From NCBI GenBank assembly GCA_013359255.1, contig JABWCF010000020.1, positions 1-43,577 on the forward strand: a DNA stretch of 43,577 bases. The letters run 5' to 3'. The translations under genes were made by a program, and so were the position numbers. Positions within the stretch are counted from its first letter, which is position 1, and every line of letters starts with the position of its first letter. Origin of the DNA: Flavobacteriales bacterium (lineage in GTDB: Bacteria; Bacteroidota; Bacteroidia; Flavobacteriales_E; Vicingaceae). Of this stretch, positions 1 through 43,577 are shown in pieces. The notes beneath the pieces are model-generated. The model was not told the DNA's origin, ran no database searches, and saw only the letters and a program-made list of their open reading frames with translations.

Positions 1-965
1 CCCACAGGGAACGTTGCTCCATCGGGTAAACCCGCTGTTTGGGTGGTTGTGGCAGGGCCGCCTGCCCATGAAATAATTACTTGACCATTGCTAGATTGAA
101 AACCGGCTGTATTGCTCTGATTTGTACCTGAGTTAAAGCTTCCGCCACCGCCTCCACCTTTTTGATTCACTCCGGAAACATATTGTCCGCCTCCACCACC
201 GCTATATCCACCGCCTCCACCACCGCCATATTCACCTCTTCCACCGCCTCCACAACCATAACCACCAGCTCCTGTATTCGAAAACTGACATCCTCCACCG
301 ATTCCTCCAGCACCGCCATTTGCATGTGACTTTCCTGAAGCAGGTCCACTTAATGTACCTGGTAGTGGGCCTCCATCCCATGACCCATCTCCCCCATATC
401 CATCACCAATAAATCCTCCTCCTCCTCCAGCCCATCCACAGTCTCCGCTCTGATAACCCTTCTGACCACCATTTCCTGCTGTTCCTCCCAAACCCGATGA
501 ATTCCCTCCTGAGGTGGACGTTAAACCAGGTTGACCAATTTCATTTATTGCACCACCACCGCCTCCTCCAGCGATACACAATGGAGTATTACCATTTATT
601 ACTCCAGAACCTCCGCCTCCGCCTCCGGCATTCTGACTGGTTGTTCCCATTCCTCCAACTACCACAGTTAATATCTGACCTGGAGTAACTGTAAAATCTC
701 CTATCATTCTTGCTCCAAATCCTCCGGCTCCGCCATTTCCCTGCGCTCCTTGAGCTCCTCTTGTTTCAATGGTAACGCTAGTAATCCCTACTGGTACAGT
801 AAATGTTTGGACACTTCCTGTATAATTGAAGGTTTGGGTTCCTGATCCACATGGATTGGTTCCTACTGGGGTTACATAATTTACAACTGCTCCACATGTG
901 CCGGGGTCGTTATTTACCGTAATGTTGCTTGGACAACTAATTTGCGGACATTGAGCATTTTTCAT
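1..965 (-). CDS. Glycine-rich domain nested in HYR domain, surface protein (3' end outside window)
   Basis: Partial gene of 321 codons, open to the left edge. After a four-residue start (MKNA) it reads CPQISCPSNIT and an HYR-type CGAVVNY half-motif. A TFTVPVGIT segment follows, then a long Gly-rich region with many GGGGG runs, and at the edge the second HYR half (QTAGLPDGATFPVG). It closely parallels the protein at 19345-20949 in both protein and DNA. It differs in having no signal peptide: similarity to the paralogue starts at QCPQ, just after the paralogue's cleavage region. The ATG at 965 is chosen because a Bacteroidota -7 box lies just upstream at 993-1000 and no ATG or GTG exists further up in this open frame, which closes at a TGA about 28 codons upstream. 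A TTG at 1037 in the same frame would add a hydrophobic stretch but lies upstream of the box. Function is unknown; the paralogue is a T9SS cargo protein. Confidence 0.8.
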   Translation of the reverse strand, partial: MKNAQCPQISCPSNITVNNDPGTCGAVVNYVTPVGTNPCGSGTQTFNYTGSVQTFTVPVGITSVTIETRGAQGAQGNGGAGGFGARMIGDFTVTPGQILTVVVGGMGTTSQNAGGGGGGSGVINGNTPLCIAGGGGGGAINEIGQPGLTSTSGGNSSGLGGTAGNGGQKGYQSGDCGWAGGGGGFIGDGYGGDGSWDGGPLPGTLSGPASGKSHANGGAGGIGGGCQFSNTGAGGYGCGGGGRGEYGGGGGGGYSGGGGGQYVSGVNQKGGGGGGSFNSGTNQSNTAGFQSSNGQVIISWAGGPATTTQTAGLPDGATFPV

Positions 966-992
966 ACAGACTGATTTAATTTGTTTGTGCAA

Positions 993-1000
993 CAAATGTA
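993..1000 (-). promoter_or_regulatory. Bacteroidota -7 promoter box (TACATTTG)
   Basis: Exact match to the TAnnTTTG -7 consensus known from Bacteroides and Flavobacterium, read on the minus strand 28 nt before the ATG at 965. No clear TTTG -33 element is visible. It implies a transcript start near 986, so translation would begin at 965 and not at the upstream TTG. Confidence 0.45.
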
Positions 1001-1024
1001 ATGAAAAAGAAAAGATAGAATAAA

Positions 1025-1639
1025 TTATGCTTGGCAAGGAGTTCGCATATCAATAAAGGTAACATACCATGCTCCGTCTATTTGTGAAAAATAATATATA
1101 TAATTTGCAGTATTTACCACTGTGTATTCTATGGTTTCGGATAATTTGTCCATATTTTTTTTATCTTGTTCTTTCAGGTCAGGGAGACTCCATAAACCGG
1201 ATTCTCTTAGTTTATTTATATTTTGCGTAAAACATCCCTGTTTATTGTAAATATTCCCTTCGCAAATTACAATAGGCAACTCCTCTAATAATGGTTCTGT
1301 TCCCACTTTTTCTGCATCAATATTGAAAAATGATTTTCCGTCTGTTATTCTCTTAAAATTTGCTATATCCTTTACGAATACAAATGAGGGTAATGCCCCA
1401 TTGGATTCGATAAAGTATGCTCCAAATTTTGGGTGAATAAATGTGTTAAATGTTTTTTCATCTTTATCTACCAAAGCCCAAAAAAAGGCAGAATAGGCTT
1501 CATTGAACTCTAATAGTTTTGGGGTATCGCCTTCAAGTTCTTTTTTTTCTGTTTGGACTGAATCTAACTTTTTTTTCGTTTCTGTAGTGCACGAAAGCAA
1601 TGTATAGGAAATATATAAAAAGGCAATAAACTTTTTCAT
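1025..1639 (-). CDS. Hypothetical lipoprotein
   Basis: A 204-residue protein with a short lipoprotein signal peptide (MKKFIAFLYISYTLLSC) and a lipobox cysteine at residue 17, followed by a Lys/Glu-rich linker. The mature part is globular, with no motif I can assign. Residues such as FNEAYSAFFWALVDKDEKTFNTFI suggest a small alpha+beta domain in the style of SnoaL/NTF2-like lipoproteins, but this is only an impression. It is likely anchored in the inner or outer membrane facing the periplasm. It lies 59 nt upstream of the glycine-rich gene and about 100 nt downstream of the phosphatase gene, all on the minus strand. I cannot name its function. Confidence 0.8.
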   Translation of the reverse strand: MKKFIAFLYISYTLLSCTTETKKKLDSVQTEKKELEGDTPKLLEFNEAYSAFFWALVDKDEKTFNTFIHPKFGAYFIESNGALPSFVFVKDIANFKRITDGKSFFNIDAEKVGTEPLLEELPIVICEGNIYNKQGCFTQNINKLRESGLWSLPDLKEQDKKNMDKLSETIEYTVVNTANYIYYFSQIDGAWYVTFIDMRTPCQA

Positions 1640-1740
1640 GGCAATTGTTTTGAAACAAAGTACGTGAAGAAAATGTACACCATAAAAAAATTTAGCTGAA
1701 ATACGATTTTGCAGGGTTGAATATAAAAAATCTTGTTTCT

Positions 1741-3429
1741 CTATTTAAAAAAATCTTCAATAGGGTTTCCAACGCAAGCACTCGGAAAACTTGCATTTAG
1801 AATTAAAGATAAAGTGGGGGCAATATCGGTTATATTTACCTTGTTTACACTTGCTTTTCCTTTGGGAGTTTTCCAACCCCACCACAGCAAGGGCACATGT
1901 GTATCGTAGCTATACTCCGAACCGTGTGTGGTACCATACTGGTTATATTCCATCCAGCCCGGTTCAAATTGAATAATGATATCGCCAGATCGTTTTTTGT
2001 AAAACCCATTTTTTATCAGTGTGGCCAAATTGTTTTCATGATTATATAGTTCTATTTCTTTAGAAGTATATGCATTTGCAACCCCTTTCATACTAAGTAA
2101 AAAATCAACTATTCGTTGGTTTATTTCTTCGTAATCCAAACTAGTATTATTTATAAAAGTTTTATTACCCGATAACCCATTATAAAGACTATTGTTAGTA
2201 TTTAATTTTTGTTCAATAGCCTCGCGATTTAAATAGACTTGTTGATTTTCGTATGCAAAAACCCAATTACCACTACCTAACCATTTGCTTAAAAAAGTAT
2301 TAACGGTATCCTTTATAAACTGATACGGAAAATAACCGGCATTTGCTTTTTTATCCATAAGCAAAGATGGAGTTTCTGCCCCTCCGTGATCGGCTGTTAG
2401 AAATACTAATACATTTTCTTTACCGAGTTCTTTTTCCAAAAAAGCAAAAAACTCGCCCAATTCCTTATCAAGCCTTAGGTAAATATCTTGAACTTCTACG
2501 GAGTGTGCACCATACATATGCCCAACATAATCGGGAGTTGAATAACTAAGGCATAAGAAATCAGTGTAACTGGTTTGACCCATTTTTTCTTCTTTTATAG
2601 CTGCCTTTGCCATATCAGTAGTGAGCGTATTTCCCCACGGAGTATAACGGATTATACCTAATCCCGCTTTGGTGTGTAAATAAGCTAAATCGTAAGGGAA
2701 AACGCCAGGACTTCCGGCATTAATGCTACCTTCGTATGGATTTGCATCGGGAAAACTTTCGGTATATTGCTCTATGGGCAGTAGTGTATTCCAAGTATTT
2801 TGTAAATATTTTTTAGGGAGTTCCTGTTTGTTAAATTGAATAAGCCATGAAGGCGTAGAATCCATATAATACGAACTACTTACAAAGTTTCCGGAAACGG
2901 CATCAAACCAGTAGGCCGCATTGGCAAGTTGTCCGGCAGGTAATATAGCTCCTCTGTCTTTTAATGCTATTCCTATGCATTTTGAGTTGAAGTTGCTGAT
3001 AAGTCGTAATTGATCGGTTACTGTAGTAGCTAATAAATTGCGGGGAGAATGTTTTCCTGAATTATTTTGTGCACCTATTGTTTTTACAGATGTATCGCTG
3101 GTGCAATAAATCATTTTGTTGCCTTGCCTATTAAACCAATCATTTGCCACAATTCCGTGGTGCATGGGCGTAGAACCGGTGTATATAGAGGCATGTCCGG
3201 GGCCGGTGTATGTGGGTACATAGTTATATCGCGTGTTTCTGCAATTCATTCCTTCGTTTATCAGGCGTTTAAATCCGTTACTGCCTAATTTATCCCAGTA
3301 GCGATAAATGTACTCGTACCGCATTTGGTCAATTACAATTCCTACCACCAATTTTGGAGGTTTTTGGTATGCTTGCTGGGAAAATAATGAAATCGAAAAA
3401 AGAAGAAATAAAAACAGAAGGATTCTCAT
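1741..3429 (-). CDS. pafA: PafA-type alkaline phosphatase (alkaline phosphatase superfamily)
   Basis: Secreted phosphomonoesterase of 562 residues with signal peptide MRILLFLFLLFSISLFSQ. Alkaline phosphatase superfamily landmarks are all visible: metal ligand Asp34 (VIDQMR), nucleophile Thr75 in PTYTGPGH, Asn96 in VANDW, and the Lys157-x-Arg159 pair (LKDRGA) typical of PafA. Further on come STPDYVGH, TADHGG and the C-terminal TTHGSEY metal-binding motifs. Known PafA enzymes from Bacteroidota hydrolyse many phosphomonoesters in the periplasm and are insensitive to phosphate inhibition. The start at 3429 is preferred because it begins the signal peptide; the frame is open 17 codons further up into crcB. 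The gene starts one base after the crcB stop, so the two are co-transcribed. Family assignment is strong, substrate range is inference. Confidence 0.93.
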   Translation of the reverse strand: MRILLFLFLLFSISLFSQQAYQKPPKLVVGIVIDQMRYEYIYRYWDKLGSNGFKRLINEGMNCRNTRYNYVPTYTGPGHASIYTGSTPMHHGIVANDWFNRQGNKMIYCTSDTSVKTIGAQNNSGKHSPRNLLATTVTDQLRLISNFNSKCIGIALKDRGAILPAGQLANAAYWFDAVSGNFVSSSYYMDSTPSWLIQFNKQELPKKYLQNTWNTLLPIEQYTESFPDANPYEGSINAGSPGVFPYDLAYLHTKAGLGIIRYTPWGNTLTTDMAKAAIKEEKMGQTSYTDFLCLSYSTPDYVGHMYGAHSVEVQDIYLRLDKELGEFFAFLEKELGKENVLVFLTADHGGAETPSLLMDKKANAGYFPYQFIKDTVNTFLSKWLGSGNWVFAYENQQVYLNREAIEQKLNTNNSLYNGLSGNKTFINNTSLDYEEINQRIVDFLLSMKGVANAYTSKEIELYNHENNLATLIKNGFYKKRSGDIIIQFEPGWMEYNQYGTTHGSEYSYDTHVPLLWWGWKTPKGKASVNKVNITDIAPTLSLILNASFPSACVGNPIEDFFK

Positions 3430-3430
3430 A

Positions 3431-3799
3431 TTATTTATTTTTGATGATGGCAAACATAAGAACGATACAACACACAACACTTATTAAAATGTTAAGAATT
3501 GCCATGTTCCAGTTTCCTGTTTTAATTAATTCGAAGTTTTCGAAACTGAATGTGGAAAATGTGCTGAACCCTCCGCAAAAACCTGTAAGTAAAAAGAATC
3601 GCCAGTTTTCACTAAGGTCTGTACGATAAGAAAAAAATAGAACCCCTGCAGCCAGAAGTGTTGAACTGATTGTGTTTGACAAAAAAGTGCCTAATGGAAA
3701 ATTTCCGCTGTAAAATGCAAGAGTTGACTTAGAAATTATCCAACGAGCCAAACTCCCTAAGCCTCCTCCTAAAAAAATAGCAACTGCAGCATAAATCAT
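3431..3799 (-). CDS. crcB: Fluoride channel/exporter FluC (CrcB)
   Basis: Small four-helix membrane protein of 122 residues that exports fluoride as a dual-topology dimer. The family signatures are present: GGGLGSLARW near the N-terminus, GTFLSNTISS in the second helix, and the polar track motif GFCGGFSTFSTFSFE around residues 73-87, including the Phe and Ser/Thr residues that line the pore. Its length is typical. The ATG at 3799 overlaps the TGA of the PAP2 gene as ATGA, and its stop lies one base before pafA, so it is the middle gene of a translationally coupled set. No fluoride riboswitch is visible because the gene has no leader of its own. Confidence 0.93.
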   Translation of the reverse strand: MIYAAVAIFLGGGLGSLARWIISKSTLAFYSGNFPLGTFLSNTISSTLLAAGVLFFSYRTDLSENWRFFLLTGFCGGFSTFSTFSFENFELIKTGNWNMAILNILISVVCCIVLMFAIIKNK

Positions 3800-4380
3800 T
3801 GTTGTGCCGAATTAAAATATTGAGGTTTTATTTTCTTAAAAACTATTACAGTGAGCAAGGTAACAAAAATTCCCCAAACGGCACCACAAAGAACATCTAT
3901 AGGAAAATGGGCTCCCAAATAAATTCTGCTGTACGAAACGATGGCCGCCCATAAAAGTATAAAGATTGAAATCCATTTGTACGAATAACCAAGGTAAAGA
4001 ATAATAAATGTTGCCAGAGCAAATACATTTGATGCATGCGAGGAAATAAAACCATAGGTTCCTCCGCAATAATTTTTTACCAAATGGACTAACTCAATAA
4101 TATCGGAATTGTGACAAGGGCGAAGCCGTTGAAAGTAATTTTTAAAAATCACCGAACTTTGGTCGCTCAATACAATAATAAACAGAACCAAAAAAAGCAA
4201 ATAAAAAATTTGGGTTTTGTATTTTTTATACAACAAAAATAAAAGAAATAAATAGAGCGGAATCCACACCCATTTTTGAGATACAAAATACATTATTGAG
4301 TCAAGAAGTGGGGAGTTTAATCCGTTCAAAAACAAAAACAATTTAATATCGTATTGGGTTATTAATTCCATTACAATCAT
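3796..4380 (-). CDS. PAP2-family membrane phosphatase
   Basis: Membrane phosphatase of 194 residues with about five or six hydrophobic helices. All three PAP2 motifs are present: KxxxxxxRP at residues 80-88 (KNYFQRLRP), the ISSHASN block with His115, and SRxxxxxHxxxD at 151-162. Family members remove phosphate from lipid phosphates, such as undecaprenyl pyrophosphate or phosphatidic acid, on the outer face of the inner membrane; the actual substrate cannot be told. The ATG overlaps the obg stop (ATGA). An alternative start lies three codons later (MELITQ). It forms an operon with obg upstream and crcB/pafA downstream. Confidence 0.9.
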
Positions 4381-5369
4381 TGATTATTTAGGTGTTTCCA
4401 GAGTAAATCTTTAAGTTGTGTAAGTCCTTCTCCGCTTATTCCTGATATAAAAACGTATTCTACTTTAGGAAGGGTTTTCGTTATTTCATTCTTTAATTCT
4501 TCGTCTAGTAAATCGCTTTTCGAGATGGCTAAAATTCTTTTTTTGTGAAGTAACTCCGGATTGTATTCTTTAAGTTCTTTGAGTAGTATTTTGTATTCGT
4601 GCGAAATATTATCGGTATCGGCAGGTACTAAAAAGAGCAATATGGAATTACGTTCTATATGTCTCAAAAATCTTATTCCTAGACCTTTTCCAAGGTGGGC
4701 ATCTTCAATAATACCTGGAATATCGGCCATTACAAAAGATTTATAATCTCTATATTGCACTATGCCTAGATTGGGAACAAGGGTAGTAAAAGGATAATTG
4801 GCAATTTCGGGTTTGGCTGCTGTAACAGCAGCCAAAAGGGTTGATTTTCCTGCGTTTGGAAAGCCAACTAATCCTACATCGGCAAGCACTTTCAGTTCGA
4901 GTACTTTCCAAATTTCCTGCCCAGGTTCTCCGGGTTGAGCAAAGCGTGGGGTTTGATTGGTTGATGTTTTAAAATGTGCATTTCCCTTGCCACCTATTCC
5001 TCCTTTTACAAAAATTATTTCTTCTCCATCTTTTGTAATTTCAGCTTCCACTATGCCTGTTTCTGCGTCTTTAGCAACAGTTCCCAGTGGAACATCAAGG
5101 TAAATATCTTCTCCAAAAGCACCGGTCATCAGTTGAGCTCCTCCCTTGCCTCCATCGCCTGCAATAACGTGTTTGCGGTATTTTAGATGTAGCAAGGTCC
5201 AAAGTTGTGCATTCCCTCTTAGTATAATATGTCCGCCTCTTCCTCCGTTTCCACCGTCTGGTCCGCCTTTTGCGGTAATTTTACTTCGGTGCAGGTGCAT
5301 GGCTCCTGCTCCTCCGTGCCCGGAGCGGCAACATATTTTTACATAATCTACAAAATTGGATTCGCCCAC
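4377..5369 (-). CDS. obg: GTPase Obg/CgtA
   Basis: Ribosome-associated GTPase of 330 residues, essential in most bacteria for 50S assembly and stress signalling. The N-terminal Obg fold (about 1-160) has the expected Gly-rich loops ([19 protein letters not shown]). The GTPase domain follows: P-loop GFPNAGKST at 169-177, switch [13 protein letters not shown], switch [12 protein letters not shown] and an SKSD specificity motif. There is no C-terminal OCT domain. The start is GTG at 5369, giving [12 protein letters not shown], in line with the usual (M)xESNFVDY opening. The gene lies 28 nt downstream of the HPRT-adenylate kinase gene and is translationally coupled to the PAP2 gene. Confidence 0.95.
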
Positions 5370-5397
5370 TATAATCTTCGTTTTCTTTATTTATTAA

Positions 5398-6522
5398 TTA
5401 GGGTGTTACACTTTTCGTGTCGATTGATTGGCAAAGTCTTTGAAAAATTTCGTCAATGCTTCCTATGCCGTTTACCGCCACATATTTATTTTGTTTTTGG
5501 TAAAAAGCTGCAGCAACTGCAGTTTGCTCGTTATACACTTTAATTCTGTTTTTTACGATGTTTTCGTCTTGGTCGTCTGTACGCCCACTGTCTTTCCCTC
5601 TTAACAGTAATCGGTTTATCAACTCCTGTTCGGGCACTTCTAATGCCAACATTAAAGTAAGCGGGGTATTTCGTTGGGCTAAAAATTTATCTAAAGCTTC
5701 GGCTTGCGGAACGGTTCTTGGAAAACCGTCAAAAATAAATCCCATAGCGTTGGGATATTTGTTTACTTCGGCTTCGAGCATATTGATGGTTACTTGGTCG
5801 GGTACTAGTTCGCCTTTATCCATGTACGATTTTGCCAATTTTCCTAAATCGGTTTCGCCCTTCATATTTGCTCTGAAAATATCGCCCGTAGAGAGATGTA
5901 TAAGTGAGTATTTATTTACTAATTTTTCGCTTTGGGTTCCTTTTCCGGCTCCTGGAGGACCAAATAAAACAATGTTTAACATATTATTTTCGTTTAGTAT
6001 ATATATAGAATTTAAATTTCTTCCGAATCCGTCATAATCTAATCCGTAACCTACTACAAAAACATTTGGAATGGTTTTACCTACATACTGAACGGGGTAG
6101 TTCCATTTATATGCCTCGGGCTTAAACAGCAGGGTTGCAATTTGAATAGTATTTGCTTTTTTTTCTTTCAATATTTCGAATAAATAATGCAGTGTATTAC
6201 CTGTATCTACAATATCTTCAATAATGATGATGTCTCTGCCCTCTATATTTTCGTTGATGCCAATAAGATTATTTATCTTTTCGGTACTATTAGTGCCTGA
6301 ATAGGAAGCTATTTTTACAAAAGAGATATCCGATGGTAAATTTATTTTGCGAAACAAATCGGCAGCAAAAATAAAACTACCATTTAAAACCGCTAAAAAC
6401 AGAGGTCGTTTGTTTTTGTAGTCGCTGTTAATCTGATTTGCAATTTTTGTACAACTTTCGGCAATTTCGATTGATGAAATATATTTTTTAAATGGTTTGT
6501 TATTTAGCTGAATGATTTCCAT
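5398..6522 (-). CDS. Hypoxanthine phosphoribosyltransferase-adenylate kinase fusion
   Basis: Bifunctional purine enzyme of 374 residues. Residues 1-178 form a type I phosphoribosyltransferase: VLNGSFIFAADL, the PRPP-binding IIEDIVDTGNT at 100-110 and the C-terminal VVGYGLDYDGFGRNL, as in HPRT. Residues 181-374 form adenylate kinase: P-loop FGPPGAGKGTQ, AMP site LSTGDIFRANM and FDGFPRTVPQAE, and a short LID (GKDSGRTDDQDEN), so the small AK1-like type. HPRT makes IMP or GMP from bases and PRPP; the kinase interconverts AMP, ATP and ADP. Such fusions occur in other Bacteroidota. Met181 falls exactly at the junction, after an AT-rich stretch, so a free kinase could also be made. It lies between DUF4924 and obg in one operon. 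Confidence 0.93.
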   Translation of the reverse strand: MEIIQLNNKPFKKYISSIEIAESCTKIANQINSDYKNKRPLFLAVLNGSFIFAADLFRKINLPSDISFVKIASYSGTNSTEKINNLIGINENIEGRDIIIIEDIVDTGNTLHYLFEILKEKKANTIQIATLLFKPEAYKWNYPVQYVGKTIPNVFVVGYGLDYDGFGRNLNSIYILNENNMLNIVLFGPPGAGKGTQSEKLVNKYSLIHLSTGDIFRANMKGETDLGKLAKSYMDKGELVPDQVTINMLEAEVNKYPNAMGFIFDGFPRTVPQAEALDKFLAQRNTPLTLMLALEVPEQELINRLLLRGKDSGRTDDQDENIVKNRIKVYNEQTAVAAAFYQKQNKYVAVNGIGSIDEIFQRLCQSIDTKSVTP

Positions 6523-6575
6523 TTCGGTTTTTCTACTCTTTTCTGTTTACTTTTATGGAGTACAGGAGAATTTGT

Positions 6576-7136
6576 TTAGTTGCTTTTTTCTTTAGAGATA
6601 TCGAGTTTACCCGATCTGTATAATTTGTAATTGGCAGCAAGGTATGCCAACATTTCAGAAATTGTTTTTAGGGCATCGGTGGTTTCGTGACTAATAGTTG
6701 TTTTTTTTAGTTTTAACAACAATAATCCGTAAAGAGCATTCAGGCACACTTCTGTTTCCTGAACTACTAATCCGGCCGACTTTCGATATAAATCTTGTAT
6801 ATATGGCGAGGCTTTTTCGTACAATGCCATGTATTTTTTATCTTGCCAAACGGTTAGCAGTTGTAAATGCAAGTGCTGTATTTCAGACATTACAAATTTT
6901 ACTCGCCCAATGTGTCCCCTTTCAGATAAACCTTCTTTCAGCATTTCATCAATAATACGTTGATACCATTCTCGCATTTCGTATTTAACTTCTTGTGGAA
7001 CATCGTGCTTATCAATTAGTCCAATTTGAATAAGGTTTATATCGAAATGATAGGCTCGAATAATGTCTTCTACCTGCCACATGTAAAGTAAAAACTCTAC
7101 GATATTTTCTTTTTCTTTATTTCGTGCAATAAGCAT
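6576..7136 (-). CDS. DUF4924 family protein
   Basis: A 186-residue, mostly alpha-helical cytoplasmic protein with no signal peptide and no transmembrane segment. The opening MLIARNKEKENIVEFLLYMW and the VEDIIRAYHFD segment are typical of the DUF4924 family found in Bacteroidota, as far as I recognise it; the family has no established function. Its ATG shares one base with the stop of the OmpH-like gene (TAATG), so the two are translationally coupled, and the HPRT-adenylate kinase gene follows after 53 nt. The setting suggests housekeeping use but does not reveal a role. Confidence 0.85.
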   Translation of the reverse strand: MLIARNKEKENIVEFLLYMWQVEDIIRAYHFDINLIQIGLIDKHDVPQEVKYEMREWYQRIIDEMLKEGLSERGHIGRVKFVMSEIQHLHLQLLTVWQDKKYMALYEKASPYIQDLYRKSAGLVVQETEVCLNALYGLLLLKLKKTTISHETTDALKTISEMLAYLAANYKLYRSGKLDISKEKSN

Positions 7137-7810
7137 TATTTTTTTTCTTTTTCTGCTTTGTATTCGGTGTTTAGCCCGTTTAATACTATGGTAGTTATAT
7201 CAAGTGAATCATTAGCGTACAAAATATTGGTTAAATCAGAATATCCAAGTATAAAATGATACGGCTTTTGATGGTTTTGCTTTTTTAGGAAATCGTTTAT
7301 TCGTTTTTTAAGCTCTACATTCATTTTGTGTTCTTCTTCGGCTAATTTGTTGCTCAAGTCTTCTTTTAAAGCAGTGAGTTCTTGTTCCCTTTCCATTAAT
7401 TCCAACTGTTTTTTCTGTCCTTCTTCTTGGGTATAATACCGTGCACTTTCCTGAAAACTTTGTACATCTTTTTCAAACTTTTTTAACTTTGTTTGAAAGG
7501 AATTTTCGTAATCTTTCATTCTGCTTTCCAACTTTTTTTTCATGTCTTTTACCAACTCATAATTTTCCATTAGAGAATCAGAATTTATATACACAATAGA
7601 AAAATCGGGCAATTCGGTTGGTGTATTTTTTTGAATACTATCAGTGGTGTGTGTGGTTGATAGTATATTTTTTTCAGCCTCTTTTTTATTTCCGGAAAAA
7701 TGCAGTACATATAAAATAATGATTGCTGCAGCTAAAACAATTTGGGTAATAATAGATGAGTTTTTCACAATACTTTTTTTCAAAGTTCCTATTATTCTAC
7801 GAAAGAACAA
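7136..7810 (-). CDS. OmpH/Skp-like membrane-anchored coiled-coil protein
   Basis: A 224-residue protein with a basic N-terminus and a single hydrophobic segment (about 20-38, IITQIVLAAAIIILYVLHF) that looks like an uncleaved anchor. A Skp/OmpH-type domain follows, opening FSIVYINSDSLMENYELVKDM, then a long charged coiled coil rich in Lys and Glu (about 85-170) and a C-terminal strand pair (YHFILGYSDLTNILYANDSLDIT), the usual Skp order. Skp proteins are trimeric periplasmic chaperones for outer-membrane proteins. No ATG lies in this frame near the start: the proposed start is TTG at 7810, and the frame stays open into the spacer, so an ATT or TTG further up cannot be excluded. It is coupled to the DUF4924 gene. 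Confidence 0.82.
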   Translation of the reverse strand: MFFRRIIGTLKKSIVKNSSIITQIVLAAAIIILYVLHFSGNKKEAEKNILSTTHTTDSIQKNTPTELPDFSIVYINSDSLMENYELVKDMKKKLESRMKDYENSFQTKLKKFEKDVQSFQESARYYTQEEGQKKQLELMEREQELTALKEDLSNKLAEEEHKMNVELKKRINDFLKKQNHQKPYHFILGYSDLTNILYANDSLDITTIVLNGLNTEYKAEKEKK

Positions 7811-7857
7811 CGAAGTACCCTTTAAAAGTTTAATGAGAGAATGGTAATGCAGAGAAT

Positions 7858-8280
7858 TTAAACATCTAAAGTTTTTGGAATATCGGTAAGGGGCTTTTCG
7901 TTGGCTGCATACCCTACGAAGTTAAATGGAATATTTACCATAAAAGCAAAATCTTCTCCTACCTCTTTCATATCATCATCTTCGTGTTTATAGCACCAAG
8001 AAACTATAATTTTTTTACCGCTTTTGTGCATATCGTTTAGTTTGTACAGTATGAACAAAATGCGTTTAGATGATGCGATATTAAAGTAATCGAGGTTAAA
8101 TACGAAGTTAATGGAGTTTATTTCTTTTTTGGCGGCATTATCGAGCCAGTCAAGTATTTTATCGTAAAATTCGTCTACGTCTGAAAGCACCGATTTACCG
8201 GAGATTTCGAAAATATTCTTTTCAAGGTCTAGGCAAACCATGGGCGATTCGTTTGTTGGTTTTACTTGTAAAGCATTCAT
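7858..8280 (-). CDS. SiaC-family (DUF1987) regulatory phosphoprotein
   Basis: A 140-residue cytoplasmic protein matching the DUF1987/SiaC family: the PTNESPMVCLDLEKNIFEISGKS opening, the DVDEFYDKILDWL helix, the beta strand INSINFVFNLDYFN, and the SSK motif at 70-72 followed by the RILFILYKL helix. The fold resembles STAS anti-sigma antagonists, and in Pseudomonas SiaC is switched by Ser/Thr phosphorylation near this motif to control a diguanylate cyclase. No SiaA, SiaB or GGDEF gene is nearby, so its partner here is unknown. It is a single gene, 47 nt upstream of the OmpH-like gene and 113 nt downstream of the LytTR regulator. Confidence 0.85.
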   Translation of the reverse strand: MNALQVKPTNESPMVCLDLEKNIFEISGKSVLSDVDEFYDKILDWLDNAAKKEINSINFVFNLDYFNIASSKRILFILYKLNDMHKSGKKIIVSWCYKHEDDDMKEVGEDFAFMVNIPFNFVGYAANEKPLTDIPKTLDV

Positions 8281-8393
8281 TTCTTGAAAAAATAATTACT
8301 TAAAGTTGCTTAAAAGCATTTAAAGAATTAACAGAAATTATACGTAACCAAGTATTTACAAGACTAATATACATAAAATACAGACGGATTTGT

Positions 8394-9119
8394 TTATAAG
8401 CTCATTACCTCTTTCAGTTTGGAAGCCTGCCTTCTTGATACCTCAATTTGTTCTCCGCCTTTTAGTTTTACTACTAAGCCTCCGTTGTACCAGTTTTCTA
8501 CGCTTTCAATCCAGCTAAGATTGATAATGTGTTTTCGGTTTGCCCTAAAAAACTCTTTTTGGTTTAGTTTTTCGTTAAGATTGTTTAACGATTTTAAAAT
8601 AAGAGGTTTATTTTTATCGAAGTAAATACGCACATAATTTCCTTCCGACTCGAATACACGAACATCACTCAGTTTAACAAACCAGCATTTTTCTCCGTCT
8701 TTTACAAAAACACGGTCGTTTAACCCTAACATTTCGTTTGAAACTGATGGGAGTAAAGTTGTATTTAATTTATCGGCTGTTTTAATTTTTTTTATTGCCT
8801 CGGCTAAACGCTCTGTCTGAACGGGTTTTAGAAGGTAATCGAGTGCATTTACTTCGAACGCTCTGATGGCAAAATCATCGAAAGCGGTAACAAAAATTAC
8901 TTTTGGTAAATGCATCAGATGTTCTAATAATGTAAAACCATCTTTTTCGGGCATTTGTATATCTAAAAAAATTAAATCGGGTTTTTCTATGTTAATTAAT
9001 TGTATGGCTTCATCGGGGTTGCCTGTATCGGCAATAATTTCTATCTCGGTAAATTCTTTGAGTAAACTTTTTAGTTCGGAACGAGCCAGTCGTTCATCGT
9101 CTATAATTATGGTTCTCAT
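8394..9119 (-). CDS. LytTR-family response regulator
   Basis: A 241-residue transcription regulator. The receiver domain (1-120) shows IIDDE, phospho-acceptor Asp53 in FLDIQMP, the VTAFDD switch residue and LKPV lysine. The C-terminal half (about 135-240) is a LytTR DNA-binding domain with FVKDGEKCWFV, the SEGNYVRIYF segment and FFRANRKHIINL, all typical. The ATG overlaps the TGA of the histidine kinase gene (ATGA), so the two form a pair. Targets are unknown; LytTR regulators often control surface and polysaccharide genes. An M61 peptidase gene directly upstream is probably co-transcribed. Confidence 0.95.
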   Translation of the reverse strand: MRTIIIDDERLARSELKSLLKEFTEIEIIADTGNPDEAIQLINIEKPDLIFLDIQMPEKDGFTLLEHLMHLPKVIFVTAFDDFAIRAFEVNALDYLLKPVQTERLAEAIKKIKTADKLNTTLLPSVSNEMLGLNDRVFVKDGEKCWFVKLSDVRVFESEGNYVRIYFDKNKPLILKSLNNLNEKLNQKEFFRANRKHIINLSWIESVENWYNGGLVVKLKGGEQIEVSRRQASKLKEVMSL

Positions 9120-10159
9120 ATCGTATCGGTAAAATGAATGGGAATTTTTAGATAGGTAGTTACATTATTATTACTTGCATTATATATTTTAAATTCTGCT
9201 TTTTCGGCATACAATATTTTCAGGCGTTCTTGGGTATTAATAATTCCGAAACCGGTATCAGAAAAAGTGTTTTGAAGTTGTCCGGTATTAGAAATTTCTA
9301 TGGTTAAAAAAGTGGTATCAGAAATAGCAGTAATGGAAATTTCTCCTCCGGTGGCAGATTTTGCAATGCCGTGCTTTATTCCGTTTTCTACTAGTGTTTG
9401 AAGCATCATTGGAGGCACAATAATATTAGGATTAACTTGTACATGGGTGGTTATTTTCAATCTTTCTTCTAACCTTATTTTTTCCAGATTTAGATAATCT
9501 TCTACCAACTTCATTTCTTCTTCGAAGGTAATAAATTTTTTTCGGCTCATTAATAGCGTACTGCGTAAAATGTTGGAAAGTTGCGTAACAGCCGTTTTGG
9601 CTCCCGCTGGGTTCTCTTCAATTAGTGCACGTATGCTGTTCATGGTATTGAAAATAAAGTGCGGATTGAGTTGCGATTTTAATTTGTTCAACTCTGCTTC
9701 GCTTTTCATGGCTTCCCATTTTAAATTTTTTATCTCTTCTTTTTTGTAGTTGTCTATAAAATGTACAATAAAATACAACAACGACCATAGAATAAATATG
9801 CCTGTCCAGTTTATAATTTTTTGAAGCGTGTCTATTAGTTCAATTTTGAAGAACTGTTGTGCAATTAATAACTCTGAAACAAAAGTTTGTTGCACATGAA
9901 AAAGGAAGCCAAATACAAGTGAAGCCAATAATACACGTGGAATAAGTTGAGCCGTGTTTAAACGCAACCAGTGAAACCGTATAATAATAGAACGGTAAAG
10001 GTGTGTATTTACTAATCCAATAATAAAAATAGAAAATAGGTTATAGAAAAGTTCGGAGGTAAACTCGCTTCCGTTTAATTTGTTGATGAGCCACGCCAGT
10101 AGCACATAAGTGCTCCACCCACATAGCTGCGAAATCCAATACACTTTTTTTCTGTTCAA
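9116..10159 (-). CDS. LytS/YehU-type sensor histidine kinase
   Basis: Membrane histidine kinase of 347 residues with four hydrophobic helices in the first 135 residues, a short coiled linker, then the His_kinase box LKSQLNPHFIFNTMNS with His167. The HATPase domain has PPMMLQTLVENGIKHGI (N box) and GFGIINTQERL (G box). It probably phosphorylates the LytTR regulator that it overlaps by four bases. The start is TTG at 10159: a TAA lies directly before it in frame, so no earlier start exists, and the N-terminus MNRKKVYWISQLCGW is typical for this family. Only eight bases separate it from the M61 peptidase stop. Confidence 0.94.
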   Translation of the reverse strand: MNRKKVYWISQLCGWSTYVLLAWLINKLNGSEFTSELFYNLFSIFIIGLVNTHLYRSIIIRFHWLRLNTAQLIPRVLLASLVFGFLFHVQQTFVSELLIAQQFFKIELIDTLQKIINWTGIFILWSLLYFIVHFIDNYKKEEIKNLKWEAMKSEAELNKLKSQLNPHFIFNTMNSIRALIEENPAGAKTAVTQLSNILRSTLLMSRKKFITFEEEMKLVEDYLNLEKIRLEERLKITTHVQVNPNIIVPPMMLQTLVENGIKHGIAKSATGGEISITAISDTTFLTIEISNTGQLQNTFSDTGFGIINTQERLKILYAEKAEFKIYNASNNNVTTYLKIPIHFTDTI

Positions 10160-10167
10160 TTAGGGTG

Positions 10168-12012
10168 CTATTTTATATTTAGCCAAGTGTTGCGAGTGTT
10201 TAACTGTTTGGGGCTAGCCTTATCGTTAAAACTTAAAACGTGCTTTATTTTTTGTTCCATATAAATGGCTTTTGCCGTTAACTTTTTGCTTACTACTTTA
10301 TTTCCCGATTTTCTTGCTACCACAAAAGTTACTTTCTGTCCTTCTTTTGTTTTCTTTTTGTACGCGTTTATTTCTTTTTCAATATTTTCGGGTAAAAGAG
10401 CGATGTTATTGATACTAATGATTTCATCTCCATTTTTTAGTTTTAATTTTTTACCCATTGCATCGAGGTTGCTTATATCCATTACAACTAAGCGGTTTGT
10501 TTCATAATTAAATCCAAAAGCAGCTCCACCCAACGAGGGCTCTTTAACAGTGGCTTCGCTGATATAATCAATTCCAGCCTTCGTAAACATTTCTTGTATA
10601 GGCAGAGGATTGTTTTTTTCTACATGTTTTTCTAAAAACTCTTTTATTTCCGGAAAGGTAATTTTGCCAATTATATCAAAGAACTCTTCGTCTTTAAAGG
10701 CTTTATCTTTTCCAAATTTTTCAGATAATTTGGCCATCACATCCTTTACGCCAGTTTCTCCATTAGATAAATCGCGAAGCAGCACATCTAAACACATCCC
10801 AATAAGTGCCCCTTTTTGATATACGTTCGGGTATTGGTCTTTGTGTTTATCGAGGGCTCCTAAGCTAAGCTCGGTAAACGAAATTTTTTCGCTGTAATTT
10901 TCGGCTCCTTTAATTTTCGATTGAATTTCTAAGAGATATTCTTCCGGAGAAATTAATTTTTCGTACACCTGCATATGTCCGGCAAAATATTCGGTAACTC
11001 CCTCGTAAAGCCATAAATGCTTAGACATTTTAGGTTTATTGAAATCGAAATATCGTATTTCTTCGGAATGAACGGTTAATGGAGTTACAATGTGAAAAAA
11101 CTCGTGAGCAGCCACATCGGTTACGGTTTTTGCCAACTGCCTAGGTTCCATTTCGGGCAGGTAATAAAAAGAGGAATTGGAATGTTCTAAGGCTCCTGCC
11201 GCACCCGATTGGCTCATTCCGGAATATAAATAAATAATAAATGCGTACTTCTCTACAGGAAGGGTTCCGCCTAAATATTTTTGTTGAGCATTTAAAGTGG
11301 TTTTAATATTTTCGGCAATAATTTTTGAATCGGCCTTTTTACCAGATGAATACACTGAAATTAATACTTTGGTATTTCCCACATTTACAAAAGTGGTATC
11401 GGGTTCGCAATACATAATAGGAGAGTCTACTAACTCGTTGTAATTACTAACATAAAAAACATCGGAATGAGGTGTTGAAGTCATTTTTAAAATACCTGTA
11501 GAGCCATAAAAAGAGGGGGAACGTGTAACTAAAATTTCGAAAGGCCAATCTGTTAATCCCTCGAAATAGCCAAAAAATCCGTGTGTATTAATTACTACAT
11601 TTTTCCCTTCTTCAATATTGGTTCCTCCGGGTTCAAAAACAAATTCGTCTACCTCTTTCGCATCCCATGTATCATCAACCATATAAGTAATGGAATAAAG
11701 GTTTTCGGCATTCGAAATGCTCCATGAATTTTGGTCGGTACGAGTAGCGGCAATTTGATTTCCGCTTTTATCAAAAGCCTTTAGGTTGGATATATATTGT
11801 CCAAAATTATATACATCATAGGTGCCCGGCACTATTTTAGGGAAACGGAAAAAAATCTCTTTTTTGTTTTCTATTCTTGGGGTCAGCAAGGTTATCTCTA
11901 ATTTATCTTCTAACACCTCTTCTAAATTTAAGCTATACTTATAAACAGAAGTTTGTTGTGCCAACAGTATTTGAGAGGCTATACACCATAAAAAAAATAC
12001 ACCATTTTTCAT
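10168..12012 (-). CDS. M61 family zinc peptidase with PDZ domain
   Basis: Secreted or periplasmic metallopeptidase of 614 residues with signal peptide MKNGVFFLWCIASQILLAQ. An N-terminal beta domain is followed by the gluzincin core: HEFFH at 303-307 and the third zinc ligand in LWLYEGVTEYFAGH near Glu337. A conserved SGAAGALEHSNS loop precedes the active site. A PDZ domain lies near the C-terminus (about 485-575, GFNYETNRLVVMDISNLDAMG then LKNGDEIISINN). This is the glycyl-aminopeptidase (M61) architecture, at the usual length. A -7 box lies 18 nt upstream of the ATG. The kinase/LytTR pair follows after eight bases, so the three may be one operon. Confidence 0.93.
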   Translation of the reverse strand: MKNGVFFLWCIASQILLAQQTSVYKYSLNLEEVLEDKLEITLLTPRIENKKEIFFRFPKIVPGTYDVYNFGQYISNLKAFDKSGNQIAATRTDQNSWSISNAENLYSITYMVDDTWDAKEVDEFVFEPGGTNIEEGKNVVINTHGFFGYFEGLTDWPFEILVTRSPSFYGSTGILKMTSTPHSDVFYVSNYNELVDSPIMYCEPDTTFVNVGNTKVLISVYSSGKKADSKIIAENIKTTLNAQQKYLGGTLPVEKYAFIIYLYSGMSQSGAAGALEHSNSSFYYLPEMEPRQLAKTVTDVAAHEFFHIVTPLTVHSEEIRYFDFNKPKMSKHLWLYEGVTEYFAGHMQVYEKLISPEEYLLEIQSKIKGAENYSEKISFTELSLGALDKHKDQYPNVYQKGALIGMCLDVLLRDLSNGETGVKDVMAKLSEKFGKDKAFKDEEFFDIIGKITFPEIKEFLEKHVEKNNPLPIQEMFTKAGIDYISEATVKEPSLGGAAFGFNYETNRLVVMDISNLDAMGKKLKLKNGDEIISINNIALLPENIEKEINAYKKKTKEGQKVTFVVARKSGNKVVSKKLTAKAIYMEQKIKHVLSFNDKASPKQLNTRNTWLNIK

Positions 12013-12030
12013 ACAACGAGTTTAGTACCA

Positions 12031-12038
12031 CAAATATA
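12031..12038 (-). promoter_or_regulatory. -7 promoter box (TATATTTG) for the M61 peptidase operon
   Basis: Exact TAnnTTTG match on the minus strand, ending 18 nt before the ATG at 12012. A TTG lies about 14 nt further upstream, closer than usual for a -33 element, so only the -7 box is supported. Confidence 0.45.
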
Positions 12039-12128
12039 ACAGAATGTAAACGCAATTACCTATAAATTTACATTGACGGTAAAATACCCTTATTAAAGGA
12101 TTTACAACAAAATCCGTAATTTGGAGTA

Positions 12129-12713
12129 ATGAATTTTTTAGCCCATTTTTATTTAAGTAATTTCAATGAAGCTTTAATCGTAGGCAATTTTATTGCCGAT
12201 TCGGTAAAAGGAAAACAATTTGAACATTTTCCAAAAGATATTCAAAAAGGAATTCTGTTGCACCGACAGATTGATGAGTTTACCGATAAACACTCGGTTG
12301 TAATGAAAACAAAAGAAAGCTTACGCATCAAACACGGTAAATTTTCTCCGGTAATTTCCGATATTATTTACGACCATTTTTTAGCTTCAAACTGGGAAAA
12401 ATATTCTTCTGTTCCACTAAAGCCATACAGCCATTCTATCTATAAAACACTCGGAAAAAACATTCTTTTGCTTCCGTTAAATGCCCAAATTACATACACC
12501 TATATGGTAAAAAATAATTGGCTATACAATTATGCACAGCACGAAGGAATTTCCAAGGCATTAAAGGGCATTAGTAAGCGAACAAACTATTCTAATAATA
12601 TGCATGAAGCACCGCTAACTCTCTTGGAAAATTACGATGAGTACCAACAACATTTTTTTGATTTTTTTCCGGAATTAATTGCTTTTACAGAAAACATAAA
12701 AATGAAGTTGTAA
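12129..12713 (+). CDS. Acyl carrier protein phosphodiesterase-like protein (AcpH/DUF479)
   Basis: A 194-residue cytoplasmic protein of the AcpH family, HD-like hydrolases that in E. coli remove the phosphopantetheine arm from acyl carrier protein. Diagnostic segments are the opening MNFLAHFYLS, the GNFIADSVKG motif, ILLHRQIDEFTDKH and the ISDIIYDHFLASNW block, which hold the metal-binding His and Asp residues. Length matches the family. It is the first of three plus-strand genes, divergent from the M61 peptidase across a 116-nt spacer. The enzymatic role in Bacteroidota is inferred from the family. Confidence 0.88.
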   Translation: MNFLAHFYLSNFNEALIVGNFIADSVKGKQFEHFPKDIQKGILLHRQIDEFTDKHSVVMKTKESLRIKHGKFSPVISDIIYDHFLASNWEKYSSVPLKPYSHSIYKTLGKNILLLPLNAQITYTYMVKNNWLYNYAQHEGISKALKGISKRTNYSNNMHEAPLTLLENYDEYQQHFFDFFPELIAFTENIKMKL

Positions 12714-12756
12714 ATAAAAATGAATGGAAAACTCTGCTATTCGGCATAATTTTTAG

Positions 12757-12764
12757 TATATTTG
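12757..12764 (+). promoter_or_regulatory. -7 promoter box (TATATTTG)
   Basis: Exact TAnnTTTG match 17 nt before the ATG of the gene at 12782. It suggests this gene and the 61-residue gene after it have their own promoter and do not depend only on the ACP phosphodiesterase gene. Confidence 0.45.
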
Positions 12765-12781
12765 TTTGCAATAATTACATT

Positions 12782-13207
12782 ATGAGGAATATACTGCTTT
12801 TAACACTTATCCTTTTAGTAGTTTTTACGTACGCACAAACGGCTAAAGATGTAAATATTCTGCTGCAAAAAACTATTGATTTAAGTACCCTAAAAGCATA
12901 TTACTCTGAGGAAGAAGTAAGCGGATACACTCCTATTATTTTAATTAACGATGAAAATATTCCTGATAATTTAATTCTTTTTAAGTTTAATAAAAGAGTA
13001 AAATTACTTACCCCCGAAGAGATTGAAACTTTAGGTAAAATATACAAGGGGAATTTAGATAGTTTTTTTCAACTTAAAATTTTTAAACTAGACGATTCCA
13101 AAGCGGAAGTAATAGGCACTTTCAGAAAACACAATCCGATAAATATTAAAGTGGTGTTTGAAAAAGATAATGGCAACTGGAAGATAATTTCATCTAAAGC
13201 CGGCTAA
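12782..13207 (+). CDS. Hypothetical exported protein
   Basis: A 141-residue protein with a clear cleavable signal peptide (MRNILLLTLILLVVFTYAQ) and a small alpha+beta mature domain. The end (GTFRKHNPINIKVVFEKDNGNWKIISSKAG) looks like the last strands of a small cystatin- or NTF2-like fold, but I do not recognise a named family. It is likely periplasmic. It lies 68 nt after the ACP phosphodiesterase gene and four bases before the 61-residue membrane protein gene, with which it is probably co-expressed. Confidence 0.78.
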   Translation: MRNILLLTLILLVVFTYAQTAKDVNILLQKTIDLSTLKAYYSEEEVSGYTPIILINDENIPDNLILFKFNKRVKLLTPEEIETLGKIYKGNLDSFFQLKIFKLDDSKAEVIGTFRKHNPINIKVVFEKDNGNWKIISSKAG

Positions 13208-13211
13208 GGCT

Positions 13212-13397
13212 ATGTTTACCACAGGTCGTATAATTTTTACCTTAATTTTAGTGGCAGGTTTTATTCTTTTAATGGTTTTTGCTTACCGTAAAGATGCCAA
13301 AAATCAGAAGGGGTATGGAAAAGACTCGCTAAAAGTGCTTGCCGTAATTGTGGTTGTAGTTTTACTTTATTTATTTTTTACCCGCCTGCTTAAATAA
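13212..13397 (+). CDS. Small two-helix membrane protein
   Basis: A 61-residue protein with two transmembrane helices (about 6-25 and 41-59) joined by a basic loop (YRKDAKNQKGYGKDSLK), giving a likely hairpin in the inner membrane with the loop in the cytoplasm. Similar short proteins opening MFTTGRIIF occur in other Bacteroidota as I recall them, without a known function. The gene follows the exported protein after four bases, and its stop is four bases from that of the convergent pyrophosphatase gene, so there is no room for a terminator between them. Confidence 0.78.
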   Translation: MFTTGRIIFTLILVAGFILLMVFAYRKDAKNQKGYGKDSLKVLAVIVVVVLLYLFFTRLLK

Positions 13398-13401
13398 AAA
13401 A

Positions 13402-16164
13402 CTATTTTCCTGCCACTAAATTCGCTTCGATGGCGAAGTTATCGTAAATAAAATTGTCGGCTAAAGCTCCAAATTTTTTCGATTTGTATTTAATATCAAA
13501 TAAAGTTCTATCTATCTCTAATTTGGCTATTGCTTTTACGTTATTTCCTTCGGTGGTAAGGATTAAATCAAAATCTATCGTTTTGGTAATCTCTTTAATG
13601 GTTAAATTGCCTTTGCAAGAATAGGTATTGTTTTCTTTTTTATCTGAGCTTAAAATAGAAAGAGAAGCCACAGGAAATTTTTCGGCAGAAAAAAAATCAT
13701 CAGAAGCCATATGTTCGATAAAGTCGGCATTATCTTTTGCGTCTGTAATATCGGTGCATACCATAGATTTCATATCTACCAAAACCTCTCCCGATACAAT
13801 CTGCCCATTGGCCACTTCAAAACCTCCTGAAGTTAATTTTACTGTACCTACATGTTCTCCTTTAAAACTTTTTCCCGACCAATTTAATGATGATGCTGAC
13901 GCATTGATAGAATACACACCATCGAATTCACTTTTTATTTCTTCTATTTTAGTTTCATTTAAAGGTATTTCGTTATTTTCTGAGGTATGCCCTCCTAAAA
14001 TGGGAGCTATAACAAGCCCAACCAAACAAGTGAGTTTAATTAAAATATTCATAGAAGGGCCCGAGGTATCTTTAAAGGGGTCTCCAACAGTATCACCCGT
14101 TACAGCTGCTTTGTGTGCATCGGAGCCTTTATAGGTCATTTGGCCATCAATCATTACACCGGCTTCGAAAGATTTTTTGGCATTATCCCAAGCACCCCCT
14201 GCATTATTTTGAAATATAGCCCACAACACACCTGAAACTGTAACTCCGGCCATGTATCCACCTAACATCTCGGCCGCTTGTGCACTTTCATAACCAAACA
14301 ACATGGGTAAAAATGCTATTAAAATTGGCATTGCTATGGTTAATACTCCCGGCAACATCATTTCGCGTAGGGCGGCTTTGGTAGAAATTTCTACACATTT
14401 TCCATATTCAGGCTTGCTGGTGCCTTCCATAATTCCGGGTATTTCTTTAAACTGTCTCCGTACTTCTTTTACCATATCCATTGCCGCTTTTCCTACAGAA
14501 TTCATAGCCAATGCAGAAAAAACCACAGGCACCATGCCCCCCACAAACAAACAAGCTAAAACAGGTGCTTTAAAAATATTGATGCCATCTATTCCCGTAA
14601 ATGTTACATACGCTGCAAATAAAGCCAATGCTGTAAGTGCTGCCGAGGCAATGGCAAAGCCTTTACCAATGGCCGCAGTAGTGTTTCCTACAGAGTCTAA
14701 AATATCAGTTTTTGTACGCACTTCTTTTGGAAGCTCACTCATTTCAGCTATTCCACCTGCGTTATCGGCAATAGGGCCAAAAGCATCAATGGCAAGCTGC
14801 ATAGCGGTAGTGGCCATCATTGCCGATGCTGCTATGGCAACACCATAAAAACCTGCAAAAGCATAAGCCCCCCAAATAGCCGAAGCAAATAATAAGATGG
14901 GATAAAAAGTAGAAATCATTCCGGTAGCTAAACCGGCAATAATATTGGTTCCTGCTCCGGTAGAAGATTTCTGAACGATTGCCAATACAGGCTTTTTGCC
15001 TAGTCCGGTATAGTATTCGGTAAAATAAGAAATAAAACCTCCTACTGTAAGACCTACTAATACTGCAAAAAATACTCTAAGCGATGAAACTTCTTTAATT
15101 CCTTCACCAAAGAAAGCCATATTTAATGTTTCGGGCAACATCCATTTTATTACAAAAAAGGAAGCGATAGCGGTTAATGCAATAGAAATCCAGTTTCCTC
15201 TGTTTAGGGCTGCCTGCACATTGTTTTCGCTTGGGTTTGAACCGGAAATTTTTACAAAAAAAGTACCCACAATAGAAAAAATGATTCCTAAGCCTGCAAT
15301 AAGTATTGGGAGTAAAATAGGTCCCATTCCGTTAAAATGATCGGTAAATTGCTCTCCGGCTGCATTGCTTAAATCTTTAATCAGGTAGTTGCCTAACACC
15401 ATTGAAGCTAATACGGTGGCCACATAAGATCCGAACAAATCGGCACCCATACCTGCTACATCACCTACGTTATCGCCAACATTATCGGCAATGGTAGCCG
15501 GATTTCTTGGATCATCTTCGGGTATTCCGGCTTCTACTTTTCCAACTAAATCAGCTCCTACATCGGCTGCTTTCGTGTAAATTCCACCCCCTACACGAGC
15601 AAAGAGTGCAATGGATTCTGCTCCCAGAGAAAAGCCGGCTAAGGCTTCGAGTACAATGGTCATTTCCGTATAAAAATCGGATTGGCCAACAATAAACCAC
15701 GAACTTAAAAAAGCAAACAATACACTCAAGCCAAAAACGGCTAAGCCTGCAACACCCAAACCCATTACCGTACCTCCTTTAAAAGATACATTCAATGCAT
15801 TTTGCAAACTAGTGCGTGCTGCTTGAGTGGTACGCACATTGGCCGCTGTAGCTATACGCATACCTATATTTCCTGCAATGGCGGAAAATACAGCACCTAT
15901 TATAAAAGCAATTACGATAAACCAATGTGTAGTAGGAACTATAGCCGAAACGATTCCCAACAATATTCCTGCAATGACAACAAAAATGGCCAATACACGG
16001 TATTCTGCTTTAAGAAAAGCCATTGCTCCTTCTCGGATATAAGTAGAAATCTGTTTCATTTTTTCGTTCCCAACATCTTGTTTGTTTACCCAAACAGAAA
16101 GAAAGAACATGTACACCAAGGCAAGTACTCCGAAAATAGGCAGCAGATAAATAAGATTTTCCAT
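13402..16164 (-). CDS. hppA: K+-dependent H+-pumping membrane pyrophosphatase fused to a YceI domain
   Basis: A 920-residue fusion. Residues 1 to about 726 are a complete membrane pyrophosphatase that couples PPi hydrolysis to ion pumping: [40 protein letters not shown], a second acidic cluster ([12 protein letters not shown]) and the C-terminal [16 protein letters not shown] are all present. [10 protein letters not shown] has Ala and Gly where K+-independent enzymes have Lys and Thr, so K+ dependence is predicted. Glu183 in GAESIALF sits where most relatives have Ser, while the usual helix-6 Glu is missing (LFGSYVAT). This is the Flavobacterium H+-pump pattern as I recall it. After an acidic linker (727-746) comes a YceI domain (FDGVYSIN..., [37 protein letters not shown]). 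The C-terminus of these pumps faces the periplasm, where YceI proteins act. One continuous frame without interruption. Confidence 0.93.
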
Positions 16165-16209
16165 AAATGTAATTAATTGTAGTTTTAAAAGTTAGCGTTT
16201 TAAAGTCGG

Positions 16210-16241
16210 CAAAAGTATTGTTTTAAAAGATATTGTGCAAA
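16210..16241 (-). promoter_or_regulatory. Promoter of the pyrophosphatase-YceI gene (TTTG-N20-TACTTTTG)
   Basis: Both Bacteroidota elements are visible on the minus strand: TTTG (16238-16241) and TACTTTTG (16210-16217), 20 nt apart. The predicted transcript start near 16203 leaves a leader of about 39 nt before the ATG at 16164. It is one of the most complete promoters in the window. Confidence 0.55.
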
Positions 16242-16243
16242 TG

Positions 16244-17479
16244 CTAAAGACTGGTAAAATCCTTTTGGGTTTTAGAGTCAAGCGAATCGCGAAGGCCGTT
16301 GCCAATGAATATAAAGGCTAAAACAAGAATCATAATAGCCACACCTGGAATAATAGTCAAATATTCTGTGCCGCTTCCGGTAAAAATATATCCCCTATGT
16401 TCGCTTATTATTTTTCCCCATGTAGCTTGGGGTGGCGGTGCTCCTAGCCCTAAAAAGCTAAGTCCTGCTTCAATTAAAATGGCTGCTGCAAAATTGGCTG
16501 CCGAAATTACCACTACAGGCCCCATTACATTAGGGAGAATATGTCTGTAAATAATTCTGTAATTGGTAAAACCCAGGGCATGGCCTGCTTCTACAAATTC
16601 TTTTTCGCGAATACTAAGCACCTGCCCGCGTACTACACGGGCTACTTCTACCCACATGGTTAAACCTACTGCTACAAATACCTGCCAAAAATCTTTACCA
16701 ATAGCCAATGTAATGGCTATTATTAATAGAAGTGTGGGAATAGACCACACTACATTAATGAGCCACATAATTACATCATCTATCCAGCCTCTAAAATACC
16801 CTGCTAGTGCACCCATTAAAACGCCTATAATAATGGAAATGAATACGGAAATAAGTCCTACGGTTAAGGAAATCCAAGTTCCAGCCATAATACGACTTAA
16901 AAAATCTCTGCCATAGCGGTCTGTTCCTAAATAGTATTTTCTATTTTCAATATTATTTTCTATCACTTCGGTTTTTAGTGATTCTATTTCCAAGCTGTAT
17001 TGTTTGCCCTCTAAAGAATAAAAATTAATGGTGCTTCCTTCAATAAAGGCATGTTTGGTGGCATCAATAGGGTATGCCACATCGGCCAAATTAAAACGGA
17101 TTACTTCTCCGTTATTGGGCGTATCTCCGGTATATTTTTCTACTACAATATCGGTTCCCTCAAAATTGTAACTGTAAATAGGGTAGGTTCTGTATTCGCT
17201 TTCGATACCCCAAATTAATTGGTTAAACAAGGAGGTTTCTTTGCTTAAGCTGTTTTTTCTTATTTTCAGAATTTGCAGCGAAAATCCAGGTTGTTTCAGT
17301 GTAATTTCTAAGTTTTGATCGTTCGATTTTGGAGTAGAATCGGGCCTAATAAAGGGTCCTAACAGTGCCACTATAACGGTTAAAATAATTACAAGCAGCG
17401 AAAACATTGCCGGTTTGTTTCTTTTAAACCTTTGCCATGCCAATGCCCTTAATGAATATAGTTTATTTTTTTTAGCCAC
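16244..17479 (-). CDS. OppC/DppC-like ABC transporter permease with a large periplasmic insert
   Basis: Inner-membrane permease of 411 residues of the peptide ABC importer type. Helix 1 (about 24-44) is followed by GPFIRPD, then an insert of about 130 residues (50-180, mostly beta-like), then the standard LGTDRYGRDFLSRIMAGTWISL and four to five helices. The cytoplasmic EAA loop (EFVEAGHALGFTNYRIIYRHILPN) is intact and would bind the ATPase, and LSFLGLGAPPPQATWG is the usual C-terminal signature. Typical OppC proteins are about 300 residues, so the insert is the main oddity. No OppB, ATPase or binding protein is nearby. The start is GTG at 17479, nine nt after the glycosyltransferase stop. Confidence 0.92.
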   Translation of the reverse strand: MAKKNKLYSLRALAWQRFKRNKPAMFSLLVIILTVIVALLGPFIRPDSTPKSNDQNLEITLKQPGFSLQILKIRKNSLSKETSLFNQLIWGIESEYRTYPIYSYNFEGTDIVVEKYTGDTPNNGEVIRFNLADVAYPIDATKHAFIEGSTINFYSLEGKQYSLEIESLKTEVIENNIENRKYYLGTDRYGRDFLSRIMAGTWISLTVGLISVFISIIIGVLMGALAGYFRGWIDDVIMWLINVVWSIPTLLLIIAITLAIGKDFWQVFVAVGLTMWVEVARVVRGQVLSIREKEFVEAGHALGFTNYRIIYRHILPNVMGPVVVISAANFAAAILIEAGLSFLGLGAPPPQATWGKIISEHRGYIFTGSGTEYLTIIPGVAIMILVLAFIFIGNGLRDSLDSKTQKDFTSL

Positions 17480-17487
17480 TTTTTACT

Positions 17488-18615
17488 CTATATCTTTCTG
17501 CCTTTCCAATACATAGGCGTTACAAAATTTAACAGCAACAAAACAAATAAATAAAACGGGTAAATAATAACAGAGGGTAAAAATACCTTTAATAATTTGG
17601 TTTTTTTCATTTGTTTAGCCCCCAAAAATATAAAACAATAGTCAATACCACATTTAATTGCAAAAATGATTAGACAAAGCCCTATTCTTTTATAGTTAAA
17701 AATGCCCCAGAGAAACATAAGTAAAAGCAGAATATTAGTTACTCCTATTAAAAGCATCATGTAATTAACCGAAATATTCTTGTAATATACCGACTTTGAC
17801 GCCCAACGTAACCTCTGATGTAATATTTCCTTTAGCGTGTACGGAATATTGGTGTAAACCACCGATTCTTCGTTCTTCAATGCTTTTATTCCTTCGGGAT
17901 AATGTGCTGCAAAGGCGTGTAATGTAAATACATCATCGCCCGAGGCCGATTGGTTTCCTATAATTTTTTTTTCGATTTTTAAATACCCTTCTTTTCTAAA
18001 GGCCATGTTTGCGGCATTACAATAAACCGGTTTTTGGCGATTTGCCATTGCTATACCGGCACACATCATGGTTAAAAATTCTAATGAAAAAAAAGCATGG
18101 AAAAAACTTTTTTCATTTTGGTATAAAACCGGGGCAAACACAAAGTGTGTATTTGGGGTAAATGCTCTTGCCAGTTCGATTAGCCATTGCTCCGTAAATA
18201 TACAATCGGCATCGGTGGTTATAATTAGTTCTCCATTTGCCAGTGTTATTGCTTTTTTTAATGCCATTTTTTTCCCTTTTTCATTGGCAGAAAGTGATAC
18301 TACCTGATAGGTAGAGTGGAGATTATTTTCTGAAATAAAATGATTTATTTTTTGCAAAGAATCGTCCTCCGAGTGATCATTAACTAGAATAACCTCCCAG
18401 CGTAAGGATTCGCATTTCTGTTTTTTTAAGGCATTTAAACAGTGTAAAATATTTTCTGTTTCGTTTCTGAATGGTACTATAACGGTAGCCGAATCAATGG
18501 TGCTTTTCCCGGAAGAAAGAGGAGTTTCTTTTTTAAAAAACAATGCAAGTTTTAGGAAAAACAGAGAATACACAACGATTAGCACAAGAGCTGCAGCCGG
18601 CAAAATAACATCCAT
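17488..18615 (-). CDS. Membrane GT2-family glycosyltransferase
   Basis: A 375-residue family 2 glycosyltransferase with one N-terminal helix (about 4-26), a GT-A catalytic domain and two or three C-terminal helices (about 285-370). Visible motifs: TVIVPFRNE at the start of the nucleotide-sugar fold, LVNDHSEDDS, the DxD-like TTDADCIF, a conserved SGDDVF segment and the LHQRLRWASKS box (Q/RxxRW) of processive-type enzymes. The sugar donor and acceptor cannot be inferred. It is divergent from ruvC over a 52-nt spacer and followed by the permease, a neighbour with no obvious functional link. Confidence 0.92.
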   Translation of the reverse strand: MDVILPAAALVLIVVYSLFFLKLALFFKKETPLSSGKSTIDSATVIVPFRNETENILHCLNALKKQKCESLRWEVILVNDHSEDDSLQKINHFISENNLHSTYQVVSLSANEKGKKMALKKAITLANGELIITTDADCIFTEQWLIELARAFTPNTHFVFAPVLYQNEKSFFHAFFSLEFLTMMCAGIAMANRQKPVYCNAANMAFRKEGYLKIEKKIIGNQSASGDDVFTLHAFAAHYPEGIKALKNEESVVYTNIPYTLKEILHQRLRWASKSVYYKNISVNYMMLLIGVTNILLLLMFLWGIFNYKRIGLCLIIFAIKCGIDYCFIFLGAKQMKKTKLLKVFLPSVIIYPFYLFVLLLLNFVTPMYWKGRKI

Positions 18616-18650
18616 TACACGGTTAAATTTATTTCTAATTCAATTATATC

Positions 18651-18658
18651 TACCTTTG
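18651..18658 (+). promoter_or_regulatory. -7 promoter box (TACCTTTG) of ruvC
   Basis: Exact TAnnTTTG match nine nt before the ruvC ATG at 18668. With the G at -7, the transcript would start at about 18665, leaving a leader of about three bases. Confidence 0.5.
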
Positions 18659-18667
18659 CTTTACGGC

Positions 18668-19237
18668 ATGAATAACAGCGATAAAGATAAGGTAATTTTG
18701 GGTATTGACCCCGGTACAAATGTAATGGGATATGGTTTAATTAGCGTTAAAAACACAAGCCCTACACTCATCACTCTAGGAGTAATTCACTTAAAAAAAT
18801 ACGAAGAACACAGCCAGAAATTATTACAAATTTTTCATAAAACGCTTTCCATTATAAACCAGTACAAGCCCGATGAAATGGCCATTGAAGCACCTTTTTA
18901 CGGCAAAAACATTCAGTCTATGCTAAAGCTTGGGAGAGCACAAGGGGTTTGTTTGGCTGCTGCACTGTCAAAAAATATTCCGGTATTTGAGTACGCCCCA
19001 AAAAAAATAAAACAATCGGTTACAGGTAAAGGTACAGCTAGTAAAGAACAAGTGGCTTCTATGTTGCAAAGTATATTAAAACATGAATTAAACGAAAAGT
19101 TTTTTGATGCTACCGATGCCTTGGCTGCAGCTCTTTGTCATCTGTTTCAAAATTCGGGAGCAGGTAATATTGGTATAGGTAAGAAAAAAAATTCGTGGGA
19201 TGCCTTTATAAAATCAAATCCGGGAAGAGTGAAATAA
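18668..19237 (+). CDS. ruvC: Holliday junction resolvase RuvC
   Basis: A 189-residue endonuclease that resolves Holliday junctions with RuvAB. Catalytic acids are at Asp14 (LGIDPGTNVMGYG), Glu74 (MAIEAPFYGKN), Asp147 and Asp150 (FFDATDALAAAL), with the same spacing as in E. coli RuvC. The LKLGRAQGVCLAAAL and TGKGTASKEQV segments are also typical. The ATG at 18668 is used because the N-terminus then fits the family and a -7 box lies just before it; the frame is open upstream but inside the glycosyltransferase gene. A hairpin terminator follows. RuvA and RuvB are not in the window. Confidence 0.96.
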   Translation: MNNSDKDKVILGIDPGTNVMGYGLISVKNTSPTLITLGVIHLKKYEEHSQKLLQIFHKTLSIINQYKPDEMAIEAPFYGKNIQSMLKLGRAQGVCLAAALSKNIPVFEYAPKKIKQSVTGKGTASKEQVASMLQSILKHELNEKFFDATDALAAALCHLFQNSGAGNIGIGKKKNSWDAFIKSNPGRVK

Positions 19238-19296
19238 ATAGTAAAAAATCTTGTTCTGAACTTAGGCTATTGAATACTTTTTAAGGGAAGAATAAA

Positions 19297-19330
19297 TAAA
19301 AAACGCCCGAAAAATTCGGGCGTTTTTTAT
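19297..19330. terminator. Bidirectional intrinsic terminator
   Basis: Perfect stem CGCCCGAA/TTCGGGCG (19304-19322) with an AAA loop, preceded by an A-run and followed by six T. It sits between the convergent ruvC and glycine-rich genes and can end both transcripts. Confidence 0.88.
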
Positions 19331-19344
19331 TTGCTATTTGTGAA

Positions 19345-20949
19345 TTAATTCTTAATCAATTTCTGTATTTGTTTTCGATTTTCATTTTGCAGCGTAAGGA
19401 AATACATTCCCTTACTGAAATGACTTATATCTATTACAATGTTTCTTTGGTTCGCCTCCGGAACATATTGTAAAACAACCTTGCCCGCATAATCTGTAAT
19501 TACCAACTGCATATTTTTATACTCTTCATTTATTTGAATCATTAATTGATGGTTTGCAGGATTAGGCTGAACGGTAAAAAATGTTTGTTTTTCAGTTTCG
19601 TTTATACCTCCACATACTTCAACCGTTACTGTAAAATCGCAGGTATCTTTATTACCACTAGCATCGGTTACCACAAAAACTAAGTTGTAGTTGCCTACAT
19701 CGAAGCTGCTGCCTAAGGTGGGGCCGTTTGTTTGGGTTACAGTAGCTCCGGGGCAGTTATCGCTGCCGATAATATTGGCATTGTACACTCCCCAACAAAT
19801 GGTAGTATCATTTGGGCAAATAATGGTTGGTGCTTCATTATCAACTACGGTTACGGTAAACGAACAGCTATCTGCATTACCTAAACCATCTTCTACTTTA
19901 AAACTATTGGTAGTAATTCCTACAGGAAAAGTGGCTCCATCGGGCAATCCTCCAGTTTGTGTGGTAATAGCAGTACCGCCTGTCCATGATAAAATTATTT
20001 GTCCGTTATTCGTTTTTGCCCCAGCTGTAAATGATGTGTTAGTTAGTGTTCCCGACCAAGAAGAGCCTCCTCCTCCACCTCCGCTTCCGCAGTTTCCAAC
20101 CGAAGAGCCTCCTCCGCCATAGTAACCGCCTCCACCACCAGATGTGCCTCCGTATGTATTGTAACAAATACCGTTTTCCCAAGTATCGCCATTTCCCCCT
20201 ACACCTAAAGTTCCAATTTGCCCACATGTACTGGTATAACAGGTATTACAAGAGCCATTACCTCCACTGTTAAGCCCTCCTCCTCCGGCACCACCGGAGT
20301 GGCAACTAGAATTTCCCGAACCTCCATTTAACCCTCCGGGTGTTCCGGCACCACCATATCCCCCGGCACCACCTCCTCCACAATAATTGGCACCACAAGA
20401 GCCTCCGCCTCCGTGCCCTCCCTGATGATTTCCTACATCTGTTTGTCCACCGCCACCACCTCCTCCGGCAACAATTACTCTGTTTGCTAACGCAGTGCCT
20501 CCCACTCTTACATCAGATGCCCCTCCTCCGTTTCTAAGCACAGCGGCATGACCCAAGCCACCACCATTGTATCCATTTTTGCCCCCTACATAAATATTTA
20601 ACACTTGTCCTGGTGTTACTGTTAAGTCTCCTTTCACATAGCCTCCTAACCCTCCGTTGCCGCCTTCTCCTTGTGCTCCCCATACTTCAGTGGTAATTTT
20701 TGTAACTCCTGCTGGTACTGTAAATGTTTGTGCTGAGCCTGTATAGCTAAATGTTTGCGTTCCTGAGCCACAAGGGTTAGAGCCTACTGGCGTAACATAA
20801 TTTACCACTGCACCGCATGTGCCAGGGGCGTTATTTGCCGTAATATTACTTGGGCAGGTTATTTGAGGGCATTGAGAAAACCCTATTTGCAATGCCAGTA
20901 ACCCGAATGCAAATAATACTGCTTTTTTAAAAATGTGTAGAGATTTCAT
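19345..20949 (-). CDS. T9SS-exported glycine-rich/HYR surface protein
   Basis: A 534-residue secreted protein: signal peptide 1-25 (KAVLFAFGLLALQIGFSQ), then the first half of an HYR domain (27-61, CPSNIT...CGAVVNY), then a Gly-rich domain (62-326) opening QTFTVPAGVTKITTEVWGAQG with many GGGGG runs and about eight Cys. The second half of the same HYR domain follows (329-372, QTGGLPDGATFPVG...CSFTVTVVDNEAP), then a complete HYR domain (374-445) and a T9SS type A sorting domain (455-534, VQPNPANHQL... FSKGMYFLTLQ...KLIKN). It is expected to be exported by the T9SS and attached to the surface or released. The Gly-rich part resembles the domain of ALK/LTK receptors and some adhesins. The gene lies 30 nt downstream of the GDSL lipoprotein gene, and its paralogue is at 1-965. 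Confidence 0.92.
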   Translation of the reverse strand: MKSLHIFKKAVLFAFGLLALQIGFSQCPQITCPSNITANNAPGTCGAVVNYVTPVGSNPCGSGTQTFSYTGSAQTFTVPAGVTKITTEVWGAQGEGGNGGLGGYVKGDLTVTPGQVLNIYVGGKNGYNGGGLGHAAVLRNGGGASDVRVGGTALANRVIVAGGGGGGGQTDVGNHQGGHGGGGSCGANYCGGGGAGGYGGAGTPGGLNGGSGNSSCHSGGAGGGGLNSGGNGSCNTCYTSTCGQIGTLGVGGNGDTWENGICYNTYGGTSGGGGGYYGGGGSSVGNCGSGGGGGGSSWSGTLTNTSFTAGAKTNNGQIILSWTGGTAITTQTGGLPDGATFPVGITTNSFKVEDGLGNADSCSFTVTVVDNEAPTIICPNDTTICWGVYNANIIGSDNCPGATVTQTNGPTLGSSFDVGNYNLVFVVTDASGNKDTCDFTVTVEVCGGINETEKQTFFTVQPNPANHQLMIQINEEYKNMQLVITDYAGKVVLQYVPEANQRNIVIDISHFSKGMYFLTLQNENRKQIQKLIKN

Positions 20950-20979
20950 ATCTATTGGTTTTAATTGTTTCTTTCAATG

Positions 20980-22365
20980 TTACGGAAAAATGATTCCCTT
21001 GTATTTTCCTGTTTCAACCAAGGGTAAATTAGATCCATAAAATTGATTTATGGTTCTTATAAATTCGTTGGCTACTAATGCATAACCCCGTTGATTGGGG
21101 TGTACAGCATCTAATGAAAATGCACCGCCCTCAATGTATTTTACACTGAATTCTATTCCATCTACCTTCATTCCTTTTTCAAAGGTCTTCATATATTCAT
21201 ACATATCGGCAACGGCAACATTGTATTTTTTTGCCGTGTTTTTGATATGGTTATTCAATATAATGGTATGATTTTTTGCTGCTGCAACTTCAGAATAATC
21301 TAATACCTGCGTGTGTAAAATTGGGTTACCTGCACTGTTTCCGTGTTTGTTTTCTTCTATGTTTGTTATGGCATTGAGTAAAACCATATCATCGTTTGTC
21401 ATGGCTCGCACATTGCTGTTTCCGTCTTGAATCCAAACCTCAGCCACTCCTAGTTTTTCTTTAATTACATCGGGGGTAAGAGTGGTAAATAGAGGAATTG
21501 ATGTAACATCGGGGATGGTGGCACATACGCCTTTGGCACCGCGAGAAGTAAAGGCGAGTAGAACGGAATCATATTTTTGTCTGAATTCTTCGGGATCCGA
21601 TAATCCAACTGCCTTATAGTTAGCTATATTTGGAGGTAGAACAAAAGGAGGAACGGGAAATCCTAAAATATTTTCAACCATTTGAGCAACCGTCATATCT
21701 TGCCCCCCGCCAGAAGCGTAGCCTAATACATCGTTATTGCCGAGCCAGCAGGTAAAAAAAGTAGCGTTGCTTTGTTTTATATGGTCTAGGTAGGTGAGTG
21801 TATTGGGGGGCTGGCCGAAACTTAAAAACCGTGAAAAAGGGTTTGTTCCAAAACTTCCAAAACCCGGAATATTGATGCTGTTTAAAATAATATTGTTTAT
21901 AGTTGCTTGTTCGGTATTTAGGGCAACGCAATCTACTAGTCGCACTCCTGAAATTCCTAGATTGCTATAAAATCCGGGGGCACTTTGTGTTCCCCAATTG
22001 CTCCACGTGGCATCGGCAGCGTAGCCTCCTGGGTCGGAAGCTGACACCACTTCTATTTTACCGTTTATGTATTTCAGATGCCTATAGCCAGAGCCATTTC
22101 CTTGTGCTAAAGGTTGAACAAATGTTTTCATGGAGGGAGAAACCATTCGCATTTGTGCCGCTAATAATGCAGGATAAGAGTTTCTCTGTGTGGCTTCGTA
22201 AAGGCCTTCGTCTTGATAACCTTGGGTAAGCGAGTTCCCTACTGAAATATAATTAGTGAAATCAGCAGTCCCAGTATTGGGCTCAAAATCTGAAAATTGT
22301 GTTTTCTTACATGAGTTAAGTAATACAACAAAGAAGAGGCTTGTAAAAAATATTATTTTATTCAT
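20980..22365 (-). CDS. SGNH/GDSL-type hydrolase lipoprotein
   Basis: A 461-residue lipoprotein: signal peptide ending at lipobox Cys19 (VLLNSCKK), then a long SGNH hydrolase domain. Block I is GNSLTQG with nucleophile Ser45, block III is WLGNNDVLGY, and block V is DAVHPNQRGY with the catalytic Asp and His. The domain is longer than a plain GDSL esterase, with an insert between blocks I and III. It probably hydrolyses an ester (lipid or acetyl group) at the outer membrane. It follows the FadL gene by 36 nt; this FadL-GDSL pairing recurs in Bacteroidota as far as I know and suggests hydrolysis coupled to uptake of a lipid-like substrate. Confidence 0.9.
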   Translation of the reverse strand: MNKIIFFTSLFFVVLLNSCKKTQFSDFEPNTGTADFTNYISVGNSLTQGYQDEGLYEATQRNSYPALLAAQMRMVSPSMKTFVQPLAQGNGSGYRHLKYINGKIEVVSASDPGGYAADATWSNWGTQSAPGFYSNLGISGVRLVDCVALNTEQATINNIILNSINIPGFGSFGTNPFSRFLSFGQPPNTLTYLDHIKQSNATFFTCWLGNNDVLGYASGGGQDMTVAQMVENILGFPVPPFVLPPNIANYKAVGLSDPEEFRQKYDSVLLAFTSRGAKGVCATIPDVTSIPLFTTLTPDVIKEKLGVAEVWIQDGNSNVRAMTNDDMVLLNAITNIEENKHGNSAGNPILHTQVLDYSEVAAAKNHTIILNNHIKNTAKKYNVAVADMYEYMKTFEKGMKVDGIEFSVKYIEGGAFSLDAVHPNQRGYALVANEFIRTINQFYGSNLPLVETGKYKGIIFP

Positions 22366-22401
22366 ATCGTAATTTTTCTTTTTGTTCTTTGAGATTTTTT
22401 T

Positions 22402-23691
22402 CTAATCAATTGAAGGGGCCGATTCTTTTTTCTTTTCATTCTTATCTAGTTTAATATTTATTCCCAAACCAAATACGTTTACAATTCTGCGATAATCGGC
22501 TGTAAAACCTTCTGCATCTAAAGAAGCATTCATGCGCTCAAAACTGGAACGCAGAAAAGAAAAATCGGCCGAGAGGGTTTCATTTATTTTAATGCCCGCA
22601 CCCAAAGTAACTCCAACATGTGAGTTGTCGGGTAATTCCGGACTAACGAACCCATTTTGAATAGGGGTTTGGTCAGCATAAACTCCTGCACGCAAACTAT
22701 ATTTTTCTTTCCATGTAAAATCTATTCCAACGCGGTGAGTCGGAGAGTTTTTCCACTCTTTAGCCGTTTTCGAATCAGGGGTAAGTTCATTTTCAAAATC
22801 AAAGGCAAGAGTATCATATACCGACCAAAACGTGTAATTAAAATCGTATACAAATTGAATCGAATATTTATCGGCATCGGTAAACTTTATATTAAATCCG
22901 GTGGTAAATACGGCAGGAAGTGTTAATTCTGATGTAAATTTTTGCGATGCAGGAAATTTATCTTGCAGAGAAACGGGAATATCGGCAAATTCAACAGTTC
23001 CTTTTTTTAGTTTTAAGTTCAACGAAGAACGATACGATGCAGCCACTCCTACTTTTGTGTTCCATTTCTCTCCTTGTTTTTCGTATACGTTTGAATGAAC
23101 CCCGATGTTAAATCCCACGCTATTACCGGAGCCCTTTAAACGGGCTGTTCCATAATCGGTAGTAGCAGAACTTACCGGAATAGCTTTGTTGTATGTAAAT
23201 ATACCGTTAGTATATACAAAACCAGCACCCACACTTATTTTTTCATGTAACAAATACGAAACTGTAGGCTGAAACATAAAAGTTTTTAACGAAATATTTT
23301 GTACAATATAACGACCTTGCCAGGTATCTTCGAAAGAAGAACTTGAGCCAAACTGATTGTTTACTCCAAATCCTACATTTAATTTTTCTTTTAATCGATA
23401 GGAATAATAAAAATGTATAGGGGTAGAATTTTTACTGGTTTGATCTATATTGCTGTACACCTTCGTACGCAAGGAAACAGCCGGAGAAATAAGTGTTCCG
23501 CCCAAAGTAAACTGATGTCCTTTTAAATTAGCCATTCCTCCCGGATTATAAAATAAACTGCTGGCATCGGAACAAATGGATGAAAATGCACCGCCCATAC
23601 CTGTAGCCTTATGACTTTGCATATTAATTTGAAATCCTCCGGCAAAAACAGAATAAAACGAAAACGAAAAAAGAATGGTAAGAATTTTCAT
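22402..23691 (-). CDS. OmpP1/FadL/TodX family outer-membrane transporter
   Basis: A 429-residue outer-membrane beta-barrel of the FadL family, importers of long-chain fatty acids and other hydrophobic compounds. The signal peptide (MKILTILFSFSFYSVFA) is followed directly by the conserved N-terminal plug segment GGFQINMQSHKATGMGGAFSS and the SLFYNPGGMA motif. Alternating hydrophobic strands run to the end, ending VNVFGLGINIKL and a polar tail (KNEKKKESAPSID). The usual terminal Phe is lacking, as a tail follows the last strand. It is the first gene of a likely FadL-GDSL-glycine-rich operon on the minus strand. Confidence 0.93.
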   Translation of the reverse strand: MKILTILFSFSFYSVFAGGFQINMQSHKATGMGGAFSSICSDASSLFYNPGGMANLKGHQFTLGGTLISPAVSLRTKVYSNIDQTSKNSTPIHFYYSYRLKEKLNVGFGVNNQFGSSSSFEDTWQGRYIVQNISLKTFMFQPTVSYLLHEKISVGAGFVYTNGIFTYNKAIPVSSATTDYGTARLKGSGNSVGFNIGVHSNVYEKQGEKWNTKVGVAASYRSSLNLKLKKGTVEFADIPVSLQDKFPASQKFTSELTLPAVFTTGFNIKFTDADKYSIQFVYDFNYTFWSVYDTLAFDFENELTPDSKTAKEWKNSPTHRVGIDFTWKEKYSLRAGVYADQTPIQNGFVSPELPDNSHVGVTLGAGIKINETLSADFSFLRSSFERMNASLDAEGFTADYRRIVNVFGLGINIKLDKNEKKKESAPSID

Positions 23692-23742
23692 AATTTAAAA
23701 AATGTAAGGTAAATGTAAATTAAAAATCAAGAAATACAACAC

Positions 23743-24654
23743 TTAATAGAATAAATATTTGTATTCAAAAATGGTAATTAAATTAGTAGATACCTCTTTT
23801 ACTAAAGTAGCCTTAACCAACATGGTTTTTTCATCGAGCAAATATTGTTTAACTGTTGAATGTTTTCCGTTTTTGAAAATATTTTCTTCCAGTAAATTTC
23901 CAGCCTCATCATATTTATAGGTAGTTTCTGTAACCGATATTACGTCAGCCACCGCCTCTTCAGTTAACTTGGCAAGCAACCCTTTTTCGTTGTAAGTATA
24001 CACATAAGAAAAACGGTTATTCCCGATAATATAAATGGCATCGGATGAAATTAAATAACCATTGGCATTGGTATTAATAATGTCTTCGCGGTAAATATTG
24101 CCGTAGGCGTTGTAGTATTTCTTTTTTACTTGTGTGGAGGTAAGTTGGGTGTAGGTATATGTTTCAGACGAAATTTCGTATCGTTTCTCCATTTCAAAAT
24201 TTACCTTAGAAGGGTTGCTGTTTTCGTAGCGGCAATACGTTTGTTTAATTATGTTTCCACTAGTATCAAATGTATATTCATTACCATAATACCCATTGGC
24301 ATCGGTTTTAAGCACCCTATTTATTCTATTATTAGAGTCGTATAAATACATAATGAGCAAGGTATCTTTGCTTCCGTTCGACAAGCCAAACACTTTAAAC
24401 TGTTTGGCCAGTAAGCCATTTTCGTAAAACTCGAAATGCATATATTCTCCTTTACTACGAATGATATCCAACTCTTTTTTTGTAGAAACTTTACCGTAAA
24501 ACGATTTGATTTGATTTTTTCTAATAAATTCCTCGCGAAAAAAAGGCATATCAGAAAATAACGATTTTCGTGCATCGAGCATTTGCGCCTCCGTAATCGA
24601 GAAAAAGCCCATAAATGTGAGAAAAAGAAAAAAAGCCTTTTGCATATTAAACAT
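23743..24654 (-). CDS. Secreted protein with YD/RHS-like repeats
   Basis: A 303-residue exported protein with signal peptide (MQKAFFLFLTFMGFFSITEA). The body consists of short beta repeats of the pattern YxYNExGLLAKL, TYKYDEAGNLLEE, YLYDSNNRINRVL and YTFDTSGNIIKQ, at about 20-25 residue spacing. These resemble YD repeats of RHS-type shells, but the protein is far too short for a toxin cocoon and has no variable C-terminal domain. Two ATG codons are possible, at 24654 and 24645; the second begins the signal peptide directly. No sorting domain is visible, so it may be periplasmic or outer-membrane associated. It is divergent from the T9SS gene at 24819. Confidence 0.83.
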   Translation of the reverse strand: MFNMQKAFFLFLTFMGFFSITEAQMLDARKSLFSDMPFFREEFIRKNQIKSFYGKVSTKKELDIIRSKGEYMHFEFYENGLLAKQFKVFGLSNGSKDTLLIMYLYDSNNRINRVLKTDANGYYGNEYTFDTSGNIIKQTYCRYENSNPSKVNFEMEKRYEISSETYTYTQLTSTQVKKKYYNAYGNIYREDIINTNANGYLISSDAIYIIGNNRFSYVYTYNEKGLLAKLTEEAVADVISVTETTYKYDEAGNLLEENIFKNGKHSTVKQYLLDEKTMLVKATLVKEVSTNLITIFEYKYLFY

Positions 24655-24769
24655 TAAAAAGAGCTGCGAAGAAATAAAAGTTTTTTTATCCTTTTCGGCA
24701 ATTAAACATTCAAATATTAACTATTCTTGTTGAATAACTTTATGTTTTCAATAATGCCATTTTAAAGAA

Positions 24770-24799
24770 TTGAAAATCATATTATTTTTTGTACTTTTA
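24770..24799 (+). promoter_or_regulatory. Probable promoter (TTG-N19-TACTTTTA)
   Basis: A TTG (24770-24772) and a near-consensus -7 box with A in place of the final G (24792-24799), 19 nt apart, in the 164-nt divergent spacer. The GTG start of the next gene is 19 nt further down. This is a weaker match than the other boxes. Confidence 0.35.
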
Positions 24800-24818
24800 T
24801 GCGTTATATTTTAGCCTT

Positions 24819-26984
24819 GTGAACAAAAAAATATTTTTATATTTAGTTCTTTTAGTTTGGGGAGTTACCCTCACACACGCTACGCATTTAATTGGGGGCG
24901 AAATGTATTACGATTGCTTAGGCAATAACCAATATAAAATTACCCTAAAAATATACCGCGATTGTGGCCCTTCAAACACACAAGGAACAGGCTACGACCA
25001 AAATGCAGTGGTAGGGATTTACAACGCTTTCGGAGTTTTAGTAAAAACGGTTAATTTGCCTTTTCCGGGAGCCAATCAATTACCCATGAATTTAACTAAC
25101 CCTTGTTTAGTTGCTCCTCCCAATATTTGTGTAGAAGAAGCTATATATACCGGAATTACCGATTTGCCCCCATTAACAGGAGGTTACGATTTAGTATATC
25201 AGCGTTGTTGTCGTAATCCTACCATTCTCAATATTGTTACACCTGCAAGCTATGGTAACACGTACTGGGCCCATGTACCCGACCCTGGTATGGCGGTTTG
25301 TAACAGCAGTCCAAGATTTAAAAATTTTCCGCCCATTGCCATTTGCACGAATGATTTGTTAAATTTCGACCATTCTGCTACTGACCCTGACGGAGATGTG
25401 TTGATATATGAATTTTGTCGCCCCTATCATGGTGGTTCTTCCGGAAATCCTGCTCCAAACCCTCCGTCACCTCCTCCGTTTAACAACATCATTTGGATAG
25501 GTGGATTCAATGATAATTATCAAATTACTTCAAATCCAGCTTTTGCAATAAATGCATCAACGGGTAATTTAGTAGGTATGGCTACACAGCAAGGACAGTA
25601 CGTTATGGGAGTAAAAGTAAAAGAGTTCCGAAACGGAAACCTTCTTTCGGAAAATGTGCGCGACTTTCAGTTTAATGTGGCTCTATGTGATCCGGCAATC
25701 ATCTCCAGTATTTCTTCGCAAACCATTTTTTGTGACGGGCTTACGGTTTCATTTCAAAATAGTAGTCAAGGCTCTAGTTTTTACTTTTGGAATTTTGGAG
25801 ACCCTAACTCAACGGCCGATACTTCTAACTTAACCAATCCCACCTACACCTATTCCGACACCGGAACTTATACGGTAATGTTAGTTGCCAATCCGGGTTG
25901 GAGTTGTGCCGATACTTCGTATCAAACATTTGATGTACGATACAAGCTAAAACCCTCTTTTATACCTCCAAATCCTCAGTGTTTAAATGGCAATTCGTTT
26001 GACTTTTTTGCAGGCGGTTTGTATGATACCATTGCTGCCGAATTTCTGTGGGATTTCGGAATAAATGCTACCCCACCCTCTTCTACCGATGAAAACCCTC
26101 AGAATGTCTCATTCGATGTGGTCGGTTTTTTTCCGGTTACCTTAACGGTATCACAAGATGGTTGCACTCTTTCATACACCGATACGGTTAAAGTTTATCC
26201 GCATCCGGTTCCAGAATTTGATTTTCCGGGAGGATTAGCCTGCCAACCCTTTACCGTAAACCTAGTAAATCAATCGCAAGCATGGACGAATATGCAGTAT
26301 TTATGGGATTTTGGCGATGGCAATACCTCAACAGAACCTAACCCCATTCATACCTATTGGGATTCAGGCACCTATTCCGTTACATTAATTGTAACCACTT
26401 CTTATGGGTGCATAGACACCGTTACCATCACAAAGCCCAATATTTTCCATGTGTTTCCTCGCCCTGTTTCTTCTTTTACAGTTCAGCCCGAAGAACAGTC
26501 AATCTTTCAACCTTTTTTCAATACCTATAATTTTTCTAAACTTCACACCGCTTGTACATGGCTTTTTGGCGATGAAACTCTTATTGAAAGTTGCGATAAC
26601 CAATTTCATGAATATGCCGATAGTGGTTATTACCCCATTTCACTTATTACAATTAACGAGTTTGGCTGTACCGATACCCTAACCCGCATTGTTAGGGTAC
26701 ATCCTGAATTTGTATTCTTCATTCCAAACGCTTTTACCCCAGATGGGGATTGGAAAAACGAATTCTATTTACCCAAAATGATGGGAGTAAAAGAGTATGA
26801 ATTTTATATTTTTGACCGATGGGGGAAAGTGCTTTTTAATACTACTGAACAAGCCGAAGGGTGGAATGGAAAAGCCAATAATGGTTCGCCTATGCCGGTT
26901 GGTGTATATGTGTATTTGGCAAAAATAAAAGATGTATTCGGCAAAAACCACGAATACATTGGGCATGTTACATTAATTCGTTAA
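24819..26984 (+). CDS. PKD-repeat surface protein with gliding-motility (T9SS type B) C-terminal domain
   Basis: About 721 residues from the GTG at 24819 (signal peptide NKKIFLYLVLLVWGVTLTHA), preferred over a TTG at 24789 that only adds ten residues before the signal peptide. The N-terminal region opens HLIGGEMYYDCLGNNQYKIT with CCRNP and LNFDHSATDPDGD motifs, an architecture common in large Bacteroidota surface proteins. Four PKD-type repeats follow, marked by WNFGD, LWDFGI, LWDFGDGN and WLFGDE and their DSGTYSVTL-like ends. The last 88 residues are the CHU_C domain (FIPNAFTPDGDWKNEF..., FDRWGKVLF, PVGVYVYLAKI), which directs T9SS export. It is the first gene of a set with 27005. Confidence 0.92.
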   Translation: MNKKIFLYLVLLVWGVTLTHATHLIGGEMYYDCLGNNQYKITLKIYRDCGPSNTQGTGYDQNAVVGIYNAFGVLVKTVNLPFPGANQLPMNLTNPCLVAPPNICVEEAIYTGITDLPPLTGGYDLVYQRCCRNPTILNIVTPASYGNTYWAHVPDPGMAVCNSSPRFKNFPPIAICTNDLLNFDHSATDPDGDVLIYEFCRPYHGGSSGNPAPNPPSPPPFNNIIWIGGFNDNYQITSNPAFAINASTGNLVGMATQQGQYVMGVKVKEFRNGNLLSENVRDFQFNVALCDPAIISSISSQTIFCDGLTVSFQNSSQGSSFYFWNFGDPNSTADTSNLTNPTYTYSDTGTYTVMLVANPGWSCADTSYQTFDVRYKLKPSFIPPNPQCLNGNSFDFFAGGLYDTIAAEFLWDFGINATPPSSTDENPQNVSFDVVGFFPVTLTVSQDGCTLSYTDTVKVYPHPVPEFDFPGGLACQPFTVNLVNQSQAWTNMQYLWDFGDGNTSTEPNPIHTYWDSGTYSVTLIVTTSYGCIDTVTITKPNIFHVFPRPVSSFTVQPEEQSIFQPFFNTYNFSKLHTACTWLFGDETLIESCDNQFHEYADSGYYPISLITINEFGCTDTLTRIVRVHPEFVFFIPNAFTPDGDWKNEFYLPKMMGVKEYEFYIFDRWGKVLFNTTEQAEGWNGKANNGSPMPVGVYVYLAKIKDVFGKNHEYIGHVTLIR

Positions 26985-27004
26985 ATGAGCTAAATTTTAG
27001 AAAA

Positions 27005-27829
27005 ATGAAAAACATACTCCTTTATCTGCTCATTTATTTCTGTGCTATTACAGGAACAACACAAACCTTAACCTACGGGCAGATATACAATTTTGAAGTA
27101 GGAGATATTTTTCAATCGAAATATGCCACGGGAAACAATGGTATTGCATGGGGGCCTCCCACCTATTACACCGATTCGGTAGTTTCTAAAAGTTGGTCGA
27201 ATTTAAACGATACCGTATTTTACACCATAAAAAGACAAATATATGTTACCCCTTCCGGGCCTGGTTTGCCAGCCCAAATAACCGATACTACAATCAATGT
27301 TTTTTATACCCATTTGGGATTAGACTATATTTTTCCCAACCAATCATCATGCTTAATGCCATCTGATACCTTTTATACAGGTTATTGCAGCAACGTATGG
27401 GAACACCATTCCAATCAAGACATTAATTGCTTTGAGCCCGATATTTGGCACTTTAAAGTAATTGAAGGTGCAGGAGGTCCTTACTACTATAAATTTTACA
27501 TTTCCGGATTTGGATACACTTACGAATATGAATTAACCTACTACAACAAAGGCGGTATAATTTGTGGCAGTTTTTTTAATAGTGTGAATGAATTATCTGA
27601 TAAAAAAAATACACTCGCCCTTTCTCCTAATCCTGCCTACGATTTTATAAATTTACCAACGGAATTTAGGGGAGGAAATGTTTGCATTTATAATTCCAAC
27701 GGACAATTAGTTACAGAAATCAAAAAAGCAAATGGGCAAATAATCATTTCTGAATTTAAAAATGGGATTTACTATTTACAGGTATTAAAGGGCAATAAAA
27801 TTTGGTCGGGGAAATTTTTAAAAAATTAG
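27005..27829 (+). CDS. T9SS type A sorting-domain protein
   Basis: A 274-residue secreted protein with signal peptide (MKNILLYLLIYFCAITGTTQ), a mature region of about 170 residues of unknown fold (opening TLTYGQIYNFEVGDIFQ, with several Cys), and a C-terminal sorting domain of about 75 residues (LALSPNPAYDFINLP... IYNSNGQLV... FKNGIYYLQVLKG... GKFLKN). Proteins opening this way occur in other Bacteroidota with the same tail, but the function is unknown. It starts 20 nt after the PKD-protein gene and is probably co-transcribed with it. Confidence 0.88.
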   Translation: MKNILLYLLIYFCAITGTTQTLTYGQIYNFEVGDIFQSKYATGNNGIAWGPPTYYTDSVVSKSWSNLNDTVFYTIKRQIYVTPSGPGLPAQITDTTINVFYTHLGLDYIFPNQSSCLMPSDTFYTGYCSNVWEHHSNQDINCFEPDIWHFKVIEGAGGPYYYKFYISGFGYTYEYELTYYNKGGIICGSFFNSVNELSDKKNTLALSPNPAYDFINLPTEFRGGNVCIYNSNGQLVTEIKKANGQIIISEFKNGIYYLQVLKGNKIWSGKFLKN

Positions 27830-27964
27830 TTTTGAAGTTTTTATTTATAAAACAACTTTTCGAAGTACAAATATTTTACACTCTGTATTGTTTTTTTGCA
27901 ACGAGTTATTCATTATTCACGTCAAGCATGTATTCTTTATATTACTTAATAAAATAAGACAAAT

Positions 27965-30340
27965 ATGAAACCAATTAAAATTTTATTATTCGCATTGTTG
28001 ATTTATTCAACTGGTTACGCGCAGTTAACCGTACAAAATACGCTAACACCAAATCAGCTAGTGCAGAACGTATTAGTAGGCGGAGGAGTGCAAATTTTCA
28101 ATATTACATTCAATGGACAGCCCGGAAATACAATTACTCCACAGGCCGGCACCTTTAATGGAGTAAACTCCAACATTGGTATTAATAGCGGAATACTGTT
28201 AACCACCGGAGACATTACAGTAGCCCCTGGACCCAACAATTCCGGTAGTACCAGCACCGGCACCAATCCTCCATCGGGAGGAGACCCCGACTTAACCACT
28301 ATTAGCGGAGGTTTTACAACTTTCGATAAAGCTATTTTAGAATTTGATTTCGTTCCCATTGGCGATACTGTAAAATTTAAATATGTTTTTGGCTCTGAAG
28401 AATATCCCGAATTTGTAAACTCCGGCTTTAACGATGCATTCGGATTCTTTTTAAGTGGCCCAGGTATTAACGGACCATACACCGGAAACTCTAAAAATAT
28501 TGCATTAATTCCCGGCACAAGCACTCCGGTTACTATTAATAACGTAAACAATGGCAGTAACGATTGCCCCTTTGGCGGCCCCAACGGACCTTGCATGAAC
28601 TGTTCCTATTATGTAGATAATTGTGGTGGCACTACGGTTCAGTACGATGGTTTTACTACCGTACTTACCGCTATTGCCGCACCACTCAGTTGTGGCGATA
28701 CCTTTCACATTAAAATTGCCATTGCAGACGTTGGAGATGCCTCTTGGGATTCGGGCGTATTTCTAGAAGCAGGCAGTTTTTCTAGCAATAACATTTTAAT
28801 GTCTTCAAATATTGATATTACCGGTAGTGATTCTGTTTTATTCGAAAACTGCGGTATGGCCAGTATTAAATTAAGTCGAGGTGACAGCTCCATGGCTCAA
28901 ACCATTGCCATCAACGTATATGGAACAGCTACCAATGGGGTGGATTATACACCAATTCCTAACAGCATTACGCTAAACCCGGGCCAAGGTACCTATATAC
29001 TAAACATTAGTGCTTTTAATGACGGCTTAATCGAAGGATTAGAAAGTGTAGTAATTGAACTCATTCAAACCATCTGTAATATTCAAGATACACAAACCGT
29101 AAAGTTTTACATTGGAGATTACACCATACCCACCTCCACCCCCTTAAATGTTACCAAAAACTGCGTTAATGAGTATGTAACGGTGGGCGTTAATATTGTA
29201 AATGGCGACCCTCCCTTTACTTATTTATGGCAACCTGGCGGACAAACAACTTCTACTATCAGTGTGAGTCCCGGCTCAACCACAACATACATTGTAACCA
29301 TAGAAGATGAATGTGGCTACCTTTGGAACGATACGGTAACTGTTACCGTTGTTAATCATCCCGCATTGTCGGTTAGTGGTAATCAAAACATAACGCTACC
29401 CTGTCCCGGAGACCAGATAACATTACAGCTAAATGTAAGTGGTGGTTCAGGAAATACCTTACCACTCATATGGACAGATGGAGTAAACAACTACCCAAAT
29501 GGAACTACGGTTACCCCTCCTAACGGCACTACCACATACACTGTTCAGATTCAAGATACTTGTGCCGGAATGAGCACCTCGTATTCCTTTACAGTAACGG
29601 TACCCACGTATCCACCTTTAATAGTTACTACCCTAAACGATACCATGATTTGCCCATCACTACAATTTCCTGTTTGGGCTAATGCCGTAGGTGGAGCAGG
29701 TGGGTACAGCTACTCGTGGAACAACGGCACTACTGGAGCCAGTACCTATATTGCCGACCCACAAAACGGCACCGTAGTTACCGTTACCGTTACCGACCAA
29801 TGTGGCACCACCGCATCAGCTTCGTTTACCATTACCATATCACCCATTATTGCCGACTTTGATATTATCACCGCAATGCCTGCCAAACCCAAAACAGATG
29901 TTTTGGTTGAAAACAAATCGCAATACGATGTTTCATGGTTGTGGACCAGCAACGGAAACACTTATACTGTAGAAACTCCCATTTTTACGTACCCTGAGCC
30001 TGCCATTTATACCATTTGCTTAAGAGCATATAACTCCGATGGTTGTTATAATGAAATTTGTAAAGAAGTAACTATCGAAGATGATTTTATTATACCCAAT
30101 ATCTTTACTCCTAACGGAGACGGAAGCAATGATTTGTTTGTTATTAAAGGTTTATACGGCAGTGGGAATTCCATACTCATTTACAATCGCTGGGGAAAGA
30201 AAGTCTACGAAAACCCTGATTATAAAAACGATTGGAATGGTAGCGTAAACGGAAAACCACTTTCTGATGGCACTTATTTCTACGTAATGATACGATCGAA
30301 TGGAGAAGAACATACAGGCAGTATTACCATCTTAAGATAG
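27965..30340 (+). CDS. Choice-of-anchor L surface protein with CHU_C domain (T9SS type B)
   Basis: A 791-residue secreted protein. Signal peptide ([20 protein letters not shown]); choice-of-anchor L domain (about 25-265: [60 protein letters not shown]). Then a Calx-beta-like region (about 300-375, [22 protein letters not shown]), two or three Ig-like or PKD-like beta domains with regularly spaced Cys, and a PKD fragment ([24 protein letters not shown]). The C-terminal CHU_C domain (about 705-791) has [17 protein letters not shown] and [10 protein letters not shown]. It is predicted to be exported by the T9SS and shown on the surface, likely for adhesion. A 135-nt spacer and a good terminator make it a single transcription unit. 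Confidence 0.92.
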
Positions 30341-30357
30341 CACTTATAAAAATATAA

Positions 30358-30386
30358 AAAAAGGGGTTGAATCAACCCCTTTTTTT
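30358..30386 (+). terminator. Intrinsic terminator
   Basis: Stem GGGGTTG/CAACCCC (30363-30379) with AAT loop, extended by flanking A and T runs and followed by seven T. It lies 18 nt after the stop of the choice-of-anchor L gene. It is AT-flanked on both sides, so it may work in both directions. Confidence 0.88.
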
Positions 30387-30406
30387 ATTTACCTGCAATT
30401 CGCAAT

Positions 30407-30427
30407 CTTTACTCTTTACTCTTTACT
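30407..30427. repeat. Short tandem repeat, CTTTACT x 3
   Basis: Three perfect head-to-tail copies of a 7-bp unit between the terminator and clpX, followed by a T-run. The 214-nt spacer 30341-30555 holds this repeat, the terminator before it and the clpX -7 box; I see nothing else in it. Slippage here could change spacer length but not a coding frame. Confidence 0.8.
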
Positions 30428-30541
30428 CCTTTTTTTGTTTATAGTACTATTAACACTATAGCAAAAAATAAAATAAATTGGGGTAATGATGTCACATAAG
30501 AATGTTTTGATAAAACAAAATCAAAAACACATTTCTTTGCT

Positions 30542-30549
30542 TACTTTTG
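30542..30549 (+). promoter_or_regulatory. -7 promoter box (TACTTTTG) of clpX
   Basis: Exact TAnnTTTG match six nt before the clpX ATG at 30556. If the G is at -7, transcription would start on or next to the A of the start codon, giving a leaderless mRNA. No clear -33 element is seen. Confidence 0.5.
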
Positions 30550-30555
30550 TTTACT

Positions 30556-31794
30556 ATGGAAAAGCATACACCCATAAAATGCTCGTTTTGCGGAAAAGAT
30601 AAACACGATGTTTCTATCTTAATTGCAGGCTTATCTGGACATATTTGCGACAATTGTGTTACACAGGCACAACATATTGTAAAAGACGAATTAGGAAATA
30701 AAAAAACACTTGATTTATCAACAGAATTAGAACTACTAAGTCCTAAGCAAATTAAACAACATCTCGATGAATACGTGATTGGCCAGGACGAAGCCAAGAA
30801 GGTACTTTCAGTAGCTGTTTACAATCATTACAAAAGAATATTGTATAGCACTCAAACCTCCAACGATATTGAAATTGATAAATCGAACATCATATTAGTA
30901 GGCGAAACAGGAACAGGAAAAACATTGATGGCTCGCACTATTGCGAAAATCTTAAAAGTTCCATTTTGCATTGCCGATGCAACAGTACTTACCGAAGCGG
31001 GCTATGTAGGAGAAGACGTAGAAAGCGTACTTACCCGATTGCTTCAGGCAGCCGATTACAATGTAGAAGCAGCACAACGAGGCATTGTGTTTATTGATGA
31101 AATAGATAAAATTGCACGCAAAAGCGATAATCCTTCCATTACCCGAGATGTATCGGGAGAGGGAGTGCAACAGGCATTGCTGAAACTATTGGAAGGAGCT
31201 TCTGTAAATGTTCCACCTCAGGGCGGAAGGAAACACCCCGAGCAAAAAATGATTCAGATTGATACCCGCAATATACTGTTTGTGTGCGGAGGAGCTTTTG
31301 ATGGAATTGAAAAGAAAATTGCATCGCGTATGCAAACTCAAGTATTGGGTTTTAAACAAAGTAAAACGGCACATGAAATTGATAAAACCAATATGCTTCA
31401 ATACCTTGCCCCACAAGATTTGAAATCGTTTGGTTTAATCCCCGAACTGATTGGCCGTCTTCCGGTATTAACCCACCTCGACCCGCTTGACGCCTCTGCA
31501 TTAAGAAGAATACTTACCGAACCAAAAAATGCCATTATAAAACAATATATCCGCCTTTTTGAAATGGATAAAATTAAACTCAGTTTCGATAAAGCAGTGT
31601 TAGATTTTATTGTAGAAAAAGCCGTAGAATTTAAACTGGGTGCTCGCGGACTCCGTTCTATCTGCGAAGCCATTATGCTCGATGCAATGTACAACATAGA
31701 TGAAGCTCCCGATGCAAAAGAGTTGAAAATCACTCTACGCTATGCAAAAGAGAAATTAGAAAAAAGCAAAATAAGTTCGTTAAAGGTTGCTTAG
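30556..31794 (+). CDS. clpX: ATP-dependent Clp protease ATP-binding subunit ClpX
   Basis: A 412-residue AAA+ unfoldase that feeds substrates to ClpP. The N-terminal zinc-binding domain has Cys9, Cys12, Cys31 and Cys34 (CSFCGK...CDNC). The AAA+ core has Walker A GETGTGKT, the pore-loop region GYVGEDVES, Walker [10 protein letters not shown], and sensor segments ending in [10 protein letters not shown]. Length is typical. The start at 30556 is chosen over a TTG three codons earlier because it begins the zinc domain and follows the -7 box. clpP is not adjacent here. The stop codon overlaps that of the convergent lipoprotein gene. Confidence 0.97.
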
Positions 31795-32594
31795 GGCAAG
31801 TGCACCTCGTATTCTTCTCCATTAATAAAAACCTGTGCCTTTGCATCGCAGTTACCTGCTCCATAGTCTATTCTGCGGGTGTGTAATGCTTCGGGTTTTA
31901 CATCGCACTTTCCTTTGGTTATATATACACAATCGTTTGTAATTTCAATCGCTTCGGTAATTTCTACCGTAAAAGCATTTCCTTTCAAGGCTCTTCCTTC
32001 GGCTGTTCCTGTAACCCAATAAACATCATCAAGTACTGCAACACTTGCCTGCCCTACCCCCATTTCCCACATACGCTTACATTGCCATGTTAATTGGCTT
32101 TTTTCTCCGGAAATGGTTCCATTATTTACTTCGAATGAATACCATTGATTTCCATTAACTAATAGACCATTGTTGGTAATAGTCATTGCCCCTCCTATTA
32201 ACCTTCCATTGAGTTTAAAATTAGAAAAAGTTATTTTTGTTTTCGTTCCTAATTCGTTGTACTTTCCATAAAATAGAATCTTTATTTTACCGGAATGTTC
32301 TGTGAAGTTTTCGATACACGAAGAACTAAAATTTATACTCATCTTTTTAGGAGAACTAAGGGTATCTATACTTATTTGATCGCAACCAAACAGGGTGGTA
32401 TCAGTTTGCGAAGTGTTAGAAGAAATACCCTTATTGAATTTTGCTGCGGCATCAACCAATTTAAATACATGAGAAAAATAGGATTCAGCCAAGGAATTGT
32501 CTTCAACGGAATTGAGTGTTTTGTCTAAATCTCTGTCGGATTTACGACAAGCAAAAAGCGAAAAAAGAAGCCAGAAAAGAAATCTTATTTTCAT
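31791..32594 (-). CDS. Hypothetical lipoprotein
   Basis: A 267-residue lipoprotein beginning [16 protein letters not shown], with lipobox Cys16 followed by RKSDRD. The mature part is predicted to be mostly beta strands ([59 protein letters not shown]) and contains several Cys. Near the end, the segment [22 protein letters not shown] resembles tails of Bacteroidota lipoproteins I have seen annotated only as hypothetical. The start at 32594 is used because the longer frame only adds residues before the signal peptide. It follows folA by 22 nt, so it may be co-transcribed with thyA-folA. Confidence 0.8.
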
Positions 32595-32616
32595 GTTGTA
32601 CAATTGTGGCATGAAG

Positions 32617-33129
32617 TTACCCGATTTTTTCAAAAACACAAAATCGCATATTAAATTGGTTTTTTTCATCGGCATCTACTTTTTCATCTTTTGTTTTTTT
32701 CCATGTGGCATCCGGGCTAAAATAAAAAAAAGTATCGGCATCTAAAATTTCTGTTTCTACATAAGTGATGTAAAGTTTTGTACACACTTTTTTTTCTAAG
32801 GCCTCCTTGTACACTTCGCCTCCTCCAATAATAAAACATTCGGCCTCATTTCGTTGTTCTGCCAAGTGAATAGCCTCTCTCAGCGAATTTGCTACGAGGC
32901 AACTATCGGCTACGTAGTGTGGTTTTCTAGTTAAAATAATATTGGTTCTTTCCGGAAGCGGTCTGAATTTAGAAGGAATCGACTCGTAATTTTTTCTGCC
33001 CATAATAACCGTATGGCCTCTTGTGGTGTTTTTAAAATATTTCATATCCACCGGCAAATGCCAAAGCAATTGGTTGTTTTTACCTATGGCTCCATTACAT
33101 GCTACGGCTACAATTAAACTTACTTTCAT
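32617..33129 (-). CDS. folA: Dihydrofolate reductase
   Basis: A 170-residue enzyme reducing dihydrofolate to tetrahydrofolate with NADPH. Motifs: SLIVAVACNGAIGKNNQLLWHLPVDMKYFK cover the substrate site with the catalytic Asp28 (in LPVD), then the NADPH site GHTVIMGRKNYESI, RTNIILTR, and FIIGGGEVY (the GG turn). The start at 33129 begins the fold directly and lies one base after the thyA stop (TAAAATG), so translation is coupled. thyA generates the dihydrofolate that this enzyme recycles, which explains the pairing. Confidence 0.95.
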   Translation of the reverse strand: MKVSLIVAVACNGAIGKNNQLLWHLPVDMKYFKNTTRGHTVIMGRKNYESIPSKFRPLPERTNIILTRKPHYVADSCLVANSLREAIHLAEQRNEAECFIIGGGEVYKEALEKKVCTKLYITYVETEILDADTFFYFSPDATWKKTKDEKVDADEKNQFNMRFCVFEKIG

Positions 33130-33130
33130 T

Positions 33131-33925
33131 TTAAATAGCAACAGGTGCTTTAATATGCGGGTGTGGGTTGTAGTTGATTAATTCGAAATCGTTAAATGTA
33201 AATTCAAAAATATTTTTTACTGCCGGATTTATTTTTATCTGAGGCAACTCTCTGCATTCTCTGGTGAGTTGTAATTTGGCTTGCTCTATATGGTTTAAAT
33301 ATAAGTGGGTATCTCCGGTAGTGTGTACAAAATCACCGGGTTGTAAATTGCATACTTGTGCCACCATTAAGGTTAAAAGGGCGTAAGAAGCAATATTAAA
33401 TGGCACCCCTAAAAAAGTATCGGCACTTCGCTGATACAGCTGGCAAGAAAGTTTTCCTTCGGCAACATAAAACTGAAAAAAAGCATGGCAGGGAGGTAAT
33501 GTCATTTTATCAATTTCGCCTACATTCCACGCACTCACTATCATTCTTCGAGAATCGGGGGTGCTTTTAATTTGATGTATTACTTGCGAAATCTGGTCTA
33601 TGTGTTTCCCATCGGGCGTTGGCCAACTCCTCCACTGACTGCCATACACCGGACCAAGGTTTCCATTTATATCTGCCCACTCGTCCCAAATACTCACTCC
33701 ATTTTCTTTTAGATATTGAATATTTGTATCTCCTTTTAAAAACCATAATAATTCATGAATAATAGACTTTGTGTGTAGTTTTTTGGTGGTAAGCAAAGGG
33801 AATCCCTCTTGTAAATCAAAACGCATCTGATAACCAAAAACGCTGATGGTACCTGTACCGGTTCGATCGGTTTTTTTTGTACCATTTTGTAATATGTGCT
33901 CTAATAACTGATGATATTGTTGCAT
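33131..33925 (-). CDS. thyA: Thymidylate synthase ThyA
   Basis: A 264-residue enzyme, the length of E. coli ThyA, methylating dUMP to dTMP with methylene-tetrahydrofolate. Catalytic Cys146 lies in [11 protein letters not shown], the phosphate-binding Arg in DRTGTGT, with [28 protein letters not shown] and GDTHLYLNH also intact. The start at 33925 is chosen because it begins the family N-terminus ([12 protein letters not shown]); the open frame upstream adds nine unlikely residues. A near-consensus TATCTTTT lies about 8-15 nt upstream. With folA it forms the dTMP cycle, and the nucleoside transporter gene lies 94 nt upstream. Confidence 0.97.
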
Positions 33926-34019
33926 ACGAAAAAGATAAATAACAAAAAGCAAAGTTGACTTGTATTGACCAATAAAACAATATAAAGAAAAAAGAATTGT
34001 AAAAAGTTTTCAAAAAAAA

Positions 34020-35324
34020 TTAAAACAACATTCCGGCTATTACGGCCGTCATTAAACAAGCAATGGTTCCTCCTATCAAAGCTCTTATTCCCAACTGAGA
34101 AAGCATTGCTTTTTTATTGGGAGCCAAGGAGCCTATGCCTCCTATTTGAATGCCTATAGATGCAAAATTTGAAAACCCACAAAGCATATAGGTAGCCATA
34201 ATAATAGATTTTTCATTTAAAATAGCACCCGAAGCTTTAAGGCTTCCCAAAGTGGTGTACGCATAAAATTCATTGAAAATGGTTTTTTCTCCAAGCAACT
34301 GGCCAACGTAAACAATATCTTCGGAGGGAACCCCCATTAGCCAAGCTATGGGTGAACACGAATAACCAATCATAAATTGCAAACTAAAGCCTTTGTATGC
34401 GGTATGGGCAGAAATGGTTTCGTTTAAGCCCGAATAATGTCCTATTACATCTTGCATTATGTAATTTAAAAAGTAAATGATTGCAATAAATACCAACAAC
34501 ATTCCTGCTACATTTACTGCTAATTTTATACCTTCGGTTGTGCCATTGGCAACAGCTTCCAGTACGTTAGAACCTATTTTTTCTTTTGGAATTTCCATGT
34601 CTTTGTTAAATGCTTCCGTTTCCGGAATCAAAATTTTTGCAGCTACTACGGCTGCCGGAGCCGACATTACCGATGCGGTAAGCAAATGTTTGGCAAACAA
34701 CAAACGCTGCACGGGGTCGTCTCCTCCCAAAAAGTTAATGTACGAAGCAAGAACTCCTCCTGCTATGGTAGCCATACCACCCGTCATTAAACACATTATT
34801 TCCGAACGTGTCATCTTTGAGAGATAGGGTTTAATAAGTAATGGCGATTCTGTTTGTCCGAGAAAAATATTTCCGGCAGCGGCTAAACTTTCGGCTCCCG
34901 AAAGGTTCATTATTTTTTTCATTATCCATGCAAAAGCATACACCACACGTTGCAAAATTCCGAGGTAGTAAAACAAGCTGGTTAAAGCCGAAAAAAAGAT
35001 TATAGTAGGTAACACCATAAATACAAAATTCTGCAAGGCTGTTTCTATTTTTCCGTTTATAAAACTGCCCAATAAAAATTCTAAACCATGCTGTGTAAAT
35101 GAAATGAGTTTAATAAATGCCTTGCTTAATATTTCAAAAAAATATTCGATAAAAGGTACTTTAAGAATTAAGATGGCTAACACCAACTGAATTAAAATTC
35201 CCTTTCCAACCAAAGACCAGTTTACTTTTTTACGATTAACGCTGAATAACCATGCAATAAGCACTAACACCACCATACCTAATATACCCCGAGAAATAGA
35301 AAGCAAATCAATAAATAAAAGCAT
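34020..35324 (-). CDS. CNT-family nucleoside transporter (NupC-like)
   Basis: A 434-residue inner-membrane protein with about ten hydrophobic segments, including two half-helical hairpins. Family motifs: the N-terminal domain with LVLIAWLFSVNRKKVNW, GxTESPLLIKPYLSKM (here GQTESPLLIKPYL), MTGGMATIAGGVLASYI, and the C-terminal GYSCSPIAWLMGVPSEDI and FSNFASIGIQIGGIGSLAPNKK. CNT proteins import nucleosides with Na+ or H+. The gene is followed by thyA and folA on the same strand, a reasonable link between nucleoside uptake and dTMP synthesis. Confidence 0.94.
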   Translation of the reverse strand: MLLFIDLLSISRGILGMVVLVLIAWLFSVNRKKVNWSLVGKGILIQLVLAILILKVPFIEYFFEILSKAFIKLISFTQHGLEFLLGSFINGKIETALQNFVFMVLPTIIFFSALTSLFYYLGILQRVVYAFAWIMKKIMNLSGAESLAAAGNIFLGQTESPLLIKPYLSKMTRSEIMCLMTGGMATIAGGVLASYINFLGGDDPVQRLLFAKHLLTASVMSAPAAVVAAKILIPETEAFNKDMEIPKEKIGSNVLEAVANGTTEGIKLAVNVAGMLLVFIAIIYFLNYIMQDVIGHYSGLNETISAHTAYKGFSLQFMIGYSCSPIAWLMGVPSEDIVYVGQLLGEKTIFNEFYAYTTLGSLKASGAILNEKSIIMATYMLCGFSNFASIGIQIGGIGSLAPNKKAMLSQLGIRALIGGTIACLMTAVIAGMLF

Positions 35325-35404
35325 ACTTTAATTAAATGATTGCGAAAGGTACTAAGAAAATAATTGAAATATAGAAAAGTGTATTTAGGGCAGTAAAGAT
35401 TTAT

Positions 35405-36004
35405 TTACGATTTTTTTCGACCGTCCAACTCTTTCTTTATTACCGAGGCCTCTTCGTAGTTCTCGTTCTCTATCGCATGTTGTAATTGAATATTCAATTC
35501 TTCATCGGAGAGAGTGCTATAATCGGACTTTCCTTTCTTTTTGGTTTTTTTTGGTTTTTCGGGCACGTTTGATTCGGAAAGTATTTTCCCTTCTCCTTCC
35601 AATATGATTCCCGACTGAGCCAGTATAAATTCGTATGTATAAATAGGGCATTTAAAACGAACAGCTAAAGCAATGGCATCTGAGGTACGTGTGTCTAATT
35701 CTTCTTCTTTACCGTTTTTTTCACAAATTAACTTTGAATAAAAAATACCTTCTACCAAATTATAGATAACCACTTCTTTTACGGTAACCTCAAACATGTC
35801 GGCCATACTTTTAAATAAATCATGGGTAAGCGGCCTGCTAGGCTTCATGTTTTCCAATTCTATGGCAATGGCTTGTGCTTCAAAACCTCCAATAATAATG
35901 GGCAACCGCCTTCGGCCATCAACTTCACCCAATACCAACGCATAAGCTCCCGATTGGGTTTGGCTGTAAGATAGCCCAACTATTTCTAATTGAATTTTGT
36001 CCAT
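35405..36004 (-). CDS. Bifunctional nuclease-domain (DUF151/BFN) protein with UvrB/C motif
   Basis: A 199-residue protein. Residues 1-135 form the BFN domain: IVGLSYSQTQSGAYALVLGEVDGRRRLPIIIGGFEAQAIAIELE is its usual opening, with PLTHDLF and the DTRTSDAIALAVRFKCPIY signature. A Lys-rich linker (about 150-160) leads to a C-terminal UVR motif (about 163-195, DEELNIQLQHAIENENYEEAS). BFN proteins show RNase/DNase activity in some organisms, while UVR helices mediate contacts in UvrABC and Clp partners. This domain order is common in Bacteroidota. A -7 box is present at 36039-36046, so it may not rely on the etf operon upstream. Confidence 0.9.
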   Translation of the reverse strand: MDKIQLEIVGLSYSQTQSGAYALVLGEVDGRRRLPIIIGGFEAQAIAIELENMKPSRPLTHDLFKSMADMFEVTVKEVVIYNLVEGIFYSKLICEKNGKEEELDTRTSDAIALAVRFKCPIYTYEFILAQSGIILEGEGKILSESNVPEKPKKTKKKGKSDYSTLSDEELNIQLQHAIENENYEEASVIKKELDGRKKS

Positions 36005-36038
36005 TAAGTTAGATAGGTAATACGATTTCCGCCTCTCA

Positions 36039-36046
36039 CAAAAGTA
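36039..36046 (-). promoter_or_regulatory. -7 promoter box (TACTTTTG) of the BFN gene
   Basis: Exact TAnnTTTG match on the minus strand, directly after the etfA stop and 34 nt before the ATG at 36004. No -33 element is clear, as that region is the end of etfA. Confidence 0.4.
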
Positions 36047-36047
36047 A

Positions 36048-37013
36048 TTAATTATTCGAAGCTTTAAATTGTTTATATGCTTCTATTAATTTGGGTAACA
36101 CCTGAAAAGCATCGCCCACTATGCCATAATCGGCAGCCTTAAAAAACGGAGCTTCCGCATCGGTATTAATAACAACAATTACCTTGCTTCCGTTTACACC
36201 AGCAAGGTGTTGAATAGCTCCGGAGATACCCACAGCAATATATAAATTGGGGCGAATAGCTAAACCGGTTTGCCCCACATGCTCGTGATGAGGTCTCCAG
36301 CCAATATCGGCAACGGGGCGAGAGCATGCAGTAGCGGCACCCATCAAGGTTGCCAATTCTTCAATATTTCCCCAATTTTCGGGGCCTTTCATTCCTCTTC
36401 CGGCCGATACCACCAAGTCTGCTTCGGTCAATGATAATTTAGTTGATTCTTTACGTATTTCCTTTACTACAACTCCAGCCTTTCCTATTTCGGGCAAAAA
36501 ACTTTCTATACTTGCGGTTCCACCTGTTTTTTCAACAGAAAAGGAATTAGGAAGCAATGAAATAACTTTTACTTCAGAAGTAACTGAAACATGTGCAAAA
36601 GCTTTTCCTGAAAAAACAGCTTTTTTTACAATAAATCCATTCGATGTGTCGGGAAGAGAAACAGCTCCTGCTACTAAGCCGGCCTGTAATTTTGCAGCCA
36701 CTCTAGGAGCAATTGCTTTTCCGGAAAAATCGTGCGAAAAAACAATTACGGTAGCCATTTCTTTTCGAACGGCTTCCTGTACTGCTTTGCTTAACTTTTG
36801 CGTATCAAACTGTGAAATACCTTCGGAGGCAACTTGTAAAATTTTGCTAATGCCCACTTGCCCTAGTGTTTCGGTATCGCTGGCTTCTCCGCATACCAAT
36901 GCGGTTGCTGTAGTTCCTAATAGTGCTGCTAATTTGCTTGCATAAGAAGCTGCCTCTGTAGCGTTTTTAGAAATTTTTCCGTGGTGTGGTTCTGTGTAAA
37001 CTAATACTGACAT
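36048..37013 (-). CDS. etfA: Electron transfer flavoprotein alpha subunit
   Basis: A 321-residue FAD-binding subunit that with EtfB takes electrons from acyl-CoA and other dehydrogenases and passes them to the quinone pool. The N-terminal domain (MSVLVYTEPHHGKISKNATEAASYA) is followed by the C-terminal FAD site: VSAGRGMKGPENW, CSRPVADIGWRPHHEHVGQTG and AVGISGAIQHLAGVNGS, all diagnostic. The start at 37013 gives the usual MSVLVY; the frame is open further up, into etfB, without homology. It follows etfB by 28 nt. The ETF:quinone oxidoreductase gene is not in the window. Confidence 0.95.
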   Translation of the reverse strand: MSVLVYTEPHHGKISKNATEAASYASKLAALLGTTATALVCGEASDTETLGQVGISKILQVASEGISQFDTQKLSKAVQEAVRKEMATVIVFSHDFSGKAIAPRVAAKLQAGLVAGAVSLPDTSNGFIVKKAVFSGKAFAHVSVTSEVKVISLLPNSFSVEKTGGTASIESFLPEIGKAGVVVKEIRKESTKLSLTEADLVVSAGRGMKGPENWGNIEELATLMGAATACSRPVADIGWRPHHEHVGQTGLAIRPNLYIAVGISGAIQHLAGVNGSKVIVVINTDAEAPFFKAADYGIVGDAFQVLPKLIEAYKQFKASNN

Positions 37014-37041
37014 GGTAAATACTTTTGCTATATTTTTTATA

Positions 37042-37782
37042 TTAAATAACTTTTGCTTCGTTGTGTAATAATTGAAATAGTTCGCCAGGATTCTCTGCAT
37101 CAATAAATTTGCATCCTGCTTTTTCCGGAAGAAGCGAATACGCAACGATTTCTGTTAACTTAGACACTTCAGAACCTGAAATTACCTGAAGTGGTTTAGT
37201 GCGTGCCGCCATAATACCCCGCATATTCGGAATGCGAGCTTCGGCCATTCCTTTGGCACAACTTATTACAAAGGGCATATTGGTTTCTACCACTTCTTTT
37301 CCTCCTTGTATATCGCGTTCTAAGGTTGCCGTATTTCCATTTACGTCTAATTTAGAGGCTAAAGATACATAAGGTAAATCCAGCAGTTCGGCAATCATTC
37401 CGCCAACCTGCGAGCCATTGTAATCGATAGTTTCTTTTCCGCAAAAAATAATATCGTATGAGTTATTTTTTACATAATCAGCTATTTGCTTTGCCACCGC
37501 CAATGCATCGCTGGCTTCAGCATCTATCCGCACGGCATCATCGGCTCCAATAGCCAGTGCTTTTCGTATGGTAGGTTCGTTATCGGCCTTTCCTACAGTA
37601 ATAGTGGTTACTGTTCCACCCAACGTTTCTTTTAACTCTAAAGCCCTTACAAGGGCATACCATTCATCGTAAGGGTTAATGATATACTGCACTCCGGCCT
37701 CATTGAATTTTGTATTATTTTCGGCAAAACTTACTTTCGATGTGGTATCGGGAGCTTTACTGATACATACCAATAATTTCAT
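37042..37782 (-). CDS. etfB: Electron transfer flavoprotein beta subunit
   Basis: A 246-residue AMP-binding subunit of ETF. Typical segments are MKLLVCISKAPDTTSKVSF, INPYDEWYALVRALELKE, the TVGKADNEPTIRKALAIGADDAVRI stretch, CGKETIDYNGSQVGGMIAELL and the EARIPNMRGIMAARTKPL recognition loop. It is the first gene of the etfBA pair and probably serves fatty-acid or amino-acid oxidation. A -7 box lies 28 nt upstream. Confidence 0.95.
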   Translation of the reverse strand: MKLLVCISKAPDTTSKVSFAENNTKFNEAGVQYIINPYDEWYALVRALELKETLGGTVTTITVGKADNEPTIRKALAIGADDAVRIDAEASDALAVAKQIADYVKNNSYDIIFCGKETIDYNGSQVGGMIAELLDLPYVSLASKLDVNGNTATLERDIQGGKEVVETNMPFVISCAKGMAEARIPNMRGIMAARTKPLQVISGSEVSKLTEIVAYSLLPEKAGCKFIDAENPGELFQLLHNEAKVI

Positions 37783-37810
37783 AATATTCTAGATTATTTT
37801 TTTCTGCCGA

Positions 37811-37818
37811 CAAAGCTA
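37811..37818 (-). promoter_or_regulatory. -7 promoter box (TAGCTTTG) of etfBA
   Basis: Exact TAnnTTTG match on the minus strand, 28 nt before the etfB ATG. A TTTG lies about 25 nt further up (37844-37847), at the long end of acceptable spacing. Confidence 0.45.
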
Positions 37819-37886
37819 ACTAAAAGCAGCCAAAATATAAAACCAAATTGAAAACAGTATTTAGTATTAAGCCATTGAATACTTTG

Positions 37887-37894
37887 TATCTTTG
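37887..37894 (+). promoter_or_regulatory. -7 promoter box (TATCTTTG) of pdhB
   Basis: Exact TAnnTTTG match. With the transcript starting near 37901, the leader of the E1-beta gene would be about 65 nt. A purine-rich stretch lies a few bases after the start. No clear -33 element. Confidence 0.45.
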
Positions 37895-37965
37895 AAACTT
37901 AAAAAAGAAAGGGGTGTATGAACACTCTTTATATTAAATTGTTTGAGGATTAAAATAAACCATCC

Positions 37966-38943
37966 ATGAGAGAAATTCAATTCCGAGAAGCCCTTGGAGA
38001 AGCTATGAGCGAAGAAATGAGAAGAAACGAAAATGTTTTTTTGATGGGCGAAGAAGTGGCCGAATACAACGGAGCATATAAGGTAAGCAAAGGAATGTTA
38101 GACGAATTTGGCCCTAAAAGGGTTATTGATACTCCTATTGCCGAATTGGGGTTTTCGGGTATTGGCGTAGGAGCTGCCATGAAAGGGTTGCGACCTATTA
38201 TAGAATTTATGACGTTCAATTTTTCTTTGGTTGCTATAGACCAAATTATAAACAATGCCGCCAAAATGCGAAACATGTCGGGCGGACAACTTTCGGTGCC
38301 CATTGTGTTCAGAGGACCCACAGGCTCTGCAGGGCAATTGGCTGCTACTCACTCGCAAGCATTTGAAAGCTGGTTTGCCAACTGCCCCGGACTGAAAGTA
38401 ATTGTGCCCTCGAACCCTGCCGATGCCAAAGGGCTTCTAAAATCGGCCATACGAGATAACGACCCTGTTATTTTTATGGAATCAGAACAAATGTATGGCG
38501 ATAAAGGCTTGGTACCCGAAGGCGAATATCTTATTCCCATTGGGGTAGCCGATATAAAACGCGAAGGTAGTGATGTAACCATTGTGTCGTTCGGAAAAAT
38601 TATTAAACTGGCATATACAGTGGCCGATGAACTGCAAAAAGAAAATATAAGCTGCGAAATTATTGATTTACGTACCGTTCGCCCTATAGATTACAAAACG
38701 GTAATAGATTCGGTAAAAAAAACCAACCGCCTTGTTATTTTAGAAGAAGCATGGCCACTAGGGAGCATTGCCTCTGAAATTACCTACATGGTTCAGAAAG
38801 AAGCCTTCGATTATTTAGATGCCCCCATACGAAGAGTTACTACTGCCGATGTGCCTATGAGCTACGCACCCACCTTAGTAGAAGCCTTTTTGCCAAGTAA
38901 AGAAAACTTAACGGCCGCAATCAAAGCGGTGCTGTACAAATAA
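37966..38943 (+). CDS. pdhB: Pyruvate dehydrogenase E1 component, beta subunit
   Basis: A 325-residue transketolase-like subunit that, with the alpha subunit, oxidatively decarboxylates pyruvate using thiamine diphosphate. Visible are MREIQFREALGEAMSEEMRRN, VFLMGEEVAEYNGAYKVSKGML, DTPIAELGFSGIGVGAAMKGLRPI, and the C-terminal fold ending DVPMSYAPTLVEAFLPSKENL. The sequence GGQLSVPIVFRGPTG is that of the pyruvate type, not the branched-chain one, though the substrate is inferred. The alpha subunit and E2/E3 genes are not here, so it is separated from its partners, as in several Bacteroidota. It is convergent with the amidohydrolase gene after eight bases. Confidence 0.94.
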   Translation: MREIQFREALGEAMSEEMRRNENVFLMGEEVAEYNGAYKVSKGMLDEFGPKRVIDTPIAELGFSGIGVGAAMKGLRPIIEFMTFNFSLVAIDQIINNAAKMRNMSGGQLSVPIVFRGPTGSAGQLAATHSQAFESWFANCPGLKVIVPSNPADAKGLLKSAIRDNDPVIFMESEQMYGDKGLVPEGEYLIPIGVADIKREGSDVTIVSFGKIIKLAYTVADELQKENISCEIIDLRTVRPIDYKTVIDSVKKTNRLVILEEAWPLGSIASEITYMVQKEAFDYLDAPIRRVTTADVPMSYAPTLVEAFLPSKENLTAAIKAVLYK

Positions 38944-38951
38944 ATGCAATA

Positions 38952-40109
38952 TTAAATTATTGCTTCGGCTATCTTTTTTACCTTAGTAAAAGAAGGGTCT
39001 ATTAGTAGTACACCAGGGGTTTTTCCTTTCTCCAAACTTCCGGCTCTCTTTTGTATTCCTAAAAACTCGGCTCCGTTTATTGTACCCCATTTGAGCATTT
39101 CCTGATAAGAAATGGAGGGAAAATAATTTTTAACGGTTTTTATTTCTTCTAATATCGACAAGTGGTGGTTCGATGCCAAACTATCGGTGCCCAAGGTTAT
39201 TTTACAATTATGCTTTACAAACATAGAAATATCGGGCAAGGCTTTTTCTATATACAAATTTGCATTTGGACAAAAACACCAGTAAACATTCGCTTTGTTT
39301 TGCATGGCCGCCTCTATGTCGTTTACCGAAGTAAACGTGTTGTGCACCAATAAAATGTTGCTTCGTTTTTTTATACGCTCTAGCAAGTAAGGCAAGGAAT
39401 GTTGCTGAGGAATATTCCACTCTTCGGTTTTAATTCCAAATTTTTTCAGCATTTCTATCAGTAATCCTTCCCCCTGCATAAACATTTTGTTTTCCTCTTC
39501 GCTTTCCTGATTATGAATGCTGAAAATAAGATTTTGATTTACAATTTTTTGTAATAAAGCTAATGAAACCGAATAGGGAGCATGTGGCGTTACGTTTACC
39601 TGCTTATTTACCTCAAGACTGTACTGTTTGCATAACGCTTCTGCTTTTTCATAAATCTTACGGCACTGGTTTTCATTAAAACCAAACACTTCCAGAAAGG
39701 TGTGGTAATATATATTTTGTTTCGATTTCTGAAAAAAACTGCTGCTCCCGTTTGCAATATCGGCCACCGCCACAATGCCGTTTTGCCTCATTTCATTTTC
39801 GGCTTCAGAGATTGCTGCTGCAATGGCTTGCTCATCTGTTTTACGTATTTGTTGCAACTCTTCAATAAATACAGGAAGTGAGGTACCCTGCTTTATTTTT
39901 CCTTTTAAATGCGAAAGTTCTAAATGGCAGTGTGTATTTACAAAACCCGGACATAACATTCCGCTGAATTTCTCTACCTCTTCTAAATTATCCGCTTCTG
40001 CACCTTGCAAAACATCTATTATAGTTCCGTTGTTATTCAACACCAACACTCCGTTTTCTATAGGATTTGAAGTAACAGGAAAAATGATATCGGCACTTAT
40101 TTTTCTCAT
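38952..40109 (-). CDS. Amidohydrolase family protein (cytosine/aminofutalosine deaminase-like)
   Basis: A 385-residue metal-dependent hydrolase of the TRZ/ATZ and cytosine-deaminase group. The metal-binding HCH motif is at His60/His62 (FVNTHCHLELSH), with VTPHAPYSVS, IHNQESEEE, LLVHNTF and the conserved GTDSLASNHHLS carrying the catalytic Asp. The C-terminal TINGAEFLGI and GSLEKGKTPGVLLID complete the fold. Substrate is not certain: the family includes aminodeoxyfutalosine deaminase (menaquinone route) as well as guanine and cytosine deaminases. It is divergent from rlmN, with its promoter five bases from that of rlmN. Confidence 0.9.
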   Translation of the reverse strand: MRKISADIIFPVTSNPIENGVLVLNNNGTIIDVLQGAEADNLEEVEKFSGMLCPGFVNTHCHLELSHLKGKIKQGTSLPVFIEELQQIRKTDEQAIAAAISEAENEMRQNGIVAVADIANGSSSFFQKSKQNIYYHTFLEVFGFNENQCRKIYEKAEALCKQYSLEVNKQVNVTPHAPYSVSLALLQKIVNQNLIFSIHNQESEEENKMFMQGEGLLIEMLKKFGIKTEEWNIPQQHSLPYLLERIKKRSNILLVHNTFTSVNDIEAAMQNKANVYWCFCPNANLYIEKALPDISMFVKHNCKITLGTDSLASNHHLSILEEIKTVKNYFPSISYQEMLKWGTINGAEFLGIQKRAGSLEKGKTPGVLLIDPSFTKVKKIAEAII

Positions 40110-40129
40110 TCTATAAAGTAGAAACCGCT

Positions 40130-40137
40130 CAAAAATA
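40130..40137 (-). promoter_or_regulatory. -7 promoter box (TATTTTTG) of the amidohydrolase gene
   Basis: Exact TAnnTTTG match on the minus strand, 20 nt before the ATG at 40109. A TTTG (40154-40157) lies 16 nt upstream and overlaps the rlmN leader region. Confidence 0.45.
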
Positions 40138-40142
40138 ACGAT

Positions 40143-40150
40143 TATCTTTG
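40143..40150 (+). promoter_or_regulatory. -7 promoter box (TATCTTTG) of rlmN
   Basis: Exact TAnnTTTG match nine nt before the rlmN ATG at 40160, predicting a leader of about three bases. It is only five bases from the opposing box, so the two promoters probably exclude each other. Confidence 0.5.
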
Positions 40151-40159
40151 CAGCAAATA

Positions 40160-41224
40160 ATGAATACCAAAAAGAACATACGTTCGTTCACATACCTTGA
40201 ATTGGAAGCCGAGTTTTTAAAAAAAGGCGAAAAAAAATTCAGAACAAAACAAGTGTACGAATGGATTTGGAAAAAACATTCGCACTCTTTTAGCGAAATG
40301 CACAATATTCCAAGAACTACGCAAGACTGGCTAGCGGAGGAATTTGAATTTCGGGCTATTACGGTAGCCGATACACAGGTAAGTAAAGATAAAACCATAA
40401 AAACCGCTTTTAAAACATTCGATGGCCAAATTGCCGAAGGAGTGCTAATCCCCACTGCAACCCGTATGACGGCCTGCATCTCCTCTCAGGTAGGGTGCAG
40501 TTTAACTTGTAAATTTTGTGCTACCGGAAAATTAGAACGCATCAGAAATTTAACAGCCGATGAAATTTACGACCAAGTGGTAGCTCTTAAAAACCAAAGC
40601 GAAACCACATACCACATTCCGCTTAGCAATATCGTATATATGGGTATGGGCGAGCCTTTACTGAATTATAAAGAGGTGTTGCGTTCTGTAGAAATGCTTA
40701 CTTCGGAAGAAGGACTGGGAATGTCGCCACGCAGAATTACCCTATCTACCGCAGGCATTGCAAAAATGATAATGAAACTGGCCGATGATCAAATAAAATT
40801 TAACCTAGCTGTTTCCTTACATGCCGCCAACGATGAAAAACGCAGTCACATTATGCCTATCAATGAACATAATTCGCTGCACGCCCTTAAACAAGCCATC
40901 CGTTATTTTTACAAAAAAACACATGCCCGTATTACTTACGAATACATTATTTTTAAAGATTTTAACGATTCGCAGCAAGATGCCAAGGAACTGGCCGAAT
41001 TCTGCAAAATTGCCCCCTGCAAAATAAACCTTATTGAATACAACCCTATTGATAACGGAGAATTTAAACAGGCCGACACCGAAAAAGTACAATTGTTTGC
41101 TGCTTTTTTAGAAAGCAAAAACCTCATTGTAAACATCCGTAGAAGCAGAGGAAAAGATATTGATGCCGCCTGTGGGCAGTTGGCCAATAAAAATAAAGCC
41201 GCTTCTTTTCCATTAAAAAAGTAA
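40160..41224 (+). CDS. rlmN: 23S rRNA adenine-2503-C2 methyltransferase RlmN
   Basis: A 354-residue radical-SAM methyltransferase that modifies A2503 of 23S rRNA (and in some species A37 of tRNA). The 4Fe-4S cluster motif CxxxCxxC is at Cys113, Cys117 and Cys120 (GCSLTCKFC). The SAM-binding MGMGEPLLNY follows, then the SPRRITLSTAGI and SLHAANDEKRSHIMPIN segments, and the C-terminal catalytic Cys lies in the GKDIDAACGQL motif. The start at 40160 begins just after a -7 box. A secreted-protein gene follows after four bases. Confidence 0.96.
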   Translation: MNTKKNIRSFTYLELEAEFLKKGEKKFRTKQVYEWIWKKHSHSFSEMHNIPRTTQDWLAEEFEFRAITVADTQVSKDKTIKTAFKTFDGQIAEGVLIPTATRMTACISSQVGCSLTCKFCATGKLERIRNLTADEIYDQVVALKNQSETTYHIPLSNIVYMGMGEPLLNYKEVLRSVEMLTSEEGLGMSPRRITLSTAGIAKMIMKLADDQIKFNLAVSLHAANDEKRSHIMPINEHNSLHALKQAIRYFYKKTHARITYEYIIFKDFNDSQQDAKELAEFCKIAPCKINLIEYNPIDNGEFKQADTEKVQLFAAFLESKNLIVNIRRSRGKDIDAACGQLANKNKAASFPLKK

Positions 41225-41228
41225 ATCC

Positions 41229-42776
41229 ATGAAACGAGTCCTCTTGCTGCATATTCTGTTGCTTTTTTGTTTACAAAATACATGGACACAAAAACCCGCG
41301 ATTATTTGGGGAAAGGAAGAAAAACAAGCCCCACGTACCTACATTAAAAAAATTATTTGCGAAACCGAGGGTATCATTTACATTTATCGTACCTCGGGCG
41401 AAAGCTTAAAACGCGATGTTCATATATTAGAAACCTACTCATCGGAAAATCTAAATCTGCTAAATCGAATCTTTTTCCCTCCGCTAACCGATACCGATGC
41501 TTTAGTAGAAGATATTAAATACATTGGCAACCACATTGTGGTTTTTTATTCTGTTTTAGATAAAGCTAACCAGCGTACCGCATACGCTCAACTATTGAGT
41601 AAAAACGGAAATAAAACAGGAGAGGCAATCATGTTAGATCAGCTTTCTTTTGCTAAAAAAAGAAACATCGGCACTTTCGATTTTGTGCTATCGGCCGATA
41701 GCAGCAAAATACTTTTATACCGTAACGAGCCCTTTGAAAAATATGCCCAAGAAAAATTCAGCTATCGTGTTTTCGATAAACATTTTAATCTTTTATGGAA
41801 TAAAGAAATGGAACTTCCGTACACCGATAAATATTTTGAGATTACAGAATACCGCATAGATAACAATGGAAATGTTTTTATGCTGGCCACCATTTTTCCC
41901 GATAAAAACAAAGGCGAAAAAAATATAAAAGGGTTACCTAACAACAAGCATGTACTCTTTGCTTTCTATCCTAATGAAAATGAAGTAAGCGAATTTGAAG
42001 TAACGCTTTCCGGAAAATTTATTTCAGATATTACGTTTCGCCTAAACGATAAAAACGATTTGGTGGTGGCTGGATTTTATTCTAACTCCGGTTTCTACAA
42101 TATCAACGGGACTTTTTATATGCTCATCGATGCCACATCACGAGATGTAAAAATAACGAACCTTAAACCTTTCGAAAGAGATTTTTTACTGAACTTTTTA
42201 AGTGAAAAAAATGCCGACAAAGGCAGGGGATTAAGCAATATCTATTTTAATCATTTTATACTTACCAATAATGGTAGTGCTGTGTTAATTGGAGAACAAC
42301 ACTATGTAGAAAATGTGTGCTTTAACGATATGCGTACCGGAAACCTGATTTGTAACTACCATTTTTTTTATAATGATATTATTGCCGTAAATATCGATTC
42401 AACAGGTACCATTACTTGGGCAAACCGTATTCCTAAATTTCAGCATACCGTAAACGATAACGGATTCTACTCCTCTTATTCGCTGGCCACTGTAAATAAT
42501 TACCTGCATTTTATCTTCAACGATAACCCTAAAAATATTGAACTTGCTAAAACCAAACCTAATCGTTTACGTGCCATGACAGGGGCTCAGGGAGCGGTTA
42601 CCATGCTTTGTAGTATAAACGCCAACGGTGAAACAATACGAGAACCGCTTTTTAGTGCCAAAGGGGGAAATGTGATTTTAAGACCCAAGTTTTTTAAACA
42701 AATAAACCCTAATGAATTAATTATTTTTTCCCAACGCGGTAAAAAATACAAATTGGGGAAACTTTGCTTTAAATAA
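41229..42776 (+). CDS. Hypothetical exported protein, beta-rich
   Basis: A 515-residue protein with signal peptide (MKRVLLLHILLLFCLQNTWTQ). The rest is beta-strand rich with recurring short segments such as FDKHFNLLWNKEMELPY, RIDNNGNVFMLATIFPDK, YFNHFILTNNGSAVLIGEQHY and IDSTGTITWANRIP. These resemble blades of a beta-propeller, as in many conserved but uncharacterised Bacteroidota surface proteins. No sorting domain is visible at the C-terminus (FSQRGKKYKLGKLCFK). It lies four bases after rlmN and is probably co-transcribed, but a functional link is unlikely. Confidence 0.82.
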   Translation: MKRVLLLHILLLFCLQNTWTQKPAIIWGKEEKQAPRTYIKKIICETEGIIYIYRTSGESLKRDVHILETYSSENLNLLNRIFFPPLTDTDALVEDIKYIGNHIVVFYSVLDKANQRTAYAQLLSKNGNKTGEAIMLDQLSFAKKRNIGTFDFVLSADSSKILLYRNEPFEKYAQEKFSYRVFDKHFNLLWNKEMELPYTDKYFEITEYRIDNNGNVFMLATIFPDKNKGEKNIKGLPNNKHVLFAFYPNENEVSEFEVTLSGKFISDITFRLNDKNDLVVAGFYSNSGFYNINGTFYMLIDATSRDVKITNLKPFERDFLLNFLSEKNADKGRGLSNIYFNHFILTNNGSAVLIGEQHYVENVCFNDMRTGNLICNYHFFYNDIIAVNIDSTGTITWANRIPKFQHTVNDNGFYSSYSLATVNNYLHFIFNDNPKNIELAKTKPNRLRAMTGAQGAVTMLCSINANGETIREPLFSAKGGNVILRPKFFKQINPNELIIFSQRGKKYKLGKLCFK

Positions 42777-42803
42777 GGGGCTTTGTTTTTAAATGAAAAT
42801 AAA

Positions 42804-42871
42804 ACAGCAAACTATTAAAGCCGCTTAGGCTTCTATACAGAGCCAGTGCGGCTACTATAAGTATTTGCTGT
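42804..42871. repeat. Nested imperfect inverted repeat (68 nt), possible terminator or structured RNA
   Basis: Outer arms ACAGCAAA/TTTGCTGT (8 bp), inner arms AGCCGC/GCGGCT (6 bp), and a central GGCT(t)CT/AGAGCC hairpin with an ATAC loop. The arms are separated by small internal loops. It lies between convergent genes, 27 nt after the stop at 42776 and 18 nt after the stop at 42890. A T-rich run follows it on the minus strand, so it may end the minus-strand transcript. Confidence 0.6.
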
Positions 42872-42889
42872 GTGGGCAAGTCATTTTCC

Positions 42890-43577
42890 TCACTCCGGCA
42901 GTTTAAGTTCCATGCGGTTGTTGCCGTTTATATCCATTAGTTCTAAAACATAACCATACACAATATTATAATTACAGTCGGATATTTGTTTGTTCACTAT
43001 AATTTGCTTTTCTGCAATTATTTTTTCACCATCAGGAGAAATAGAAATATTCTTGTAAGTTCTGGTATGGCATTCGGGTAAAATGCGAACACTTTGCTTG
43101 TTGTAAATATTTACCTTAAATAATCCACCAAGCCCAAGATCCCCCTCTGCGGTATAAAAAATATCCTCGCAGTTGGGATGCCATACCGCACAGCGGCTGT
43201 CACTTAAATTATCACTTACTTTTATGGAATGTTCCCATTGGTGTTGTTGGAAGGCTTCAGGAGAAGAATACAAGATACCAGGCATACAGACTTTTCCGTC
43301 TAATGCAACATCAAAATTACATCCTTCAAGATAAATCGTGTCTATTTTCAAAGAGTTGGTATTGATTCTGTGAACGCGAACCTGATTAGCTAAATTTGGA
43401 CTATGGTAGCAAATAATAGTGGTATCGTTAAGCCAAGCGGGACTCAAATTGTAGGGTATGGTAGTAAGCTTTTTAATGTTTTTACCGTCCTCGTCAATGG
43501 TATATACCTGATAGCCCGAAGCAAAAGTTATTTTACCGTTTTTACCCCACTTGGGTGGGGCACTAAAGGAAATAGGA
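42890..43577 (-). CDS. Beta-propeller (PD40/TolB-like) protein, 5' end outside window
   Basis: Partial gene, open to the right edge (about 228 residues seen). The frame upstream of the first internal start is open and continues the repeat pattern, so the true start is outside. Repeats of the PD40/WD40-like type are visible: PPKWGKNGKITFASGYQVYTIDEDGKNIKKLT, NLSPAWLNDTTIICYHS, CAVWHPNCEDIFYTAEGDLG and SISPDGEKIIAEKQI. Such propellers occur in TolB and in many envelope proteins that sense or bind. The C-terminus is GNNRMELKLPE. Role unknown. Confidence 0.8.
   Translation of the reverse strand, partial: PISFSAPPKWGKNGKITFASGYQVYTIDEDGKNIKKLTTIPYNLSPAWLNDTTIICYHSPNLANQVRVHRINTNSLKIDTIYLEGCNFDVALDGKVCMPGILYSSPEAFQQHQWEHSIKVSDNLSDSRCAVWHPNCEDIFYTAEGDLGLGGLFKVNIYNKQSVRILPECHTRTYKNISISPDGEKIIAEKQIIVNKQISDCNYNIVYGYVLELMDINGNNRMELKLPE

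Follow-up and report, generated by a model that had tools for sequence, protein, structure and literature searches.

YceI proteins are periplasmic or secreted, and the ligands of the free proteins are isoprenoids, namely octaprenyl phosphate, octaprenylphenol and ubiquinone-8 (PMC9113575). In most alphaproteobacteria YceI is fused to cytochrome b561, forming the LcoA-BcnA chimeras (PMC9113575). The membrane pyrophosphatases (m-PPases) have been described with a hydrolytic centre on the cytoplasmic side (PMC5150537) and a gate lysine, K16.50 (PMC10897367, PMC5150537), and the K+-dependent H+-PPase of Flavobacterium johnsoniae carries a semi-conserved glutamate at position 5.43 (PMC6882861, PMC10897367). 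Additional domains on these pumps have been noted in Paucibacter and other Burkholderiales, whose m-PPases carry a C-terminal OmpA-like domain with its role left open (PMC11210485).

Here a stretch of 43,577 nucleotides from Flavobacteriales bacterium (contig JABWCF010000020.1; the window) was analysed, in which an m-PPase and a YceI domain share one gene.

One reading frame for a pump and a YceI domain

The fused gene and its parts are located as follows.

13402..16164, minus strand: whole pump-YceI gene, a single ORF of 920 aa plus stop with an ATG start
13984..16164, minus strand: membrane pyrophosphatase part, residues 1-727, with the last helix at its end (PF03030 and PDB relatives)
15616..15618, minus strand: codon of Glu183, position 5.43 by alignment (from the motif; numbering inferred)
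13915..13983, minus strand: acidic linker, residues 728-750, fast-evolving (linker dN/dS)
13405..13914, minus strand: YceI domain of type A, residues 751-920 (PF04264 and YceI tree)

The sequence-only reading had described an m-PPase running without a stop through an acidic linker into a complete YceI domain, and the Pfam searches bore out each of these parts. PF03030 (H_PPase) matched residues 13-719 over the whole profile (1-645 of 645, E 2.6e-263, 875.9 bits against a cut-off of 29.7), and PF04264 (YceI) matched residues 751-918, also over the whole profile (1-150 of 150, E 1.3e-20, 74.7 bits against a cut-off of 23.7). The acidic linker of 23 residues joins the last helix, which ends at about residue 727, to YceI, and the tail added to the pump amounts to 193 aa including the YceI domain. 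The frame is open at the pump/tail junction (about 13983/13984) with no stop there. The same 920-aa reading was obtained in genome G005, a sister species in the window's genus, with 98% identity. A further locus of this genus, L185 (Flavobacteriales bacterium, contig CAJPFH010000107.1), which possibly belongs to the same genome as G005, shares the 920-aa fusion.

The source genome (2.9 Mb, 34 contigs) has one H_PPase match, the fused gene, and four YceI matches, three of them in short separate frames. PF00719, the sole soluble pyrophosphatase family searched, gave one match; besides the pump, this genome therefore probably encodes another enzyme able to remove PPi.

Pump class and transported ion

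The pump part matched solved m-PPases over query residues 79-726 (4a01/6aft, which we take to be the Vigna radiata enzyme) and 4-721 (4av3, presumably that of Thermotoga maritima). The PPi-binding motifs and SMNILIKL are present and align to a solved enzyme, with the active-site loops intact. We take the lysine of SMNILIK to be K16.50, and roles were assigned to the other PPi-binding motifs on the same kind of assumption.

The ion-site residues were compared by alignment, from which the position numbers are inferred. Helix 5 reads GAES, with Glu183 at 5.43, and helix 6 reads FGSYVA(T), with G at 6.53, A at 6.57 and no Glu at either. S5.43 pumps such as L066 read FESYVG, that is, they have a helix-6 Glu where the window pump has G. 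The window pump also has the motif GNTTAA, without the Lys of GNTTKA pumps such as L070. The NCBIfam model NF001955, named 'sodium-translocating', scored 1218 bits against a cut-off of 1059, yet the Na+-site Glu at 6.53 is absent; judged by these residues, the name of the model tracks the family and not the ion site. Because Glu at 5.43 is combined with a helix 6 lacking Glu, the sodium label is probably wrong for the ion, and the window pump probably transports H+. The pump would also be K+-dependent. The first identification as an m-PPase agrees with PF03030 and is now narrowed to a probable H+ pump. With the F. johnsoniae-type H+-PPase the window pump shares the full H_PPase profile, E5.43 by alignment and GNTTAA; unlike that pump, it bears the 193-aa tail with YceI (the F. 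johnsoniae sequence itself lies outside our alignment).

An association between E5.43 and the presence of a tail was considered and set aside. Tails shorter than 40 aa were found in 0 of 92 E5.43 pumps and in 18 of 29 S5.43 pumps, a comparison drawn from a set biased to long frames and confounded by lineage, beside which stand 15 further pumps without a readable 5.43 motif.

Distribution of the fusion

Single chains with both domains, which the sequence-only reading had proposed to map by taxonomy, were found in 38 of the 46 genomes that represent the window's family (Vicingaceae; 16 genera). Whole proteins account for 35 of them, and the other three lie on contigs that cut the pump front (G018, G019, G025). 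In three of the 46 genomes the pump ends in a short, YceI-free tail (G006, G021, G037), in two the contig ends ahead of the pump C-terminus (G023, G028), and in three the pump was not found (G010, G015, G016). Among the 38 family tails, 26 are of type A, assigned by reading, and 12 are of YceI type B.

A profile, A1, was made from 23 tails, all from the window's family and all matching PF04264 (23/23). Searching 395 genomes of the class with A1 gave at least 33 intact fused frames and one with a broken pump frame (G582). Of the intact ones, 15 belong to the window's family and 18 are spread over eleven further families, so that the class has at least 12 families with the fusion. In each of the 18 a single frame of 897-950 aa spans pump and tail; their tails are identified as YceI by A1 and a second profile, not by Pfam, and the counts beyond the window's family are lower bounds.

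Among 80 named loci examined, the pump was seen in the same frame in 15, and a pump frame was not seen in the remaining 65. Acidiluteibacter ferrifornacis strain S-15 (L226; Cryomorphaceae in NCBI taxonomy) has both domains by Pfam. Further fused named loci come from records titled Vicingaceae, Flavobacteriales or Bacteroidia, and one Verrucomicrobia (L195). The tail of L195 looks identical to that of family member G036 over the part compared, and the Verrucomicrobia title is probably wrong. In genome G582 (L141/L156) the pump frame is disrupted by apparent frameshifts ahead of an intact YceI tail, probably through assembly error.

That sequencing or assembly joined two separate genes artificially has a negligible probability. 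Nothing in the window speaks for such an artefact, the nearest case elsewhere being the one genome with a frameshift-broken pump, and it is refuted by independent genomes, since the sister species, named records such as that of A. ferrifornacis strain S-15, and many families share the architecture. The fusion is genuine and conserved.

Exchange of the tail on related pumps

The YceI tree separates the fused domains, with 100/99 support, into subfamilies A and B, which stand apart from most free YceI copies sampled. The tails of L159-L163 are of type B, and the free YceI of L340 was placed with solo B. Tests of one lineage for all fused A (p-AU 0.231) and for all fused B (p-AU 0.106) neither rejected nor established it, as p-AU above 0.05 does not demonstrate a clade. 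The pump tree (77 rows) requires at least 22 changes of tail label, or at least 8 if the count is confined to the 32 rows from the window's family. That one tail arose once and was then inherited vertically was rejected, B-tailed pumps as one clade giving a p-AU of 1e-53, a value from a quick pump tree with the group picked after viewing the tree.

Pairs of close pumps showed the same pattern directly. Two pumps 95.4% identical carry A and B tails that are only 17-18% identical; for near-identical (95%) pumps overall, the tails are 17-23% identical and come from the two YceI subfamilies. Two pumps 92.7% identical differ in that one bears an A tail and the other lacks YceI, and within one family pumps 91-95% identical bear YceI A, YceI B or no YceI. 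In two other families (f82 and f80) pumps 91.4% identical have A and B tails, so the pumps too may move between lineages.

The edges of the exchanged segment were examined in the DNA. Homology ended shortly beyond the last helix, 62-133 bases past the GP codons, in 5/5 pairs (BLAST), and sliding identity fell from 77-91% to 25-33% at this point in 4/4 pairs. Downstream homology was long (>1 kb) in two of five pairs and weak or short in three. G022 (A) and G024 (B) are 82% identical over 3.4 kb, covering the upstream gene and the pump, and again 77% over 1.15 kb downstream, restarting within 40 bases of the frame ends. G026 (A) and G021 (no YceI) are 81% identical over 3.4 kb, and their downstream homology is regained 135 and 62 bases past the frame ends and a further time with 75% over 1.4 kb. 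The downstream match was 289 bases at 85% for G026 (A) and G024 (B), about 150 and about 350 bases at 69-71% for G045 (A) and G014 (B), and only 46 bases for G044 (A) and G008 (B), where the neighbouring genes differ. The weak or short homology in these three pairs fits exchange less well. Tail exchange by recombination across conserved flanks is still the simplest reading of the edges, the alternative being that tails were captured repeatedly from free genes. The tail is modular and largely independent of the pump.

Three further histories were tried. We do not claim that the tail in the window arose separately by recombination: it groups with those of the other pump clade of the family (98/85), and grouping with its own clade was not rejected (p-AU 0.483). 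For a tandem A+B ancestor with differential loss, a chain with both YceI types was sought and not seen among the tails read, which is not proof. For reversal of the fusion, leaving a free YceI beside a YceI-less pump, a YceI ORF was absent next to the pump in L016 and L164.

Domains other than YceI were found on related pumps. OmpA tails occur in f4 (L076, L079, L082-L084, L087, L094), f11 (L104, L109, L285) and f45 (L097), at the same C-terminal place as YceI, and PF00691 matched all four tails tested (L076, L104, L109, L097). In L097, whose frame is about 970 aa long, BON precedes OmpA. The pumps read from f5, presumably Flavobacteriaceae, have tails of 87-145 aa, most with an EGTEAEV-like motif. 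Seven tails of the f5 genus g21 (L268-L271, L274-L276) contain Cys-rich stretches, for example KCGDMSGMTKEECIKMCKEKGC in L274, which look metal-binding and are followed by an EGTxxEV motif in 6/7. Tails of about 125 aa in f3 (L095, L096, L101) share the motif GKLxINGKEQxA, and the two tested (L095, L101) gave no Pfam match over cut-off. Outside the class, the pumps read mostly end 20-28 residues past the loop.

The sequence-only reading had raised a special link between PPi, ion pumping and lipid binding. This part was not supported, because near-identical pumps (91-95%) have A, B or no YceI and pumps elsewhere carry OmpA or small domains; as tails vary in this way on 91-95% identical pumps and across families, no single tail seems needed for pumping. 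A direct coupling, by which the loading of lipid into the YceI barrel would be driven or sensed through PPi hydrolysis or ion flow, is improbable. Retention of the fusion in 38/46 family genomes and the binding of isoprenoids by YceI (PMC9113575) are in its favour, and it is opposed by the swapping or loss of tails while the pump stays 91-95% unchanged, as well as by the linker rates given below.

Selection on the parts

Between the window and G005, dN/dS was 0.023 for the pump, 0.26 for the linker (only 24 codons) and 0.079 for YceI. Across 10 pairs the pump values were 0-0.07 and the linker values 0.05-2.6, the latter on 18-24 codons, while YceI gave 0.04-0.19 in the eight pairs with unsaturated dS (dS was saturated in two). 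The low YceI values indicate that the fused frame is maintained by purifying selection. The fused YceI cores also retain family residues (HL..DFF, DRT in type A). The fast linker argues against a rigid contact of the kind that direct coupling of pump and barrel would involve.

These values also bear on the view that fusions arise readily at an open end and persist near-neutrally, without benefit. The variety of tails, with some of them lost at the least, is in line with such passengers; YceI dN/dS of 0.04-0.19 (8/10 pairs) together with retention in 38/46 genomes is not neutral, and we regard this view as very improbable.

Another view gives the tail a mechanical or placing role: YceI, OmpA and the small domains would all keep the pump at one envelope site or stabilise its dimer, with lipid binding by YceI incidental. 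The substitution of YceI A, YceI B and YceI-less tails on near-identical pumps is consistent with it, as is OmpA at the identical place in f4, f11 and f45. On the other hand, the retained YceI core residues and the purifying selection exceed the needs of a bare spacer. We consider this view possible but rather unlikely.

Genome neighbourhood

Two neighbours of the fused gene are referred to here.

16244..17479, minus strand: OppC-like ABC transporter permease, upstream neighbour in the same direction
37966..38943, plus strand: transketolase-type, PdhB-like gene, by reading the sequence, about 22 kb from the pump

A PdhB-like transketolase-type gene lies directly upstream of the pump in 7/8 loci (G044, G008, G022, G024, G021, G014, L226), the assignment being by reading, with Pfam on the L226 copy only. 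These seven loci have tails A, B or none. In L185, from the window's genus, no PdhB-like gene lies directly upstream of the pump, and in the window the next gene after the PdhB-like one lies on the other strand and looks like an amidohydrolase. The pump was apparently relocated in the window's genus, a direction of movement that we infer.

At 19345-20949 the window also encodes a protein that is rich in glycine, looks secreted and ends in what resembles a sorting domain of T9SS type. A scan for promoters and terminators, on which no claim here rests, gave 4 promoter-like sites where shuffling gave 10.1 on average, and 5 terminator-like sites against 3.6.

Position of the YceI domain and comparison with known systems

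The C-terminal order in the pump is active-site loop, one helix, tail, and the loop before the last helix is presumably part of the hydrolytic centre. With that centre on the cytoplasmic side, one helix after the loop would bring the tail outside. Given this order, and the OmpA domains that relatives carry there, the periplasmic display of YceI suggested by the sequence-only reading is probably right.

Searched alone, the window YceI matched solved YceI structures weakly (5ixg, E 2.5e-5; 1wub, 3.7e-5), and profiles of its relatives matched them strongly (1wub, 1.3e-22; 5ixh, 1.5e-13). With the free YceI or polyisoprenoid-binding proteins (1wub, 1y0g, 5ixh, 3hpe) the fused domain shares the full PF04264 profile and an HL..DFF-like motif; unlike them, it has no signal peptide of its own. 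By analogy with the free proteins, the fused YceI would bind lipid. Members of the window's phylum (Bacteroidota) use menaquinone, so menaquinone or a polyprenyl phosphate is a natural guess for the ligand.

The LcoA-BcnA chimeras likewise have YceI on a linker at the C-terminus of an inner-membrane protein, replacing the signal peptide (PMC9113575). Their partner is a cytochrome with an obvious quinone link, whereas in the window the partner is an ion pump. The fused pump-YceI may work like LcoA-BcnA and is not a member of that system. The OmpA-tailed m-PPases share an additional C-terminal envelope domain after the last helix; they carry another domain in another phylum, and the excerpt of PMC11210485 does not describe tail exchange.

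The combination of m-PPase and YceI is probably already present in automatic domain-architecture pages. Among the matches listed in our literature search, which covered neither subscription papers nor protein databases, no paper joining m-PPase and YceI was found. The supposed novelty therefore holds in part: no report of a YceI fusion was met in the literature searched, but the fusion is common in the class and OmpA-tailed m-PPases had been noted (PMC11210485). As far as searched, the fusion is an unreported, widespread variant of a known pump.

Discussion

We favour, with somewhat more than even confidence, the explanation that the window encodes a probably H+-pumping, K+-dependent m-PPase with a periplasmic YceI lipocalin tethered at its C-terminus, the tail being exchangeable and a prenyl lipid the most likely ligand. 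The last transmembrane helix would stand in for the signal peptide of a free YceI, and the loose acidic linker would let the barrel sit beside the membrane, two per pump dimer. YceI would use the pump as a membrane anchor, like YceI on cytochrome b561 in alphaproteobacteria, and its most likely ligand there, on the outer side of the inner membrane, would be a prenyl lipid such as menaquinone, polyprenyl phosphate or a similar molecule. The pump C-terminus may act as a socket, in which Bacteroidia relatives swap YceI A, YceI B, OmpA, small domains or no domain as a cassette. That the tail is exchangeable argues for a function local to the pump and separate from catalysis, and YceI is most likely a tethered periplasmic lipocalin outside pump catalysis.

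Some observations weigh against this explanation. Three of the 46 family genomes have the pump without YceI and thus dispense with the tail. The OmpA family is peptidoglycan-binding, and the OmpA tails point to envelope anchoring, not lipid binding, as the common role. Moreover, as free YceI is encoded in the same genome, the tether must do what the free copies do not.

More speculatively, the m-PPase C-terminus of Bacteroidia could be a general periplasmic docking port on which modules (two YceI, OmpA, small and Cys-rich) are recombined as cassettes, and its YceI form an ion pump-lipocalin machine, with pumping or local acidification controlling the loading or release of a prenyl lipid such as menaquinone or a cell-wall carrier; we give this proposal a low probability.

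In the literature covered, m-PPases are mainly treated as bare pumps, and 38/46 genomes of this family add YceI to them. The annotation 'sodium-translocating pyrophosphatase' can conceal pumps of the H+ type that bear additional domains. The near-identical pumps ending in tail A, in tail B or without YceI give a starting point for the function of YceI proteins, as yet unsettled, and amount to a natural swap experiment on the purpose of tethering a domain to an ion pump.
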